Source: Bacilli bacterium | GTDB taxonomy: Bacteria > Bacillota_I > Bacilli_A > RF39 > UBA660 | Length of the DNA: 64,000 nt | Reading direction: 5' to 3' | Assembly (NCBI GenBank): GCA_017406955.1 | Contig: JAFQXM010000005.1 | Span: forward strand, 1-64,000 | In this document: in pieces, positions 1 to 64,000 of the stretch | How the letters are laid out: every line of letters begins with the position of its first letter | Numbering within the stretch: position 1 is the stretch's first letter | Made by a program: the position numbers and the translations under genes | Notes under the pieces: model-generated | The model's input: the letters and a program-made list of their open reading frames with translations, nothing else | The model's database searches: none | Told to the model about the DNA's origin: nothing

Positions 1-123
1 ACACTACTAGATTAAAGTCAAAAGCAAATAAAAATAAAATAACCTACACAAAAAGAGAAAAATAATTTTCTCTTTTTACTATAGGTCTTTTTTTATAATG
101 TCTCCTATTTAGGGTTCACATCA
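1..123 (+). mobile_element. 3' end of an IS3-family (IS150-type) element, truncated by the window edge
   Basis: The first bases keep an open frame ending in TTRLKSK and a short tail, with a TAA at 63-65. The 15-mer AGATTAAAGTCAAAA at 9-23 is also found on the opposite strand at 42434-42448, inside the transposase remnant there (NTDRLKSK). The sequence at 105-123 (CTATTTAGGGTTCACATCA) matches the reverse complement of 42374-42392 at 17 of 19 positions and looks like a terminal inverted repeat. A hairpin at 50-77 ends the transposase transcript. The rest of the element lies outside the window, so whether it is intact cannot be seen. Confidence 0.55.
50..77. terminator. Bidirectional intrinsic terminator
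   Basis: A perfect 12-bp stem (AAAAAGAGAAAA with TTTTCTCTTTTT) around an ATAA loop, with five terminal T on each strand. It lies between the plus-strand IS end and the minus-strand LCP gene and can serve both. Confidence 0.75.
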
Positions 124-143
124 AAATTTTGATATCTTTTTTA

Positions 144-2012
144 TTAGTTTTGATTATCATCATGAGTAATTTCAGAGGATTGACCATTATCTCCACCTGA
201 TATTGGACCAGAATTTCCAACTGCATTGTTGTTGTTTTTTTCAGCTGCACTATTATTGTTATTATTTACAGTTGAATTATTATTAGTATTATTTCTTGTA
301 GTGTTGTTATTATAGCTTCTAGTTGTGCTTTTACTAAAACTAGGTGTAGGTCTAGATTGGTTAGAGAATTTTTCTGTTTTAGTATAAGTTCCTTTTCCAA
401 TAACTTTCTTTTCATAAGTATTATTTATTGAGAAACTAAATTTCTTAATAGTTTTATGTTTTTTCTTTTCTAGATTAACTTTCATGGCTTCTATAATTTC
501 TTTTTTACTACCAATATATGGAACATAATTCCATAATGTTAATCTTGATCTTTTATCATAAATCATTTGTCCTGTTCCCGATAAATATAATTGTTGTATA
601 TCTACTATATCAGAATCATCTGCAACTAAACTTTTCTTAATAATATCTTTACCTACATTATAGAAAGATAAAATTTGTTTAGTAGTTAAATTAGTATCCA
701 TATTATCAGATACAGTATCTAATATCTTAGTAAATTTAGATATATCTTTAACAGTTTTAATTTTATTCATTAAAGCTTTTATAATTTCTTGTTGATGTTC
801 AGCTCTACCAAAATCACCATTAGCAAGTTGTTTTCTGTTTCTAGCATATACTAAAGCTTGTTCTCCATTTAAGTGTTGATGTCCTTTGTTGATACATATT
901 TCTTTTTTACGAGAAGAATCATCTGTACATAGTTTTTTAGGAACATCTACATCAATTCCTCCAACGGCATTAACTAGTTTAACTAATCCTTTAAAGTTGA
1001 TCTTAGCATAATAGTCAATATCTACATCGAAGTATTCTTCTATAGTATTCATCATACAATCTGTTCCATACCCAGCTGCATGAGTTATTTTATTTTGTGC
1101 CTTATCAGACCAACAAGCAATTGGTACATAACTATCTCTTGGAATAGATAACATAGTAGCATTTAATGTTTTAGGATTAAATGTAATAAGTATTAATGTA
1201 TCTCCGTTCGCAACAGCATTCTTAGTTAATACATCATCTGTAGAATCAATTCCCATTAATAAAATCGTAAATGGTTCTTTAACTGATTTACCACTAGATG
1301 CACCCTCGTTTTTAGAAACATCTGATTTTTTCATTCTTTTTTCTTTAGAAGTAATTACTTTAGTATCTTTTTCTATATTTTCATATCCTGTAGTTGTAGA
1401 AAACATTGAAACATAATTACTAGAAATAAAGATACTATCAATATCACCACTATATAAATCTGCAAGCATAGATGAGTAATCATTATATTTTTTAATCTTA
1501 TTATTGTCTTTTAAATTGTTTTCTTTAATAATCTCTTGAGGAATAATATAACCTTCAGGAGATTTTTTATCATCTAAGATACCAATTGTATAATCATCAA
1601 TATCACTAACGCTATCTACTCCGTTATCACTCTTAGTAATTAAACTAGACGAGTAAGTAACATATACTTTATTCATATTACTAAGTTTTCCATATATATA
1701 GAAAATAGTTCCTCCAGCTAAAGCACAAATAATAGAGTAGAATACCATAAAGGTTATTAAAACTACACTTTTAGCTTTTCCTCTTTTATTCTTTTTTCTG
1801 ACTTTATACTTAAATAGGTTTTTAGTTTTAAAATAAAAGATTATATCTATAAAAGCTAAAACTCCCATAATTATATATCTAATTAATGTTTCTATTCCAC
1901 TTAATAGAAATATTTCATATATTAAAAAGCCACTTGTTAATAATGTTATTATAAAAAATACTAGGCCTATATATCTGACTTTTGATTTTCTTTCAATTTC
2001 TTCATTTTCCAT
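144..2012 (-). CDS. LytR-CpsA-Psr (LCP) family cell-wall glycopolymer ligase
   Basis: LCP enzymes transfer polyprenyl-linked glycopolymers onto peptidoglycan at the outer face of the membrane. The 622-residue protein has three hydrophobic segments in the first ~105 residues. An extracellular region resembling a periplasmic-binding fold follows (TIGILDD.., ..YSGDIDSIF). The LCP domain starts near residue 247, with LLMGID, the conserved IPRDSYVPI and a late YARNR motif. The Asn/Ser-rich tail is low complexity. I chose ATG 2012 because GGAGG (2025-2029) lies 12 nt upstream; a longer frame from a TTG at 2051 has no such site. It is transcribed divergently from the glucosaminidase gene, with a putative WalR box between them. 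Its likely substrate is the rhamnose polysaccharide encoded at 11801-33613 (inference). Confidence 0.93.
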   Translation of the reverse strand: MENEEIERKSKVRYIGLVFFIITLLTSGFLIYEIFLLSGIETLIRYIIMGVLAFIDIIFYFKTKNLFKYKVRKKNKRGKAKSVVLITFMVFYSIICALAGGTIFYIYGKLSNMNKVYVTYSSSLITKSDNGVDSVSDIDDYTIGILDDKKSPEGYIIPQEIIKENNLKDNNKIKKYNDYSSMLADLYSGDIDSIFISSNYVSMFSTTTGYENIEKDTKVITSKEKRMKKSDVSKNEGASSGKSVKEPFTILLMGIDSTDDVLTKNAVANGDTLILITFNPKTLNATMLSIPRDSYVPIACWSDKAQNKITHAAGYGTDCMMNTIEEYFDVDIDYYAKINFKGLVKLVNAVGGIDVDVPKKLCTDDSSRKKEICINKGHQHLNGEQALVYARNRKQLANGDFGRAEHQQEIIKALMNKIKTVKDISKFTKILDTVSDNMDTNLTTKQILSFYNVGKDIIKKSLVADDSDIVDIQQLYLSGTGQMIYDKRSRLTLWNYVPYIGSKKEIIEAMKVNLEKKKHKTIKKFSFSINNTYEKKVIGKGTYTKTEKFSNQSRPTPSFSKSTTRSYNNNTTRNNTNNNSTVNNNNNSAAEKNNNNAVGNSGPISGGDNGQSSEITHDDNQN

Positions 2013-2053
2013 AGTAATTTTAAACCTCCAATTATAAAAGTTTGACAACAATA

Positions 2054-2082
2054 ATTATACCTAATTTATTATATTTTATCAA
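2054..2082 (-). promoter_or_regulatory. Sigma-A promoter of the LCP gene
   Basis: Reading the minus strand, TTGATA (2077-2082) and a perfect TATAAT (2054-2059) are separated by exactly 17 bp. The start codon is 42 nt downstream of the -10. Confidence 0.75.
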
Positions 2083-2108
2083 GTGGATTTATAACTACTT
2101 TTTTAATG

Positions 2109-2125
2109 TGTAAATGTAGTGTAAA
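2109..2125 (+). promoter_or_regulatory. Putative WalR box A between divergent wall genes
   Basis: TGTAAA at 2109-2114, five bases, TGTAAA at 2120-2125. This is an exact match to the known WalR (YycF) consensus TGTWAH-N5-TGTWAH. It sits between the LCP promoter and the glucosaminidase promoter. The regulator itself is not in the window. Confidence 0.6.
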
Positions 2126-2155
2126 TGAGTATAGAAATTAACGTAAAATAAGCCC

Positions 2156-2185
2156 TTGATTTACATATATATTGTATAATATAAT
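2156..2185 (+). promoter_or_regulatory. Candidate promoter of the glucosaminidase gene
   Basis: TTGATT (2156-2161) and TATAAT (2180-2185) with an 18-bp spacer. A second TATAAT at 2175-2180 overlaps it but would leave only 13 bp. Confidence 0.55.
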
Positions 2186-2212
2186 TGAAAGAATATAATG
2201 GGAGGTGAGTGC

Positions 2213-5200
2213 ATGAAAAGAATGAAATATTTAATATTTCTAATAGTTTTATTTGGAATAATTTTCTCTTATAAAAATGTTAATGCATTAACTCTCTCTC
2301 AATATAGTTCTCGTAATAATTGTAGTTCTAAATTTGAGTTAGCTAAAGCTAATAGTGATGGAAGTGCTACTAAGGTAGGTTGCTATAACAGTTATAGTGA
2401 AGCTAAAAGTGCTATGAATAGTAATAGTGCTGATAACGTATTTATATTTGATACAACTAGTGGATCTACTAAAATAGTGGATGCTAAATATGCATTACTT
2501 GATTTAAGTGTTAATCCTGAGACTCTAACTTACTTTTATGAAACAAAAGATTTAAATACTAGAAAGTATACTTATATGGATACTGGATCTTTATACGGAG
2601 GAGTAGATGGAGCTTTACTAGATGTTAATTATAATAAATCAGTTAAAGTAATGATTGGAGGACTTTCTGCCTGGATAGGTAATGGTACTTATGAAATAGT
2701 TCCATTAAACTGGGTCAAATCTAGTAGTTCATATACAGTTAATACATCTATTAGACATAACTATGTAGCTAAAATACAAGAATCTTATTCAGGAAGTGCT
2801 GGTTCTACTATTGGACCAAAACCAACTATGTTAAATAATGGAACTTATTATAGTTATGATGGACATTATTTTTATAGTAGTAGATTAACTATGATAAAAG
2901 ACTATAAAAATGGTAATAGAAATAATTCAGTTAATAAGAGCAATCCATATTATAACTATTATATGTTTTTATCAAATCATTCAAAATCTACTTATTCATC
3001 TGTTAATATAGATGAATATATTAGAAATAATATGGGGGCAACTAAAGGCTTATATGGATCTACTTCTAAAGATGGATCTTCACGTCTTTATGGACAAGGA
3101 GTATATTTTTATAATTCACAGGAAAGATATGGTAATAATGCACTACTTGCATTAAGTTTAAGTCGAAATGAAACAAGCAATGGTAGAAGTGATTTAGCTA
3201 TTTATAAAAATAATGGTTTTGGTCTTAATGCAGTAGATTCTAATCCATATCAAGCAGCCAATTGGTATCCAACTTATGCATCAAGTATTTTAGAATTTGG
3301 TTCTAAATGGATAACAGATGGTTACGCAGATCCAAGTGATGCTAGATACTTTGGACCAGTATTTGGTGATAAATATATTGGAATGAATGTTAAATATGCC
3401 GCAGATACTTACTGGAGTGAAAAAATGGCTGCTAATTATTATAGTTTCGATAGTGCCAAAGGTATGCAAGATTATAACTACTATCAATTAGGAGTAGTAA
3501 ATAATTCAACTAAAGCATATATTTCTCCAAGTTCATCAAGTACAGTAGTATATACATATCCAGAAAAAGATGATGGAGTATTAATAGTAGATGAAGTAAG
3601 TAATAGTGAAGGTACTTGGTATAAATTACAAAGTGATAAAATAATTAATGGTTCTACTATAACTACTACAGGTGATTATAATTGGGATTCATTTGTTTAT
3701 GTTAAAAAAGATCAAATAACTAAAATAAATAGTCCAAAGAATGGTTATCAATATCCGAAAAATGTAGTTGAATATCAAGATAGTAAATATAAATATGACT
3801 TATATGTCGAAAATGCCACTTTAAAACCTAAAGTCGCAACTATTACTAAAGATACAGATTATTATTATGATTCAGCTTTAACTTCTAAGAAAGGTAATAA
3901 AGTATTAAAAGATAAAAAAGTTATGGTATATAGTGTAGCTTATAAAAATAATAAACCAGTATCATATTTAGTAACATCAGATTACTTCTATGATCAAAAA
4001 GACTGGGTAGAAGCCAGTTCTATTAAGTTTATTAATAGTGATTATGGAAGACAAGATTTAGATATCAAAGGAGCATATGAATGGGTATGTAGTGAACCTA
4101 TTGATAAATCTACTTATAAAATAGGTGGAGAATATGAATTTGCTTATTTCCCAATTGTAGGAGAAACTACAGTAAGTGGAGTTAAATGGTATAAAGTACC
4201 AGTAAGCCTATCAAATAATTCTAATTCATATGGTTATATACTTGCGAGCGAAACTAATGGTAGAGTTATTAAGTCTAGTTTTAAAGTAACTAATGAAAAT
4301 GATGTTATTAATACAGAATCGGTAATAACTGCTTCTAATAAGAGTATAGTCCAAGGTACTAAGATTGATCTCTTAGATGGAGTAAAAGCAGTTGACTCTG
4401 AAGATGGGGATATAACTAAAAATATAAATGTGACTGGATCTGTAGATAAAGATAAAGTAGGTACTTATGAAATAACTTATAGTGTTACAGATAGTGGTAA
4501 TTTAACTACTACTAAGAAAATAACTATTACAGTTACAGAAAATAAAAAGCCAGTAATAGAAGCTAATGATTTAGAAGTAACTGTTAATACTAAGTTTGAT
4601 CCATTAGATAAAGTAAAAGCACTTGACGAAGAAGACGGAAATATAACTAAAGATATTGAGATAGTAGAAAATACAGTAGATATAAATACTATTGGTGAAT
4701 ACACAGTTACTTATAAAGTAAGTGATAGTTATAATCAAGAAGTATCTAAAACAATAAATGTAAATGTAGTTAAAGATAGAGATCCAATAATTAATGCTAG
4801 TGATAAGAAAATTACATTGAATACAGAATTTGATCCATTAGATGGAGTAAAAGCAACTGATCCAGAAGATGGAGATATAACTAAAGATATTGAAGTTGTA
4901 GAAAATACAGTTGATACTACTAAAGTAGGTACTTATAAAGTAGTTTATAAAGTAATTGATTCTAAAGATAATGTTACTACTAAAGAAATAAAAATAGTAG
5001 TAGAAGAAAAAGTACTAACTAAAGAAAGTGGTGATTTCTATTTAGAAGAACTTAGTTGGAATAAGACTAATAAATACTTTACTATTAGTGGATATCTAAC
5101 TATCTTAAATCAAAATAATATTAATAAAGAATATAGTTTAATATTAGTAAATAAAATTACTAAGAAAGAGTATAAAATCAATATTAATAAATGGGTAAAA

Positions 5201-5929
5201 GATACTCCATATGATTTAGGTAGTGACAATGGTCATAGTTATAGTGAATCATGGTTTAAAGGAAAAATAGATTTTAGTGATGTTCCTAATGGAGATTATG
5301 ATTTATATATGATGGGTTCTACTGATAATTATTATGCTAAAGAGTTAGTAGATAATTTCTTTAATCAAGATATTTCTAGAAGAGGAGAAGATAATGATCA
5401 TGGATATAGTTTTAAAGTATTAAGTGGTCTAAAGACACAACAAATAGAACTATCTATAAGAGATAATTTGTATACTACTAGCGAAGCTCCTACTTATAGA
5501 AATATGATTAATGAGTTTGATACAATTAAGTTTAAAGATAATCAGTTATATATATATGGATATTCTTATAACTATAAAGGTACTTATAATAATGGGCTTA
5601 GTATTACTCGTAAGCTTATATTAGAAAATACAAGTAATTTTAATCAAACTGTATATGATTTAGGTAGTATAAAAGGACCTTATATATTAAAGACTAAGGA
5701 TAATTTAGATAAGTCTTATGCTTGGTATGAAAAAGAAATTGATATTTCTAATTTAGAAAAAGGTACTTATAGTGTATTAGTATATACAAAGACTTCTGAT
5801 GCAGAAGATTATGGGGAATTATCTGATATGTTTGAAGAACTTAATGAGACTATTACTATTGGAAATAAAGTATATACTATTACTTATAATAAAACTAGAC
5901 AAGATAGATTGGAACTTACAGTTAAATAA
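2213..5929 (+). CDS. Secreted multidomain glucosaminidase (GH73-like) with Ig-like repeats
   Basis: Probably a peptidoglycan-cleaving N-acetylglucosaminidase acting outside the cell. The 1238-residue protein has a signal peptide (residues 1-27, ending VNA). A glucosaminidase-type region at about 270-420 contains ALSLSRNETSNG and FGLNAVDSNPYQAA, which fit the catalytic Glu and Y/F-G-x-x-A-x-D-S-N-P signatures of LytD/GH73 enzymes. SH3-like stretches follow, then three DUF5011-type Ig-like domains at about 704-932 (each with DGVKA..D.EDGDITK), then two related beta-rich C-terminal modules. No sortase motif is visible. ATG 2213 is chosen because GGAGGTGA (2201-2208) precedes it; an ATG at 2198 lies upstream of that site. 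The putative WalR box upstream fits an autolysin. Confidence 0.85.
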   Translation: MKRMKYLIFLIVLFGIIFSYKNVNALTLSQYSSRNNCSSKFELAKANSDGSATKVGCYNSYSEAKSAMNSNSADNVFIFDTTSGSTKIVDAKYALLDLSVNPETLTYFYETKDLNTRKYTYMDTGSLYGGVDGALLDVNYNKSVKVMIGGLSAWIGNGTYEIVPLNWVKSSSSYTVNTSIRHNYVAKIQESYSGSAGSTIGPKPTMLNNGTYYSYDGHYFYSSRLTMIKDYKNGNRNNSVNKSNPYYNYYMFLSNHSKSTYSSVNIDEYIRNNMGATKGLYGSTSKDGSSRLYGQGVYFYNSQERYGNNALLALSLSRNETSNGRSDLAIYKNNGFGLNAVDSNPYQAANWYPTYASSILEFGSKWITDGYADPSDARYFGPVFGDKYIGMNVKYAADTYWSEKMAANYYSFDSAKGMQDYNYYQLGVVNNSTKAYISPSSSSTVVYTYPEKDDGVLIVDEVSNSEGTWYKLQSDKIINGSTITTTGDYNWDSFVYVKKDQITKINSPKNGYQYPKNVVEYQDSKYKYDLYVENATLKPKVATITKDTDYYYDSALTSKKGNKVLKDKKVMVYSVAYKNNKPVSYLVTSDYFYDQKDWVEASSIKFINSDYGRQDLDIKGAYEWVCSEPIDKSTYKIGGEYEFAYFPIVGETTVSGVKWYKVPVSLSNNSNSYGYILASETNGRVIKSSFKVTNENDVINTESVITASNKSIVQGTKIDLLDGVKAVDSEDGDITKNINVTGSVDKDKVGTYEITYSVTDSGNLTTTKKITITVTENKKPVIEANDLEVTVNTKFDPLDKVKALDEEDGNITKDIEIVENTVDINTIGEYTVTYKVSDSYNQEVSKTINVNVVKDRDPIINASDKKITLNTEFDPLDGVKATDPEDGDITKDIEVVENTVDTTKVGTYKVVYKVIDSKDNVTTKEIKIVVEEKVLTKESGDFYLEELSWNKTNKYFTISGYLTILNQNNINKEYSLILVNKITKKEYKININKWVKDTPYDLGSDNGHSYSESWFKGKIDFSDVPNGDYDLYMMGSTDNYYAKELVDNFFNQDISRRGEDNDHGYSFKVLSGLKTQQIELSIRDNLYTTSEAPTYRNMINEFDTIKFKDNQLYIYGYSYNYKGTYNNGLSITRKLILENTSNFNQTVYDLGSIKGPYILKTKDNLDKSYAWYEKEIDISNLEKGTYSVLVYTKTSDAEDYGELSDMFEELNETITIGNKVYTITYNKTRQDRLELTVK

Positions 5930-5960
5930 AAAGGTAATTTAGTTTACCTTTTTTATTTTT
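5930..5960 (+). terminator. Intrinsic terminator after the glucosaminidase gene
   Basis: An 8-bp stem AAAGGTAA/TTACCTTT with a short loop, then TTTTTTATTTTT. Confidence 0.8.
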
Positions 5961-6013
5961 GGTGTATAATAATAATAAGTAGTTATTTATATATATATTA
6001 TTAGGAGGATTAT

Positions 6014-7243
6014 ATGGAAGAATTGATGAGAAAGTATGCAGAAGTATTATTAAAGACTTGTTTAAAGATAGAGAAAGACCAACCATTACTTATTACTTAT
6101 AATATTGAAAGAAGTGACTTTGTAAGAATAGTAACAGAAGAAGCATATAAATTGGGAGTAAAAGATATTTATTATGATATGTCTGATCCTTATATTAGAA
6201 AAGAAGCATTAAAGAATTTAGAAGTAGAAGAGTTGAAAAAATTAACTTTTTGGAATAAAGAAATATGGAATGTATATGCTAAAAAGAATGCGGCCTTTCT
6301 TATGCTAGCTTCTGAAACACCTGGATTAATGAAAGATGTTGATCCTAAGAAAATAAGTGAAATGACGAAGTATGCATTATCTACAAGAAAAGAATTTGAT
6401 GATTTAAGAGATAAATCTATGATTTCTTGGACAATTGCTGCTGTACCTACTAAAAGATGGGCAGATGAGTTATTTAAGGAAGAAAACTCTGTAGAAATAT
6501 TATGGAATAAAATATTTGATATTTGCTCTATAAAAGAAGATGATCCTGTAAGTATATGGAATGATAAAATAGATAAATTAAATAGAAGAGCAGAAAAACT
6601 AAATAGTTATAGATTTAAAACATTAATATATAAAAGTTCTAATGGAACAGACTTTAAAATAAAATTACCAGAAAAACATTTATGGGCATCTGGTAGAGAA
6701 GTATTACAAAATAAAAAAGAAGTTTTAGTAAACTTCCCTACAGAAGAAGTATTTACTTCACCTGATTGTAGGAGTGCAGAAGGAATAGTATATTCTTCTA
6801 AACCACTTTCTTATCAAGGAGTAATTATAAATAATTTTAATATTAGTTTTAAAGAGGGTAAAGTAATAGACTGTCATGCAAAAGAAGGAGAAGACACTTT
6901 AAAAGAATTAATAAATATATGTGAAAATTCTGATATGTTAGGCGAAGTAGCTTTAGTACCGAATGATTCCCCAATATCTAATAGTAATCAAGTATTCTTA
7001 GAAACCTTATATGATGAGAATGCAGCTTGCCATTTAGCTTTAGGTGATTCATTTACTGAGTGTATAGAAAATGGTCCTAATATGAAGAAAGAAGATTTAT
7101 TTAATAATTATAATTTAAATAAGTGTGATTCTCATACAGACTTTATGATTGGAACTAGTGACTTAAATATCACAGGTATAACACAAGATAATAAAGAAGT
7201 ACCAATATTTATAAATGGTAACTTTACAAAGGATTTTGAATAA
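6014..7243 (+). CDS. Aminopeptidase, M29 family
   Basis: A metal-dependent cytoplasmic aminopeptidase of the AmpS/PepS/thermophilic aminopeptidase family. The 409 residues match the family's usual length of about 410. Family landmarks are visible: FPTEEVFTSPD with the metal-binding glutamates, SEGIVYSSKPLSYQG, then GEVALVPNDSPI, FLETLYDENAACHLALG and CDSHTDFMIG carrying the remaining acidic and histidine ligands. The start is preceded by TAGGAGGAT. It is a single gene between two terminators, so probably monocistronic. Confidence 0.92.
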   Translation: MEELMRKYAEVLLKTCLKIEKDQPLLITYNIERSDFVRIVTEEAYKLGVKDIYYDMSDPYIRKEALKNLEVEELKKLTFWNKEIWNVYAKKNAAFLMLASETPGLMKDVDPKKISEMTKYALSTRKEFDDLRDKSMISWTIAAVPTKRWADELFKEENSVEILWNKIFDICSIKEDDPVSIWNDKIDKLNRRAEKLNSYRFKTLIYKSSNGTDFKIKLPEKHLWASGREVLQNKKEVLVNFPTEEVFTSPDCRSAEGIVYSSKPLSYQGVIINNFNISFKEGKVIDCHAKEGEDTLKELINICENSDMLGEVALVPNDSPISNSNQVFLETLYDENAACHLALGDSFTECIENGPNMKKEDLFNNYNLNKCDSHTDFMIGTSDLNITGITQDNKEVPIFINGNFTKDFE

Positions 7244-7246
7244 ACG

Positions 7247-7278
7247 AAAAAGATCTAGTTAAAGTAGATCTTTTTTTT
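7247..7278. terminator. Bidirectional terminator between convergent genes
   Basis: Stem AAAAAGATCTA/TAGATCTTTTT around a 7-nt loop, with T-runs on both strands. It ends the aminopeptidase gene and the convergent PASTA gene. Confidence 0.85.
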
Positions 7279-8194
7279 ATGATTTTTTAGATAATGTAAT
7301 AGATACTGAATTACAAGAATTAACTGTTCCTCCAGAAAATCCTCCAACAAATGCTCCTGGAGTTTTATCAGAAGTTGTATCACCATATATATTAACTGTT
7401 ATACCTGGACATAATGCTTTTATTTCGCTGACTAAAGCATTAGCTACTGCATTATATCCTTCATTATTTCTAATTACGTTTTTTAAAGCAGATGAAGAAA
7501 TAGTACATGTATTACATACTTTTTGAGGTTGTGCAGGTTGTACGTTGTTATTTTTGCTTGAATTAGTATTTCTATTACTATTACCAGTTTTGTTTGTAGT
7601 AGAAGATTTTCTCTCATTTACTTTACTTGTTTCTTTTTTACCATTACTTAATGTAACAGTAATAGTTGTATTATTAGAAACTTTACTACCTGCTTTAATT
7701 GATTGAGATATTACTTTATCTTTCTTAATAGAATTACTATTGCTATAAATAAAGTTATAATTTAAGTGAGCACTTTTCAATCTCTTAATAGCTTCACTTT
7801 TAGTTAAATCTTTTAAATCAGGAACCTTACATTCTTTACCATCAGAAATAGTAACTATAATAACTTCATTGTTCTTAATAGCACGACCTGCTTTAACAGA
7901 ATACTTAATTACTTCTCCTTGTTTAATAACATCACTAAACTCATGTTTTTCCTCATATTTGATAGAGTATTTATCAGCCCATTCATAGAACTCTGCAAGT
8001 GATGTAAACTTTGGCATTTTTAATTTACCTTTAGAAATAACTAATTCTATTAGACTACCTTGTTCTATAATATCTCCTTTTTTATGATTAGAACTAATAA
8101 CATGATTATCTTTAACTTTATCATCGTATTTATCAGTAAATTCTAGTTTTAATCTGTTAGATATAACCCACTTAGTAATAGAATCTAAATTCAT
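7277..8194 (-). CDS. C-terminal half of a frameshifted multi-PASTA membrane protein
   Basis: PASTA domains bind peptidoglycan fragments or beta-lactam-like ligands outside the cell. This part carries three full PASTA units (..KGKLKMP, ..DGKECKVP, ..SNGKK), a Ser/Asn-rich linker and a C-terminal domain with CNTCTISSSALK and paired cysteines. The frame does not begin at the internal ATG 8194. The bases from 8195 to about 8370 continue upstream in the same frame as another PASTA unit (LKQHKINYEIKKDFSNK.., GTVIKEGTKVDITISKGKK). That unit is completed by the other fragment at 8362-9156. There is no ribosome site before 8194. I read both pieces as one gene of about 626 codons broken by a single-base indel. 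Confidence 0.8.
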   Translation of the reverse strand: MNLDSITKWVISNRLKLEFTDKYDDKVKDNHVISSNHKKGDIIEQGSLIELVISKGKLKMPKFTSLAEFYEWADKYSIKYEEKHEFSDVIKQGEVIKYSVKAGRAIKNNEVIIVTISDGKECKVPDLKDLTKSEAIKRLKSAHLNYNFIYSNSNSIKKDKVISQSIKAGSKVSNNTTITVTLSNGKKETSKVNERKSSTTNKTGNSNRNTNSSKNNNVQPAQPQKVCNTCTISSSALKNVIRNNEGYNAVANALVSEIKALCPGITVNIYGDTTSDKTPGAFVGGFSGGTVNSCNSVSITLSKKS

Positions 8195-8361
8195 TTTCTT
8201 TAAATTAGGAACACTAATCTTTTTGCCTTTACTAATAGTAATATCTACTTTGGTACCTTCTTTAATAACAGTACCAGGTTTAATATTTTGTTTTGAAGTA
8301 TAACCTCTTTTTACTTTATTACTAAAATCTTTTTTTATTTCATAATTTATTTTATGTTGTT

Positions 8362-8372
8362 TTAATAGAAAA
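8362..8372 (-). other. Frameshift site in the PASTA gene
   Basis: The TAA at 8362-8364 interrupts a PASTA domain whose second half continues in the -1 frame. The A4/T4 run at 8369-8372 is the natural place for a one-base deletion. No X-XXY-YYZ slippery heptamer is present in frame, so programmed frameshifting is unlikely. A consensus or sequencing error or a recent mutation is more likely. Confidence 0.8.
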
Positions 8373-9156
8373 TAGATTCAAACTCAGTCTTATTAGTTAA
8401 ATCAATTAACTTAGTTTCTCCTAGTGGATCTTCTCCTAAAGAGAAAGTTAATTTAATCTCATCATTTCTTTTAGAGTTACCACTTTTACTTTGTTCTATT
8501 AAAGTGTCTTTAACTTTATCTGATTCAATAAACTCAACTTCTACATTATTTAAATGGTTTTTCTTAATAAACTCTAATACTCTTTCACTATCCCAAGTAA
8601 CCATATTTGGAATAACTACATCTTTATTAGGATTAGGTCCTTCACTAATAGATACAGTTAAAGTTTTATTCTTAGGATTACTTCCTGGTTTTAAGTTTTG
8701 TGATATTATTTTATATTCACCTATCATATCACTATATTCATATTCTTGGTCTAGTTCTATATTGTTTTTGGAAGCCCATTCAACTACACTAGTTAAACTT
8801 TTTCCTCTAAAATCAGTAACTCTATTTAAATTAGGTATAGTTATTATATTCATAGTAGTTAGTATTCCTAAAGAGTTATAGATTGTTAAAAGTAGAGCAC
8901 ATATAAAAGTAGTTCCTTTATGTTTAGAATTATTAGTAATAGAGGCACTTATAAAAAATATTGTAAATAATAATATAATAACAGTATTTATAAGTGTATA
9001 TAATAAATTTATATCTTCTTTTTTATACATAATAATACTAACAAAATATCCAATACTAGAAATAAGAGTTATTATTAACATAAATGATATAAATGGATGT
9101 TTAAGTCTCTTTTTAGTTTTGGCATTTTCTACTTTAGTTGCGATTTCTTTTCCCAT
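8362..9156 (-). CDS. N-terminal half of the frameshifted multi-PASTA membrane protein
   Basis: Begins at ATG 9156 with GAGGTGG upstream. The N-terminus is cytoplasmic, followed by three hydrophobic segments (about residues 20-45, 50-72 and 80-100), then PASTA units (PNLNRVTDFRGKSLTSVVEW.., VIPNMVTWDSERVLEFI..). It stops in mid-domain after NKTEFESIFY. Adding one T to the T4 tract (minus strand, 8369-8372) would give ESIFLLKQHKINYEI, a textbook PASTA start, and fuse this to the downstream frame with six PASTA units in all. No kinase domain is present, so this is not PrkC/StkP itself. It shares a divergent intergenic region with the G5 protein gene. Confidence 0.85.
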   Translation of the reverse strand: MGKEIATKVENAKTKKRLKHPFISFMLIITLISSIGYFVSIIMYKKEDINLLYTLINTVIILLFTIFFISASITNNSKHKGTTFICALLLTIYNSLGILTTMNIITIPNLNRVTDFRGKSLTSVVEWASKNNIELDQEYEYSDMIGEYKIISQNLKPGSNPKNKTLTVSISEGPNPNKDVVIPNMVTWDSERVLEFIKKNHLNNVEVEFIESDKVKDTLIEQSKSGNSKRNDEIKLTFSLGEDPLGETKLIDLTNKTEFESIFY

Positions 9157-9183
9157 ATAACCACCTCATTATCTTATATATTA

Positions 9184-9189
9184 ATTATA
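9184..9189 (-). promoter_or_regulatory. -10 element of the PASTA gene
   Basis: Perfect TATAAT on the minus strand, 27 nt before the start codon. No good -35 is present 16-18 bp upstream, which would fit an activated promoter. Confidence 0.5.
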
Positions 9190-9230
9190 CAATAATAAAG
9201 TGTTAACTTAAATATGTTTGACATTTTTAA

Positions 9231-9258
9231 TGTAAATATGGTGTTAATTAGATGTAAA
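9231..9258 (+). promoter_or_regulatory. Putative triple WalR box B
   Basis: TGTAAA (9231), TGTTAA (9242) and TGTAAA (9253) are spaced exactly 11 bp apart. All three fit TGTWAH, giving two overlapping TGTWAH-N5-TGTWAH sites in the divergent region between the PASTA and G5 genes. Confidence 0.65.
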
Positions 9259-9310
9259 TATTAAAATTGATAATAATTGGTAATTTTTGGTAGATTATAC
9301 TGGTGTTATA

Positions 9311-9319
9311 TGCTATAAT
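9311..9319 (+). promoter_or_regulatory. Extended -10 promoter before the G5 gene
   Basis: TGCTATAAT, a TGn extended -10, with no convincing -35 at normal spacing. Initiation would fall near 9326, just before a strong terminator-like hairpin. Confidence 0.6.
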
Positions 9320-9328
9320 GAAGTTAAT

Positions 9329-9373
9329 AAAGTGCTAGTACAGGCTTTAATAGTTTGTGCTGGCACTTTTTTT
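9329..9373 (+). terminator. Terminator/attenuator hairpin in the leader of the G5 gene
   Basis: A 14-bp stem (9329-9342 with 9356-9369, two G-T wobbles) around a 13-nt loop, followed by seven T (9367-9373). It lies between the promoter at 9311 and the ribosome site at 9376. Transcripts would have to read through it to express the gene. Confidence 0.75.
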
Positions 9374-9390
9374 GTAGGAGGAGTAGAGAA

Positions 9391-10206
9391 GTGAAGAAAG
9401 TAGTAGTTTGTTTGTTTGTGCTAGTAAGCGTAATTCCAATTAATGCTTACGCACGTAGGGGTTGTTGCTCACACCACGGAGGAGTAGCAGGTTGTTCATC
9501 ATCGGGTAGACAGATTTGTAATGATGGGACATTGAGTCCTAGTTGTACTTGTGGAGGGGGAAGTAGTGCGCCAGTACAAAATGTTAGACCTAATTATGTT
9601 TATGGTTGCACAGATTCATCTGCAATTAACTATAATCCAAGTGCTAATATGGATAATGGTAGTTGTATAGCAAGAAAAGAAGGTTGTATGGATACTAATG
9701 CAGTAAATTATGATTCAACAGCCAACATAGACAATAATTCATGTCATTATGAAAAGATGGTAGTAGGAAAGGAAAAAATAAAGTATAAAACAAAATATAA
9801 GAAAAATGACAAATTAGAAAAAGATTATAAAAAAGTATTACAAAAAGGAAAAGCTGGAGAAAAGGAAGTAACTTATAAAGTTACTGAGGACAAAAATGGT
9901 AATCTTATAACAAGAGAAGAAGTTGCTGAAAAAGTTATAACTGAACCAACTACAAAAATTGTAGAAGTTGGAACAAAAGAATCTAGTGGTATTGTTCAAT
10001 TACTTTGGGTTATATCGTTAATTGTTTGTTTTATATATGCTAGTAAAAATAAAGATAGTAATCTTATACTAAATAAAATAAGACCACAAAAACTTCTGTT
10101 AAGAATTATTGTGTATTTCTTATATATAGTATTAATAATACCTACTTTTATTGATATAGTTATTGTTATTATTGAAGTAATAAAAAAATTAACAAATAAA
10201 AAATAA
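9391..10206 (+). CDS. Secreted/membrane protein with Cys-rich motif, CTDxxAxNY repeats and a G5 domain
   Basis: Not a known named protein. GTG 9391 is chosen because AGGAGGAG (9376-9383) precedes it by 7 nt and a signal peptide follows (..PINAYA). The mature protein starts with GCCSHHGGVAGC and a further Cys cluster ending SCTCGG. Two repeats of the type GCTDSSAINYNPSANMDNGS follow (near residues 71 and 98). A G5-like domain at about 123-195 contains KYKTKYKKNDKL, VLQKGKAGEKEVTY and IVEVGTK. Two C-terminal hydrophobic segments (about 200-217 and 233-264) anchor it. G5 domains are associated with N-acetylglucosamine polymers and wall proteins, so an envelope role is inferred. Confidence 0.75.
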   Translation: MKKVVVCLFVLVSVIPINAYARRGCCSHHGGVAGCSSSGRQICNDGTLSPSCTCGGGSSAPVQNVRPNYVYGCTDSSAINYNPSANMDNGSCIARKEGCMDTNAVNYDSTANIDNNSCHYEKMVVGKEKIKYKTKYKKNDKLEKDYKKVLQKGKAGEKEVTYKVTEDKNGNLITREEVAEKVITEPTTKIVEVGTKESSGIVQLLWVISLIVCFIYASKNKDSNLILNKIRPQKLLLRIIVYFLYIVLIIPTFIDIVIVIIEVIKKLTNKK

Positions 10207-10212
10207 TTATTC

Positions 10213-10236
10213 ATTCATTAAGAATGAATTTTTATT
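10213..10236 (+). terminator. Intrinsic terminator after the G5 gene
   Basis: ATTCATT/AATGAAT stem with an AAG loop, then TTTTATTT. The stem is short and AT-rich. Confidence 0.5.
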
Positions 10237-10268
10237 TGAAATTTATTCATAATAATAATGGTGATTAT

Positions 10269-11720
10269 ATGAAAACTAATAGTATATGGACTAGTAATAT
10301 AAGTTTAGGTAAAACTAATAAACTAACTAAAGATATAGAATTAGATGTATTAATAATAGGTGGAGGAATAACTGGTTTAAGTACTGCTTATCATTTAATG
10401 AATAAAAACTTAAAAGTTGCGTTAGTAGAAAGAAATAAAATAGGTATGGGTATTACTTCTAGAAGTACTGCGAAAATTACTTTTCTACAAGAAAATATTT
10501 ATTCTAAATTAAAGAAAAATTATGATGAAGAAATATCTAGAATGTATTTAAATTCACAAATAGAAGCTATTAATACTATTAAAGATATTATTAAAAATAA
10601 TAAAATAGATTGTGATTTTAATAAAGTAGATTCTTATTTATTTACTAATGATCAAGAGAAAATTAAAGATGTTAAAGATGAAAAAAAACTATTAGAAAAG
10701 TTTAGTATTAAAACTAAAGAAGTTACAGAACTACCAGATAAAGAGAAAATAAAATATGGATTTAGTGTATCTAATACTTATGTGTTTCATCCTATTAAGT
10801 ATTTAATATCTTTAAAAAATATTTTGATTAAAAATAATGTAGATGTGTATGAAGATAGTAAAGTATTAAAAATAGATAGAGAGAATAATAATTTTATATG
10901 CTTAACAGATAAAGCTACTATAAAAGCAAAAAAAGTAATAATCACAACTCACTATCCATATTTTCTATTTCCATTTATGATGCCTTTAAAATGTAGTTTA
11001 GAGAAATCTTATATAGGAGTAGAAAGAGTATTTAAAGATTATGGTTTTAGTGCTATTAATACTAGTATTCCTACTAAGTCTATTAGGTATCATAAAGATA
11101 ATGATAAAATCTATAAAATAAATTTAATTAATTCTCATAATATCGCAATTAAAAATAATGAAAGAGAAAACTTTAAGGAATTATTAAATAATAATTATGA
11201 GTACATTTGGTCTAATCATGATATTATAACTAATGATAATTTAGCCTTTATAGGTGAAATAGAAAAAGACTTTATGATTGGTACTGGTTATAATACATGG
11301 GGTATGACTAATAGTACAATTGCAGGTAAAATACTTAGTGATATTGTTTTAAATAAAGAAAATAAATATATTAAATTATTTAATCCTAAAAGAGGGTTAA
11401 ATTTATCTAAAGTATTAAAATTTCCTATAATACTTAGTAGTAATATAAAATCCTTTGTGGGATCTAAAGTTAATAAAAATAAATCTTGGTATAAAAATGT
11501 AGTTTTTAAAAAGATTAATGGTAATAATGTAGGTATTTATATAGATGAAGATAGTAATAAACATATCATCTATAATAAATGTCCTCATTTAGGTTGTTCT
11601 TTAGTATTTAATGAAGTAGAAAAAACATGGGATTGTCCCTGTCATGGTTCTAGATTTGATATATCAGGTAAAGTTATTACTGGACCTAGTAATTATGATA
11701 TTAGTTTTAAGGAAGAGTGA
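10269..11720 (+). CDS. FAD-dependent oxidoreductase with C-terminal Rieske [2Fe-2S] domain (YhfW-like)
   Basis: A flavoprotein of the DAO/glycine-oxidase fold fused to a Rieske domain, as in Bacillus YhfW; its physiological substrate is not known. The dinucleotide motif IIGGGITGLSTAY lies near residues 30-42. The Rieske ligands are CPHLGC (~437) and CPCHG (~456), both Cys-x-His pairs intact. The length of 483 residues fits the family. ATG 10269 follows GGTGAT; an upstream ATG at 10224 lies inside the preceding terminator and has no ribosome site. A terminator closes the gene, so it is probably monocistronic. Confidence 0.9.
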   Translation: MKTNSIWTSNISLGKTNKLTKDIELDVLIIGGGITGLSTAYHLMNKNLKVALVERNKIGMGITSRSTAKITFLQENIYSKLKKNYDEEISRMYLNSQIEAINTIKDIIKNNKIDCDFNKVDSYLFTNDQEKIKDVKDEKKLLEKFSIKTKEVTELPDKEKIKYGFSVSNTYVFHPIKYLISLKNILIKNNVDVYEDSKVLKIDRENNNFICLTDKATIKAKKVIITTHYPYFLFPFMMPLKCSLEKSYIGVERVFKDYGFSAINTSIPTKSIRYHKDNDKIYKINLINSHNIAIKNNERENFKELLNNNYEYIWSNHDIITNDNLAFIGEIEKDFMIGTGYNTWGMTNSTIAGKILSDIVLNKENKYIKLFNPKRGLNLSKVLKFPIILSSNIKSFVGSKVNKNKSWYKNVVFKKINGNNVGIYIDEDSNKHIIYNKCPHLGCSLVFNEVEKTWDCPCHGSRFDISGKVITGPSNYDISFKEE

Positions 11721-11734
11721 TCTTCTTTTTTTTT
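11709..11734 (+). terminator. Intrinsic terminator overlapping the stop of the Rieske oxidoreductase
   Basis: AAGGAAGA/TCTTCTTT with a GTGA loop that contains the stop codon, then a long T-run. Confidence 0.65.
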
Positions 11735-11746
11735 ATGTTATTAAAC

Positions 11747-11775
11747 TTGTCTAAAGTTTAATAAAGTATTATAAT
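11747..11775 (+). promoter_or_regulatory. Sigma-A promoter of the rhamnose polysaccharide operon
   Basis: TTGTCT (11747-11752), a 17-bp spacer, and TATAAT (11770-11775). It precedes the first glycosyltransferase and the rml genes. Confidence 0.7.
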
Positions 11776-11800
11776 TATATTGTGTGAAAGAGAGATTTTT

Positions 11801-12658
11801 ATGGCAAAAAAAATAGGTATGATTATTATTAATTATAATGATTATGAAATGACTAAAAGACTATTAGATAATGTATCTAAATATAAGTGTTTAGAAAAAA
11901 TTGTTGTAGTTGATAATAATTCAAGTGATGATTCATATAAGAAATTAAAGAAGATTAAAAGAAAAAATTTAGTTATTTTAAAGAATGAAAATAATAATGG
12001 TTATGCATCAGGTATAAATATAGGAGTTAAATACTTAATAGAAGAAATAGGTAATTTAAATATTATTATTTCTAATGCTGATGTAATTATAGATAAAGAA
12101 GAAGATCTAAAGATGTTATCTTCTCATATAAAAAAAGATATTGCAGTATCCGCTCCAGTTATATTTGAACATAATAGTTTAAATAGGGGATGGAAAATAA
12201 GTAAAGTATCACATGAAATACTATTTAATTTGCCAAAACTACATAAGCATTTTAAAAAGAAATTATCTTTATATAAAGAAAGTCATTATGATGAAGATAC
12301 ATCTATAGTTGATGTAGTATCTGGTTGTTTCTTTATGATAGATTCTAATGCTTTACAAAGAGTAGATTACTTAGATGAAAATACATTTTTATATTATGAA
12401 GAATTAATATTGGCTAAGAAGTTAAAAAGTATAAAGAAAAAAGAATTAATAGATAATAGAGTAGTAGTAATACATGATCATAGTGTGACTATAGATAAAA
12501 GTTATGATAAAATAAATAAGTACAAACTATTAAAGAAATCACAAAAATATTATGTAGATAAATATTTAAAAGCAAATAGTTTTGAAATGTTATTATTATT
12601 AATAACAAATAAACTAACTTTATTTACAAAATATATTAGTAGTTTATTCAGGAGGTAA
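11801..12658 (+). CDS. Family 2 glycosyltransferase, probable rhamnosyltransferase
   Basis: GT-A fold enzyme acting at the cytoplasmic face. IIINYNDYEMT opens the nucleotide-binding fold, VVDNNSSDDS follows, and NENNNGYASGINIG is typical of the WbbL/RfbF rhamnosyltransferase group. SGCFFMIDSNAL and FLYYEE are the later acceptor-side motifs of that group. 285 residues, no membrane segment. ATG 11801 is preceded by AAAGAGAGA; an earlier ATG at 11780 has no site. It is the first gene of the rml operon, and rmlA begins 3 nt after it, which supports dTDP-rhamnose as donor (inference). Confidence 0.85.
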   Translation: MAKKIGMIIINYNDYEMTKRLLDNVSKYKCLEKIVVVDNNSSDDSYKKLKKIKRKNLVILKNENNNGYASGINIGVKYLIEEIGNLNIIISNADVIIDKEEDLKMLSSHIKKDIAVSAPVIFEHNSLNRGWKISKVSHEILFNLPKLHKHFKKKLSLYKESHYDEDTSIVDVVSGCFFMIDSNALQRVDYLDENTFLYYEELILAKKLKSIKKKELIDNRVVVIHDHSVTIDKSYDKINKYKLLKKSQKYYVDKYLKANSFEMLLLLITNKLTLFTKYISSLFRR

Positions 12659-12661
12659 GGT

Positions 12662-13540
12662 ATGAAAGGAATTATTTTAGCAGGAGGATCTGGTACTAGG
12701 CTTTATCCAATGACTAGAGCAACTTCAAAACAATTATTACAAGTATATGATAAACCAATGATATATTATCCATTATCAGTATTAATGTCATCTAATATCA
12801 AAGATATTTTGATTATTACTACTGAGGAAGATCAAGATGGTTTTAAAAGATTATTAGGAGATGGAAGTCAGTTTGGTATTAATTTAGAATATATTATTCA
12901 ACCTTCACCAGATGGACTTGCACAAGCATTTATATTAGGAGAGGAATTTATTGGTGATGATTCTTGTGCTATGGTATTAGGAGATAATATATTTTATGGG
13001 GCAGAACTTTCTCGTAAATTAGAAGAAGCTAGAAAAAATGCTGATGATGGTTATGCAACTATATTTGGATATCAAGTTCATGATCCAGAGCGTTTTGGTA
13101 TTATGGAATTTGATGAAGATAAAAATGTAGTAGGAGTAGAAGAAAAACCAGAGAATCCAAAGAGTGATTATGCTATTACAGGATTATATTTCTATCCAAA
13201 AGGAGTATCAGGTAAAGCTAAATTAGTTAAACCATCTCCTAGAGGAGAATTAGAAATAACTGATTTAAATAAACTGTATTTAGATGAAAAAAGGTTAAAA
13301 GCAGAATTATTAGGAGAAGGTTATACTTGGTATGATACAGGAACTCCTGATAGTATGATGGAAGCTGCTAATATGATTAAATCTATTCAAAAAAATGGTG
13401 ATAGAGTAATTTGTTGTCCAGAGAGAATTGCTCATAAAAATAATTGGATAGATGATAACGAATTAATGAATTCTGCAGAATTAATGAGAAAAAATAATTA
13501 TGGAAAGTATTTAAAGAAAGTAATAGATAAAACAAAATAG
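12662..13540 (+). CDS. rmlA: Glucose-1-phosphate thymidylyltransferase RmlA
   Basis: Makes dTDP-glucose from dTTP and glucose-1-phosphate, the first step to dTDP-L-rhamnose. Nucleotidyltransferase signature GGSGTRLYPMT at residues 8-18, then SKQLLQVYDKPMIYYPL, MVLGDNIFYG, EKPENPKSDYAITGLYFY and WYDTGTPDSMMEA. The 292-residue length is normal for RmlA. The ribosome site AGGAGGTAAG overlaps the end of the preceding gene, indicating translational coupling. Confidence 0.97.
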   Translation: MKGIILAGGSGTRLYPMTRATSKQLLQVYDKPMIYYPLSVLMSSNIKDILIITTEEDQDGFKRLLGDGSQFGINLEYIIQPSPDGLAQAFILGEEFIGDDSCAMVLGDNIFYGAELSRKLEEARKNADDGYATIFGYQVHDPERFGIMEFDEDKNVVGVEEKPENPKSDYAITGLYFYPKGVSGKAKLVKPSPRGELEITDLNKLYLDEKRLKAELLGEGYTWYDTGTPDSMMEAANMIKSIQKNGDRVICCPERIAHKNNWIDDNELMNSAELMRKNNYGKYLKKVIDKTK

Positions 13541-13549
13541 GAGGATTAT

Positions 13550-15064
13550 ATGGATAATTTAGAATTTGAAAAAGGAAGAGCAGAAGATAAATGTATAGAT
13601 TTTAAATCTAATATAATAGAAACTAACTTAGCAGATTGTTATATCATTGAAGAAAATAGATTTGGAGATGATAGAGGTTATTTTACATCAGTAACTTCTA
13701 AACAACTAGATGCCTTAGACTTTAAAAAATGGAGTCAAAAAAGTGAATCCATGTCAGCGAAAGGTACAATAAGAGGATTACATTTTCAAAAAGATCCATA
13801 TTGTCAAGCTAAAGTAGTAAGTTGTACTAAGGGAGCAGTACTTGATGTAGTAGTAGATATGAGAAAAGATTCTCCAACATATGGAGAATATACTGCTATA
13901 GAATTAACTCCAGAAAATGGTAGAATGCTTTATGTACCTAGAGGATATGCTCATGGTTTTTTAGCACTTACTGATGATGCAACATTCAATTATATGGTAG
14001 ATAATGAGTATGCTCCAAGATTAGAAGGTGGAGTACTTTGGAATGATCCTGTAATTAATATTCCATGGGATGAAATATTTAGAAAGTATGATATAGAAGA
14101 ACCATTATTATCTGATAAAGATAGAGATAGAATCCCACTATCAGAAAGTGAAGTTAATTTCTTAAGAAGACCAAAGAAATACCTAGTAACAGGAGTTAAT
14201 GGTCAATTAGGATATGATATAGTAAAAGAATTAAAGATGCGTGGAGAAGAAGATATCTTAGGAGTAGATATCGATGTATTAGATATTACTGATAGAGAAC
14301 AAGTAATGAAGATTGTTAAAGCTTATAAACCAGATGTAATATTTCATTGCGCAGCTTGGACTGCAGTAGATAAAGCAGAAGAATTAGAAGATAAATGTAG
14401 AAAAGTAAATGTAGAAGGAACTAAAAACTTAGTTGATGCTTCAATTGAAGTAGGTTCAAAAATTGTGTATATGTCTACAGATTATGTCTTTGATGGAGAA
14501 AAAGAAGGATTATATAAAGAAGAAGATAGAGTGAATCCAAAAAGTGTATATGGACAAACTAAATTTGAAGGTGAAGAAGAAGTAAGACGTAATCAAAATC
14601 ACTTTATCACAAGAATATCTTGGGTATTTGGAGAAAATGGTAATAACTTTATTAAAACAATGTTGAAATTAGCTGATAAATATGATGAATTAAGTGTAGT
14701 TGGAGATCAAATAGGTTCACCAACGTATACAGTAGATTTAGCTAAGCTATTAGTTGAAATGGCTGAAACTGAAAAATTTGGAACATATCATGTTAATAAT
14801 GAAGGGTATTGTTCATGGGCAGAATTTGCTAAATATATAATGGAAAGTAATGGAAAAGATACAGTTGTTAATTCAGTTACTACTGAAGAATACTATGCTG
14901 GAAAAGATACATCTAATATTGCTTATCGTCCAAGAAATTCTAAATTAGATAAATCTAAATTAGAAAAAGAATTTTATAAATTACCATCATGGCAAGATGC
15001 AACTGATAGATATTGTAAGCAGTTAACTAAAAATAAAAAATGGTGGTTAGAAAACTTAAAATAA
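13550..15064 (+). CDS. Fused dTDP-4-dehydrorhamnose 3,5-epimerase / reductase (RmlC-RmlD)
   Basis: A bifunctional protein for the last two steps of dTDP-rhamnose synthesis. Residues ~20-190 are RmlC: ENRFGDDRGYF, the catalytic-His segment GTIRGLHFQ, and MLYVPRGYAHGFLAL. Residues ~205-504 are RmlD: the Rossmann motif GVNGQLGYDI, AWTAVDKAEE, STDYVFDGE, YGQTKFEGE with the Tyr/Lys pair, and ISWVFGENGNNF. 504 residues equals the sum of the two usual lengths, and no stop lies between the domains, so this is a genuine fusion. It lies 9 nt after rmlA and is followed 10 nt later by rmlB, completing the pathway in one operon. Confidence 0.95.
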   Translation: MDNLEFEKGRAEDKCIDFKSNIIETNLADCYIIEENRFGDDRGYFTSVTSKQLDALDFKKWSQKSESMSAKGTIRGLHFQKDPYCQAKVVSCTKGAVLDVVVDMRKDSPTYGEYTAIELTPENGRMLYVPRGYAHGFLALTDDATFNYMVDNEYAPRLEGGVLWNDPVINIPWDEIFRKYDIEEPLLSDKDRDRIPLSESEVNFLRRPKKYLVTGVNGQLGYDIVKELKMRGEEDILGVDIDVLDITDREQVMKIVKAYKPDVIFHCAAWTAVDKAEELEDKCRKVNVEGTKNLVDASIEVGSKIVYMSTDYVFDGEKEGLYKEEDRVNPKSVYGQTKFEGEEEVRRNQNHFITRISWVFGENGNNFIKTMLKLADKYDELSVVGDQIGSPTYTVDLAKLLVEMAETEKFGTYHVNNEGYCSWAEFAKYIMESNGKDTVVNSVTTEEYYAGKDTSNIAYRPRNSKLDKSKLEKEFYKLPSWQDATDRYCKQLTKNKKWWLENLK

Positions 15065-15074
15065 GGAGGATTTT

Positions 15075-16082
15075 ATGAAGTTTTTAGTAACAGGAGGAGC
15101 AGGTTTTATAGGAAGTAATTATATGCATTATGTAGTTAATAAATATCCAGAAGATTATTTTGTATGTTTAGATGCACTTACTTATGCAGGTAATTACAAT
15201 AATATTAAAGATTTAGAAGGAAAAGAAAATTACAAATTTGTAAAAGGAGATATTACAGATAGAGAATTTATAGATAAATTGTTTGAATCAGAGAATTTTG
15301 ATGTAGTAATTAACTTTGCTGCAGAAAGCCATGTAGATAATTCTATAAAGAATCCAGGAATATTTTTAACTACTAATATTATTGGTACACAAGTATTAAT
15401 GGATGCCTCTAGGAAATATGGTATTAAAAGATATCATCAAGTATCTACTGATGAAGTATATGGAGACCTACCACTTGATAGACCTGATTTACTATTTACA
15501 GAAGATACTCCAATACATACATCTAGTCCATATTCATCATCTAAAGCAGGAGCAGATCTATTAGTAGGAGCATATCATAGAACATTTGGACTTCCTACTA
15601 CTATAAGTAGATGTTCTAATAACTATGGACCATATCAATTCCCAGAGAAGTTAATTCCAGTAGTTATTTCTAAAGCATTAAAGAATGAAAAAATACCAGT
15701 ATATGGTAATGGAGCTAATGTGAGAGATTGGATTCATGTAATAGACCATAATATTGGTGTTGATTTAATAGTTAGAAATGGTAAAGTAGGAGAAGTATAT
15801 AATCTTGGAGGTCATTCAGAAAGAAGTAACCTTGAAGTAGTAAAAACTATTTTAAAACAAATGGGTAAAAGTGAAGATTTAATTACATTTGTAGAAGATA
15901 GAGCTGGACATGATTTAAGATATGCAATAGATTCTACTAAAACTGAAAATGAATTAGGTTGGGATAGAACTTATACATTTGAAGATGGTATTAAAGAAAC
16001 AGTAGATTGGTATTTAAAAAATACAGAATGGATAGAAAATATCCAATCAGGTGAATATAAAAAGGCTTATACAGAGAAATAA
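15075..16082 (+). CDS. rmlB: dTDP-glucose 4,6-dehydratase RmlB
   Basis: Converts dTDP-glucose to dTDP-4-keto-6-deoxyglucose with NAD. Short-chain dehydrogenase features: TGGAGFIGSNY at the N-terminus, FAAESHVDNSI, STDEVYGDLP with the catalytic Asp-Glu pair, YSSSKAGADLL with Tyr/Lys, and RCSNNYGPYQFPEKLIP. 335 residues, as usual. AGGAGGATTTT precedes the ATG. Last gene of the rml operon; the terminator hairpin begins inside its final codons. Confidence 0.97.
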   Translation: MKFLVTGGAGFIGSNYMHYVVNKYPEDYFVCLDALTYAGNYNNIKDLEGKENYKFVKGDITDREFIDKLFESENFDVVINFAAESHVDNSIKNPGIFLTTNIIGTQVLMDASRKYGIKRYHQVSTDEVYGDLPLDRPDLLFTEDTPIHTSSPYSSSKAGADLLVGAYHRTFGLPTTISRCSNNYGPYQFPEKLIPVVISKALKNEKIPVYGNGANVRDWIHVIDHNIGVDLIVRNGKVGEVYNLGGHSERSNLEVVKTILKQMGKSEDLITFVEDRAGHDLRYAIDSTKTENELGWDRTYTFEDGIKETVDWYLKNTEWIENIQSGEYKKAYTEK

Positions 16083-16095
16083 GTCTTTTTATTTG
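16060..16095 (+). terminator. Intrinsic terminator of the rml operon
   Basis: An 11-bp stem (AAAAGGCTTAT with ATAAGTCTTTT, one wobble) overlapping the end of rmlB, then TTTTTATTT. Confidence 0.75.
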
Positions 16096-16117
16096 TAAAG
16101 TTTACATATTAATCAAT

Positions 16118-16134
16118 GTAAATTAATCGTAAAT
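16118..16134 (+). promoter_or_regulatory. Putative WalR box C before the C39-like peptidase gene
   Basis: TGTAAA (16118-16123), five bases, CGTAAA (16129-16134), one mismatch to TGTWAH-N5-TGTWAH. A TATGAT -10 candidate lies 10 bp downstream at 16145-16150 with no -35, the layout expected when an OmpR-family activator replaces the -35. A further TGTAAA lies at 16095-16100. Confidence 0.5.
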
Positions 16135-16169
16135 ACAGATAACTATGATAGAATTAAATTGGTGATAAT

Positions 16170-17711
16170 ATGAACAAATATTTAAAATATGCTTGTTTTT
16201 TGGTATTAATGTTGTTTATACCATTTAATGTGTTTGCTTCAAATAATATTAAATTTACAAATTTTAATATTACAGTTGGTAATACTTTACCAATTGTTTC
16301 TGATGAAAACTATATTATTGAACAACATTGGTATGAAGATAATAATGAATTAATGTTATCAGATCAGGTAGAAAGTAATAAAACATACACTTATAGTCTA
16401 ACTATTAAATCAAAAGAAGATAATGTTTTAGAAGATGATATTACTTTTGAGTTTGATAATGTTAATTGGATTAATTCATCAACAACAAAAAATGAAGATG
16501 GAACAGTTACATTTGTAGGAATATATAAAACTCCTAATATATCAGAAAAAAATAGTAGTCTTAGATTAACTATAACAGAAAATGTAAAAAATGGTTGGTA
16601 TATAGAAAATAATAATACTTATTACTATATTAATGGTGAGTTACAAAAAGGATTTAAAGTAATAGATAATAAAACATATTTTTTTAGTAATGTAGATGGA
16701 AGACTAAAAAAAGGATGGCAATCAATAAATGGAAGAGAATGGTTCTACTGTGATAATAATGGAGTAGTAGTAGAAAACAGTTTTTATACAATAGATGGAA
16801 AAACATATTATTTTGATGGATATTATAGAATAAAAGGATTTAAAGAAATAGGTGATAAAACATACTTTTTTAGTAATGCGGATGGAAGATTAAAAAAAGG
16901 ATGGCAATCAATAAATGGAAGGGACTGGTTTTATTGTCAAGAAGATGGGTCTATTGTTATTGCAAATGGATTCATTAGTTTTAATGAAAATGATTATTAT
17001 TTTGTAAATAAGTTTGCTTATATTGGTTTTCATAGAATTGGAGATAGTACATATTATTTTGAAGAAAGTAATTCAAATAACAAGATATGTGCTAAAGTAG
17101 TGGGATATAAGAAAATTTATAATAGTGATTATTACTTTGATGAAAATGGTAAATTGTATAAAATACAATACAATCCTATTCAGTATTATCAAAATGATTC
17201 AAGATGGGCAAATGTATCATATAATGGTAGGACAATGAAATCTACTGGCTGTGCACCTACAAGTATGGCAATGGCTTTCTCTACTATTTTAAGAAGATAT
17301 GTTTCACCAGTTGAGGTTGCTAACTATTTATATTATCACACTAACACTTTTAATCGTTGGTGTATGGGTGCTGATGGTAATGCTATTGTTATGGCAGCTA
17401 ACTATTTTGGAGTTAAGAGAACAGCTTTGGATTATTCAAATTCAGTAGCTATTAAGAATGCCTTGAAAGCTGGAAAGATTGTTTTTGCAGCAATGGGTAA
17501 TGGAAAATTTGGAGGTTCTACTTGGAATCATGCTATTGTTTTAAGTGGTTTGGATCAATATGGAAGAACATATGCCTATGACCCGTTATTTCCTAACAAA
17601 AATGGATGGGTTTCAGTAGATCAAATTATAAGAGAACACTCTGCAGCGGCTGATGATGCTTGGGGAGGAAGCTATTTCCATGCACTTGAATCATATAATG
17701 TATATATATAA
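16170..17711 (+). CDS. Secreted protein with cell-wall-binding repeats and a C39-like cysteine peptidase domain
   Basis: Signal peptide (about residues 1-24, ending VFA). An unassigned beta region follows, then choline-binding-type repeats at about 140-320 (NGWYIENNNTYYYINGE, DGRLKKGWQSINGREWFY occurring twice). A C39_2-like papain-fold domain covers about 330-513. The catalytic Cys lies in STGCAPTSMAMAF (~361), the His in WNHAIVL (~453) and the Asp in YAYDPL (~471), so all three residues are present. It may cleave peptide cross-bridges or envelope proteins (inference). ATG 16170 follows GGTGATA. Degraded pieces of a second copy lie at 17713-17820 and 19106-19262. Confidence 0.85.
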   Translation: MNKYLKYACFLVLMLFIPFNVFASNNIKFTNFNITVGNTLPIVSDENYIIEQHWYEDNNELMLSDQVESNKTYTYSLTIKSKEDNVLEDDITFEFDNVNWINSSTTKNEDGTVTFVGIYKTPNISEKNSSLRLTITENVKNGWYIENNNTYYYINGELQKGFKVIDNKTYFFSNVDGRLKKGWQSINGREWFYCDNNGVVVENSFYTIDGKTYYFDGYYRIKGFKEIGDKTYFFSNADGRLKKGWQSINGRDWFYCQEDGSIVIANGFISFNENDYYFVNKFAYIGFHRIGDSTYYFEESNSNNKICAKVVGYKKIYNSDYYFDENGKLYKIQYNPIQYYQNDSRWANVSYNGRTMKSTGCAPTSMAMAFSTILRRYVSPVEVANYLYYHTNTFNRWCMGADGNAIVMAANYFGVKRTALDYSNSVAIKNALKAGKIVFAAMGNGKFGGSTWNHAIVLSGLDQYGRTYAYDPLFPNKNGWVSVDQIIREHSAAADDAWGGSYFHALESYNVYI

Positions 17712-17712
17712 T

Positions 17713-17820
17713 TATACTATTTATTATGTTAATGGAGAATTACAAAAAGAATGGCAATATTCATATGCACCAATAGTGGCTGATTATTCAGTTGATAGAA
17801 GCTTATTCTATCTTACTTAG
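17713..17820 (+). pseudogene. Relic of a wall-binding repeat from a second C39-like gene
   Basis: Open frame without a start, reading YTIYYVNGELQKEWQYSYAP and ending at TAG 17818-17820. It matches TYYYINGELQKGF of the intact gene just upstream in both protein and DNA. It lies directly after the intact gene's stop and before an unrelated glycosyltransferase. Confidence 0.6.
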
Positions 17821-17887
17821 GGCATAGTGTAGGCTATTTCTTTTTTTTTACATTTTTGATAAAATAATTGTAAGGAAGTGATAGTAA

Positions 17888-19105
17888 ATGTCAAAAAGTG
17901 TATTAGTTACTAACTTTAACATTGTGAATTATACTGGTTCGGAACTAGATACAATAACAATTGCTAATTATTTTTTGGATAATAATTATGATGTGGATAT
18001 ATTAACTTTTAAATACTCTAATCCTTTAAAGAGAATAGTAAATAAGAATATTAATGTATATACTTTTGAAAACATAGAAAAGTTAAAGAATAAATATGAA
18101 ATTATTTGGAGTCATCATTTTCCGATTTTAGATTATGTCATATTTAATAAAAATATTAAAGCTGATTATATTCATTATGTATCATTGTCTTCGTTTGAAC
18201 CATATGAATGTTTACCTGCATATTATAAAGAATTAAGTCTTGTATCTACAATTTCAAAAGAGGCAGAAATATCTATAAAAAATGAATGTGATGTTGATTT
18301 AAATATATTTCCAAATTATGCACCAGAAGATTACTTTTCTAATAGAAAACAACAAAATTCTTCTAAAATAAAGAAAATTTGTGTAGTATCTAATCATGTG
18401 CCTGATGAATTAGGGGAACTTAAAGAAATATTTGAAACTGATGGAGTAAAATTTGATATATTTGGTATTCAATATAAATCAGTTAAGGTTGATGATAAAC
18501 TACTTAAAAAATATGATGTTGTTATAACTATTGGCAAAACTGTAAATTATTCTTTATCGTTGGGTATTCCAGTATATTGTTATGATTATATGGGCGGTGA
18601 TGGATATATTACTAAAGATAATATTAAAAATTCATATGCCTATAACTTTTCTGGAAGATATACTGGTAAAAAGAAAACTGCTAAACAAATATATAATGAT
18701 ATAAATAATAATTATAAAACTGCTTGTGATAATATAGAAAGCAATTATAAATATGCTTATGATCATTTTAATTATAATAGATTAATGGAAGAAACATTGA
18801 ATAAAATAAAACAAAAAAAAGTTAATTTAAAACAAATTATTGATAATAATGTAGTTTTAAAAAGGAAAAGTGCCCTTTTTATTAGGGAAGTTGTAAATTC
18901 AATTAATCAGCAAGAAATATATGAAAAAACTATTAGAAATTATCAAAAAATTATTGATCATTATAATAAACTTTTAGATGATAGTAACAATGAACTGTAT
19001 CGTATTCTTAATTCCAATAGTTGGAAAATTACTAAACCACTTAGATGGTTTACATCAAAATTCAAAAAAATAATTGAGTTTTATGATATACATTTCATTA
19101 AATAA
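17888..19105 (+). CDS. Glycosyltransferase-like protein (GT-B fold) with C-terminal coiled coil
   Basis: 405 residues. The N-terminus SVLVTNFNIVNYTGSELDTI resembles the first Rossmann strand and glycine loop of GT4-type enzymes; VVITIGKTVNYSLSLGIPVYCYDYMGGDGY resembles the donor-side fold. The usual E-x7-E signature is not clear. The C-terminal ~90 residues are predicted coiled coil and end with NSNSWKITKPLRW, a tail seen on many polysaccharide glycosyltransferases. It is preceded by GGAAGTGAT. It lies between two fragments of a duplicated C39-like gene, suggesting that it arrived by insertion or recombination there. Donor and acceptor are unknown. Confidence 0.7.
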   Translation: MSKSVLVTNFNIVNYTGSELDTITIANYFLDNNYDVDILTFKYSNPLKRIVNKNINVYTFENIEKLKNKYEIIWSHHFPILDYVIFNKNIKADYIHYVSLSSFEPYECLPAYYKELSLVSTISKEAEISIKNECDVDLNIFPNYAPEDYFSNRKQQNSSKIKKICVVSNHVPDELGELKEIFETDGVKFDIFGIQYKSVKVDDKLLKKYDVVITIGKTVNYSLSLGIPVYCYDYMGGDGYITKDNIKNSYAYNFSGRYTGKKKTAKQIYNDINNNYKTACDNIESNYKYAYDHFNYNRLMEETLNKIKQKKVNLKQIIDNNVVLKRKSALFIREVVNSINQQEIYEKTIRNYQKIIDHYNKLLDDSNNELYRILNSNSWKITKPLRWFTSKFKKIIEFYDIHFIK

Positions 19106-19262
19106 ATTAGTGGATAAGTTGATTTCTACTGGTAATACGTATGTATATGATCCTTTAACTACGTTAAAAAACGGATGGGTTTCAACAGCATTAATTTGGA
19201 ATCAAAGAAGCCGTGATCCAGATGACTTACGTGGTGGTTATGCTTTGTATGCATTAGGATAG
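19106..19262 (+). pseudogene. Relic: C-terminal end of a second C39-like peptidase
   Basis: Frame without its own start, reading GNTYVYDPLTTLKNGWVS, then DPDDLRGGYALYALG and TAG. This corresponds to GRTYAYDPLFPNKNGWVS.. and ..GGSYFHAL at the end of the intact C39-like gene. The 5' part is missing and replaced by the glycosyltransferase gene. Confidence 0.65.
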
Positions 19263-19307
19263 ATAAATTGTAATGATATAATTTATTTCAATAAAAGTAA
19301 TAATGTG

Positions 19308-19335
19308 AAAAGGTATGTTAAAACATACCTTTTTA
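19308..19335 (+). terminator. Intrinsic terminator
   Basis: Stem AAAAGGTATGTT/AACATACCTTTT with a minimal loop, followed by T-rich sequence. It separates the relic from the exporter operon. Confidence 0.8.
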
Positions 19336-19347
19336 ATATCTGGAACA

Positions 19348-19377
19348 TTGCAGTTATACTATAAAATATGGTATAAT
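19348..19377 (+). promoter_or_regulatory. Sigma-A promoter of the polysaccharide export/assembly operon
   Basis: TTGCAG (19348-19353), an 18-bp spacer, TATAAT (19372-19377). The 18-mer from 19360 to 19377 recurs exactly at 38630-38647. Confidence 0.7.
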
Positions 19378-19410
19378 TAATGAGAGTATGTTTTGAAGGA
19401 GATATTATAT

Positions 19411-20151
19411 ATGGCAAATAAAGATGACTATGCAATTAAGGTTGAAAACTTATATAAAAAATTCAAATTAGTATATAATAAACCATTAACTTTAAAAGAA
19501 AGATTAGTATTTTGGCATAAAAGTCAAATTGGATATCATGAAGTTTTAAAAGACATTAATTTAGAGATTAAAAAAGGAGAAACAGTTGCATTAATAGGTG
19601 TTAATGGTAGTGGTAAATCTACATTACTTAAATTAATGACTAAGATTATATATCCTACTAAAGGTAAAATTACAACTAATGGTAAATTAACATCACTATT
19701 AGAATTAGGAGCCGGATTTCATCCAGATTTCACAGGTAGAGAAAACATTTACTTTAATGCCTCTATTTTTGGTTTAACTGCTGCAGAAATAGATGAAAGA
19801 GTAAATGATATTATTGAGTTTTCAGAATTAGGAGAATTTATAGAAGCACCTGTAAGAACATATTCATCTGGAATGTATATGCGCCTTGCTTTTAGTGTGG
19901 CAATAAATGTTGATGCAGAAATATTATTAATAGATGAAATTTTAGCAGTAGGAGACCAACACTTTCAAGATAAATGTTTTGATAAATTAAAGGAATTGAA
20001 AAAATCAGGTAAAACAATAGTAATAGTTTCTCATAGTTTAGGGGCCATAGAAGATTTATGTGATAGAGCAGTATGGATCTATGAAGGTGAAGTTAGAGAA
20101 GATGGAGAAACAAAAAAAGTAATAAAAGATTATTTAAAGGTGTGTGGTTAA
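19411..20151 (+). CDS. ABC transporter ATP-binding protein for polysaccharide export (Wzt/TagH/RgpD type)
   Basis: Energises export of a lipid-linked polysaccharide through the permease encoded next. 246 residues: Walker A GVNGSGKST, the family's LLELGAGFHPDFTGRENIYF, signature YSSGMYMRLAFS and Walker B ILLIDEILAVGD, all intact. It lacks the C-terminal glycan-recognition domain of the longer Wzt proteins. ATG 19411 follows AAGGAGA; a TTG in-frame start 18 nt upstream overlaps that site. The stop is immediately followed by the permease start. Confidence 0.93.
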   Translation: MANKDDYAIKVENLYKKFKLVYNKPLTLKERLVFWHKSQIGYHEVLKDINLEIKKGETVALIGVNGSGKSTLLKLMTKIIYPTKGKITTNGKLTSLLELGAGFHPDFTGRENIYFNASIFGLTAAEIDERVNDIIEFSELGEFIEAPVRTYSSGMYMRLAFSVAINVDAEILLIDEILAVGDQHFQDKCFDKLKELKKSGKTIVIVSHSLGAIEDLCDRAVWIYEGEVREDGETKKVIKDYLKVCG

Positions 20152-20152
20152 G

Positions 20153-20920
20153 ATGTTTAAAGAATTATATAATTACAGACAACTTTTAAAAAGTAATATT
20201 AGTAAAGAAGTAAGAGGAAAATATAAAGGATCATTTCTAGGAGTATTATGGTCATTTGTAAATCCATTATTAATGACTCTAGTATATGCCATAGTATTTC
20301 CTTTCTTATTAAGAAGTGCTCAACCTCACTATACAACTTTTATAGTAATAGCAATTATTCCTTGGACTTGGTTTACTTATAGTATTATGTCTGCAACTAA
20401 TACATTCTTAGTAAATGCTGGAATAATCAAAAAAGTATATTTTCCTAGAGAAATATTACCAATATCAATAGTTACTAGTGGATTAATAAACTTCTTAATA
20501 TCTTGTATTATTATATGTATATTTGTTCTATGTAGTGGTATAGGATTTAGTTGGAATATATTATATTTACCATTAATTGCTATAGTTCAATATATTTTAC
20601 AACTAGGAATAGTATTTATAACTAGTGCAATCGATGTATATATAAGAGATGCTGAATACATAATTAATTTCTTTGTTCAAATGTTATTTTATGGAACACC
20701 AGTATTATATTCTGTTGATATGTTCCCAGAACAATTTAGATGGATTTTAAGATTAAATCCAATGGCAACAATAATAGAAAGTTATAGAAATATATTCTAT
20801 TACAAAACGCATCCTAATTTTTATATGTTGGGTATTGTATTTATAGGTAGTTGTGTACTTTTACTTATTGGTACATTAATATTTAAAAAACTACAAAAAG
20901 GTTTTGCAGAGGAGTTATAA
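20153..20920 (+). CDS. ABC-2 type polysaccharide export permease (Wzm/TagG/RgpC type)
   Basis: Six-helix membrane protein forming the channel for glycan export. Family landmarks: an amphipathic N-terminus NISKEVRGKYKGSFLGVLWSF, then VYAIVFPFLL, VSGLINFLISC, and the late GTPVLYSVDMFPEQFRWIL..NPMATIIE. ATG 20153 is favoured over GTG 20144 because AAAGG at 20136-20140 is then properly spaced. It begins one base after the ATP-binding gene, so translational coupling is likely. Confidence 0.92.
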   Translation: MFKELYNYRQLLKSNISKEVRGKYKGSFLGVLWSFVNPLLMTLVYAIVFPFLLRSAQPHYTTFIVIAIIPWTWFTYSIMSATNTFLVNAGIIKKVYFPREILPISIVTSGLINFLISCIIICIFVLCSGIGFSWNILYLPLIAIVQYILQLGIVFITSAIDVYIRDAEYIINFFVQMLFYGTPVLYSVDMFPEQFRWILRLNPMATIIESYRNIFYYKTHPNFYMLGIVFIGSCVLLLIGTLIFKKLQKGFAEEL

Positions 20921-20921
20921 T

Positions 20922-21767
20922 ATGACAGTAAAAGTAGCGGGAATAGTAACTTTATATAATCCAACTGATGAAGATATATTAAATATAAAGACGTATATAA
21001 AAGATATAGAAAAACTATATGTAGTAGATAATACAGAAGGAAAGAGTAATAAAGATAGATTACCCAAAAGTAAAAAAATAGAATATATTTATAAAAATGA
21101 AAATTTAGGTGTTGCAACAGCAATGAATATTGGTGCTGAAATGGCTATTAAAGATGGTTATAAATGGTTACTTACAATGGATCAGGATACTACATTTAAA
21201 CCTGGAGTAATGAAAAAACTAAAAGAAGTAATAGAAAAAGAAGATATGAAAAAAGTAGGTATTGTTACACCTTGGCATAATACAAAATTACTAGATAAAA
21301 AACCAAAAGAAGAATATGATGATCCGCATGATGTTATGACATCAGGTAATATGGTTAATTTAGATGTATGGAAAAAAATAGGTGGATACAAAGATTGGCT
21401 TTTTATTGATGGAATAGATATTGAATATTGCTTAAATCTTCATAAAAATGGTTATAAAATATTAAGAGTAAACTCAGTAGAAATAGATCATAATCTTGGC
21501 GATATATTCTATAAAAGTATAAGAGGAAGATTATTTTTATGTACAAATCATGTTCCATTAAGAAGATATTATATTATGAGAAATTATCACTATATTAAAG
21601 ATATGTATATAAATAATGATCCTGAATATTGTTATAGATTAGTTAGTCAAAGGCATAATATGATAGGTGTTATATTATTTGAAAGACAAAAGTTTAAAAA
21701 GATAAAAATGTATTTTAAAGGATATATGGATTATAAAAAAGGTATAAAAGGAAAATTGAGGAATTAA
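20922..21767 (+). CDS. Family 2 glycosyltransferase, rhamnosyltransferase-like (copy 1)
   Basis: 281 residues. GIVTLYNPTDEDI opens the fold, VVDNTEGKS follows, NLGVATAMNIGAE is the nucleotide-sugar segment, LTMDQDTTFKPG carries the DxD-type metal site, and GGYKDWLFIDGIDIEYC is the acceptor-side motif. These are typical of the rhamnosyltransferase (RfbF) group. GAGGAG precedes ATG 20922, directly after the permease stop. The neighbour at 21769 is a clear tandem duplicate. Given the rml operon upstream, dTDP-rhamnose is the likely donor (inference). Confidence 0.87.
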   Translation: MTVKVAGIVTLYNPTDEDILNIKTYIKDIEKLYVVDNTEGKSNKDRLPKSKKIEYIYKNENLGVATAMNIGAEMAIKDGYKWLLTMDQDTTFKPGVMKKLKEVIEKEDMKKVGIVTPWHNTKLLDKKPKEEYDDPHDVMTSGNMVNLDVWKKIGGYKDWLFIDGIDIEYCLNLHKNGYKILRVNSVEIDHNLGDIFYKSIRGRLFLCTNHVPLRRYYIMRNYHYIKDMYINNDPEYCYRLVSQRHNMIGVILFERQKFKKIKMYFKGYMDYKKGIKGKLRN

Positions 21768-21768
21768 T

Positions 21769-22623
21769 ATGGCAAAAAAAAGTAGTTTAAAAATAGCAGG
21801 AATAGTAACATTATATAATCCAACAGATGAAGATATATCAAATATAAAAACATATTTAAGAGATATAGATAGATTGTATATAGTAGATAATACAGAAGGT
21901 AAAAGTAATGAGAAAAGAATACCTAAGAGTAATAAAATAGAATACATTTTCAAAAATGAAAATGTAGGTGTTGCAACAGCTATGAATATGGGTGCAAGAA
22001 AAGCAATAAAAGAAGGTTATAAATGGTTACTTACAATGGATCAAGATACTACATTTAAACCTGGAGTAATGAAAAAACTAAAAGAAGTGATTACAAAAGA
22101 AGATATGAGTAAAGTAGGAATAGTAGTACCTTGGCAAGAAACAAAAATGAGATTAAAAAGAGTAAAAGATGAATATGATTATCCACAAACTATAATGACA
22201 TCTGGAAATATTGTTAATTTAGATGTTTGGGAAGAAGTTGGTGGATATAAAGATTGGCTATTTATTGATGGAGTAGATTTAGACTATTCACTAAATATCA
22301 GAAAACATGGGTATATTATTTTAAGAGTAAACTCAGTAGAAATAGATCACGAATTAGGTGATATAGTTTATAGAAAATTTAAAAAACTAGATGTAGCCGT
22401 TAGTAATCATTCTCCAATGAGAAGATATTATATAACTAGAAATAATGAATATATATGTGATATGTATAAAAATTTTGACCCTAATATATGTTGGAATTTA
22501 ATTAAGAAGAAAGATACAGCATTAATTATTCTATTATACGAGAAGCATAAAATAAAAAAAATAATCAGTATGATAAAAGGATATATAGATTATAAAAAAG
22601 GCATAAAAGGTAAAAAGATATAA
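21769..22623 (+). CDS. Family 2 glycosyltransferase, rhamnosyltransferase-like (copy 2)
   Basis: 284 residues, strongly similar to the gene just upstream: GIVTLYNPTDEDIS, NVGVATAMNMGARKA, LTMDQDTTFKPGVMKKLKEV and GGYKDWLFIDGVDLDYS are shared almost unchanged. The two diverge in the C-terminal third, consistent with different acceptors. The start lies 1 nt after the previous stop. Such pairs typically add alternating rhamnose linkages in rhamnan backbones (known for the Rgp/Gac loci; inference here). Confidence 0.87.
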   Translation: MAKKSSLKIAGIVTLYNPTDEDISNIKTYLRDIDRLYIVDNTEGKSNEKRIPKSNKIEYIFKNENVGVATAMNMGARKAIKEGYKWLLTMDQDTTFKPGVMKKLKEVITKEDMSKVGIVVPWQETKMRLKRVKDEYDYPQTIMTSGNIVNLDVWEEVGGYKDWLFIDGVDLDYSLNIRKHGYIILRVNSVEIDHELGDIVYRKFKKLDVAVSNHSPMRRYYITRNNEYICDMYKNFDPNICWNLIKKKDTALIILLYEKHKIKKIISMIKGYIDYKKGIKGKKI

Positions 22624-22633
22624 CGGAGGAATT

Positions 22634-24811
22634 ATGGGTAAGTTAAAGAGATTAATAGGTAAAGTAAAACAAACTCTTAAAGATGAGGGTATAAAAGGTT
22701 TATTGAAAAAGATAATTAATTTCATATACTTTAGAATAACTAAGGTAAATAGAAAATATGATAATTGTTTTAAAGATGTATTATTTATTAATGGTTGTAC
22801 TTTACCACATCCTCAAAGATATAGAGTAGATCATCAAATAGAGCAATTAGAATCTCATGGTATATCTTGTGATAGGATAGATTATGATAAGTTAACTTTA
22901 GATAAGGTAAGATACTTTAGGGCTTTTGTATTCTATAGATGTCCAGTTTTACCTACAATAGAAGAATTCATAAAGATAGCTAAAGAAAATAATAAAACAT
23001 GTTTTTATGACATAGATGATTTAGTATTTGATTTAGAATATACTAATCAAATTAAATATCTAGATACTATTTCAGAAGATGAAAAGAAATTATACAATGA
23101 TGGGGTAGTTAGAATGGGTAAAACCCTTGATTTATGTGAATATGGAATAGCTTCTACAAAAGGATTACAAACTGAAATGAGTAAACACTTAAAAGATGTT
23201 TATATAAATAGAAATGTTGCATCTGATGAGATGATAGAATGTTCTAATATTGCGTTAGATACAGTAGAAAAAGATCCTAATAAAGTTATAATGGGGTATT
23301 TATCAGGAAGTATTACTCATAATGATGATTTTAAACTTATTATGTCAACAATAGTAAGATTACTACAAGAATATGATTATTTATATTTAAAAGTAGTTGG
23401 ATTATTAGATTTACCTAAAGAGATGGAATGTGTTAAAGACAAAATAATTACATCTCCATTTGTAAGTTGGAAAGAATTGCCAAAATTAATTAGATCAATT
23501 GATATAAACTTAGCCCCATTGGAAGATAGTATTTTTAATGAAGCTAAATCCGAAAATAAATGGATGGAAGCAGGTTTAGTTAAAATACCAACAGTAGCTT
23601 CTAATGTTGGAGCCTTTAAAACTGAAATAAAAGATAATGTTACAGGATTATTATGTAGCGATAAAAAAGATTGGAAAGAAAAACTATCTAGACTTATAGA
23701 AGATAAAAAATATAGAGAAGAAATTGGAAATAACGCTTATGAAGAAGTAATGAATCATAGAACAACAATAAAATCTGGTTTAGGAGTAGCTGAATTTATT
23801 AAGAGTAAACTTAAAAAGAATATTGCAATAGTCCTACCATCTCCTAATTTAAGTGGAGGAGTTTTAGTAGCATTAAAACATGGTCTTATTTTAAAAGAAA
23901 ATGGTTATGATGTTACTATGATTAATATTAATAAAAAGACTGCTAAAGTAGATAAACTATATGAGAAAGATAATTATATATTTACAGTAGGTAAAAATAG
24001 AACAGAATTTAAAGCTCATATAGATACTTTAGTAGCAACTATGTGGTTAACTTTAGAATTTGTTCAAAAATACTATAATTGTAATAATAAAAAGTATTTA
24101 GTTCAAGGAATGGAAACAGGGTTATATAAACCAACAGAGTTTGAAAGAAAAGAAGCTAATTCTACATATTGTAATTTAATAAATCTAGATTATTTAACCA
24201 TATCTAAATGGTGTCAAACATGGTTAAAAGAAGATTTTAAGACAATAGCTAAGTATGCACCAAATGGAATTGATTTAAATAAATTCCCTTTTGTTAAAAG
24301 AAGTTTTAATGGTAAAATTAAAATATTAATAGAAGGTAATTGTAAAGATCATTATAAGAATGTTGATGAGAGTTTTATGATTGCTAATAAACTAGATAGA
24401 AATAAGTATGAAGTTCATTATTTGTCTTACGAGAAAGAACCAAAGAAATGGTACAAGGTTGACAAATTCTATCATAAAGTACCACATGATGAAGTAGCGA
24501 AAATATATGGCAATTGTGATATCTTACTTAAAACAAGTATATTAGAAAGCTTCTCATATCCACCTCTTGAGATGATGGCAACAGGAGGATTAGTTGTTGC
24601 TATTCAAAATGGTGGCAATTCTGAATACTTAAAGGATAAGAATAATTGTTTAATCTATAAACAAGGTAAAATAGATGAAGCTATAGAGAAAATAGACTTA
24701 TTATCTAGTGATAAAAAATTAAGAGATAAATTAATAGAGGGTGGAATAAAAACTGCTCAAGAAAGAGATTGGAATAAATTAGAAAAAGAAATATTAAAAC
24801 TTTATCAATAA
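22634..24811 (+). CDS. Two-domain glycosyltransferase (GT-B / GT4 tandem)
   Basis: 725 residues. The first half (about 40-385) is a GT-B domain with LPHPQRYRVDHQIEQL, CFYDIDDLVFD and LAPLEDSIFNEAKSENKWMEAG. The second half (about 393-725) is another GT-B domain opening with NIAIVLPSPNLSGGVLVALKHG and ending with ILLKTSILESFSYPPLEMMATGG, the donor-binding E-x7-E type motif. WsaF-like rhamnosyltransferases resemble the second half. Two active sites in one chain would allow addition of two linkages. GGAGGAATT precedes the ATG, 10 nt after the previous stop. Confidence 0.82.
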   Translation: MGKLKRLIGKVKQTLKDEGIKGLLKKIINFIYFRITKVNRKYDNCFKDVLFINGCTLPHPQRYRVDHQIEQLESHGISCDRIDYDKLTLDKVRYFRAFVFYRCPVLPTIEEFIKIAKENNKTCFYDIDDLVFDLEYTNQIKYLDTISEDEKKLYNDGVVRMGKTLDLCEYGIASTKGLQTEMSKHLKDVYINRNVASDEMIECSNIALDTVEKDPNKVIMGYLSGSITHNDDFKLIMSTIVRLLQEYDYLYLKVVGLLDLPKEMECVKDKIITSPFVSWKELPKLIRSIDINLAPLEDSIFNEAKSENKWMEAGLVKIPTVASNVGAFKTEIKDNVTGLLCSDKKDWKEKLSRLIEDKKYREEIGNNAYEEVMNHRTTIKSGLGVAEFIKSKLKKNIAIVLPSPNLSGGVLVALKHGLILKENGYDVTMININKKTAKVDKLYEKDNYIFTVGKNRTEFKAHIDTLVATMWLTLEFVQKYYNCNNKKYLVQGMETGLYKPTEFERKEANSTYCNLINLDYLTISKWCQTWLKEDFKTIAKYAPNGIDLNKFPFVKRSFNGKIKILIEGNCKDHYKNVDESFMIANKLDRNKYEVHYLSYEKEPKKWYKVDKFYHKVPHDEVAKIYGNCDILLKTSILESFSYPPLEMMATGGLVVAIQNGGNSEYLKDKNNCLIYKQGKIDEAIEKIDLLSSDKKLRDKLIEGGIKTAQERDWNKLEKEILKLYQ

Positions 24812-24827
24812 AATAGGAGTGAGGTAT

Positions 24828-25418
24828 ATGAACAAGAAAGAAATAGCAGGAATATTGATAATAGTAATACTAATTATATTTATGATAGTTAGTATTGTCT
24901 TTCCAGCAACAAAACCCGTTACTAAAGGGTTTAGTGGTAATGAAATAATGGATGAGTTAAAAGATGGAGATGTTATAGAAGAAGAATTTATCGCAAAGAG
25001 CAATTACAAAAAACTAGGTATTCCTTTCGCAAATTATGGTAAAGTTATTGATAAAGGTTGGTTTGATGTAATTATTACAAATAGTAAAACTAAAGAAAAG
25101 AAGTACAAAATAAAACTAGGTAATATAGTGGATAATGAAGACTATTACATAAAGCATAAATTAAGGAAAAATAGAAAGTATAAAATTTATATTAAATTAA
25201 ATAAACCAAAGTATCCAGTTACACTTTATCTTACAAAAAAAGATAAAGAATCTATTACTAAATATAATGGAAATAAACTAGATGATAATATTAGATTAAG
25301 TTTTATGAAATATACAAAAGATTATTCTAGTATATGGAATTGTGTTTTTATAATTTCAATAGTTGTTTTATATACTATCCTAATAAGAAATAGTGGTGAT
25401 AAAAATGAAAAAAAATAA
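24828..25418 (+). CDS. Membrane protein of unknown function in the polysaccharide locus
   Basis: 196 residues, not recognised. One hydrophobic helix at the N-terminus (about 6-26) and one near the C-terminus (about 172-189) flank a Lys/Asp-rich beta-type extracellular segment. That topology resembles the first part of the next protein, which also has an external beta domain after its first helix. ATG 24828 follows AGGAGTGAGG. Its end overlaps the start of the DUF2142 gene by 14 nt, so the two products are probably made together. Confidence 0.6.
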   Translation: MNKKEIAGILIIVILIIFMIVSIVFPATKPVTKGFSGNEIMDELKDGDVIEEEFIAKSNYKKLGIPFANYGKVIDKGWFDVIITNSKTKEKKYKIKLGNIVDNEDYYIKHKLRKNRKYKIYIKLNKPKYPVTLYLTKKDKESITKYNGNKLDDNIRLSFMKYTKDYSSIWNCVFIISIVVLYTILIRNSGDKNEKK

Positions 25419-27267
25419 GAAGTTTATATTAATACTACTACTTATTAGTTTAGTATTTAGTTTCCTAATAGAAATATTTGTATTTAATTATAAAGTTTTA
25501 ACTAAAAATAAAAAATATGAACCTAAGATTATAGAAAAACATGATGTTACAAAAGATGGAAATTGGTATAAGTCTACTACTAATAAAGCTTATATTATTA
25601 TAAAAACTGATAATAAAAATCAATATGTTAATAAGTTAACATTTGATTATAAAATAAATAGAGATTTAGATTGGAAAACAGAGTATAAGAATAATAATAA
25701 AAAAGTTACTGTTATAAATAAATCTTCGTCTTTTACTAACAAAGCAATTAAACCTATAAAGTCTAATACTGATCAAATAAAAATAAGTTTTAATCATAAA
25801 AATTTTAGAATTAAAAATATAGAAGTAAATAATAAAATTTACATAAATTTATCTAGAATTATATTTATTACTATTTTATTACTAGGAATAGGAATATTAA
25901 TTGAATTTAGAGATTACTTTTATAAAAATATAGACAAGGCATTTTTATTAATAGTTTTAAGTTGTGGAGCTTTATTTATATTAGTTTTTCCCAAAAATGT
26001 GTATATTTCATGGGATGATCAAATACATCTAAAAAAATCATATACACTTATTAATAATGGTGATCATAGTTTTTCTACTTCATTTAAAGTATTAGAATCT
26101 ATGGGAGCAATAGATAATTTAACTTTTAGAACAAGAGAAGAAAAGCTAGAATTATATAAATCTCTAAATAAATTACATAAAGAAACCAAGCAAGATAAAA
26201 TACAAACTAATGCTACAATCGGATATAATAAATTAATATATTTACCATTCAGTATAGGATTTATAATTGCAGAAACATTAGGTTTTAGCTTTATTGGTAT
26301 GGTAGTATTTTCTAAGTTAATGAATTTCTTGCTGTATGTATTATTAATTTATATGGCAATAAAAATAATACCATTTGCTAAGAAATTAATTTTTCTAATA
26401 GGTCTATTACCAGCAAATATTTATTTAGCTAGTCAGTTTTCATATGATCCTACTATAACTGCTAGTATTATATTAGGTATAGCAATATTCTTAAAAATGT
26501 TAACAATTGAAAAAATTAATTATAGATATATAATGGCATTTGTTTTAGCTATTATTTGGGCTAGTTTACCTAAAGCTGTATATTGCCCACTACTATTATT
26601 ATTACTATTTATTCCAAACAAGAAATTTAATAGTAAAAAAGAAGGATGTTTGGTTAAAACAATTATAGTTATAATAACTACATTGTTATTAGCAACATTT
26701 ATACTACCAACAGTTTCTAGCAATGTGGGAGGAGATGTTAGAGGTGGAAATACTAGTGTAAGTGGACAACTTAAATTTGTACTAGCGAGTCCACTAAGCT
26801 TTGTGATATTATTAATTAAATTTTTCTCAGTTAATGGTGTTAGTTTAGCCTTAGGAGAAAGAGGGTTTGTAGATATTGCATATTTGAATAGTTATATTTC
26901 ATTATTCCAATCTGCAGCGTATATGATAGCTTTAATATTAATGTTTTATACTTTATATGCAGAACCAATTAATAAGAAAGCATTAACTCCTAAAATTAAA
27001 ACAATATTTGCAATTGCATATGCAGGAATTAGTATTTTAATAGCGGCAGCACTATATTTATCATTCACTGAAGTAGGAAGTAATGTTATTGAAGGTGTTC
27101 AGCCTAGATATTTCAGTCCATTGCTATTAATGTTACTTATGATAATTAGTGCAACTACAAATAAGAAAACAAAAGAAAGTAAGAATAATATATTAGTATT
27201 ATTAATACCATTTGGATTGTTATTATTGACTATGTTACCAGTAGTAGTAGCTGGAAGGGGGATATAA
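25405..27267 (+). CDS. DUF2142-type polytopic membrane protein, candidate GT-C glycosyltransferase (GacL-like role)
   Basis: 620 residues with an N-terminal helix, an extracytoplasmic beta segment and about ten further helices. SWDDQIHLKKSY just after the second helix carries the acidic loop expected of GT-C enzymes, and YLPFSIGFIIAETLGF, GLLPANIYLASQFSYDPT and QPRYFSPLLLMLL are DUF2142 landmarks. In streptococcal Gac loci a GT-C enzyme (GacL) uses undecaprenyl-phosphate-linked sugar made by GacI with GacJ to decorate the rhamnan outside the cell. The next two genes are GacI- and GacJ-like, so the same role is inferred. ATG 25405 follows GGTGATA. Confidence 0.78.
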   Translation: MKKNKKFILILLLISLVFSFLIEIFVFNYKVLTKNKKYEPKIIEKHDVTKDGNWYKSTTNKAYIIIKTDNKNQYVNKLTFDYKINRDLDWKTEYKNNNKKVTVINKSSSFTNKAIKPIKSNTDQIKISFNHKNFRIKNIEVNNKIYINLSRIIFITILLLGIGILIEFRDYFYKNIDKAFLLIVLSCGALFILVFPKNVYISWDDQIHLKKSYTLINNGDHSFSTSFKVLESMGAIDNLTFRTREEKLELYKSLNKLHKETKQDKIQTNATIGYNKLIYLPFSIGFIIAETLGFSFIGMVVFSKLMNFLLYVLLIYMAIKIIPFAKKLIFLIGLLPANIYLASQFSYDPTITASIILGIAIFLKMLTIEKINYRYIMAFVLAIIWASLPKAVYCPLLLLLLFIPNKKFNSKKEGCLVKTIIVIITTLLLATFILPTVSSNVGGDVRGGNTSVSGQLKFVLASPLSFVILLIKFFSVNGVSLALGERGFVDIAYLNSYISLFQSAAYMIALILMFYTLYAEPINKKALTPKIKTIFAIAYAGISILIAAALYLSFTEVGSNVIEGVQPRYFSPLLLMLLMIISATTNKKTKESKNNILVLLIPFGLLLLTMLPVVVAGRGI

Positions 27268-27268
27268 G

Positions 27269-27982
27269 ATGAAAAAAGTTTTACTAATTATTCCTGCATA
27301 TAATGAGGAAGAAAATATTTTAAAGACATATAAGTCTATTGAAAATTATAATAAAAAAAATAAAACTAATTACGATGTAATAGTTATAAATGATTGCTCT
27401 ACAGACGATACTAAAAAAATATTGGGAGATAATAATATTCCACATATTAATTTAATTCATAATTTAGGAATTGGTGGAGCAGTACAAACTGGTTATAAAT
27501 ATGCATATTATAATGATTATGATATTGCAGTACAATATGATGGTGATGGACAACATGATGTTAGTTATGTAAAAAATATAATAAAACCAATTATAGATAA
27601 TAAAGCAGATATGGTTATTGGATCTAGATTTGTAGAAGATATAGATACTTTTAAATCATCAAAAGCAAGAAGAATTGGTATTAAAGTTATTTCTTCTTTT
27701 ATGAAGTTTACTACTCATAAGAAAATATATGATACTACATCTGGTTTTAGAGCTGTTAATAAAGAAGTTATAAAAGATTTTTCTATTTCATATCCAAACG
27801 AATATCCCGAACCTGTTACAACTGCAGAACTTTTAAAGAAAAAATACAAAGTTTTAGAAGTTCCAGTTGAGATGAATGAAAGGAAAGCAGGAGTTTCTTC
27901 TATTAGAGCTTGGAAAAATGTTTACTATATGCTTAATGTATGCCTAGCTTTACTTGCTATTAAAATAAGGAGGTATAAATGA
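27269..27982 (+). CDS. Polyprenyl-phosphate glycosyltransferase, GT2 (DPM1/GacI-like)
   Basis: 237 residues. LLIIPAYNEEENI, VIVINDCSTDDT, LGIGGAVQTGYKYA and VQYDGDGQHD are the standard motifs of polyprenol-phosphate sugar synthases; TSGFRAVNKEV follows. There are no C-terminal helices in this protein. The small DUF2304 membrane partner is encoded immediately downstream with an ATGA overlap, as for GacI/GacJ. It begins 1 nt after the DUF2142 gene. Likely product: a lipid-linked monosaccharide for glycan decoration; the sugar is not determinable. Confidence 0.87.
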   Translation: MKKVLLIIPAYNEEENILKTYKSIENYNKKNKTNYDVIVINDCSTDDTKKILGDNNIPHINLIHNLGIGGAVQTGYKYAYYNDYDIAVQYDGDGQHDVSYVKNIIKPIIDNKADMVIGSRFVEDIDTFKSSKARRIGIKVISSFMKFTTHKKIYDTTSGFRAVNKEVIKDFSISYPNEYPEPVTTAELLKKKYKVLEVPVEMNERKAGVSSIRAWKNVYYMLNVCLALLAIKIRRYK

Positions 27983-28329
27983 TGTCAGATAATTTGATAA
28001 TTACTATAATTGCTATCTCATGTATTCTATTTTTAATAGTAACTATAGTGTTAAAAAGAGGAAGAATACCAGAAAAGTATGCATTACTATGGTATTTTAT
28101 GATTGCTATATTATTATTAGTTGCAATTATACCAGGAGTATTTTCTTATATAGCTAGTAAGCTAGGATTCTATCCTATGTCAAACTTTATAATAGGAATA
28201 TTTATTGGAGTTTTAATTCTATTAACTATGGCTCTTACAGTTATGATGGCAGGGCAAAAGAAAAAGACAACATTATTAATACAAGAAATATCTTTGTTAA
28301 AAGAAGAGGTAAAAAAACAAAAAAAATAA
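27979..28329 (+). CDS. DUF2304 small membrane protein (GacJ-like partner)
   Basis: 116 residues with three hydrophobic helices (about 6-26, 38-58, 68-90) and a charged C-terminus with coiled-coil character (LLIQEISLLKEEVKKQKK). KRGRIPEKYALLWYF is characteristic of DUF2304. In group A Streptococcus the DUF2304 protein GacJ binds and stimulates GacI. The ATG overlaps the stop of the GT2 gene, with GGAGG 5 nt upstream. Confidence 0.85.
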   Translation: MMSDNLIITIIAISCILFLIVTIVLKRGRIPEKYALLWYFMIAILLLVAIIPGVFSYIASKLGFYPMSNFIIGIFIGVLILLTMALTVMMAGQKKKTTLLIQEISLLKEEVKKQKK

Positions 28330-28342
28330 ATAGGAGATTTGT

Positions 28343-29797
28343 ATGAAAAAGAATGTTAAAGCAAACTATGTCTATAATTTATTATATCAATTATTAACAA
28401 TCATTCTTCCGATTATAACAATTCCTTATCTGGCAAGAACTCTAGGTTCTGAAGGTAATGGGATATACGGTTATACTTTATCAATAGCCACATATTTTAC
28501 TCTAATTGGATCTTTAGGAATTGCTCTATATGGACAAAGAGAAATTGCTTATTGTCAAGATAATAGAATAAAAAGATCAAAAGTTTTTTGGGAATTGAAT
28601 ATTATAAAATTTATAACAATGATTATTTCAATAATAGTATTTTATTTTGTATATGCAAGAAGTGGAGAATATGCTATATATTATAAAATACTATTATTAG
28701 AACTTTTTGCAAGTATTATAGATATATCTTGGTTTTACCAAGGGATGGAAGAATTTAAAACTATAGTTTTAAGAAATTATATAATTAGGATGATATGCCT
28801 ATTTTGCATATTTATATTTATAAAAACGCCATCGGACACATGGAAATATGTATTAATTTTTTCTGGTAGTACATTATTAGGAAATTTATCTTTGTGGATA
28901 AATTTAAGTAAAAAAATTAGCCTAATTGCAATAAAAAAATTAAATATAAAAAAACACATAAAACCTATATTATTATTATTTATACCACAAATAGCTATTC
29001 AGCTATATACTGTTTTAGATAAGTCAATGATTGGTATGATTACTAATAACATGTCTGAAGTAGCATATTATGATCAGGCACAAAAAGTAATAAAAACTTT
29101 AATGACTGTAATTACTTCGATTAGTACAGTTATGCTTCCAAGAATAGCAGCTTGCTATGCAAATAATGATAAGAAAAGAATCAAAGAGTACATGAACAAT
29201 TCATTTAAATTTATCTTTATGGTATCATTTCCGATGATTTTTGGTATCATAGCTGTTTCTGATTCATTTGTTCCGTTTTTCTTTGGAAATGGTTATGATA
29301 AGATAAAAATAGTTATGCCATTATTAAGTGTTATAATATTATTTATTAGTATGAGTATTATGATAGCGCAATTATTGCTATCTACTAAACAAACCAAGAA
29401 ATATACTATTTCAGTTGTAAGTGGTGCTATAATAAATTTTGTATTAAACTTAATTCTAATTTATTATTTTAAATCTATTGGTGCGTGTATTGCTACTATT
29501 ATTGCAGAATTTTCTATAGCAGCGATAGATTTATATTTTATAAGAAGTAAATTTAATATATTTGAAATTATAAAGTCTAGTAAAAACTATTTTTTATTAT
29601 CAATAGTTATGTTTTTTGTTATCTATCCTTTTGGATATTTACAATTTAGTAATATGTTAACAATGGTAATTCAAATATCTATTGGGGGTATTTTATACAT
29701 TATAGGATTATTTATTATAAAGGATGAATTCTTTATAGATTTATATAATAATGTTATTAATTATATTAAAAATAAATTGAAAATAAGTTCTAATTAA
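28343..29797 (+). CDS. Wzx-type oligosaccharide flippase (PST/MATE-like)
   Basis: 484 residues and about 12-14 hydrophobic helices. The N-terminus NYVYNLLYQLLTIILPIITIPYLARTLGSEGNGIYGY is typical of polysaccharide flippases; LDKSMIGMI and ISTVMLPRIA follow. It would flip lipid-linked repeat units across the membrane. The locus also has a complete ABC exporter (19411, 20153), so two export routes coexist and probably handle different substrates. Preceded by AGGAGA, 13 nt after the DUF2304 gene. Confidence 0.92.
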   Translation: MKKNVKANYVYNLLYQLLTIILPIITIPYLARTLGSEGNGIYGYTLSIATYFTLIGSLGIALYGQREIAYCQDNRIKRSKVFWELNIIKFITMIISIIVFYFVYARSGEYAIYYKILLLELFASIIDISWFYQGMEEFKTIVLRNYIIRMICLFCIFIFIKTPSDTWKYVLIFSGSTLLGNLSLWINLSKKISLIAIKKLNIKKHIKPILLLFIPQIAIQLYTVLDKSMIGMITNNMSEVAYYDQAQKVIKTLMTVITSISTVMLPRIAACYANNDKKRIKEYMNNSFKFIFMVSFPMIFGIIAVSDSFVPFFFGNGYDKIKIVMPLLSVIILFISMSIMIAQLLLSTKQTKKYTISVVSGAIINFVLNLILIYYFKSIGACIATIIAEFSIAAIDLYFIRSKFNIFEIIKSSKNYFLLSIVMFFVIYPFGYLQFSNMLTMVIQISIGGILYIIGLFIIKDEFFIDLYNNVINYIKNKLKISSN

Positions 29798-29809
29798 GGA
29801 GATTAAATT

Positions 29810-30796
29810 ATGAATATTTTATATACACTAAATGATAAATTTGTTCCCCAAGTTGCAGCAGGTATATGTTCAATTTGTGAAAATAATAAAAGAGAGAGGA
29901 ATATAAATTTTTATTTAATATCTGATGGCATATCTAATGATAATAAAAATAAATTGGTTGAATTTGGAAGGACATATAATAGAAAAGTTATTATAAAAGA
30001 ATTGGGAGATTTAAATAAATACTTTGATTTCGATTTTGATACACTTGGTTGGAACAATGTAATATTAGCGCGAATATTAATGGGCAAATTACTTCCTAAG
30101 AAAGTAGAACGGTTAATTTATTTAGATGGGGATACTATAGTTAGGAGTAGTTTAAAAAAATTGTGGAACTTCAATTTGGGTGATAATATTTTAGGTATGA
30201 GTATAGAGCCTACTGTAGATAAAAAGCGCACAGTAGATTTAGATTTGGTTAATAGGCCGTACTACAACTCAGGTGTTTTATTAGTAGATTTAAGAAAATG
30301 GCGTGAAGAAAATTGTGAACAAACAATAATAGAATACTATAAATCGAAACAAGGTTTATTATTTGCTGCAGACCAAGATGCTATAAATGGAGCGCTAAAA
30401 GATAAAATAAAAACAATATCACCAAAATATAACTTTTATAATATATTTTATCAATATAATTATAAATTTTTAAGTAGTTTATGTGATTATAAATATATTC
30501 CTAAGAAAACTTTTGATGAAGCTAGAAAAAATCCAGTAATAATACATTATTTAGGTGAAGAAAGACCTTGGAGATTAGGAAATAAACATAAGTATAGAGA
30601 TGATTATAATTATTATTTAAGTATAACTCCATGGAAAGATAAAAATTATGAAGATGGATGGAAGTTATATTTCTTTTGCTGGAACACCTTTAACTTTATA
30701 ACTAAGCCTATACCAAAAATTAGATATAGAATAATAAATGGTTTAATTCCAACCTTTATGAAAATACGAAAACACCAATTAAAAAAAGAAAAATAA
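29810..30796 (+). CDS. Family 8 glycosyltransferase
   Basis: 328 residues. NILYTLNDKFVPQVAAGICSI opens the GT8 fold, LIYLDGDTIVRSSL carries the DxD metal site, YYNSGVLLVDL and FAADQDAIN are further GT8 motifs, and IIHYLGEERPW near residue 245 supplies the late His. The family uses UDP-glucose or UDP-galactose. AAGGAG precedes the ATG, 12 nt after the flippase stop; last gene of this transcription unit. Confidence 0.9.
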   Translation: MNILYTLNDKFVPQVAAGICSICENNKRERNINFYLISDGISNDNKNKLVEFGRTYNRKVIIKELGDLNKYFDFDFDTLGWNNVILARILMGKLLPKKVERLIYLDGDTIVRSSLKKLWNFNLGDNILGMSIEPTVDKKRTVDLDLVNRPYYNSGVLLVDLRKWREENCEQTIIEYYKSKQGLLFAADQDAINGALKDKIKTISPKYNFYNIFYQYNYKFLSSLCDYKYIPKKTFDEARKNPVIIHYLGEERPWRLGNKHKYRDDYNYYLSITPWKDKNYEDGWKLYFFCWNTFNFITKPIPKIRYRIINGLIPTFMKIRKHQLKKEK

Positions 30797-30820
30797 GTTT
30801 GATTTTCAAACTTATTTTAT
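30788..30820. terminator. Bidirectional terminator between convergent genes
   Basis: Perfect stem AAATAAGTTTGA/TCAAACTTATTT with a TTT loop. It serves the GT8 gene and the convergent LicD gene. Confidence 0.85.
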
Positions 30821-31644
30821 TTATTTGGAAATTTAATTTTATAGACTAAATGATGGGATTTTCTTTTTTCTTCAGGAGGTAATTTCATATAGTCTCCATA
30901 TATTTTTGTTAAATATTGATCATAGTCTTTAGGAATATAAAAATCATGTCCTTCAAATTTATGTTTTATAGTATCAAAGTAAAATTTTTTGTCAGTTATT
31001 TCTCTTAATAAGTAAACTCCTCCATGATTAATCATAGTATTTGTTGTTTTTTTATTACATTTTTTTATTGCATTAAAATATCTTTTTTTTGCATTATCTT
31101 TTGAATATAAAATTGATATTATGGATATAATTGAGAAAATTAATTTTTTAATGCCTTTAGAATTATAAGAATAATTGCATTTAAAACTATAAATAGTTTT
31201 ATAATAAAATATCTTGATAAAAGTAAAAAGTTGAAGAATTTTATTATCATCTATATAATCAATTGGGAAAACATCAATCCAAATTCCTTGTTTATCTTCT
31301 GGTAGAGATGATGTTTTTTCAGAATATATAGAGTTTTTTCTTCTGAGTTTTCCAAAAGGCAATCCATACTGTGGTTCAGTTTCAATAGACTGAAAATAGA
31401 ATTTACTTTTATCTAAATCCTTCTCTAATATAGAGATTAATCGGCTATAGTCATCTCTAGGCATACTAACATCAATGTCATCATCCCATGGGATAAAACC
31501 TTTATGGCGTATTGCACCAAGCAAAGTTCCTCCAACCAAAATATATTTCAGATTATTTTTTTTGCAAATTTTATCAAATTCAATAAGAATTTCTAATTCT
31601 ATATTTTGCAATTTTTTTAATTCATTTTTTGATAATTTCTTCAT
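30817..31644 (-). CDS. LicD family phosphotransferase
   Basis: LicD proteins transfer phosphocholine or alditol phosphates to glycans. 275 residues with the nucleotidyltransferase-like core YILVGGTLLGAIRHKGFIPW followed by DDDIDVSM and RDDY, then IWIDVFPIDYI. All acidic residues are in place. It is the only minus-strand gene of the polysaccharide region. Together with the IspD/TarI-like cytidylyltransferase at 38672 it suggests an alditol-phosphate or similar decoration (inference). AGGAGGAC lies just upstream of the ATG. Confidence 0.92.
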   Translation of the reverse strand: MKKLSKNELKKLQNIELEILIEFDKICKKNNLKYILVGGTLLGAIRHKGFIPWDDDIDVSMPRDDYSRLISILEKDLDKSKFYFQSIETEPQYGLPFGKLRRKNSIYSEKTSSLPEDKQGIWIDVFPIDYIDDNKILQLFTFIKIFYYKTIYSFKCNYSYNSKGIKKLIFSIISIISILYSKDNAKKRYFNAIKKCNKKTTNTMINHGGVYLLREITDKKFYFDTIKHKFEGHDFYIPKDYDQYLTKIYGDYMKLPPEEKRKSHHLVYKIKFPNK

Positions 31645-31700
31645 TAGTCCTCCTATATTAAAATTATATCATAATATTAATCCATATGCTATGTAAATGA

Positions 31701-31729
31701 TAGACTACTCTGTCATTTTTTGTTATAAT
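31701..31729 (+). promoter_or_regulatory. Candidate sigma-A promoter of the 31765 glycosyltransferase
   Basis: TAGACT (31701-31706), 17 bp, TATAAT (31724-31729). The -35 is weak, the -10 perfect. Confidence 0.5.
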
Positions 31730-31764
31730 GAAATAAATTAATAGTATATTAGGAGAAGTGTTGT

Positions 31765-32808
31765 ATGAATAAAATTAGTGTGATTATACCAATTTATAAT
31801 ATAAAAAAAGAATATTTAGATAAGTGTTTAAATAGTGTGATTAATCAAACGTACAAAAATTTAGAAATAATTTTAGTTGATGATGGATCTGAGGAATGGT
31901 GTAAAAAAAATTATGAAAAATTTTTAAATGATAAGAGAATAAAATTAATTGTTCAAAAAAACCAAGGTGTATCTGTAGCTAGAAATAATGGTATTAAAAA
32001 AGCAACTGGTAAATGGATTATGTTTGTTGATTCAGATGATTATTTAGAACTTGATTGTTGTGATAAATTTATTAAAAGAATTAGTAAAAACAAAGATGTT
32101 GATATAATAATTGCTAAACCTTATGTCATTAAACAAGGGAAAAAAATTTATGTTAATAATTATTATAAAGAAGATAAAATTATTAATCAATTTAAAGATA
32201 AAAAAGAGTTATTATCATGTTTCTATCATGATGGTGGTAAATATTTATATAAGGAAACACCATGGGCTAAATTATATAATAGGGACTTTATCATAACAAA
32301 TAAACTAAAATTTAATAAAAAATTAAAAATAGGTGAAGATGGATTGTTTTTATATGAATATTATTCTTTAGCCAATAAAATGATTTATATTGATGAAGCA
32401 GTATACAATTATAACATAAATGATGCTAGTATTAGTCAGAATTGTAATCCAAAATGTTTAAAATTAACTAATGATTTTAATGATGAGTTTATTAAATTAT
32501 TAAACAAAAAAAATATAATTGTATTAGAAGATGAATTTAAGAAATTTGGTATATGGCAGTTAAGTAGATTATTCAAAAGATATTTTATTAGTAGTAATAT
32601 AGATTATAAAATTTTAAAAGAAAATTATAAAAAAACAATAAAACAAGAACCATATTATTCTTCTCTTCGAGAAGTTAAATTTAAAGATTTATCAATATAT
32701 TTAAGAATCTTTTATTTTATTCTAAAATTTAGAAGTTTTTATATAATTAGAAAAATGTTTCTGCTAATGGAAAAGATAATTTTTGCTAGACAAAAAAACA
32801 TAAAATAA
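31765..32808 (+). CDS. Family 2 glycosyltransferase
   Basis: 347 residues. VIIPIYNIKKEYLDKCLNSV, LVDDGSEEWC, NQGVSVARNNGIKKATG and IMFVDSDDYLE are textbook GT2 (EpsJ/WcaA) motifs with the DSDD metal site. TPWAKLYNRDFI and IGEDGLFLYEYYSLA follow. The C-terminal ~100 residues are basic and may associate with the membrane. Preceded by AGGAGAAGTG. Donor unknown. Confidence 0.9.
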   Translation: MNKISVIIPIYNIKKEYLDKCLNSVINQTYKNLEIILVDDGSEEWCKKNYEKFLNDKRIKLIVQKNQGVSVARNNGIKKATGKWIMFVDSDDYLELDCCDKFIKRISKNKDVDIIIAKPYVIKQGKKIYVNNYYKEDKIINQFKDKKELLSCFYHDGGKYLYKETPWAKLYNRDFIITNKLKFNKKLKIGEDGLFLYEYYSLANKMIYIDEAVYNYNINDASISQNCNPKCLKLTNDFNDEFIKLLNKKNIIVLEDEFKKFGIWQLSRLFKRYFISSNIDYKILKENYKKTIKQEPYYSSLREVKFKDLSIYLRIFYFILKFRSFYIIRKMFLLMEKIIFARQKNIK

Positions 32809-32827
32809 CTATATAAGGGGGATAATT

Positions 32828-33613
32828 ATGGTAAAACATACATTTGTAGTGTTAGCTTATAAAAAATCAGAACATTTAGAATTGTGTATTAAATCAGTGC
32901 TAAATCAAACTTATAAGAGTGATGTAGTTATTGCGACTTCAACACCTAATAAATATATTGAAAAATTAGCTAAAAAGTACAATTTGAAAATAAAAGTTAA
33001 TAAAGAAAAAAAAGGTATTGCACATGATTTTAATTTTGCTGTTAAATGTGTAAACTCTGGTGTTGTAACAATTGCCCATCAAGATGATATATATGGAAAA
33101 GATTATTCTTATAATATCATGAAGCAATATAAAAAATATCCAAAAAGTTCAATTTTATTTACTGATTATTATGAAATAAAAAATAATAAAAAAGAATTTA
33201 GTAATGTTAATTTATTTATTAAGAGAATACTTTTATTGCCAATTAGAATTAAAACTTTGAGCTCAAATAAATTTTTAAAAAGACAAATTTTAAGATTTGG
33301 TAATTCTATATGTTGCCCAGCTGTATCGTTTGTTAGAAAAAATATACCAGATAATGTATTTATTTGTAATTTGAAATGCAATGTTGATTGGTATACTTGG
33401 GAATTACTATCAAGGCAGAAAGGTAATTTTATATATATTTCAAAAAAATTAATGGGACATAGGATTGATGAGGCAACAACTACAACCAAAATTATTAATG
33501 AAGGAATTAGAACCAAGGAAGATTTAGAAATATTGACAAAGTTTTGGCCTAAAAGTATTGCAAAAATAATAAATAGGGTTTATAAACAATCTGAGAAAAA
33601 TAATTTTAAGTGA
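32828..33613 (+). CDS. Family 2 glycosyltransferase
   Basis: 261 residues. FVVLAYKKSEHLELCIKSV, NQTYKSDVVIATSTPN, GIAHDFNFAVKCV and IAHQDDIYGKDYSY (DxD-like) define a GT2 fold of the capsule type. WLIGHR-like residues near the C-terminus (GHRIDEATTT) are common in this subgroup. It is 19 nt after the previous gene, with AAGGGGGA as ribosome site. Ends in TGA. Confidence 0.85.
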   Translation: MVKHTFVVLAYKKSEHLELCIKSVLNQTYKSDVVIATSTPNKYIEKLAKKYNLKIKVNKEKKGIAHDFNFAVKCVNSGVVTIAHQDDIYGKDYSYNIMKQYKKYPKSSILFTDYYEIKNNKKEFSNVNLFIKRILLLPIRIKTLSSNKFLKRQILRFGNSICCPAVSFVRKNIPDNVFICNLKCNVDWYTWELLSRQKGNFIYISKKLMGHRIDEATTTTKIINEGIRTKEDLEILTKFWPKSIAKIINRVYKQSEKNNFK

Positions 33614-33660
33614 AAATGATATTTTTGTTTTTAATGAGAATAATATAAGTGGTGATTGAA

Positions 33661-34077
33661 ATGAGAAAGAAAATTGTAATAATAATATTAATTATAGCTA
33701 TATTGCTAATAATAGTTTTTAAAATATATAGTAAAAATAATCAAAATAGTAATAGTAAAATAAATAAAAAGAATGAACCTACTATTAGCGGGCCATATAA
33801 ACATACAAAAGTAATAGAAGACAATTATGGTGGATCAGGCGGGGTTAAGATAAAATATGATCAATATGTTACTGCTAATGGATATATGGGTGCTAGTGAT
33901 AATGTTTATTATACAAGAAATGGTAGTTTATATCACTTAATTGTATCTACAAACAAAACTACTAAATTAGCAGAAGGTGTTGGAAAAATAGAAAACTCTA
34001 TGGAAACTGTTATAGTTCATAAAAGTAATAATTTTAAGATTATTGAAGAAGATAATTATGTTACGTATACAAATTAG
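33661..34077 (+). CDS. Small membrane-anchored extracellular protein, unknown
   Basis: 138 residues, not recognised. One N-terminal helix (about 3-23) and an Asn/Lys-rich spacer are followed by a ~95-residue beta-type domain (GPYKHTKVIEDNYGG.., NVYYTRNGSLYHLIV). No lipobox. ATG 33661 follows GGTGAT at the proper distance. It sits 9 nt before the ricin-GH25 lysozyme gene and is probably co-transcribed with it. Confidence 0.6.
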   Translation: MRKKIVIIILIIAILLIIVFKIYSKNNQNSNSKINKKNEPTISGPYKHTKVIEDNYGGSGGVKIKYDQYVTANGYMGASDNVYYTRNGSLYHLIVSTNKTTKLAEGVGKIENSMETVIVHKSNNFKIIEEDNYVTYTN

Positions 34078-34086
34078 GAGGTATTT

Positions 34087-36543
34087 ATGAAGAAGTATTT
34101 TATACTAATATTTGTTTTTATATTAATATTTTTTATTACGATTGATGTAGAAGCGAAAGAAGTAAAATCAGGAACTTACAAAATTGTTAGTGCTAATGAT
34201 GAAAGTAAACTTTTAGTTGAACAAAATGGAAATATTGAATTAGGTGATAATAGTAGTAGTAATAAAGAATGGAATATTTATTCAGATGGCTCTGCTTATT
34301 ACATAAAAAGTAAAATTGATAATAATTACGTGATAGATTTACAAGGAGCCAAAATAGCTAATAATACTAATGTTCAAGTGTATAAATCAAATGGAACAAG
34401 TGCACAAAAGTGGAAATTAAATGATGCAGGAAGTGGATATTACTATATTACTTCTATTTTAGGAAACTATAATATAGATGTAGTTGGTGGAAATTCTAAA
34501 ATTGGCACTAATATTCAAATATATAAGAATAATGAAACAAAAGCACAAAAGTGGAAATTAGTTAGAATAGATCAAAAAGAGAAAGTAATAGAAGATGGGA
34601 CATATATTGTGAAATGTAAAAACAATTTATCTAATGTAGTGGATTTATCTGGTGCTAAAACATCAAATTTTACAAATATCGGAACATATTTTAATAATTA
34701 TACTTGGGCTCAGGTATGGAACTTTAAATATAAAGATGGATATTATATTATTAATGCTTATTTAGATGATGATAAAGTTATAGATATAGCAAGTGCTAAA
34801 TATAAAAATTCAACTAATATACAACTATATCAAAATAATGGAACGAATGCTCAAAAGTTTATTATTAATAGTAATGGAGATGGAACATATTCCATAAATT
34901 CATATGATGGTTTATGGAGTGTTGATATAAAGGGTGCATCTACTAATTCAGGTACTAATATTCAACTATATCAATCAAATGGTACAGATGCACAAAAATA
35001 TGTTTTTGAAAAAGTTAATATTGATCCAATTGAAACAGGTTATTATACTATTGACTCACTAGTTGATAATAATATGGTAGTTGGTGTAAATAATTCTGCT
35101 TTGTATAATAAGAAAAATGTAGACTTACGAAATAAAACTAATCATAATTATGTCAAATGGTATATAAAGAAAGAAAAGTATGATATTTATACTATTCTTA
35201 ATGCAGATAATACTAAATATGCTTTGGATGTTTTAGGAGGATCTAATGTATCAGGTGCAAATGTCCAAGTGTACAAAGCAAATGGAACAAGTGCACAAAA
35301 ATGGGTTATTAGGAAAAATGATGATAATACATATAGAATAATAAATATTGCTAGTGGAAAATTATTAGATATATCAGGCGCAAAAAAAGATGAGGGAACT
35401 AATATTCAAATTTATGATTCTAATGAAACTGTTGCTCAAAAATTTGAATTTACTAAAACTGAAATTAGTAAATATATACGAGCATATGATGATGGGAAAT
35501 ACATTATAAAGAGTAATATAGATAATAATAAAGTATTAGATATAGCAAGTGCTTCTAAAAATAATAATGCTAATGTCCAGGTTTATGCAAGTAATTCTAC
35601 AAATGCACAAGTATGGAAATTGGAATATATAGAAGATGGTATATATATAATTAGAAGTCTTATAAATCCTAAATTAGTATTAACGGCCAACTCAAACAAT
35701 GCTGTTTCCGCTAAATATACTGGAAGTGATACTCAAAAATGGTATTTAGATAAAAATAGTAATTTCACTACTATTATAAATATGTCAAGCGGAAAGTATT
35801 TAAATATTGATTCAACCATGCCTGCTAATTCTACTAATGTATCATTAAGTGATACTATAACAGATAAAAATAAATTTGTATTAAGTAGTTTTACTGGTAA
35901 AATAAAATATAAAGGTGTTGATATATCTAAGCATAATACTATAACCTCTTGGGAACAACTTGCTTCACAAATAGATTTTGCAGTATTAAGAATCGGATAT
36001 GGAGGAGATGCAACATCTCAGGATGATCCAAAATTCTTATCATATGTACAAGCTTGTGAACAATATAACATTCCATATGCAGTTTATGTTTATTCATATG
36101 CAGTAGATGACAGTGAAGCAGTAGATGAATCAAATCATATGCTAAGACAAATTAGAAATAATGGTGCAAAACCAAATTTAGCAACACAAGTATATTATGA
36201 TCAAGAAGATACAACGTATGTAGATCAAACTAAAATTTCTAATGCTACTAGAACTAGTATGGTAAATACTTTCTGTAATAGAATGAAATCAAGTGGATAT
36301 AAATGTGGAGTTTACGCATCAAAATCTTGGTTAGAAGGAATGTTAGATATTAATGCTATTAAACCTACTCATGAAGTATGGGTTGCCCAATGGCCTGGAT
36401 ATTCAACTTTTACTCAAGGATTAGCTAATAGTACTTCATATCAAAAAACATCTTACAGTATTTGGCAATTTTCTGGAAGTGGTAATCTATCTGGTGTATC
36501 TGGGAGAATAGATCTAGATATTGGATATAATATATTTGATTAA
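34087..36543 (+). CDS. Secreted ricin-type lectin and GH25 lysozyme
   Basis: 818 residues. Signal peptide (about 1-22, ending VEA). Residues ~25-600 are ricin-B beta-trefoil repeats, each with a QxW-type motif (SAQKWKL, KAQKWKL, WAQVWNF, NAQKFII, SAQKWVI, NAQVWKL and others, about ten in total, so roughly three trefoils). From about residue 608 a GH25 muramidase domain begins with YKGVDISKHN (catalytic Asp), FAVLRIGYGG, VYYDQED (the DxE pair) and SIWQFSGSG near the end. It should cleave the glycan strand of peptidoglycan while the lectin part binds a glycan, possibly the organism's own wall polysaccharide. Confidence 0.93.
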   Translation: MKKYFILIFVFILIFFITIDVEAKEVKSGTYKIVSANDESKLLVEQNGNIELGDNSSSNKEWNIYSDGSAYYIKSKIDNNYVIDLQGAKIANNTNVQVYKSNGTSAQKWKLNDAGSGYYYITSILGNYNIDVVGGNSKIGTNIQIYKNNETKAQKWKLVRIDQKEKVIEDGTYIVKCKNNLSNVVDLSGAKTSNFTNIGTYFNNYTWAQVWNFKYKDGYYIINAYLDDDKVIDIASAKYKNSTNIQLYQNNGTNAQKFIINSNGDGTYSINSYDGLWSVDIKGASTNSGTNIQLYQSNGTDAQKYVFEKVNIDPIETGYYTIDSLVDNNMVVGVNNSALYNKKNVDLRNKTNHNYVKWYIKKEKYDIYTILNADNTKYALDVLGGSNVSGANVQVYKANGTSAQKWVIRKNDDNTYRIINIASGKLLDISGAKKDEGTNIQIYDSNETVAQKFEFTKTEISKYIRAYDDGKYIIKSNIDNNKVLDIASASKNNNANVQVYASNSTNAQVWKLEYIEDGIYIIRSLINPKLVLTANSNNAVSAKYTGSDTQKWYLDKNSNFTTIINMSSGKYLNIDSTMPANSTNVSLSDTITDKNKFVLSSFTGKIKYKGVDISKHNTITSWEQLASQIDFAVLRIGYGGDATSQDDPKFLSYVQACEQYNIPYAVYVYSYAVDDSEAVDESNHMLRQIRNNGAKPNLATQVYYDQEDTTYVDQTKISNATRTSMVNTFCNRMKSSGYKCGVYASKSWLEGMLDINAIKPTHEVWVAQWPGYSTFTQGLANSTSYQKTSYSIWQFSGSGNLSGVSGRIDLDIGYNIFD

Positions 36544-36549
36544 GTTAGG

Positions 36550-36570
36550 AAGGTATTTTATACCTTTTTT
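36550..36570 (+). terminator. Intrinsic terminator
   Basis: AAGGTA/TACCTT with a short loop and TTTTTT, right after the lysozyme gene. Confidence 0.65.
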
Positions 36571-36622
36571 GTTTTATAAATCAAAAATAATGTTATAATA
36601 GTATTATCGAGGAGTTGATTAT

Positions 36623-37540
36623 ATGAAAAAGTGTGTAATCATTATGAATCCTGAAAGTGGAAAAGTTAAAAAATTAGATAGTAAAAATAAATTTTATGAC
36701 ATTTTAAGAAAGCATGATTATGAAACAGAAATTAAGTATACTAAGAAAGTTAAAGATGCTACTAGGATAATTAAGAAACTTGATGATGATATAGATTTAG
36801 TTATTAGTGCTGGTGGAGATGGAACTTTAAATGAAGTAGTGACTGGTAATATGCAAAGAAAAAAGAAATTATTAGTAGCTAATCTTCCGATGGGTACTAC
36901 TAATGATGTTGCGAATATGTATGGATATACTAAAAACTATGAGAAGAATTTAGAAATTTTATTATCAGGTGTTAAGAAAAATATTGATGTTTGTTACATA
37001 AATAATAAAGTATTTGTTTATGTTGCTTGTTTGGGTGATTATATAGATATGGCTTATAATACTCCAAGAAGATGGAAAAAGAAATTAGGAAAACTTGCCT
37101 ATGCACTATATGCTTTAAAAAGAATAGGTAAAAAAATAAATAAATATGATATTAAATATAAAGTCGATGGTAAAGAATATGAAGGAAATTATTCATTTAT
37201 ATTTATAACTAATGCTACTAGAGTAGCAGGAGTTGATGATATTTATTATGATGTTAAACTAGATGATAATATGTTTGAAATAGCCTTAGCTTCTCCTAAG
37301 AATAAAGCAGAAATATTGAAAATGGCTGTACAAGTATTAGGAAAAGATATTAAAGATATACCAGGAATAACTTATTATCAAACAAATAATTTAGAGATTG
37401 AATTTTTAAATAAACCTAAAACATCTTGGTGTATAGATGGTGAAGAATATAAAATAAGAGGTAAAAAATTTAAATTTAAAGTAGATAAGAGTATGCAAAT
37501 GCTTATGCCAAAAGAAAATGTAGAGAAGTTATTTAAATAA
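36623..37540 (+). CDS. Diacylglycerol/lipid kinase (DagK/YegS family)
   Basis: Phosphorylates diacylglycerol or a related lipid, recycling lipid left by glycopolymer synthesis. 305 residues: CVIIMNPESGK, the ATP-site motif VISAGGDGTLNEVV, NLPMGTTNDVANMYGY and the late TSWCIDGE are all conserved. A TATAAT at 36594-36599 and GAGGAGTTG precede the ATG. It stands alone upstream of the sporulation sigma genes. Confidence 0.93.
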   Translation: MKKCVIIMNPESGKVKKLDSKNKFYDILRKHDYETEIKYTKKVKDATRIIKKLDDDIDLVISAGGDGTLNEVVTGNMQRKKKLLVANLPMGTTNDVANMYGYTKNYEKNLEILLSGVKKNIDVCYINNKVFVYVACLGDYIDMAYNTPRRWKKKLGKLAYALYALKRIGKKINKYDIKYKVDGKEYEGNYSFIFITNATRVAGVDDIYYDVKLDDNMFEIALASPKNKAEILKMAVQVLGKDIKDIPGITYYQTNNLEIEFLNKPKTSWCIDGEEYKIRGKKFKFKVDKSMQMLMPKENVEKLFK

Positions 37541-37550
37541 TAACTTTTTT

Positions 37551-37583
37551 TGTCGAATGATTTATTTGATATCTTTTGTCGAA
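37551..37583 (+). promoter_or_regulatory. Pair of Spo0A boxes (0A boxes)
   Basis: TGTCGAA at 37551-37557 and again at 37577-37583, both exact matches to the Spo0A core, on the same strand with starts 26 bp apart. They lie 51-83 nt before the STAS gene. In Bacillus the spoIIA operon is controlled by Spo0A from such boxes. A possible -10 (TATAGT) lies about 30 bp downstream of the second box. Confidence 0.75.
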
Positions 37584-37633
37584 TAGGTATAAATTTTAAA
37601 AAATATATTCTATAGTCTAATAGAGGTGATATC

Positions 37634-37972
37634 ATGCTGGAATATACAACTGAAATAAATAAAGGAATAATGTTTATTAGATTAGAAGGTGAACTAAATA
37701 ATAATACATTTATTAACTTATATAATGAATTGGAATATTTACTTTATAGACAAGGTATACATTATTATGTATTTAATTTTAAATATTTAAAAATATTAGA
37801 TCAAAATATATTTATAAAAATACAAAATATATTGACAGAAATATTTTTAAGTTGTGGACAAGTTGTTATGTGTGGACTTAAAAATATTTGGAAGAAGAGA
37901 TTAGGTAGTTATTATAATAAATTATTTTATGTAAATAATGAAGTAGATGCATTTAAATACTTGAAAATATAG
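37634..37972 (+). CDS. spoIIAA: SpoIIAA-like STAS-domain protein lacking the phosphorylatable serine
   Basis: 112 residues, colinear with Bacillus SpoIIAA (117): RLEGELNNNT aligns with RLTGELDHHT, and the C-terminal half also aligns (GQVVMCGLKNIWKKRL). SpoIIAA normally frees sigma-F from the anti-sigma kinase SpoIIAB and is inactivated by phosphorylation of Ser58 in FMDSSGLGV. Here that site reads ILDQNIFIK (Asp56-Gln57-Asn58), so neither serine remains. The next gene, 8 nt downstream, is a sigma factor; no spoIIAB lies between them. The protein may act without phosphorylation control or may be degenerate. GAGGTGAT precedes the ATG, with two 0A boxes upstream. Confidence 0.72.
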   Translation: MLEYTTEINKGIMFIRLEGELNNNTFINLYNELEYLLYRQGIHYYVFNFKYLKILDQNIFIKIQNILTEIFLSCGQVVMCGLKNIWKKRLGSYYNKLFYVNNEVDAFKYLKI

Positions 37973-37980
37973 GTGATAAA

Positions 37981-38616
37981 ATGGATGATATATTAGAATA
38001 TGAAAGTTTAGTTTATGGTATTATAAATAAATATAAAAATTTTGATAGAGATGATTTATATCAAGTAGGAATGATAGGATTAATGGATGCGAAAAAGAAT
38101 TATAAAAAAGAAATTAATACTAAGTTTTCTACTTATGCATATTTTTATATAATGGGAAAAGTAAAAGAGTATATTAGAAAATCTAATCCATATAAGATAA
38201 GTAAAGATATAATAAAACTAAATAAAAGTATCGAAAAAGCTACTGATATAATGTCTCAAAGATTAGGTAGAAATCCTACAGACTTAGAGTTATCATTATT
38301 TTTAGAAATAGATGAACAAAAAATAATTGATACAAGATTAGCTTTACAAAATATAAAAAGTTTAGATTATTACTATGATGATGAAAATACAGATTTATAT
38401 AATTCTATTAAGATAGAAGATAAAAATACTAATAGTGATATACTAGATTTAAAAGAAGCTATTAATAAATTAAATGATGAAGATAAGAATTTAATAATAG
38501 ATAGATATTTTAATGATTTAACTCAAACAGAAATATCAAAAGAATTAGGTATGAGTCAAGTACAAGTATCTAGAAAAGAAACAAAAATATTACAAAAGTT
38601 AAAAGCAACTCTTTAG
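37981..38616 (+). CDS. sigF: Sporulation sigma factor, SigF/SigG type
   Basis: 211 residues with regions 2, 3 and 4. Region 2 (about 22-65) reads DDLYQVGMIGLMDA.., KFSTYAYFYIMGKVKEYIR. Region 3 contains SQRLGRNPTDLEL. Region 4 is LNDEDKNLIIDRYFNDLTQT then EISKELGMSQVQVSRKE, very close to the SigF/SigG sequence. It is about 40 residues shorter than Bacillus SigF, mainly at the N-terminus. Position after the SpoIIAA-like gene and upstream of spoVA genes fits spoIIAC (sigF). SigG cannot be excluded from sequence alone. GGTGATAAA precedes the ATG. Confidence 0.8.
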   Translation: MDDILEYESLVYGIINKYKNFDRDDLYQVGMIGLMDAKKNYKKEINTKFSTYAYFYIMGKVKEYIRKSNPYKISKDIIKLNKSIEKATDIMSQRLGRNPTDLELSLFLEIDEQKIIDTRLALQNIKSLDYYYDDENTDLYNSIKIEDKNTNSDILDLKEAINKLNDEDKNLIIDRYFNDLTQTEISKELGMSQVQVSRKETKILQKLKATL

Positions 38617-38627
38617 AGTTGTTTTAT
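38602..38627 (+). terminator. Intrinsic terminator of the sigma operon (repeat copy 1)
   Basis: AAAGCAACTC/GAGTTGTTTT with a TTTA loop overlapping the sigF stop. The 20-mer CAACTCTTTAGAGTTGTTTT (38606-38625) occurs again at 40515-40534. Confidence 0.75.
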
Positions 38628-38647
38628 AGTATAAAATATGGTATAAT
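38619..38647 (+). promoter_or_regulatory. Sigma-A promoter of the IspD/TarI-like operon
   Basis: TTGTTT (38619-38624), 17 bp, TATAAT (38642-38647). The -35 lies within the terminator stem of the preceding operon. Confidence 0.7.
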
Positions 38648-38671
38648 ACCGATATTTACAGGGAGGTAAAC

Positions 38672-39448
38672 ATGAAAAATATAGCAGTAATAGTCGCAAG
38701 TGGAGTAGGATCTAGAATGGGTTTGGATATTCCAAAGCAATTTGTAAAGATTCCTATAGAACATGAAGGAAAAACAATAGATAATAAAGAAGTATTAACA
38801 TATACATTAGAAGCTTTTGAAAATCATCCATTAATAGATGGAATAGTAGTAGTGACATTAGAAGATTATAAAGAACATGTTGTAAAAGAATCTATTGATT
38901 ACAACATTAGTAAACTAATGAAAGTTGTAAGCGGTGGAAATACTGTTCAAGAATCATTAAGAAATGGTGTATTTAGTTTAGAAGATATTGCTCATGATGA
39001 TGATAATATTATTATTCATGATGGAGTAAGACCTATGGTTGATATAGATGTTTTAACAGATGTAATAAAAGTATGTTCTGAAAAAGGTAATGCAGTAACA
39101 TCACTACCTTATAATGAGCAAATATTTGTAATAGATGATAATAATACCAACACTACTAAAAAGTATATAAATAGAGACAAATTAAGAAGAGTTTCAACTC
39201 CACAAGCTTATAATTATAAAATAATAAATAATGCATATCATGAGGCATTTAATAAAGAAATAGGAATATATCCACCTTCATATACAAATACTATGATGGT
39301 AGATTTAGGATATTCTCTAAACTTTGCTTTAGGATCAGAAAAGAATATTAAATTAACTACTAAAGATGACATAATAACATTTAAATCTTTTAAGATTCAA
39401 GAATATGAAAAGAATAAAGCAAAAGAAAAGGTAAAGGTGAAAGAATAA
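38672..39448 (+). CDS. IspD/TarI-family cytidylyltransferase
   Basis: Transfers CMP from CTP to a sugar- or polyol-phosphate. 258 residues: VIVASGVGSRMGLDIPKQF, VVVTLEDYKEH, VSGGNTVQESLRNG and IIHDGVRPMVD, then the TPQAYNYKII loop; all are IspD/TarI motifs. It is longer than typical IspD and paired with a nucleotide-sugar epimerase (start overlaps its stop), which fits capsule-type CDP-polyol or CDP-sugar synthesis better than isoprenoid synthesis. The LicD protein at 30817 could use the product (inference). GGGAGG precedes the ATG. Confidence 0.82.
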   Translation: MKNIAVIVASGVGSRMGLDIPKQFVKIPIEHEGKTIDNKEVLTYTLEAFENHPLIDGIVVVTLEDYKEHVVKESIDYNISKLMKVVSGGNTVQESLRNGVFSLEDIAHDDDNIIIHDGVRPMVDIDVLTDVIKVCSEKGNAVTSLPYNEQIFVIDDNNTNTTKKYINRDKLRRVSTPQAYNYKIINNAYHEAFNKEIGIYPPSYTNTMMVDLGYSLNFALGSEKNIKLTTKDDIITFKSFKIQEYEKNKAKEKVKVKE

Positions 39449-40506
39449 TGGATTTACTTAATATAGAAGAATATAAAAATAGTATCATAGATTATTCTAA
39501 TTGTGATATTGATTGGAATATGTTAAAAAATAAAAATTTCTTAATATCAGGAGCTACTGGTATGATAGGAAAATGTTTGATTGATATTATAATGTATAAA
39601 AACGAAAAGGATAATTTAAATTGTAATATAATTGCTTTAGGTAGAAACAAAGAAAAAGCTAAAGATAGACTAGGTAATTATTTTGATAATAAGAATTTTA
39701 AGTTTATAGAATCTGATATAAATAAAGAAATAAATATTGAAGAAGATAATATAGATTATATATTACATGCAGCATCTTCTACACATCCTCTTCAATATTC
39801 AAATGATCCAATAGGAACAATTACTGCTAATGTTTTAGGTACATATAATTTACTTAACTTAGCATCTAAAAAAAATAATAAAAGATTTTTATTTGCATCT
39901 TCTGTAGAAGTATATGGCGAAAATAAAGGTGATACAGATAAATTTGATGAAAATTACTTAGGATATATTGATTGTAATACTTTAAGAGCTGGTTATCCTG
40001 AAAGTAAAAGAACAGGAGAAGCTTTATGTCAAGCTTTTATAAAACAAAAAGATATGGATATAGTAATTGCTAGATTATCTAGAGTTTTTGGACCTACTAT
40101 GTTAATGAGTGATTCAAAGGCTTCTTCTCAGTTTATTAAAAATGGTATTAATGAAGAAGATATTGTATTAAAAAGTGAAGGATTACAAAACTATTCTTAT
40201 AGTTATGTATTTGATGCTGTTATTGGAATGATGTTATGTTTAACTAAAGGTAAAATAGGAGAAGCTTATAATATAGGTTATGAAAAGTTTGATGTTACAT
40301 TAAGAGAATTTGCAAAAGCATGTGCTGATACTGCAAATAAAGAAGTAATATTTGATTTACCTGATGAAAATGAAAAAGCAGGATATTCAACTGCTACTAA
40401 AGCTTTATTAGATAGTAGTAAAATAGGTAAACTAGGATATAGAGTAAAAGATGACTTTACTAATCGAGTTAAAGAGACAATAAAAATCTTAAAGAAAATG
40501 AAATAA
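39448..40506 (+). CDS. NAD-dependent epimerase/dehydratase (extended SDR)
   Basis: 352 residues. Rossmann motif ISGATGMIGKCLID near residue 34, LHAASSTHP, FASSVEVYGE, the YPESKRTGE catalytic Tyr/Lys motif, IARLSRVFGP and YSYVFDAVIGM. The sequence resembles UDP-glucuronate decarboxylase and CDP-sugar enzymes but the substrate cannot be assigned. Overlaps the cytidylyltransferase by one base, implying a shared pathway. Followed by a terminator identical to the one before the pair. Confidence 0.85.
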   Translation: MDLLNIEEYKNSIIDYSNCDIDWNMLKNKNFLISGATGMIGKCLIDIIMYKNEKDNLNCNIIALGRNKEKAKDRLGNYFDNKNFKFIESDINKEINIEEDNIDYILHAASSTHPLQYSNDPIGTITANVLGTYNLLNLASKKNNKRFLFASSVEVYGENKGDTDKFDENYLGYIDCNTLRAGYPESKRTGEALCQAFIKQKDMDIVIARLSRVFGPTMLMSDSKASSQFIKNGINEEDIVLKSEGLQNYSYSYVFDAVIGMMLCLTKGKIGEAYNIGYEKFDVTLREFAKACADTANKEVIFDLPDENEKAGYSTATKALLDSSKIGKLGYRVKDDFTNRVKETIKILKKMK

Positions 40507-40511
40507 TAAAC

Positions 40512-40539
40512 AAACAACTCTTTAGAGTTGTTTTCTTTG
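40512..40539 (+). terminator. Intrinsic terminator (repeat copy 2)
   Basis: AAACAACTC/GAGTTGTTT with a TTTA loop and TTTTCTTT. Shares an exact 20-mer with the terminator at 38606-38625, so the cytidylyltransferase-epimerase pair is flanked by direct repeats. Confidence 0.75.
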
Positions 40540-40581
40540 TATTAAATGAAATATATTGTAAATACTAATACTGGTGATTAT

Positions 40582-41022
40582 ATGAAAAATTATAAATATG
40601 AAACTATTGCTGATAAATATGGTCCAGATGAACATAGAGGTATGAATGCTATAATTTCTTTTTTAGTAGGAGGATTAATTGGATTATTAGGAGAAGGAAT
40701 TATAGAATTAATTTGTCATTTTACTAATATATCTAGGACTGATGCATCTACTTTTATGATAATTATTTTAATATTTATTGCTTCTTTATGTACTGCATTA
40801 GGTTTTTTTGATAAATTAGTTACTAAATTTAAATGTGGTATTTTAATACCTATTACAGGGTTTGCTCATTCTATGACTAGTTCTGCTTTAGAATATAAAA
40901 ATGAAGGATTTATATATGGAATAGGAGCTAATATATTTAAATTAGCTGGTTCTGTTATTTTATATGGAGTAGTATCTGCTTGGTTTTTTGCACTTATTAG
41001 ATTTTTATTAGGAGGAATATAA
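40582..41022 (+). CDS. spoVAC: Stage V sporulation protein SpoVAC
   Basis: Membrane component of the spore dipicolinate channel. 146 residues with about four helices. YGPDEHRGMNAIISFLVGGLIGLLGE matches the SpoVAC N-terminal pattern, and CGILIPITGFAHSMTSSALEY is the conserved central segment. ATG 40582 follows GGTGAT; an ATG at 40546 has no site. A possible forespore-type promoter (GTATTA ... AATACTA) lies just upstream but is weak. It is followed with a one-base overlap by spoVAD. Confidence 0.93.
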   Translation: MKNYKYETIADKYGPDEHRGMNAIISFLVGGLIGLLGEGIIELICHFTNISRTDASTFMIIILIFIASLCTALGFFDKLVTKFKCGILIPITGFAHSMTSSALEYKNEGFIYGIGANIFKLAGSVILYGVVSAWFFALIRFLLGGI

Positions 41023-42011
41023 TGACATTTAAATATAAGAATGTATATATAAAAGATACAGCTACTGTAGTAGGTCCTTATGAAAAGCAAGGCCCATTAA
41101 AGAAGTATTATGATAAGACATATGATGATTTATATTTTGGAGAAAAATCTTGGGAAAAAGCAGAAGTAAAATTAGTTAAAGAAAGTTTAAATATATTACA
41201 TAAAAAAACATCATTAAAAAAGGGTGAAGTAGATTTAATTGTAGGAGGCGACTTATTAAATCAAATTTCAGCAACTACCTATGGGGTAAAAGATTATTCT
41301 AATGCATTTTTAGGAACTTATAGTGCCTGTGCTACTAGTGTAGAAAGTATGATTATTGCGTCTTCTTTAATAGATTCTAAAAAAATAAATAATGCCATAG
41401 TAGAGGTGTCTTCTCATAATATGTCTGCAGAAAAGCAATATAGGAATCCTACAGAGTATGGAGCTCCTAAACCAAAGACTGCGACTTTTACTTGCACAGG
41501 TAGTGGATCTATATTACTTACTAATAAAAAAACAGATATTAAAGTAGAAAGTTCTACTATTGGTAAAATAATAGATTATAGTGAAAATGATCCTAATAAT
41601 ATGGGTAGAGTTATGGCACCTGCTGCTATAGATACAATAAAAAAACATCTAGATGATTTAAATAGAGATCCTGATTATTATGATTTAATTCTAACTGGAG
41701 ATTTAGGAGTATATGGAAAAGAAATATTAAAAGATTATATGAAGAGTGAATATAATATAGATTTAAATAATTATAATGATTGTGGAGTAATGATATATGA
41801 TTTATCTAAGCAAGAAGAATGTTTGGCTGGAGGAAGTGGTCCAGTATGTAGTGCTTTAGTAGGTTTTGGTTATTTATATAATGAATTAAAGAAGAAAAAG
41901 TTTAAAAGAGTATTATTAGTCGCAACAGGTGCACTATTTTCACCAACTATGATATATCAAAAAGAAAATATTTTTTCTATAGCGAATGCTATAAGTTTGG
42001 AGGTAGTATAA
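41022..42011 (+). CDS. spoVAD: Stage V sporulation protein SpoVAD
   Basis: Thiolase-fold protein that binds dipicolinate for uptake into the spore. 329 residues: VVGPYEKQGPLKKYYD, DLIVGGDLLNQISATTYG, TYSACATSVESMIIASSLI and YGAPKPKTATFTCTGSGS are SpoVAD signatures; GPVCSALVGFGYL follows. Normal length. Overlaps both neighbours by a base, so the three genes form one translation-coupled operon. Confidence 0.95.
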   Translation: MTFKYKNVYIKDTATVVGPYEKQGPLKKYYDKTYDDLYFGEKSWEKAEVKLVKESLNILHKKTSLKKGEVDLIVGGDLLNQISATTYGVKDYSNAFLGTYSACATSVESMIIASSLIDSKKINNAIVEVSSHNMSAEKQYRNPTEYGAPKPKTATFTCTGSGSILLTNKKTDIKVESSTIGKIIDYSENDPNNMGRVMAPAAIDTIKKHLDDLNRDPDYYDLILTGDLGVYGKEILKDYMKSEYNIDLNNYNDCGVMIYDLSKQEECLAGGSGPVCSALVGFGYLYNELKKKKFKRVLLVATGALFSPTMIYQKENIFSIANAISLEVV

Positions 42012-42361
42012 TGTTACTATTTAATTCTTTTATATTTTGTGGATTTATATGTATGATATCGCAAATAGTTTTAGATAATACAAAACTAACACCAGGACAT
42101 ATTACTAGTATATTAGTAGTAATAGGAGCATTTCTAGATAGTTTTTCTATATATGATAAGATAATAAAAATAGTAGGTGGAGGAGCAATGGTTCCAATTA
42201 CTAGTTTTGGTCATTCTCTAGCTCATGGAGCATTACTTAAAACTAATCAATATGGGCTAGTTGGTATACTTATGGGTATGTTTGATTTAACTGCTTCAGG
42301 TATAACAGCTGCTATAATATTTTCATTTATATTTACTTTAATATTTAAACCAAAAAATTAA
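42011..42361 (+). CDS. spoVAE: Stage V sporulation protein SpoVAE (SpoVAEb)
   Basis: 116 residues and three to four helices. ICMISQIVLDNTKLTPGHI, GGGAMVPITSFGHSLAHGAL and GLVGILMGMFDLTASGITAA correspond closely to Bacillus SpoVAEb. Completes the SpoVAC-AD-AEb core of the dipicolinate channel. SpoVAA, SpoVAB and SpoVAF are not encoded here. Ribosome site GGAGGTAG precedes the ATG. Confidence 0.94.
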   Translation: MLLFNSFIFCGFICMISQIVLDNTKLTPGHITSILVVIGAFLDSFSIYDKIIKIVGGGAMVPITSFGHSLAHGALLKTNQYGLVGILMGMFDLTASGITAAIIFSFIFTLIFKPKN

Positions 42362-42407
42362 AAAAGACTTAAATGAAGTGAACCCCAAATAGTTCACACT
42401 AATAAAA

Positions 42408-42437
42408 AGGACGTTAGATAATTCTAACGTTTTTTTT
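42408..42437. terminator. Terminator hairpin inside the IS remnant
   Basis: ACGTTAGA/TCTAACGT with a TAAT loop and seven or more T on the plus strand. It could also end the spoVA operon. Confidence 0.7.
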
Positions 42438-42507
42438 GACTTTAATCTGTCAGTATTGTAAAATAATATACAGTCTTCTACAAGAAGTCTATATTCTTGT
42501 AAAGATG

Positions 42508-42735
42508 TTATATTATTGTTATACAACGTTTTTTTTTAAGAATTGAATGAAAAGATTCCATTGGTGCGTCATCAAGTGGTGTGCCTTTTCTAGACATTGA
42601 TCTTTGAATACCATTTGATTCACAAATAGCTTTGTATTCAAAAGATGTATATTGAAATCCTTGATCACTGTGAATGATTAGGTTTCGTACATCTTTTCTT
42701 TTTGATATTGCTTCAAGAAGTGTATCTATAACCAA
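42508..42735 (-). pseudogene. IS3-family transposase OrfB fragment
   Basis: The largest open piece of the remnant: IHSDQGFQYTS with the second catalytic Asp, CESNGIQRSMSRKGTPLDDA, and MESFHSILKKK with the catalytic Glu. The first Asp of the DDE triad would lie upstream of 42830 and is lost. Broken by a frameshift at its 3' end. Not functional. Confidence 0.8.
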
Positions 42736-42817
42736 TTGATTGTTATTAAACTTAGATATCTTATACGAAACAACCTTTCTATCATATAAATCAAGTATAG
42801 TTGATAGATATAGTCTC

Positions 42818-43123
42818 TTATTGTTCCATATTAGATAATTCTATTATTAAGTCCATATCATCATCTTTAGCCATTATGTTTTTATGAGTAGTATTACATT
42901 TATTACATTTATATATAATTTTATAAGTATCTTTATATTTTTCTATGCCAATAGGCTTTAATAATCCCTTACAAGTATTAGATCTATCTCCAGGATTAAT
43001 ATCTACATGTTTAGAATATAAACAGTATGAACAATGATCTCTTGATGTATATCCTAAAGGTAAAACTTTCTTATTACAGTTTTCACAAATAAACTCTTCA
43101 TCTCTCATAGTAAAGTTTTTCAT
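42818..43123 (-). CDS. RNHCP domain protein
   Basis: 101 residues. FICENCNKKVLPLGYTSRDH, CSYCLYSKHVDINPGDRS, CKGLLKPIGI and YKCNKCNTTHKN with three CxxC pairs define the RNHCP family, a small putative zinc protein of unknown function. AGGTGAT precedes the ATG. The final residues (SNMEQ, then TAA) lie on the junction with the IS remnant, so the original C-terminus may have been altered. Confidence 0.85.
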   Translation of the reverse strand: MKNFTMRDEEFICENCNKKVLPLGYTSRDHCSYCLYSKHVDINPGDRSNTCKGLLKPIGIEKYKDTYKIIYKCNKCNTTHKNIMAKDDDMDLIIELSNMEQ

Positions 43124-43197
43124 ATAATCACCTAACTCAATTATAGCATATCCCTAAACTTTATGATATAATTAATAAAGAGTATGGAAGTGATACG

Positions 43198-43920
43198 ATG
43201 AATGTTAGTTTTAAGATAAATGAATTTGAAGGTCCATTAGACTTACTTTTGCATTTAATAAAAGAATCTAAGATGGACATCATGAATATAGAAATAGAAG
43301 AAATAACTAAACAATATATCGACTATTTAAATGAACAAGAAAAAATGAATCTAGAAATAGCTAGTGAATATTTAGTATTAGCAAGTGAGCTTCTAGAAAT
43401 AAAATCTAAATTATTACTTCCAAACGAAAAACTAGATGAAGATGAAGAAGAGATTGATCCTAGAGAAGAATTAGTTAATAGATTATTAGAATATCAAGCT
43501 TATAAAGAAATAACTAAGGTATTACAAGAAAAAGAATATTTAAGAAAAGATATATATACTAAAACTCCAGAAAATATAAATAAATATGCTAGTGATGATA
43601 CTAAGATAATATCAGATGTATCTTTAGATGATTTAGTAGAAGCTTTTAAAAAATATTTAGAAAGAAAAGAAGCATCTAAACCATTAAAAACAAAAGTTAC
43701 TAATAAAGAAATATCTGTATCATCTAGAAGAAAAGAGATTAAAAAAATATTAAAAGAAAAGAAAAAAATATCATTTTTTAAATTATTTCCTGTTGTATCT
43801 AAAGATTATATAGTTGCGACTTTCTTGGCAATACTTGAAATGGCTAAAAATAAGGAATTGGTAATTAGTCAAGATAAGGAATTTGATGATATTATATGTG
43901 AGGTGGCCCATGGAAAATAA
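43198..43920 (+). CDS. scpA: Segregation and condensation protein ScpA
   Basis: Kleisin subunit of the Smc-ScpAB condensin, needed for chromosome organisation. 240 residues: FEGPLDLLLHLIKESKMDIM at the N-terminus, then YLVLASELLEIKSKLLLP, are the ScpA hallmarks; the C-terminal winged helix ends FLAILEMAKNKELVISQ. GGAAGTGAT precedes the ATG. Overlaps scpB by 11 nt. Confidence 0.96.
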   Translation: MNVSFKINEFEGPLDLLLHLIKESKMDIMNIEIEEITKQYIDYLNEQEKMNLEIASEYLVLASELLEIKSKLLLPNEKLDEDEEEIDPREELVNRLLEYQAYKEITKVLQEKEYLRKDIYTKTPENINKYASDDTKIISDVSLDDLVEAFKKYLERKEASKPLKTKVTNKEISVSSRRKEIKKILKEKKKISFFKLFPVVSKDYIVATFLAILEMAKNKELVISQDKEFDDIICEVAHGK

Positions 43921-44491
43921 AGGAGTACTTGAAGGATTATTATTTGTTGTTGGTGAAGAAGGTTTAAGTCTAGAACAAATAGAAGATGTCTTAGAAATAG
44001 ATGAAAATCAAGCTAAAGAATTATTAAAAACTTTGAAAGAAGAGTATGAAGAAGAAGGTAGAGGAGTAAGAATAGATTTTTTAGGTAATAGATTTAAATT
44101 AACTACTAAGTTTGAACATAAAGAGTATTATCAAAAACTAATTGAGAATCCTGAGACTAATACTTTATCTCAAGCAGCATTAGAAACACTTGCCATAATT
44201 GCCTATAATGAACCATTAACTAGAATAGAGGTTGATGATATTAGAGGAGTAGGTAGTGCACAAATGGTTAGGAAATTAGTTGCGAAAGGATTTATTAAAG
44301 AAGTAGGTAGATCTGATGCTCCTGGTAGACCAATTCTTTATAAAACAACTAGTGAATTTTTAGATTATTTTGGACTTTCAACTATAGATGATTTACCTAG
44401 TATGGCAGATTTTATACAGCCTAAAGAAGAAGTAGAGGAAGAAGATAAAGATTTATATACATCAAGATATAAAGAAGAATCAGTTATTTAA
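43910..44491 (+). CDS. scpB: Segregation and condensation protein ScpB
   Basis: Partner of ScpA; a dimer of tandem winged helices. 193 residues: LEGLLFVVGEEGLSLEQIED, FKLTTKFEHKEYY, LSQAALETLAIIAYNEPLTR then EVDDIRGV, and GFIKEVGRSDAPGRPILYKT are diagnostic. ATG 43910 is chosen because GAGGTGG lies 4-10 nt upstream within scpA; an ATG at 43883 has no site. The C-terminal tail is acidic. Confidence 0.96.
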   Translation: MENKGVLEGLLFVVGEEGLSLEQIEDVLEIDENQAKELLKTLKEEYEEEGRGVRIDFLGNRFKLTTKFEHKEYYQKLIENPETNTLSQAALETLAIIAYNEPLTRIEVDDIRGVGSAQMVRKLVAKGFIKEVGRSDAPGRPILYKTTSEFLDYFGLSTIDDLPSMADFIQPKEEVEEEDKDLYTSRYKEESVI

Positions 44492-44509
44492 AATATATAG
44501 ATTATATGA

Positions 44510-44515
44510 TATAAT
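44510..44515 (+). promoter_or_regulatory. -10 element of the tRNA-Leu gene
   Basis: TATAAT ten bases before the tRNA. It lies in a dyad (TAGATTATA..TATAATCTA). A weak TTTAAA -35 is 17 bp upstream. Confidence 0.5.
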
Positions 44516-44525
44516 CTATTTACTT

Positions 44526-44612
44526 GCTTGTATGGCGGAATTGGTAGACGCGGCAGACTCAAAATCTGCTGGTAGTAATACCGTATGGGTTCAAGTCCCT
44601 TTACAAGCACCA
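44526..44612 (+). tRNA. tRNA-Leu (anticodon CAA)
   Basis: Cloverleaf with acceptor GCTTGTA/TACAAGC, D-arm containing TTGGTAGACGCGG, anticodon stem GCAGA/TCTGC around CTCAAAA (anticodon CAA, reads UUG), a long class II variable arm, and a T-arm with GGTTCAAGTCC. The discriminator A and CCA are encoded. 87 nt. Confidence 0.96.
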
Positions 44613-44623
44613 TTTATAAATAC

Positions 44624-44647
44624 AAAAGAACTTATGTTCTTTTTTTT
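44624..44647 (+). terminator. Terminator after tRNA-Leu
   Basis: AAAAGAAC/GTTCTTTT with a TTAT loop, then a T-run of eight or more. Confidence 0.8.
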
Positions 44648-44690
44648 GTTTATAAACAAATATATTGGGAATAATAATTATGGTGATATT

Positions 44691-45197
44691 ATGTATTATA
44701 TTAATTCCTTTTTTATATACTCTGTATTTGGATATATATTTGAAATTATAGTAAATCTTTTACAAAAACATAAACCAATTAGTGGAATACTTTATGGGCC
44801 TTGGACACCAATATATGGAATTGGTGCAGTATTAATATTAATAATATTTAAAAAAGTGTTTAAAGTGTTAAAATTAAATAAATTCTTAGAGATATTAATT
44901 GCGCTTTTAATAATTGCCTTAGTATTAACTTTTATAGAATGGATAGGTGGAATTTTAATAGAAAAGTTTTTTCATATTACTTTTTGGGATTATAGAAAAC
45001 TAAAACTTAATATTGGAAAATATATAGCCTTAGAAGTTACAGGTATATGGATTGTTGGATCACTGGTAATATTATATTTTCTTCAACCATTATTTAATAA
45101 ATTTATTAAATTAATACCTAATTATTTTACTTATTTACTAATAATACTAATGGTTGTTGATATGTTATTTACAATCTTTACTAAAAAAGTTAAATAA
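44691..45197 (+). CDS. CmpB-type putative ABC transporter permease (PF06541-like membrane protein)
   Basis: 168 residues and about five helices. YSVFGYIFEIIVNLL, GILYGPWTPIYGIGAVLI and EWIGGILIEKFFHITFWDY are landmarks of the CmpB family, annotated as ABC permeases though no ATPase partner is adjacent. ATG 44691 follows GGTGAT; longer frames run back into the tRNA gene. Function unproven. Confidence 0.8.
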   Translation: MYYINSFFIYSVFGYIFEIIVNLLQKHKPISGILYGPWTPIYGIGAVLILIIFKKVFKVLKLNKFLEILIALLIIALVLTFIEWIGGILIEKFFHITFWDYRKLKLNIGKYIALEVTGIWIVGSLVILYFLQPLFNKFIKLIPNYFTYLLIILMVVDMLFTIFTKKVK

Positions 45198-45285
45198 ATA
45201 ATTATATAATCCTAATAATTAAAAATATAGATAAATTCTTATAAATATGATATATTTAAGTAAAGATAGTATTGTGGAGGGTTTT

Positions 45286-46113
45286 ATGAGAAAAAATATA
45301 TTATTAGTATTAATTTTTACCTGTGTATTATTTTTAACTGGTTGTAATGGCACAGTAACTAGGGAATTACGTGAATCAGGATTTAATTTGGGTACTGATA
45401 ATTTAGTTTGTACTGATTTAATTCCTAAGAAAGAAGGAGAAGTAGTTAGTGAAAAAATACGATATATAAATGATAATTTAGCTATTACTGATAGTGGTAA
45501 AATATATGAGTTATCATATGATCAAAAATTTTCTAATAATGAAAACTGTAGAAAAGTTAATACATCATTTAAAGTTTCTGCTATAATGAATGATGATGTT
45601 GTTAGAGGTGAAGATAATAAATTTTATTATTTAAGTAGTGATTCTGGAACAAACGCTTATAGTGAAATTACTGTAAATGATGATTCATATGAAATTTATA
45701 ATTTAGTTCTTTCATCATCTGAAGTTAAAAAAGTATCTACAGTTGATGAAAGTAAAGGTATTTATTATGTATTACTTACTGATGGTAATGTGTATAAGTA
45801 TGTTGTTGATAGATCTAATTATGATAGTCCTTATACTATAGTATCTAAGACTATTGCTTATAACGAAGATAGTTATGGTAAAATAATTGATTTTAATTAT
45901 GATTCTTCTAATAAGGATAAAACTTATGTTAAAACTGATGATGTTATATATAGAATGCAAGTTACTAATAAAGATAAATGTGATAAATATGCTGATGTTG
46001 AGTGTAAATATAAATTTATGAAAGATGAAGTCTTAACTAAATACTATAAAACTAAAATATTATATTATGGCCCAACTATTTTAATTACTACGTATGGAAG
46101 AACATTTAATTAG
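45286..46113 (+). CDS. Lipoprotein of unknown function
   Basis: 275 residues. Signal peptide with lipobox LTGC (lipidated Cys ~20). The mature part is beta-rich with repeated short strands (KIYELSYDQKF, KFYYLSSDSG, NVYKYVVDRS, VIYRMQV), suggesting a beta-propeller-like fold; no family recognised. ATG 45286 follows GTGGAGGG; an ATG at 45247 has no site. Single gene followed by a terminator. Confidence 0.72.
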   Translation: MRKNILLVLIFTCVLFLTGCNGTVTRELRESGFNLGTDNLVCTDLIPKKEGEVVSEKIRYINDNLAITDSGKIYELSYDQKFSNNENCRKVNTSFKVSAIMNDDVVRGEDNKFYYLSSDSGTNAYSEITVNDDSYEIYNLVLSSSEVKKVSTVDESKGIYYVLLTDGNVYKYVVDRSNYDSPYTIVSKTIAYNEDSYGKIIDFNYDSSNKDKTYVKTDDVIYRMQVTNKDKCDKYADVECKYKFMKDEVLTKYYKTKILYYGPTILITTYGRTFN

Positions 46114-46131
46114 ACACTATGTGTCTTTTTA
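46112..46131 (+). terminator. Intrinsic terminator after the lipoprotein gene
   Basis: AGACAC/GTGTCT with a TAT loop, then TTTTATTT; overlaps the stop codon. Confidence 0.7.
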
Positions 46132-46180
46132 TTTGAATTAAAACTATTTATTTGATAATATTTAGGTAGAGGTGAGGTTT

Positions 46181-47050
46181 ATGTTAGAGGCTAATAAATG
46201 GATAGATTATGAATTAATAGATACATCTCGAGGAGAAAAATTAGAACGATGGGGAAGTATATATTTACTTAGACCAGATCCTCAAGTTATATGGGATAAT
46301 GGTGATTTATTAGAAAAGTATAGGGATATAATACACGCTGTATATCATCGTAGTAAAAAAGGAGGAGGTTCTTGGGAAAATTTAAAAGAAACTCCTAGTA
46401 GTTGGAAAATTAAATATAAAAACTTAACTTTCAATATTAAACAAATGGGATTTAAACATACAGGATTATTTCCAGAACAGGCAGTTAATTGGGATTTTAT
46501 GATTAATAAAATAAAAAAAGAGAAAAGGGAAATAAAAGTATTAAATTTATTTGCTTATACAGGAGGTGCCACTGTTGCTTGTTTAAGTGCTGGTGCTAAT
46601 GTTACTCATGTTGATTCATCTCGTGGTATGGTTGATTGGTGTAAGGAAAATGTAAATGATTCTGGATATAGGGATGCTAAAATAAGATATTTGGTAGATG
46701 ATGTTGTAAAGTTTGTAAAAAGAGAAATTAGACGCGGTAATAAGTATGATGCTATTATTATGGATCCTCCAAGTTATGGTAGGGGAGCTAATAAAGAGAT
46801 TTGGAATATAGAAAAAGATTTAAATAATTTAGTAGAGTTATGTAGTCAGATTTTAAGTGATGATCCACTATTTTTTATAATAAATTCTTATACTACTGGT
46901 ATGTCTTCTACAGTACTTAAAAATTTATTAACAGTAACTGTTAATAAAAAAAGTAATGGTAAAGTATCTTGTGGAGAAATAGGATTAAAAGATAATAATG
47001 ATTTAATACTACCATGTGGTATATATGGAAGATGGGAAAAGTATGAATAA
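46181..47050 (+). CDS. Class I SAM-dependent (rRNA) methyltransferase, RlmI-related
   Basis: 289 residues. FKHTGLFPEQAVNWDFM, the SAM-binding VLNLFAYTGGATVACLSAGA, HVDSSRGMVDWCKEN, and the catalytic-loop AIIMDPPSYGRG (DPPSY) match the C-terminal half of RlmI/RlmK-type 23S rRNA methyltransferases (PF10672). The PUA domain of full RlmI is absent. ATG 46181 follows GAGGTGAGG. Overlaps the pseudouridine synthase gene by 8 nt, so both act in RNA modification. Confidence 0.88.
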   Translation: MLEANKWIDYELIDTSRGEKLERWGSIYLLRPDPQVIWDNGDLLEKYRDIIHAVYHRSKKGGGSWENLKETPSSWKIKYKNLTFNIKQMGFKHTGLFPEQAVNWDFMINKIKKEKREIKVLNLFAYTGGATVACLSAGANVTHVDSSRGMVDWCKENVNDSGYRDAKIRYLVDDVVKFVKREIRRGNKYDAIIMDPPSYGRGANKEIWNIEKDLNNLVELCSQILSDDPLFFIINSYTTGMSSTVLKNLLTVTVNKKSNGKVSCGEIGLKDNNDLILPCGIYGRWEKYE

Positions 47051-47711
47051 ATTAAATATATTATATGAGGATAATCATATTATAGTAGTAGAAAAAATGC
47101 CTAATATATTAAGTCAGTCTGATATAACTAAAGATATGGATTTATTAACTATGGTTAAATCTTATATAAAAGAAAGATATAATAAGCCAGGTAATGTATA
47201 TTTAGGTTTAGTTCATAGATTAGATAGACCTGTAGGGGGACTTATGGTTTTTGCGAAGACTAGTAAGGCTGCGAAAAGATTGTCTGAACAAATTAAAAAA
47301 CATCAATTTGATAAATATTATTTAGCAATAGTAAATGGAGTTTTAAAAGAAGATGGAGTTTTAGAGGATAAATTAAAAAAATTAGATAATGGTAATACAA
47401 TAGTTTCTGATGATGGTAAAGAATCAATTCTTAATTATAAAGTGTTAGAAGTAAATAAATCTAATAATATGACTTTAGTAAAAGTAAATTTAATAACTGG
47501 TAGACATCACCAAATAAGAGTTCAATTTGCTAGTAGAGGTTATCCTTTAGTTGGAGACCAAAGGTATGGTAAGCAGGATAAAAAGCAAATATGTTTATAT
47601 GCTTATAAATTAGAATTTATTCATCCAACCACTAAAGAAAAATTAAAATTTATAAAATTACCAACAAAAAAAGGTAGTTGGACATTATTTACAATGTCAA
47701 AAAATGTATAA
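47043..47711 (+). CDS. RluA-family pseudouridine synthase
   Basis: 222 residues. ILYEDNHIIVVEKMPNILSQ, the catalytic LVHRLDRPVGGLMVFAKTSK (Asp in HRLDR), YLAIVNG, ITGRHHQIRVQFASRGYPLV and GDQRYGK are complete. No S4 domain, as in RluA and TruC types. Target uridine not assignable. Start at ATG 47043 within the end of the methyltransferase gene. Confidence 0.93.
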   Translation: MNKLNILYEDNHIIVVEKMPNILSQSDITKDMDLLTMVKSYIKERYNKPGNVYLGLVHRLDRPVGGLMVFAKTSKAAKRLSEQIKKHQFDKYYLAIVNGVLKEDGVLEDKLKKLDNGNTIVSDDGKESILNYKVLEVNKSNNMTLVKVNLITGRHHQIRVQFASRGYPLVGDQRYGKQDKKQICLYAYKLEFIHPTTKEKLKFIKLPTKKGSWTLFTMSKNV

Positions 47712-47716
47712 AAAAT

Positions 47717-47744
47717 AAAATATTTGCAATATAATATTTTTTTT
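47717..47744 (+). terminator. Intrinsic terminator after the RNA-modification genes
   Basis: AAAATATT/AATATTTT with an 8-nt loop, then T-run. The AT-only stem is weak. Confidence 0.5.
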
Positions 47745-47752
47745 GCTATCAT
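47724..47752 (+). promoter_or_regulatory. Promoter of the repeat-rich membrane protein gene
   Basis: TTGCAA (47724-47729), 17 bp, TATCAT (47747-47752), with AGGGAG before the start. Confidence 0.55.
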
Positions 47753-47784
47753 ATTAATAGAATAATAATAAGGGAGTAGATAAT

Positions 47785-48729
47785 ATGAATTTTGATTTCA
47801 GTTGGTTTTTAACAGTTCCAGGAATATTAATAACAGGAGGAGTTTTACTTTTAATTGTTGCTTTAATCATATTAATTGCAACATCTGGTAAGAAAAATAG
47901 TGAATATCAAGAAGTAGTAGAGGAAAATAGTGCTGATGCTAATGGTCAAGTTGCAGCAGAACAAAATATGGAGGCTCCAATGCCTGAAGCTGCAAATGCT
48001 AATGCAGTTCCTGAAATGGGACAACCACAGGTTAATCCTAATGATTCAATTATGAATATACCTGATCCAGTTATGGCTGCTCCAGCACCAGAAATGAATC
48101 CTGTAGAACCAGCTATGGATGTTAATCCAGTTGCTCAAGAACAACCAGCATTTGATCCACAAGTTGCTAATGTTGAACAGCCAGTAGGAGCACCAAGTAT
48201 GGAGCCAGTAGTTGAACAACCGGCAATCGAGCCAGTACAAGAAGCACCAAGTATGGAACCGGTAGTTGAACAACCAGCAATTGAGCCAGTACAAGAAGCA
48301 CCAAGTATGGAGCCAGTAGTTGAGCAACCAGCAATTGAATTAGCACCAGAAACACCAAGTATGGAGCCAGTGGTTGAACAACCAGCAATCCAACCATCAC
48401 CAGAAGCGCCAAGTATGGAGCCAGTTATAAATCAACCAACTATGGAATCAAACTCAATTCCAAATATAGATAATGGAGTGGGAGTACAAAATCCTACTGT
48501 TGAAAATGTAAATTCTAATCCAGTAGTTCCAGATGTTAGTAATGTACAACCACAACAAGAACAACCTCAAATATATGGTGGTGCTAATCCGTTAGAGAAT
48601 ACCCAATCAATACCAATTTCAAATATTGTTGGACCTAATGCTAATCAGGCACCAGTACAAACACCATCTGCTGAACCTACAATGGTTGATCCGCAAATAC
48701 AACCTGTACAACCAAATATACAACAATAA
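47785..48729 (+). CDS. Single-pass membrane protein with Pro/Glu-rich tandem repeats
   Basis: 314 residues, unknown function. A helix at about 14-34 is followed by a long acidic, Pro/Gln/Asn-rich disordered tail. Five 18-residue repeats of APSMEPVVEQPAIEPVQE type occupy about residues 136-225. Base composition is visibly less AT-rich over the repeats than in neighbouring genes. There is no signal cleavage site; the tail could face either side of the membrane. AAGGGAGTAG precedes the ATG. Confidence 0.8.
   Translation: MNFDFSWFLTVPGILITGGVLLLIVALIILIATSGKKNSEYQEVVEENSADANGQVAAEQNMEAPMPEAANANAVPEMGQPQVNPNDSIMNIPDPVMAAPAPEMNPVEPAMDVNPVAQEQPAFDPQVANVEQPVGAPSMEPVVEQPAIEPVQEAPSMEPVVEQPAIEPVQEAPSMEPVVEQPAIELAPETPSMEPVVEQPAIQPSPEAPSMEPVINQPTMESNSIPNIDNGVGVQNPTVENVNSNPVVPDVSNVQPQQEQPQIYGGANPLENTQSIPISNIVGPNANQAPVQTPSAEPTMVDPQIQPVQPNIQQ
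48190..48459 (+). repeat. Five tandem 54-bp repeats (coding)
   Basis: Units begin at 48190, 48244, 48298, 48352 and 48406, each encoding an 18-residue Pro/Glu-rich motif. The first three are nearly identical; the last is diverged. Confidence 0.9.
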
Positions 48730-48746
48730 AAGCTTTAGGCTTTTTT
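48728..48746 (+). terminator. Intrinsic terminator
   Basis: AAAAGC/GCTTTT stem then T-run, right after the repeat protein gene. Confidence 0.65.
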
Positions 48747-48762
48747 CTTTTAGGTATAGCTT

Positions 48763-49242
48763 ATGAAAGATAAAATAATAGAGTCTTTAACTATAGTAAT
48801 TGTTATTATTGCTACGCTTATTACGTTATTATCTTTAAATATAAATGATTTAAATTTTGTAGAAATAGGAAATTATGTTTTAGTATCCGGAGAAAAAGAT
48901 TTAATAATCGCTAAAGAAGAAAAACAAGAATTAAAAGATAATAATATTGTATATATTGATTATATTAATAAACATTTAACTATTAATACTGGTAAGGTTA
49001 AAGATGTTAATGTTGTTGATAATAAAAAAATATATACTGTAATAAATAATAGTAAAAAAGTTAATATTGATAGTAGTTGTGTGATAGGTAATTATTTATA
49101 TATAATACCTTGGTTGGGTTATATTATAAATTATTTACTTACTAGAGATGGTTTTTTACTATTTATAGTATTACCATTACTTATAGTTTGTGTGTATGAA
49201 CTATTCAAATTCATTGATGGAATTTCTAAATATAAGGCATAA
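48763..49242 (+). CDS. SipW-like (S26) signal peptidase homologue without a visible catalytic site
   Basis: 159 residues. An N-terminal helix (about 7-27) and a C-terminal pair of helices around IIPWLGYIINYLLTRDGF and LPLLIVCVYEL, which closely match the end of SipW/archaeal-type signal peptidase I. The catalytic Ser block (SGSMEPT) is absent; the corresponding segment reads NYVLVSGEKDLIIA. No HRI-type His is seen either. It is therefore probably not an active peptidase. The ribosome site is weak (TTTAGGTA). Unlinked to a substrate operon. Confidence 0.65.
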   Translation: MKDKIIESLTIVIVIIATLITLLSLNINDLNFVEIGNYVLVSGEKDLIIAKEEKQELKDNNIVYIDYINKHLTINTGKVKDVNVVDNKKIYTVINNSKKVNIDSSCVIGNYLYIIPWLGYIINYLLTRDGFLLFIVLPLLIVCVYELFKFIDGISKYKA

Positions 49243-49270
49243 ATATAAGCTTTATATTTTTTTTTTATTT
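49241..49270 (+). terminator. Intrinsic terminator
   Basis: AAATATAA/TTATATTT with a minimal loop and a T-run of more than eight. Confidence 0.6.
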
Positions 49271-49301
49271 AATTAATGTTATAATTATTATAGGTGGTTA
49301 T

Positions 49302-50438
49302 ATGAAAAAAATATCAATTTTGACACTTCATTTAGGTTATGGAGGAGTAGAAAAATCTATTGTTTCCTTAGCTAATATTTTATGTAAAAAATATAAAGTA
49401 GAAATTGCTTGTACATATAAATTGTATGATGAACCAGTTTTTGATTTAGATGAGCGGGTTTCTGTAAAGTATTTGGTATCTGATTACGTTCCAAATAAAA
49501 GAGAATTTTTAAATGAATTAAGACATCATAGATATATTAGAGCATTTAAAGAAGGATTAAAAAGTGTGAAAATTTTATATTTAAGAAGAAAAACAATGGT
49601 TGATTATATTAAAAATACTAATGCTAATACAATTATTTCCACCAAAGATGTTTTTGATAGATGGTTAGGAGATTATGGTAGTCCTAAAACTAAAAAAATA
49701 GGTTGGGAACATAATCACCATCATAATAATAAGCAATATGCTTTAAACATAATTCGTTCTTGTAAAAAGTTGGATTATTTAGTCTTAGTATCAAGAGATC
49801 TTAATAGATTTTATAAACGTGAAATGAGAAATTATAAATGTAGATGTATATGTATTCCAAATGTGTTAGAAAATATGCCTAAGAGATTAGCACCTTTAGA
49901 AAATAAAAGATTAATATCAGTTGGTAGATTATCAAAAGAAAAAGGATATATGGACTTATTGAAAGTTTATAAAGTAATAGCTAGAAAATATCCTGATTGG
50001 ACATTAGATATTATTGGTGATGGAGCTGAAAAAGAAAGGTTAGAAAAATATATAAATCAAAATAATTTAAATAAAAATGTTGTATTACATGGGTTCCAAA
50101 AGAAAGATTATATTGATAAGATGCTTAATAAATCATCTATTTATATAATGACATCTTATACGGAATCATTTGGTATTGTTTTAACTGAAGCTATGTCCCA
50201 TGGAATTCCTTGTATTGCTTTTTCGTCTGCTGAAGGTGCAAAAGAAATTATTAAGAGTGGGAAAAATGGATATTTAATAAAAAATAGAAATTATAATGCT
50301 ATGGTTAAGAAGGTAGCTGATTTAATTAATAGTAGAGATATCAGAAAAGATATTGGTAAGGCAGCTCGTTATAGTGTAAAACAATATACAAGTGATATGG
50401 TAGAGGCAAAGTGGTATAAATTAATAGAAAAGAAGTGA
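49302..50438 (+). CDS. Family 4 glycosyltransferase
   Basis: 378 residues, GT-B fold. ILTLHLGYGGVEKSIVSLAN at the N-terminus, EHNHHHNNKQYALN, ISVGRLSKEKGYMDLLKVYK, LDIIGDGAEKERLEKYI and SYTESFGIVLTEAMSHGIPC with the E-x7-E motif are all GT4 hallmarks. A TATAAT lies about 20 nt upstream and AGGTGG precedes the ATG. First gene of an operon with the Alg14/Alg13-like pair. Confidence 0.92.
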   Translation: MKKISILTLHLGYGGVEKSIVSLANILCKKYKVEIACTYKLYDEPVFDLDERVSVKYLVSDYVPNKREFLNELRHHRYIRAFKEGLKSVKILYLRRKTMVDYIKNTNANTIISTKDVFDRWLGDYGSPKTKKIGWEHNHHHNNKQYALNIIRSCKKLDYLVLVSRDLNRFYKREMRNYKCRCICIPNVLENMPKRLAPLENKRLISVGRLSKEKGYMDLLKVYKVIARKYPDWTLDIIGDGAEKERLEKYINQNNLNKNVVLHGFQKKDYIDKMLNKSSIYIMTSYTESFGIVLTEAMSHGIPCIAFSSAEGAKEIIKSGKNGYLIKNRNYNAMVKKVADLINSRDIRKDIGKAARYSVKQYTSDMVEAKWYKLIEKK

Positions 50439-50442
50439 TATA

Positions 50443-50913
50443 ATGCAAAAAATTTTATTCATTTCCTCAACAGGAGGACATTTTAACGAATTAATGCAAC
50501 TTAAAAGTTTACTTAAGAAGTATGACTATAATATTATTACTGAAAAGACTAAAGCTTCATTAGCATTAAAGAAAAAGTATAATAATAAAATAGGTTATTT
50601 AGTATATGGTAGTAGAAATAATATGCTATTATATCCTTTTAAGTTTATTTATAATTGTTTTAAAAGTTTATTTTATTATTTAAAATTTCGTCCTGATTAC
50701 ATTATTACTACTGGTGCTCATACGGCAGGACCAATGTGTTATATTGGTAAATTTTTTGGTAGTAGAGTCGTTTTTATAGAAACATTTGCTAATATAAATA
50801 CTAAAACTGTAACTGGAAAATTAGTTTATCCAGTCGCAGATAAATTTATAGTACAATGGTCTTCTATGAAAGAATTATATCCTAAATCAATAGATGGGGG
50901 ATGGATTTATTAA
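50443..50913 (+). CDS. Alg14-like glycosyltransferase subunit (EpsE/CpsF type)
   Basis: 156 residues. FISSTGGHFNELMQLKSLL, PDYIITTGAHTAGPMCYIGK and VVFIETFANINTKTVTGKLV match the Alg14 family, the membrane-anchoring acceptor-binding half of a two-part GT1/GT28 enzyme. Its catalytic partner is the next gene, whose ATG overlaps this stop. Together they usually add the second sugar to an undecaprenyl-linked unit. Confidence 0.9.
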   Translation: MQKILFISSTGGHFNELMQLKSLLKKYDYNIITEKTKASLALKKKYNNKIGYLVYGSRNNMLLYPFKFIYNCFKSLFYYLKFRPDYIITTGAHTAGPMCYIGKFFGSRVVFIETFANINTKTVTGKLVYPVADKFIVQWSSMKELYPKSIDGGWIY

Positions 50914-51803
50914 TGATATTAGTTACATTAGGTACACAAGATAAAGATTTTTCTAGATTATTGAAAGTATTAGATAAAGAGATTGAAAAAGGTAATATAA
51001 AAGATAAAGTTATAGTTCAATCTGGAAATACTAAATATAAATCTAATAATATGGAAATCTTTGATTTTGTTAGTAATAGAAAATTAGAAGAATTAATAGA
51101 AAAAAGTAAATTAGTAATTACTCATGGAGGAGTAGGATCTATTCTAACTGCTTTAAAGCATAATAAAAAAGTAATAGCGGCTCCTAGATTATCTAAATAT
51201 AGAGAACATCAAAATGATCATCAGAAACAAATAGTTAAAGAGTTTTCTAAAAGGGGTTATATTTTGGAATTAACTAATTTTAATAAAATAGGTGAAGTAT
51301 TAGAAAATAGTAAGAAATTTAAACCAGAAAAGTATAAATCTAATACTAAAAATATGATCAAATTAATTGATAATTATATTGAAGAAGATAATCATATATC
51401 TTGGTATAATAAGTATTATAGTATATTAGCTTACTTATTCTTTGGTTTTTTAACTACAATGATTAATATAGTATCTTTTTGGCTCTTTGATAAATTACTT
51501 AATAATATTTATATAAGTAATATTATGGCTTGGATAATATCTGTGTTGTTTGCTTTTATAACTAATAAATTATTTGTATTTGAGTCTAAAAGTTTAGAAA
51601 ATAAAAAAGTATTTAAAGAATCAGTATTATTTGTATTTTTTAGAATTTTATCTTTATTAATTGAAATAGTATTATTAGGTATACTAATAGAAAAACTATT
51701 AATTGATAAGATAGTATCTAAAGTAATTACTAATATAGTAGTTATAATTTTAAATTATGTTTTTTCTAAATTAATAATATTTAATAAAAAGAGTAAGGAA
51801 TAG
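50913..51803 (+). CDS. Alg13-like glycosyltransferase fused to a GtrA-type membrane domain
   Basis: 296 residues. Residues ~1-150 are Alg13-like (MILVTLGTQDKDFSRLLKVL, VITHGGVGSILTALKHNKKV, APRLSKYREHQNDHQKQIVK), the donor-binding half. Residues ~165-296 form a GtrA domain with four helices (YLFFGFLTTMINIVSFWLFD, ISVLFAFITNKLFVFES). GtrA proteins are implicated in moving polyprenyl-linked monosaccharides. No stop separates the two parts. ATG 50913 is chosen by overlap with the Alg14 stop and by the GGGGGATGG upstream. Confidence 0.88.
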   Translation: MILVTLGTQDKDFSRLLKVLDKEIEKGNIKDKVIVQSGNTKYKSNNMEIFDFVSNRKLEELIEKSKLVITHGGVGSILTALKHNKKVIAAPRLSKYREHQNDHQKQIVKEFSKRGYILELTNFNKIGEVLENSKKFKPEKYKSNTKNMIKLIDNYIEEDNHISWYNKYYSILAYLFFGFLTTMINIVSFWLFDKLLNNIYISNIMAWIISVLFAFITNKLFVFESKSLENKKVFKESVLFVFFRILSLLIEIVLLGILIEKLLIDKIVSKVITNIVVIILNYVFSKLIIFNKKSKE

Positions 51804-51815
51804 ATAGGAGTTTTT

Positions 51816-52802
51816 ATGAAGAAAGTTGGACTTGTATTAACAATTTTTGTTTCTTGCTTTTTGTTTTTACTATATGGACCTATACATATATTTAAGGATT
51901 ATCTTATTACAAGTTCTATGACAACGCTTTCTCATCAATATATTGCGAAATTATTCTACAGTGAAAAAACAATTAATAAAGTTTTAGATAGAAATAGAGT
52001 AGTTGAATCTAATGAAATTACAGATGCTAGTTTAATTAATATTGATACTAAAAAGATGGCTAATATATTTTCTAGTAAAAAAGAAAAAGAAATTTTAAAT
52101 AATCATAATAATTTATATAAAGTTATAAAAATAAAAGGTAACACTTATAATGGTTATTTAGTAGCTATATATAAACCTTCTAAAGTAGATCTTGCAGTTA
52201 GTAAAAATATAGGTAAAAAGGGTGAAAATATATTATCTTTATCAAAAAGAAAAAAGTCTATTATCTCTATTAATGGAGGAGGTTATTATGATCCTAATTG
52301 GTCATCTAATGGAGGAATACCACATGGTACAGTAATTAAAAATTCTAAAATAATTAGTAATTATAAGGATAGTTCTGTAGGTGGTGGATTTATAGGGTTT
52401 GATAAGAAAAATAAGTTAATACTTGGAAAAATGTCTAATAATAAGGCTTTAAATATATATAAGGATGCAATTGAATTTGGACCATTTCTAATAATTAATG
52501 GGAAGATGAATAAAATAAAAGGAAATGGTGGATGGGGGATTGCACCTAGAACTGCAATTGGACAAAGAAAAGATGGAATTGTATTATTTTTAGTTATCAA
52601 TGGAAGAATTCCTACTAGTATAGGAGCTAGTATCAATGATGTATCAGAAATAATGATGGAATATGGTGCATATAATGCAGCTAATTTAGATGGTGGTAGT
52701 TCTTCTGCTTTAGTTATTAATAATAAAATAGTTAATACTCCAGTAGCTTCTGGGAAAAGAGGATTAAGGCCTATATCTACTTTTTGGATTGTAAAAAAGT
52801 AA
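51816..52802 (+). CDS. Phosphodiester glycosidase family protein (NAGPA domain), copy 1
   Basis: 328 residues. One N-terminal helix (about 5-25), then an extracellular NAGPA domain: ISINGGGYYDPNWSSNGGIP, PRTAIGQRKDGIVLFLVING, NAANLDGGSSSALVINN and the terminal STFWIVKK. Related enzymes remove sugar-phosphate caps or act in exopolysaccharide maturation. Paralogous to the protein at 54594. AGGAGTTTT precedes the ATG; it follows the Alg13-GtrA gene by 12 nt. Confidence 0.9.
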   Translation: MKKVGLVLTIFVSCFLFLLYGPIHIFKDYLITSSMTTLSHQYIAKLFYSEKTINKVLDRNRVVESNEITDASLINIDTKKMANIFSSKKEKEILNNHNNLYKVIKIKGNTYNGYLVAIYKPSKVDLAVSKNIGKKGENILSLSKRKKSIISINGGGYYDPNWSSNGGIPHGTVIKNSKIISNYKDSSVGGGFIGFDKKNKLILGKMSNNKALNIYKDAIEFGPFLIINGKMNKIKGNGGWGIAPRTAIGQRKDGIVLFLVINGRIPTSIGASINDVSEIMMEYGAYNAANLDGGSSSALVINNKIVNTPVASGKRGLRPISTFWIVKK

Positions 52803-52840
52803 AATAATGATATAATATATATAGTATATGAGGTGATATA

Positions 52841-53152
52841 ATGATTAATATATTAAATATGGAGTCTTTCTGTGGTAGTTTAGTTTTTTATAATGTACTT
52901 AATATTATTAAAAAAAGTTTGGGACTTATTCAATTATTTGGACCAATTTTAGGAATAATTGCTTTAATAATAAGTTTTACTCGTTTAACTATTAATCCAG
53001 ATCAGGAAGAAACTTATAAAAAAAGAATTAAAAATACATTGATTGCTATTATGATTTTATTTTTAATGCCATCTATAATAAATCTTATTATGTCATTACC
53101 TTCAATAGAAGATAATACTACTATAGGAGGTTGCTGGAGTAAGCTTAAGTAG
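52841..53152 (+). CDS. Small two-helix membrane protein, TrbC/VirB2-like
   Basis: 103 residues. Two hydrophobic helices (about 30-50 and 67-90) separated by a basic loop (NPDQEETYKKRIKNT), and two cysteines (near residue 11 and at GGCW near the end). The size and topology recall TrbC/VirB2 pilin-like proteins, but no secretion genes are nearby. GAGGTGAT precedes the ATG. Confidence 0.6.
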   Translation: MINILNMESFCGSLVFYNVLNIIKKSLGLIQLFGPILGIIALIISFTRLTINPDQEETYKKRIKNTLIAIMILFLMPSIINLIMSLPSIEDNTTIGGCWSKLK

Positions 53153-53157
53153 TTACT

Positions 53158-53186
53158 AACAGGTTATTAATTAATCTGTTTTTTTA
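53158..53186 (+). terminator. Intrinsic terminator
   Basis: AACAGGTTA/TAATCTGTT with one wobble, then TTTTTT. Confidence 0.7.
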
Positions 53187-53241
53187 TTGAAAAAGTTGAT
53201 GCAATCTGATATAATTAATTAGAAAGTAGAAGGAAGGTATT

Positions 53242-54588
53242 ATGGCAATAAGAATACGAAAACGTCTGACAAAAAAAGAGTACATTTTTAATGTTGTTAG
53301 TTTATTAGTAATAATTTCTATTGGATTGTATTTTGGAATAAGAAGCTTTTACTATTATGGTAAACAAAATAATAATTCTGAAAGTGTTAAAACTACTTTA
53401 GCGGATAAAATAATTAATAATAATCAATTAAGTAATAAAAAAGAAGGATTATTTAGAGATAAAGAAGGATATTATTTTAAAGGTAAAGTAGATAATAATT
53501 ATGTGAAATTCGCTAATAGATATTATAGAATAATTAGAATAAATGAAGATAATACTGTTAAATTAGTTAGCGAGGATAATACCTCTATTTTTATGTGGGG
53601 AGAAAAATCTAAATATAAAGGTTCTAATTTAAATATATGGTTAAATAAAACTAAAGATAAAAATAGTGGAGTTTATTATGATACAATTTCTTCTATTAAT
53701 AAATTTTTAGTAAAAACTAAATATAGTGAAAATATATTATCTGGATCTAAAATTAAAAAAACTAAAAGAGTTTATAAAGATTATATCACTACTTTGACAG
53801 TTGATGATTATGTTAAATCTGGCGGTAGTAATGGTTATTTAAATGATAATAAATATCATTGGTTAATAGGACAAGATAAGAGTAAAATGAATCTTTATAT
53901 TAATGAATCAGGAGAAGTAGAAAGTACTAGTAATTTTGATGCTTATGGAGTAAAAGCAGTTATTACTATGAATGATAGAATAGTTGTTTCAAGTGGTGAT
54001 GGTACTAAAGACAATCCATATGTTATAGAACAAAATAATAATACTAATTATGTTGATGGTTATGTTAAACTAGGTAATGATATTTATAAAGTATATCAAG
54101 ATAAAGATAATGTATTAAAATTAGCTTTATCTGGTTATATTAATAATAATGGAGTAGAAGAGACTAAATCTTTTAGTAATAAGGATGCAGATTTTGATTT
54201 AAATAATAGTTTTAATATAGCTTATTATTTAAATACTACTTATTATAATAGTTTAACTTATAAAGATTTATTATTAGATATTAATAATAATATTGGAGAA
54301 GTTAGTGAGGATACAAATCTTAGTTATTTAGATATATTTAATAGCAAAGTTACAAGTAAAATAGGTTTACTAAATATATTTGATTATAATACATTAGGAC
54401 TTAATGATTATTATCTTATTAATAAAACTTCTAGTTCTACTAATATGATATATGTTTATAATCAAAGTGGTACTCTTAATGAGGGTGAGGTTACAGAATT
54501 AAAACAAGTTGTACCTACAATTTCAATAAATAAAAAAATAATAAAAAAGGGAGACGGAACAAAAGAAAAACCTTTTACAGTGGAGTAG
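53242..54588 (+). CDS. Membrane-anchored extracellular protein with two related DUF6273-like modules
   Basis: 448 residues. Helix at about 14-34. The first module starts GLFRDKEGYYFKGKVDNNYV.. RYYRIIRI and ends GDGTKDNPYVIE (~260). The second ends GDGTKEKPFTVE at the C-terminus. NNYVKF..YYRIIRINEDNTVKLVSED and NIWLN resemble DUF6273-type domains of gut Firmicutes. Function unknown. GGAAGG precedes the ATG. It lies between two NAGPA paralogues. Confidence 0.65.
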   Translation: MAIRIRKRLTKKEYIFNVVSLLVIISIGLYFGIRSFYYYGKQNNNSESVKTTLADKIINNNQLSNKKEGLFRDKEGYYFKGKVDNNYVKFANRYYRIIRINEDNTVKLVSEDNTSIFMWGEKSKYKGSNLNIWLNKTKDKNSGVYYDTISSINKFLVKTKYSENILSGSKIKKTKRVYKDYITTLTVDDYVKSGGSNGYLNDNKYHWLIGQDKSKMNLYINESGEVESTSNFDAYGVKAVITMNDRIVVSSGDGTKDNPYVIEQNNNTNYVDGYVKLGNDIYKVYQDKDNVLKLALSGYINNNGVEETKSFSNKDADFDLNNSFNIAYYLNTTYYNSLTYKDLLLDINNNIGEVSEDTNLSYLDIFNSKVTSKIGLLNIFDYNTLGLNDYYLINKTSSSTNMIYVYNQSGTLNEGEVTELKQVVPTISINKKIIKKGDGTKEKPFTVE

Positions 54589-54593
54589 ATAGT

Positions 54594-55634
54594 ATGAAGA
54601 AAAGATTACGATTAAGAATTAATAAATTTACATTATATACTTTTTTTCTAGATATAATTGTTATTATAGGATTAATAGTTATTAACACTACATCTTTTAA
54701 AACTTTTTGGATACCTACTGCTATGACTACTATGACACATAAGTATTTAGCTTATACATTATATAGTAAAGATACAGTTAATGATATTATGAAGAAAAAT
54801 TACATTGATCAAGTAAATGAAGATATGAATCTAGATGATATTGTAATAGATAGTAGTAAGAAAAAACATTATACTTCTAAATATGAAAAGGAGTTATTTG
54901 ATAGAGATCCAAATAATGATGTTTATAAGATTATTAGATTAGAAGAAAGTAGATTTAAAGGATATCTGGTTGGTATATATGATCCAGCTGATATTGATTT
55001 AGCTGTTACTAATAAACTTGGTAGAATGGGACAATCAGTTAATAATTTATGTAAAGAACATGGTGGTCTTGTTGGTATTAATGGTGGTGGCTTCGAGGAT
55101 TTAGATGGTTGGGGTAATGGTTCTATTCCTTATGGAGCTATAATTAAAGATGGCAAAAAAATATGGCAACATTCAGGTGGAAGTGGACAATTAATTGGAT
55201 TTACTAAGGATAATAAAATGTATTTAACATCTAAAACACCAGAAGATGCTATTAAAAGTGGTATGGAAGATGCCGTTGAATTTGGACCTAACCTTATAGT
55301 AAATGGAAAAGTTAGTAAAATCCATGGAGATGGTGGTTGGGGAGTTGCACCTCGTAGTGTAATTGCTCAAAGAAAAGATGGAGTAGTTTTATTCTTAATT
55401 ATAGAAGGAAGACTTCCAGGATATAGTGTTGGTGCTAGTATGAATGAAGTAATAGAGATATTAAAGCGTTATAATGCATATAATGCAGCTAATTTAGATG
55501 GTGGAGCTTCTTCTACTATGTCAGTAAATGGTAAACTTTATAATAGGCCATCTGCTGGAGGATCATATGGAGGAAGAACAGTATCTAATGCTTGGATTGT
55601 TACAAATAAAAAACATAAAAAAGCACCTAAATAG
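54594..55634 (+). CDS. Phosphodiester glycosidase family protein (NAGPA domain), copy 2
   Basis: 346 residues, same layout as the protein at 51816: one helix (about 14-32), TAMTTMTHKYLAYTLYSKDT, LVGINGGGFEDLDGWGNG, PRSVIAQRKDGVVLFLIIEG and NAANLDGGASSTMSVNG. It differs mainly in the linker and keeps all conserved blocks. Starts 5 nt after the preceding stop and is followed 9 nt later by the deacetylase. Confidence 0.9.
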   Translation: MKKRLRLRINKFTLYTFFLDIIVIIGLIVINTTSFKTFWIPTAMTTMTHKYLAYTLYSKDTVNDIMKKNYIDQVNEDMNLDDIVIDSSKKKHYTSKYEKELFDRDPNNDVYKIIRLEESRFKGYLVGIYDPADIDLAVTNKLGRMGQSVNNLCKEHGGLVGINGGGFEDLDGWGNGSIPYGAIIKDGKKIWQHSGGSGQLIGFTKDNKMYLTSKTPEDAIKSGMEDAVEFGPNLIVNGKVSKIHGDGGWGVAPRSVIAQRKDGVVLFLIIEGRLPGYSVGASMNEVIEILKRYNAYNAANLDGGASSTMSVNGKLYNRPSAGGSYGGRTVSNAWIVTNKKHKKAPK

Positions 55635-55643
55635 GAGAATAAT

Positions 55644-56852
55644 ATGAAAAAAAAGACTAATGTATTATTAATATTTATAGCGTTAATTCTGATAATATTA
55701 GGGTCTTTTTTTGCTTTAAAAGATTCAGATACTAATAATAAAAAAGATTTAATAAATAATATAAAATCTCATTATAATAAGTATGTAATTACTTCTAAAG
55801 ATACAAAATTATATAATAATAAATATAAAAGTATTGGTATAGTTCATAAAAATAAAAAACTAATACTAGATAGTATAAAAATAAATAAGAATACTAAATA
55901 TTTTAAAATAAAAGATACTGATAATTATATAAAATATAGTGATGTAGAAAAATATAAACATAAAATTAATATAGATAATAGATATAAAAAATATATAGTA
56001 TTTAATGAAAATATTACTACTAATAAAAAAGTTAAATTATATCAGGATAATAAATTAATATATACTATTAATAACTCTCTAGATTTACCAATTATGAGAA
56101 AAGAAGAAGATGGTTATTATGTTGAGTTTAATAATGAATTATATTTAGTTAAAAATGAAGATATAGTTAAGACTTATAATAAGAATAATACAGATTCTAA
56201 AGAAGCTTTAGAAGTTCCAGTTACAGTTTATCATTTTATATATTTAGATGGAGAAGTTTGCGGAGAAATAATATGTCATCATAGTAGTCAAATAGAGGAA
56301 GAGTTTAATTACTTAAATGAAAATAGTTTTTTTACAATAAATACTAAGGAGATGGAATGGTTTATTGATAAAAGAATTAGACTTCCTGAAAAATCTATTT
56401 TAGTTACTATAGATGATGGCGCTAGAGCTGAAAAGTTTATTCCATTTTTGGAAAAATATAAAATTAATGCAACTTTATTCTTAGTTACTTCATGGTATGA
56501 GAAAAGTAAATTTAAATCTCCTTATTTAGAAATTGCATCTCATTCTGATAATTTACATGAGGGTGGTAAGTGTCCTGGAGATCAAGGTAGTCCTCTTAAA
56601 TGTTTAGATAAAAATGAATTACTTAAAGATTTAAAAACTAGTAGAGATAAACTAGATGGTACAGAAGCTTTTTGTTATCCGTTTTATGAATTTAATGATT
56701 ACTCAGAGAGTGTTTTAAAGGAAGCAGGATTTAAAAGTGCATATATTGGTGGTATGCAAAAAGCTAAGCAAGGTATAAATAAGTACCGAATACCAAGAAT
56801 TACAATAATGTTTGATAATACTTTAGAAGATTATAAAAAATATATTAATTAA
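55644..56852 (+). CDS. Polysaccharide deacetylase (NodB/CE4 family), membrane-anchored
   Basis: 402 residues. Helix at about 7-25, then a Lys/Asn-rich SH3-like region to about 190. The NodB domain follows: VPVTVYHFIYLDG, ILVTIDDGARAEKFIPFL with the catalytic Asp pair, ATLFLVTSWY, EIASHSDNLHEGG with the metal-binding His pair, and CYPFYEFNDYSESVLKEAGF. It would remove acetyl groups from wall or surface glycans. AGGAGAAT precedes the ATG. Confidence 0.9.
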   Translation: MKKKTNVLLIFIALILIILGSFFALKDSDTNNKKDLINNIKSHYNKYVITSKDTKLYNNKYKSIGIVHKNKKLILDSIKINKNTKYFKIKDTDNYIKYSDVEKYKHKINIDNRYKKYIVFNENITTNKKVKLYQDNKLIYTINNSLDLPIMRKEEDGYYVEFNNELYLVKNEDIVKTYNKNNTDSKEALEVPVTVYHFIYLDGEVCGEIICHHSSQIEEEFNYLNENSFFTINTKEMEWFIDKRIRLPEKSILVTIDDGARAEKFIPFLEKYKINATLFLVTSWYEKSKFKSPYLEIASHSDNLHEGGKCPGDQGSPLKCLDKNELLKDLKTSRDKLDGTEAFCYPFYEFNDYSESVLKEAGFKSAYIGGMQKAKQGINKYRIPRITIMFDNTLEDYKKYIN

Positions 56853-56878
56853 AGTATCTAAAAGATACTTTTTTTTTA
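56851..56878 (+). terminator. Intrinsic terminator
   Basis: AAAGTATC/GATACTTT with a TAAAA loop, then eight T; overlaps the stop codon. Confidence 0.8.
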
Positions 56879-56923
56879 TATAAAATTGTTATATACTAAT
56901 TATATAAGTATATGGAGGATATT

Positions 56924-57316
56924 ATGAGAAATAATAGTGGATTTACTTTAGTAGAATTACTTGCTGCGATAGCAATTTTAGGTATATTAGCTGGTGTTGG
57001 AACAATGTCAGTTTCTAGAATTATATATAACTCTAGAATTAAATATTATAAAGCTCTTAAAAGTAATATAGAGGAAGCTGCTAGAAGTTATTTTAATGAT
57101 CATAGAATACTTTTGCCAGCAGAAAAAGAAGATAGTAATGAAGTCACAGCTCAACAATTAATTGATGCTAAGTATTTTAGTAGATTACAGGATCATAGAA
57201 AGAATGATTGTGATAAAAATGAGTCTAAAGTTATAGTGACTAGAAAATCTTTAGAAGAGTATACATATGATGTTATATTAGTGTGTCCAAGTGTTTCATC
57301 AGAATATTATGAATAA
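56924..57316 (+). CDS. Type IV pilin-like prepilin
   Basis: 130 residues. The N-terminus MRNNSGFTLVELLAAIAILG has the prepilin cleavage site G^FTLVE with Glu at +5 and the hydrophobic helix. The rest is a short soluble domain with two cysteines (DCDKN.., LVCPS) that could form a disulfide. ATG 56924 follows GGAGG; an ATG at 56912 lies upstream of that site. No prepilin peptidase, ATPase or inner-membrane platform gene is in the window. Confidence 0.85.
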   Translation: MRNNSGFTLVELLAAIAILGILAGVGTMSVSRIIYNSRIKYYKALKSNIEEAARSYFNDHRILLPAEKEDSNEVTAQQLIDAKYFSRLQDHRKNDCDKNESKVIVTRKSLEEYTYDVILVCPSVSSEYYE

Positions 57317-57317
57317 T

Positions 57318-57345
57318 AAGAAGTAATTATAAGTTACTTCTTTTA
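57318..57345 (+). terminator. Intrinsic terminator after the prepilin gene
   Basis: AAGAAGTAA/TTACTTCTT with a 7-nt loop, then TTTATTATTT. Confidence 0.75.
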
Positions 57346-57389
57346 TTATTTCTTATTTTGAGATATAATTATAATAAGGATGTGATAGT

Positions 57390-60300
57390 ATGAAGAAAAT
57401 AATGGATGGTAATGAAGCTTGTAGTTATGTTTCATATAATTTTACAGATGTAGCAGGTATATATCCAATAACTCCAGCTAGTCCTATGGCAGAATTAACT
57501 GATAAATGGGCTAATGAAGGAAAACTTAATTATTTTAATAGTCCAGTTAAAGTAGTAGAGATGGAAAGTGAAGCAGGTGCTGCTGGTATGGTACATGGAT
57601 CTTTACAAGCAGGAGCATTAACTACTACATATACAGCATCACAAGGATTATTATTAATGATTCCAAATATGTATAAAATAGCAGGGGAATTACTACCTTG
57701 TGTTATAAATGTTGCAGCAAGGAGTATAGCTACTCATGCATTATCAATATTTGGAGATCACCAAGATATATATGCAACTAGACAAACAGGATTTGCAATG
57801 TTAGCATCTTCATCAGTACAACAAGTAATGGATTTAACAGGAGTTGCACATCTTTCAGCTATTAAAGGAAGAGTTCCATTTGTTAATTTCTTTGATGGAT
57901 TTAGAACTAGTCATGAACTTGCTAAAGTAGAAGTAATAGATACAGATCAGTTAAAAAAATTAATTGATGAAAAAGCATTAGAAGAATTTAGAGAAAGAAG
58001 TCTAAATCCAAATAATCCAGTTACTAAAGGAACTGCACAAAATGAAGATATTTACTTCCAAGCATCAGAAGTTAGAAATGAATATTATGAAAAACTTCCT
58101 GATATAGTAAATGATTATATGTCTGAAATAAATAAAATAACAGGAGAAGATTATAAACCATTTAATTATTATGGTAGTGAGGATGCTACTAAAGTAATAG
58201 TCGCAATGGGTAGTGTTTGTGAAACAATAAAAGAAACAGTAGATTATTTAGTAGAAAAGGGTGAAAAAGTAGGACTTTTAGAAGTACATCTATATAGACC
58301 TTTTAGTGCTAAATATTTCTTAAATGTCCTACCTAAATCAGTTAAGAAGATTGCCGTACTTGATAGAACTAAAGAACCAGGATCTGCTGGAGAACCATTA
58401 TACTTAGATGTAGTAAAAGTAGTAAAAGAAGTAGAAAGTAAAATATCTATTATAGGTGGTCGTTATGGACTATCTAGTAAAAATACAACGCCAGCTATGA
58501 TAAAAGGTGTCTATGACTTTATGGATAAAAGAGATGTTCATACTAACTTCACAGTAGGAATAGATGATGATATTACAAAACTATCAATAGATTATGATAA
58601 AAACTTTACAATAGATAAAGATGACACAGAATTCTTGATCTATGGATATGGTAGTGATGGTATGGTAAGTGCCTCTAAAGATATTATGAAAATAACAGGA
58701 AGCTATACAAGAGCATATGTTCAAGGTTATTTCCAATATGATTCTAAGAAGTCTGGTGGTATAACTATATCTCACTTAAGATTTGGTAAAAATCCAATTA
58801 GATCAACTTACTACGTAGAAAAAGCATCATTAGTAGTATGTACTAAGGAATCATACTTAAAACAGTTAAAGATGTTAGATAGAATTAAAAAGAATGGAAT
58901 ATTCTTACTTAATACATCTAAAACAAAAGATGAAATATTACAGGAAATGACTATCTATGATAAAAAGATTATTCAATCTAGAAATGTAAAATTCTATATA
59001 GTAGATGCTAATAAGATTGCTAAAGATAATGGATTAAATAATAAAATTAGTTCTATTATGGAAACATTAATCTTTAAATTAGGTAAAGTAATGGACTTAG
59101 ATTTTACTCTAAATAAAATAAAAGAAAATATATCTTTGAAGTTTGCTAATAAAAGTGGAAATATCATAGATAAAAACTTAAAAGCAATAGATGAATGTCT
59201 AGATAAATTAGAAAAAGTAAAACTTCCAGTAGTAGATTATGTAATGGAAGTAGAACCAAAGAAAAATATATTTGAAGTAATTAGTAGTATGGAAGGAGAT
59301 TCTCTTCCAGTAAGTAGTTTTATTAAAAATCCAGATGGTACTTTTGAAGGTGGAAATACTAAGAAAGAAAAAAGAAATGCATCATCAACTGCACCTTGCT
59401 ATAATAGTGAAAATTGTATTTCTTGTAATATGTGTTCTCTAGTATGTCCACATGGAGTAATTAGACCATTCTTACTAGATGAAAAAGAACAATTAGATGC
59501 ACCTGATTCAGTAAAAGAAGAATTGTTAGATGCAAATATTAAAGGACAAGACTTAAAATTTACAATAGGAGTATCTACACCAGACTGTACAGGTTGTGGA
59601 CTATGTAGTGAAATTTGTCCTGGTAAAAAAGGTGCTAAGGCAATTGTAATGAAAGCTAAAGAAAAAATAGATGAAGACAAAGCTAAAGAAAAGTATGAAT
59701 ATCTATTCAATGATGTAAAAGAAAAAGATGTAATGCCAACTAATACAGTTAAGGGTAGTCAATTTAAATATCCAAAATTTGAGTTTAGTGGTGCATGTGC
59801 AGGATGTGGAGAAACACCATATTTAAAACTATTAACACAATTATTTAAAGATAATTTAGTAATAGCGAATGCTACCGGATGTTCATCTATATATGGCGCA
59901 TCAATCCCATCAACTCCATATTCAATACCATGGGCCAACTCATTATTTGAAGATAATGCAGAATTTGGATTTGGTATGAAAATAGCAGATGAAGCTATGA
60001 AGAATAGAATTAAATCATTAATTACAAATAATAAAAAATTAATTAAGAAGAGTGAAAAAGATATTTATAATAATTATGTAGAAGAAATAAATGAAGAAAC
60101 TGCAAGTAAATTATTAGAAGTAGTTGACGAAACTAAAATAAAAGAGTTAAAGAAATTAAAAGAATTTATAAAACCTAAATCTGTCTGGATGGTAGGTGGA
60201 GATGGTTGGGCATATGATATTGGATATAACGGAATAGACCATGTTCTAGCTAATAGAGAAAACGTTAATATCTTAGTATTAGATACAGAAGTATATTCAA

Positions 60301-60812
60301 ATACTGGAGGACAAGCATCTAAATCTACAAGAAGTGGAGCAGTTGCGAAATTTGCTTCAGCTGGAAAAGAAATAGCTAAAAAAGATCTAGCTAAAATAGC
60401 TTTAACTTATCCGCATGTATATGTTGGAACAATCTCTTTAGGAGCTAATCCAATGCAAGCAATTAAAGTAATGAAAGAAGCGGAGGCTTATAATGGACCA
60501 AGTATAATAATTGCTTATGCTCCTTGTATTGCTCAAGGAATTATAAAAGGAATGAAAAACTCTATTAACGAAGAAAAGAAAGCAACCGCATCTGGTTACT
60601 TCCCAATATTCCATTACAATCCAACTACAGAAGAATTTAAAGTAGATAGTAATGCAGACTTTGATAAATATAAAGACTTCCTAACAGGTGAAGATAGATA
60701 TAACTCATTAAAGAAATTATCAAAGAATTATAAAGAATTATTAAGTAATAATAAAAAACAAGCAGAAGAAACTTATAACTATTATAAGTCTCTAGAAGAA
60801 AAAGATAATTAA
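57390..60812 (+). CDS. nifJ: Pyruvate:ferredoxin (flavodoxin) oxidoreductase
   Basis: Oxidatively decarboxylates pyruvate to acetyl-CoA, reducing ferredoxin; a marker of anaerobic fermentation. 1140 residues, with all domains of the one-piece PFOR. The N-terminal domain has GNEACSYVSYNFTDVAGIYP and ITPASPMAE. The two [4Fe-4S] motifs are CISCNMCSLVCP (~673) and CTGCGLCSEICP (~732). The C-terminal TPP domain contains CAGCGETPYLKLLTQLF, GDGWAYDIGYNGIDHV and DTEVYSNTGGQASKST. GGATGTGATAG precedes the ATG. Monocistronic between terminators. Confidence 0.97.
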   Translation: MKKIMDGNEACSYVSYNFTDVAGIYPITPASPMAELTDKWANEGKLNYFNSPVKVVEMESEAGAAGMVHGSLQAGALTTTYTASQGLLLMIPNMYKIAGELLPCVINVAARSIATHALSIFGDHQDIYATRQTGFAMLASSSVQQVMDLTGVAHLSAIKGRVPFVNFFDGFRTSHELAKVEVIDTDQLKKLIDEKALEEFRERSLNPNNPVTKGTAQNEDIYFQASEVRNEYYEKLPDIVNDYMSEINKITGEDYKPFNYYGSEDATKVIVAMGSVCETIKETVDYLVEKGEKVGLLEVHLYRPFSAKYFLNVLPKSVKKIAVLDRTKEPGSAGEPLYLDVVKVVKEVESKISIIGGRYGLSSKNTTPAMIKGVYDFMDKRDVHTNFTVGIDDDITKLSIDYDKNFTIDKDDTEFLIYGYGSDGMVSASKDIMKITGSYTRAYVQGYFQYDSKKSGGITISHLRFGKNPIRSTYYVEKASLVVCTKESYLKQLKMLDRIKKNGIFLLNTSKTKDEILQEMTIYDKKIIQSRNVKFYIVDANKIAKDNGLNNKISSIMETLIFKLGKVMDLDFTLNKIKENISLKFANKSGNIIDKNLKAIDECLDKLEKVKLPVVDYVMEVEPKKNIFEVISSMEGDSLPVSSFIKNPDGTFEGGNTKKEKRNASSTAPCYNSENCISCNMCSLVCPHGVIRPFLLDEKEQLDAPDSVKEELLDANIKGQDLKFTIGVSTPDCTGCGLCSEICPGKKGAKAIVMKAKEKIDEDKAKEKYEYLFNDVKEKDVMPTNTVKGSQFKYPKFEFSGACAGCGETPYLKLLTQLFKDNLVIANATGCSSIYGASIPSTPYSIPWANSLFEDNAEFGFGMKIADEAMKNRIKSLITNNKKLIKKSEKDIYNNYVEEINEETASKLLEVVDETKIKELKKLKEFIKPKSVWMVGGDGWAYDIGYNGIDHVLANRENVNILVLDTEVYSNTGGQASKSTRSGAVAKFASAGKEIAKKDLAKIALTYPHVYVGTISLGANPMQAIKVMKEAEAYNGPSIIIAYAPCIAQGIIKGMKNSINEEKKATASGYFPIFHYNPTTEEFKVDSNADFDKYKDFLTGEDRYNSLKKLSKNYKELLSNNKKQAEETYNYYKSLEEKDN

Positions 60813-60855
60813 AAATAAAAAAAGACATAAGATTCGGCTCTTATGTCTTTTAACT
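60811..60855. terminator. Bidirectional terminator between nifJ and the minus-strand RNA
   Basis: Perfect 12-bp stem AAAAGACATAAG/CTTATGTCTTTT around ATTCGGCT. The T-tract is long on the minus strand (TTTTTTTATTTTT) and only four T on the plus strand, so it is better suited to the minus-strand transcript. Confidence 0.85.
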
Positions 60856-60960
60856 TCAACCTAGGAGACTGCACCCCCTGAGGGCAGCCTCCAAAAAAAG
60901 AATAAAAAGGGGTTGGCTAGTGTGATACTAGCGACCAATTCGCCTAAAAGCAAATTGGTA
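60811..60960 (-). ncRNA. Candidate structured small RNA, about 145 nt
   Basis: A consensus promoter (60967-60995) and a strong terminator (60811-60855) bracket a non-coding segment that is clearly richer in G and C than its surroundings. In the RNA direction it folds into consecutive hairpins. Hairpin 1 (about 60959-60934) pairs ACCAATTTGC with GCGAATTGGT over 10 bp; hairpin 2 is GCTAGT/ACTAGC. A C-rich then U-rich single-stranded linker (CAACCCCTTTTT) follows, then hairpin 3 GGAGGCTGC/GCAGTCTCC, then the terminator stem. It does not match what I know of tmRNA, SRP RNA, RNase P RNA, 6S RNA or common riboswitches. The C-rich linker could pair with Shine-Dalgarno sequences (inference). Confidence 0.65.
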
Positions 60961-60966
60961 GTTCAT

Positions 60967-60995
60967 ATACTAACCGAAAGTATCCAATTTGTCAA
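60967..60995 (-). promoter_or_regulatory. Sigma-A promoter of the small RNA
   Basis: On the minus strand, a perfect TTGACA (60990-60995), a 17-bp spacer and TAGTAT (60967-60972). Confidence 0.7.
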
Positions 60996-61108
60996 CAAAA
61001 ATTTACATTTTTTTTATAAAATATAAATAAAGAGGAAAAAATATGAAAATATATAAGAAAATCAACGAAAAAGTCTTCTGAAAAAACAAAAATTATCTCA
61101 TTTTTCTT
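60996..61108. other. Intergenic stretch upstream of recG
   Basis: A/T-rich and without a clear gene. One 12-codon frame (61043-61081, MKIYKKINEKVF) has AGAGG before its ATG, but the length and the absence of any other signal make it doubtful. Nothing else is seen. Confidence 0.3.
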
Positions 61109-61137
61109 TTGAAAAATATCTAAAAATGTGCTATAAT
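61109..61137 (+). promoter_or_regulatory. Sigma-A promoter of recG
   Basis: TTGAAA (61109-61114), 17 bp, TATAAT (61132-61137). TG two bases before the -10 also makes it an extended -10. Confidence 0.75.
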
Positions 61138-61159
61138 ATGCCAAGAAGTAGGTGGTAGT

Positions 61160-63154
61160 GTGGCAGAATTAAAAGATGTTAAAGGTATAGGTCCTAAGTC
61201 CTTAGCCTTGTTAAATAAAATAAATATAAATACTATAGAAGACTTAGTAACACATTATCCTTTTAGATATGAATTTCTAAAAAGAAGTGATTTATCTAAA
61301 GCAGAAGATAAAGAAAAAGTTATTATAGATGGAAGAATAGAAAGTGTACCTATTCTAATGAGATTTAAAGCAGGACTAAATAAAATGAACTTTAGATTAG
61401 TAACACCTTCTGGAGTAGTAGGAGTATCTATATTTAATAGAGCTTTTCTAAAGAGTCATTTAACAGTAGGTACAGGAGTTACAGTAATAGGTAAAATAGA
61501 TAAACAAAAGAATGTAATAACTGCATCAGATATAAAACTAGAAACATTATCTAATAAAGTAAAAATAGAACCAGTATATCACGCTACTAGTGGACTTACT
61601 AATAAGAATCTATCTACATATATAAATATGGGATTATTAATGTATGGTAGGGAAATACCAGATTATATACCAAAAGAATATTTAGAAAGATATAAATTTT
61701 CAAATAAAAAAACATCTTTAAACTTAATACACAATCCATCAACAGAAGAAAAATTAAAAGAAGTAACTACTAGATTAAAATATGAAGAATTATTTGCTTT
61801 TATGTTTAAAATTAATTACTTAAAAGTACAAAATAAAAAGAAAAATAATGGATTAAAAAGAGATATAGATAAAGATAAATTAAATAAGTTTATAGAAAAT
61901 ATTCCATTTAAATTAACTAATGATCAAGTAAAAGCAGTAGATGAAATAGTTAAAGATTTAGAAGCAACGCACAGGATGAATAGATTATTACAAGGAGATG
62001 TAGGTAGTGGTAAAACTATAGTATCTTTTATAGCTATGGTAGCTAACTATATAAGTGGATATCAAAGTGCTTTAATGGCACCTACAGAAATACTTGCTAC
62101 TCAACACTATAATAATTTATGTAAATTCTTAAAGAAATCAAAAATAAAAGTAGAATTACTAACAGGATCAACTCCTAAAAAAGAAAAAACAAGAATATAT
62201 GAACAGTTAAAGAGCGGAGAAACTTCTATTGTAGTTGGTACTCATGCTTTAATACAAGATGAAGTAGAATATAATAATTTAGGTTTAGTAATAACAGATG
62301 AACAACATCGTTTTGGTGTTCATCAAAGAGCTAATTTACAAAATAAAGGTATTAAACCAGATGTACTTTATATGAGTGCTACTCCAATACCTAGAACTTA
62401 TGCTTTAACTATATTTGGAGATATGGATGTATCTACTATAAAAGAAAAACCACTAGGTAGACAAAAAATAGATACATATGTAAAGAAAAATAGTGAAATT
62501 AAAGATGCTTTACAAATGATGTATGAAGAACTACAAAATAAACATCAAATATATGTAATCGCACCATTAATAGAAGAAAGCGATAATTCAGATATGACTA
62601 ATGTTTATAAACTAAAAGATCAAATGAAATTAGCTTTCAAAGATAAATATAAAATAGATATAGTACATGGTAAAATGGCAGGAGCGGCAAAAGATGCTAT
62701 TATGAATAAATTTAAAGATGGTAAAGTGGATATATTAATTTCTACTACTGTTATAGAAGTAGGAGTAGATGTTCCTAATGCTACTACTATGGTAATTTTT
62801 GATGCAGATAGATTTGGACTTTCTACACTACACCAATTAAGAGGTCGTGTTGGTAGAGGAGAAGCTAAATCTAAATGTATATTAATAAGTGATAGTGATA
62901 CAGAAAGATTAAAAATAATGGAAACAGTAGATGACGGATTTGAAATAAGTGAAGAAGATTTTAAACTAAGAGGACATGGAGATTTATTTGGTACTAAACA
63001 AAGTGGAGATATGGCTTTTAAAATAGCCAATGTAAGAAGTGATTATAAAATATTACTTCAAGCTAAGAAAGATTCTAAAGAATATTTACTAAATAAAGAT
63101 ACTGATAAAGATGAATTAAAACTAAAACTAATTAATTCAATAACTAAAGGATAA
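61160..63154 (+). CDS. recG: ATP-dependent DNA helicase RecG
   Basis: Branch-migration helicase that remodels stalled replication forks. 664 residues: the N-terminal DVKGIGPKSLALLNKI helix-hairpin-helix, an OB-fold wedge domain (about 60-150), Walker A LQGDVGSGKT (~279), DEQHRFGVHQR (motif II with family-specific tail, ~379), MSATPIPRTYALT, and motif VI with LRGRVGRGE. Starts at GTG 61160 with AGGTGG upstream. Slightly shorter than Bacillus RecG but complete. Confidence 0.96.
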   Translation: MAELKDVKGIGPKSLALLNKININTIEDLVTHYPFRYEFLKRSDLSKAEDKEKVIIDGRIESVPILMRFKAGLNKMNFRLVTPSGVVGVSIFNRAFLKSHLTVGTGVTVIGKIDKQKNVITASDIKLETLSNKVKIEPVYHATSGLTNKNLSTYINMGLLMYGREIPDYIPKEYLERYKFSNKKTSLNLIHNPSTEEKLKEVTTRLKYEELFAFMFKINYLKVQNKKKNNGLKRDIDKDKLNKFIENIPFKLTNDQVKAVDEIVKDLEATHRMNRLLQGDVGSGKTIVSFIAMVANYISGYQSALMAPTEILATQHYNNLCKFLKKSKIKVELLTGSTPKKEKTRIYEQLKSGETSIVVGTHALIQDEVEYNNLGLVITDEQHRFGVHQRANLQNKGIKPDVLYMSATPIPRTYALTIFGDMDVSTIKEKPLGRQKIDTYVKKNSEIKDALQMMYEELQNKHQIYVIAPLIEESDNSDMTNVYKLKDQMKLAFKDKYKIDIVHGKMAGAAKDAIMNKFKDGKVDILISTTVIEVGVDVPNATTMVIFDADRFGLSTLHQLRGRVGRGEAKSKCILISDSDTERLKIMETVDDGFEISEEDFKLRGHGDLFGTKQSGDMAFKIANVRSDYKILLQAKKDSKEYLLNKDTDKDELKLKLINSITKG

Positions 63155-63183
63155 ATACATAGATATTTCTATGTATTTTTTAT
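63153..63183 (+). terminator. Intrinsic terminator of recG
   Basis: 11-bp stem AAATACATAGA/TCTATGTATTT with a TATT loop, then TT and AT-rich sequence. Confidence 0.7.
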
Positions 63184-63222
63184 ATATTTATGTTAAAATC
63201 TATTTATAATAGAGGTGGTAGT

Positions 63223-64000
63223 ATGAATAATCTATTTAATAAGGAGTCTATAGTAAAATTAAATAATTCTATTATTAAATATTTTGGAATACCACATAAT
63301 AATACTATAAAAGAATTAGATAAAATACTATCTAATGATTATAAAAATATAATAGTATTAATATATGATCATATAAATAATAAAGATGATATATTATGTA
63401 AAATAAGAAATAAAAATACTATTAATAATAATTCTATAATAAAAGAAATAAATGATAATACTAATTATACTGCGTATGGATTGTTTCCTTTTGGAAAAGC
63501 AAAATATGAAGATATAAATCATTTATATAAACAAATAATTAATATATCTAAAATAGATAATAAAAAACTAATATATGCTTATATAGAAGATGATTATAAT
63601 AATATAAATATACTATTAGATAGTCTAAAAGATGATATAGTTATAATTACATCTTTAAAAGATACTTATATACCTATAATTACTTATTCTAAAGAAAATA
63701 ATGATAAAGAAGGTATTATAAGAAAAGTAGAATTTAAAGATTATAATAAAGTAAAAGTACTAACTAATGAATTAAAAGATTTATTATATAAAAAAAGAAG
63801 AGATATATTTTTAAATGTTGTTATGTATACACAACAAGAATTTTATCAGGTATGTGAAGAGTATAATGATACATTATGTTTGATATATGAAAAAGATAAT
63901 GAAATATTAGGATTAATAGAAGTACAAATAATTAATGCAGGAGAAAATAGAAGATTAAGACAAAGAAGTAATTTAATTATTAATAAATTAATAGTAAAAG
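63223..64000 (+). CDS. Unknown protein, partial at the window edge; possibly GNAT-like at the C-terminus
   Basis: An open frame of at least 259 codons from ATG 63223 (site AGAGGTGG, TATAAT at 63205-63210) that runs past the end of the window. It reads MNNLFNKESIVKLNNSIIKY, later YTAYGLFPFGKAKYEDINHL and, near the edge, LIYEKDNEILGLIEVQI and AGENRRLRQRSNLIINKLIV. The last part resembles the beta4-beta5 region of a GNAT acetyltransferase, but this is tentative. Codon use is extremely AT-rich. No further claim is possible without the rest. Confidence 0.65.
   Translation, partial: MNNLFNKESIVKLNNSIIKYFGIPHNNTIKELDKILSNDYKNIIVLIYDHINNKDDILCKIRNKNTINNNSIIKEINDNTNYTAYGLFPFGKAKYEDINHLYKQIINISKIDNKKLIYAYIEDDYNNINILLDSLKDDIVIITSLKDTYIPIITYSKENNDKEGIIRKVEFKDYNKVKVLTNELKDLLYKKRRDIFLNVVMYTQQEFYQVCEEYNDTLCLIYEKDNEILGLIEVQIINAGENRRLRQRSNLIINKLIVK

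Follow-up and report, generated by a model that had tools for sequence, protein, structure and literature searches.

How is the forespore sigma factor sigma-F controlled when its operon carries no anti-sigma kinase? The classical spoIIA operon has the order spoIIAA–spoIIAB–sigF, and the switch formed by SpoIIE, SpoIIAB and SpoIIAA is a textbook case of bacterial cell-fate control. In the window (the whole 64,000-nucleotide stretch of contig JAFQXM010000005.1 analysed here), a gene for a STAS protein and a gene for a sigma factor are both open, follow each other directly and lie 8 nt apart, which leaves no space for spoIIAB, as the original prediction had it. Both reading frames have good ribosome-binding sites (aGAGGTGatatcATG for the STAS gene and taGGTGAtaaaATG for the sigma gene). 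The span first singled out, 37551–38616, does contain the gene pair, but its start at 37551 is intergenic and lies inside the first of two Spo0A boxes (Table 1). The source genome (1.14 Mb, Bacilli, completeness 93.7%) comes from a family of small-genome gut Bacilli, probably of the order RF39, to which ‘the window's family’ refers throughout.

Table 1 Features of the spoIIA–spoVA locus and of its surroundings in the window
Feature	Position	Strand	Basis or remark
Gene for an 818-aa protein with a GH25-like (lysozyme) domain at its C-terminus and ricin-type repeats	34087..36543		Adjoins a long surface-glycan gene cluster
Spo0A box 1, TTTGTCGAA	37549..37557	+	Exact match; box conserved upstream in relatives
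Spo0A box 2, TTTGTCGAA	37575..37583	+	26 bp after box 1; exact spacing recurs among related operons
STAS protein derived from SpoIIAA, 112 aa, D-Q-N-I	37634..37972	+	Profiles, alignment, AlphaFold2, omega
sigF-type sporulation sigma factor, 211 aa, shortened N-terminus	37981..38616	+	Profiles, synteny
IspD-like cytidylyltransferase and NAD-dependent epimerase/dehydratase	38672..40506		Looks like a local insertion
spoVAC (probable start 40582)	40546..41022	+	TIGR02838, E=6e-43
spoVAD	41022..42011	+	NF006160, 421.6 bits, cut-off 402
spoVAE	42011..42361	+	TIGR02839, 139.4 bits, cut-off 131.1
Fragment resembling the C-terminal part of an IS3-type transposase, 75 aa	42508..42735	-	Between spoVAE and scpA
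Membrane-anchored protein with near-perfect tandem repeats	47785..48729		Repeat EAPSMEPVVEQPAIEPVQ

The spoVAC, spoVAD and spoVAE genes are the downstream part of the ancestral spoIIA–spoVA cluster, and relatives show the order sigF–spoVAC–spoVAD. The spoVA core was expected to be intact and is present, but two unrelated genes (ispD-like and epimerase) that are absent in most relatives separate it from sigF. Because most relatives have spoVAC directly after sigF, this segment has the look of a local insertion.

The sigma factor of the window has SigB/F/G-type regions 2–4 and is distinct from the SigG of the same genome, which is encoded separately beside YunB. It matches the SigBFG (TIGR02980, E=2.8e-46) and SigF (TIGR02885, E=2e-43, 148.8 bits) profiles, both below the curated cut-off (321.45 for SigF), and is identified as sigF by the synteny of spoIIA and spoVA and by co-occurrence with SpoIIR. 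Sigma-F has diverged further than the other sporulation sigma factors of the genome (149 of 321 bits, whereas SigG passes one of its own cut-offs with 389 of 372 bits). Most relatives retain 27 of the 30 sigma-F positions that are conserved in outgroups, and the N-terminus is about 20 residues shorter in the window's family than in outgroups. The divergence and the short N-terminus might be a consequence of the loss of SpoIIAB as a partner.

The STAS protein scores weakly against the profiles for SpoIIAA (TIGR02886, E=1.2e-4, 22 bits, with a curated cut-off of 114.75) and for the STAS domain (PF01740, 19 bits, under the cut-off of 22.6). The doubt that these scores raise is resolved by structure: the best PDB matches of an AlphaFold2 model (pLDDT 88, pTM 0.80) are the SpoIIAA chains of the SpoIIAB:SpoIIAA crystals 1th8, 1til and 1tid (TM 0.80–0.85), and the protein is accordingly modelled with a SpoIIAA-type fold despite its weak profile scores. 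In the alignment, D-Q-N-I falls on D57-S58-S59-G60 of SpoIIAA; the phospho-serine is therefore a Gln in the window's STAS protein, and the D-S-[STA]-G phosphosite of SpoIIAA is missing. Judged from this alignment, which agrees with the first reading of the site, the protein can no longer serve as a SpoIIAB-type phospho-switch. A search of the source genome for a second STAS protein found none. Second STAS copies occur elsewhere in the window's family, at G129:C44:2456-2779, with an in-frame stop, and at G145:C15:10407-10637.

A partner-switching module consists of a HATPase anti-sigma kinase, a PP2C phosphatase and a phosphorylatable STAS protein; here, the kinase and the phosphatase are absent and the serine is lost. 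SpoIIAB (TIGR01925) was found above the cut-off in none of 288 genomes of the window's family. Among the sub-threshold matches listed, scores reach at most 47 bits and fall in frames of 191–731 aa that are typical of histidine kinases, and we rejected a hidden SpoIIAB among these weak ATPase matches because the frames are long and histidine-kinase-like. Of 395 genomes across the class, 72 have a SpoIIAB match above the cut-off of the same profile, and all 72 lie outside the window's family. In the source genome, we found neither a protein matching HATPase_c_2 (PF13581) nor a cognate SpoIIAB.

The SpoIIE domain is present in 4 of 141 genomes of the window's family and is not found in the source genome. 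Two strong matches, in G099 and G122, are PP2C proteins of 625–632 aa; their length and a HATPase-like tail led us to reject them as SpoIIE. These proteins of about 630 aa with a SpoIIE-type PP2C domain (loci L075 and L074, respectively) occur in 2 of 141 genomes of the window's family; in the one that we checked, that of L074, the PP2C domain is fused to a C-terminal HATPase_c_2. The searches proposed in the original prediction thus returned neither a SpoIIAB/RsbW-type HATPase nor SpoIIE from the source genome; a second canonical SpoIIAA was likewise not found there, and no relative within the window's family has spoIIAB at the locus.

We identified STAS relatives in 98 of 145 genomes of the window's family. 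Both genes were located in 94 genomes, and STAS immediately precedes sigF in all but one of them, where an unrelated gene stands in between; in the other 93, at most 204 nt separate the match ends, a gap too short for spoIIAB. About 94 genera show this arrangement. We therefore rejected an assembly artefact, and a strain-specific deletion of spoIIAB was rejected because the absence is family-wide. Ser58 is kept in 8 of 104 aligned STAS relatives and lost in the other 96, with N, E, K, L, M, I, Q and other residues in its place. The adjacency of the STAS and sigma genes, which the original prediction proposed to check in relatives, is thus conserved, and the replacement residues vary beyond the Gln or Asn that it asked about. 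Bacilli that keep SpoIIAB have the gene order AA–AB–sigF, and Ser58 is present in all of their SpoIIAA proteins (29 of 29, all D-S-[STA]-G). Among the STAS matches that we inspected across the class sample, a pair without the kinase gene was seen only in the window's family. The missing kinase and the lost serine are a trait of the whole family, beyond one strain; the joint loss of kinase and target that had been proposed is real, and SpoIIE has been lost as well.

The 64-kb window has only two exact copies of TTTGTCGAA (0.13 expected), and both lie in the 93-bp gap that precedes the STAS gene. Searching for TGNCGAA within about 200 nt before the first reading frame of the operon, we found at least one box ahead of 112 of 122 related operons. 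Of these operons, 109 have it in the forward orientation, compared with 4.4 in shuffles and 12.7 in random same-strand windows of the same loci. The boxes of relatives share the consensus TTTTGTCGAA, and a spacing of 26 bp is found 16 times among the related operons. Of 18 loci without a STAS gene, 17 have a Spo0A box immediately ahead of sigF. Spo0A itself is encoded in 126 of 137 genomes of the window's family; the window's operon, with 0A boxes upstream and Spo0A in the same genome, has the marks of a Spo0A-controlled operon, and Spo0A is predicted to bind its boxes. The spoIIA operon of Bacillus subtilis is likewise regulated by Spo0A (PMC8256260), and control by Spo0A would therefore have been retained rather than newly acquired.

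Selection has kept the STAS gene. Pairwise Nei–Gojobori estimates of omega (single estimates, with STAS and sigF measured in the same pairs) are 0.05–0.36 for STAS and 0.09–0.22 for sigF. Like sigF, STAS evolves under purifying selection, which excludes random decay and supports the original suggestion of a simplified or re-wired switch. None of the 98 STAS matches has an internal stop. What real decay looks like can be seen outside the window's family, in a SpoIIAA pseudogene that is interrupted by three stop codons, one TGA and two TAA (G377:C15:16077-16379).

The STAS gene has nevertheless been lost repeatedly. Of 25 genera without a phmmer match, nine proved to have a divergent STAS gene that was recovered with a family profile, which left 16 genera in which sigF is kept but a profile search of the locus detects no STAS gene. 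Three more loci lack STAS (L031, L034 and L037; L034 matches G131). Cases in or near the window's genus are L031 (sigma factor 88% identical) and G069 (64%), in which the order is still lipid kinase–sigF–spoVAC. Separately, at L034:7563-7904 and L037:3118-3459 (and in G131), a 114-aa gene without a Pfam match occupies the STAS position, and a Spo0A box lies between this gene and sigF. On the sigF tree, the presence and absence of STAS require about 15 changes, which we read as mostly losses (about 14) because SpoIIAA is ancestral. The sixteen STAS-less genomes keep SpoIVA (16 of 16), SpoIIR (15 of 16) and Spo0A (15 of 16). The STAS gene is thus selected yet dispensable, and its repeated loss with sigF retained weakens the case for STAS as an essential gatekeeper of sigma-F.

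The remaining sporulation genes are largely in place. The source genome encodes Spo0A, SpoIIGA with SigE, SigG with YunB, SigK, SpoIIR, SpoIVA and SpoVAC, SpoVAD and SpoVAE. Across the window's family, SpoIIR is present in 119 and SpoIVA in 116 of 137 genomes. Retention or loss of sigF and SpoIIR goes together (118/3/1/15; Fisher p=3e-16, uncorrected for phylogeny), and some members of the family have lost sigF, SpoIIR and SpoIVA jointly.

We consider it probable that the partner switch has been dismantled, that sigma-F is now controlled mainly by Spo0A-driven transcription and that the STAS protein has been retained as a phosphorylation-independent, dispensable regulator. The locus would be the spoIIA operon of a Bacilli family that, as predicted from its genes, looks competent for sporulation. 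SpoIIAB, the anti-sigma kinase, and SpoIIE, the phosphatase, have been lost, and the descendant of SpoIIAA is, by its sequence, no longer phosphorylatable at the Ser58 site. As the kinase, the phosphatase and the phospho-acceptor are gone, control would fall mainly to transcription of the operon, whose timing and amount, via Spo0A on one or two conserved 0A boxes, would set sigma-F activity. The STAS protein, fixed in the unphosphorylated form, would act as a selected but non-essential fine regulator, and its likeliest targets would be Spo0A activation, as negative feedback on its own operon, or sigma-F itself.

Spo0A-driven transcription precedes the polar septum, so Spo0A alone would be insufficient for forespore-specific sigma-F. 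Signalling by SpoIIR and SpoIIGA presupposes forespore-specific sigma-F, and because both proteins are retained, some spatial control of sigma-F should exist. A tentative and less probable alternative is that sigma-F is controlled without a partner switch by the STAS protein itself, which, locked in its unphosphorylated form, would bind sigma-F (or Spo0A) directly, with compartment specificity arising through an undescribed mechanism.

How the STAS protein acts can be read in two ways. It may leave sigma-F alone and act on Spo0A activation, as a negative feedback on the operon that encodes it. In B. subtilis, SpoIIAA reportedly inhibits the activation of Spo0A (Arabolaza et al. 2003, cited in PMC8256260), the STAS operon carries Spo0A boxes and such a modulator could be repeatedly lost; the argument is by analogy with B. 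subtilis, however, where the inhibited step is poorly defined, and we hold this reading to be possible but on the unlikely side. Rather doubtful is a direct action on sigma-F, as an anti-sigma factor or chaperone, which would make the pair a kinase-free two-protein switch. The strict adjacency of STAS and sigF (93 of 94), the shared operon with its Spo0A boxes, the purifying selection on STAS and the lost phosphosite, which locks the protein in one state, are all consistent with such a switch, but STAS has been repeatedly and cleanly lost while sigF and the sporulation genes remain. Moreover, a mirror-tree comparison gave a partial correlation of 0.17 for STAS and sigF, compared with 0.28 for the neighbouring control spoVAC, and thus no excess co-divergence, although this is a weak test. 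A read-through STAS–sigF fusion of a relative was modelled with a pTM of 0.35, without confident docking, from a shallow alignment of 22 sequences and with a short linker, and is likewise a weak test. An unrelated anti-sigma factor, not recognised by sequence, may also act on sigma-F.

That the operon is vestigial, with STAS and sigma-F decaying in a lineage that is losing sporulation, is improbable. Genome reduction, the low score of sigF (149 of 321 bits, with SigG passing at 389 of 372) and the joint loss of sigF, SpoIIR and SpoIVA in some members of the window's family would fit. Selection and co-occurrence already contradict this reading: omega of STAS and sigF is 0.05–0.36, none of the 98 STAS matches has a stop, the source genome keeps the full sigma cascade with SpoIIGA, SpoIIR and SpoIVA (SpoIIR and SpoIVA in most of the family), the Spo0A boxes are conserved, and true decay looks different, as in the G377 remnant of SpoIIAA with its three stops. 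Replacement of SpoIIAB by another HATPase protein is very improbable: histidine-kinase-type ATPases are present and two genomes have the PP2C protein with a HATPase-like tail, but the source genome has no PF13581 match, the substrate serine is gone in 92% of relatives and the PP2C protein is confined to those 2 of 141 genomes.

The dismantled switch can be set against what has been described. A 2024 survey of RF39 found spoIIAB and spoIIE to be reduced or absent, with spoIIGA and others retained, and predicted spores with markedly different regulation (PMC10868615); its main text makes no mention of spoIIAA, the phosphosite, the spoIIAA–sigF pair, Spo0A boxes or repeated STAS losses. In the open-access PMC literature, we found no description of a SpoIIAA–sigF pair without SpoIIAB, and none of its altered phosphosite, of the boxes for Spo0A or of the recurrent disappearance of STAS. 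The lack of spoIIAB and spoIIE in RF39 is therefore already known (PMC10868615), and the remainder appears to be new.

Counting against our reading, the SpoMAG predictor gives RF39 metagenome-assembled genomes a 0% probability of sporulation, although it treats spoIIAB as one of the universal genes (PMC12536801). If these uncultured bacteria do sporulate, predictors that demand spoIIAB would miscall them as asporogenous. The switch is listed as universal in spore-formers, and the window's family has discarded it and kept the whole downstream cascade, including SpoIIR–SpoIIGA signalling. The family thus offers a natural experiment on whether the switch is needed, why, and what the minimal forespore programme is.

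As in the spoIIA system of B. subtilis, a STAS gene whose product has the SpoIIAA fold immediately precedes sigF, Spo0A boxes head the operon and spoVA genes lie downstream, with SpoIIR–SpoIIGA–SigE, SigG and SigK encoded elsewhere. Unlike the SpoIIE/SpoIIAB/SpoIIAA switch of B. subtilis, the system here has neither spoIIAB nor SpoIIE, the phospho-serine is replaced and the STAS gene is dispensable. The non-canonical proteins SypA, BtrV and RbaV resemble the STAS protein in consisting of a STAS domain only and in that their unphosphorylated form is thought to be active on partners besides a sigma-holding kinase; these proteins retain the serine and the cognate kinase and phosphatase, whereas the source genome has lost all three (PMC8256260). 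Galperin et al. (2012) listed spoIIAA, spoIIAB, sigF and spoIIE for every spore-former among the bacilli and clostridia (PMC3533761). Their minimal set, which includes Candidatus Arthromitus, shares with the window's family four sigma factors, Spo0A, SpoIIGA and SpoIIR in small genomes, but the streamlined Arthromitus, unlike the window's family, still has spoIIAB and spoIIE (PMC3533761).
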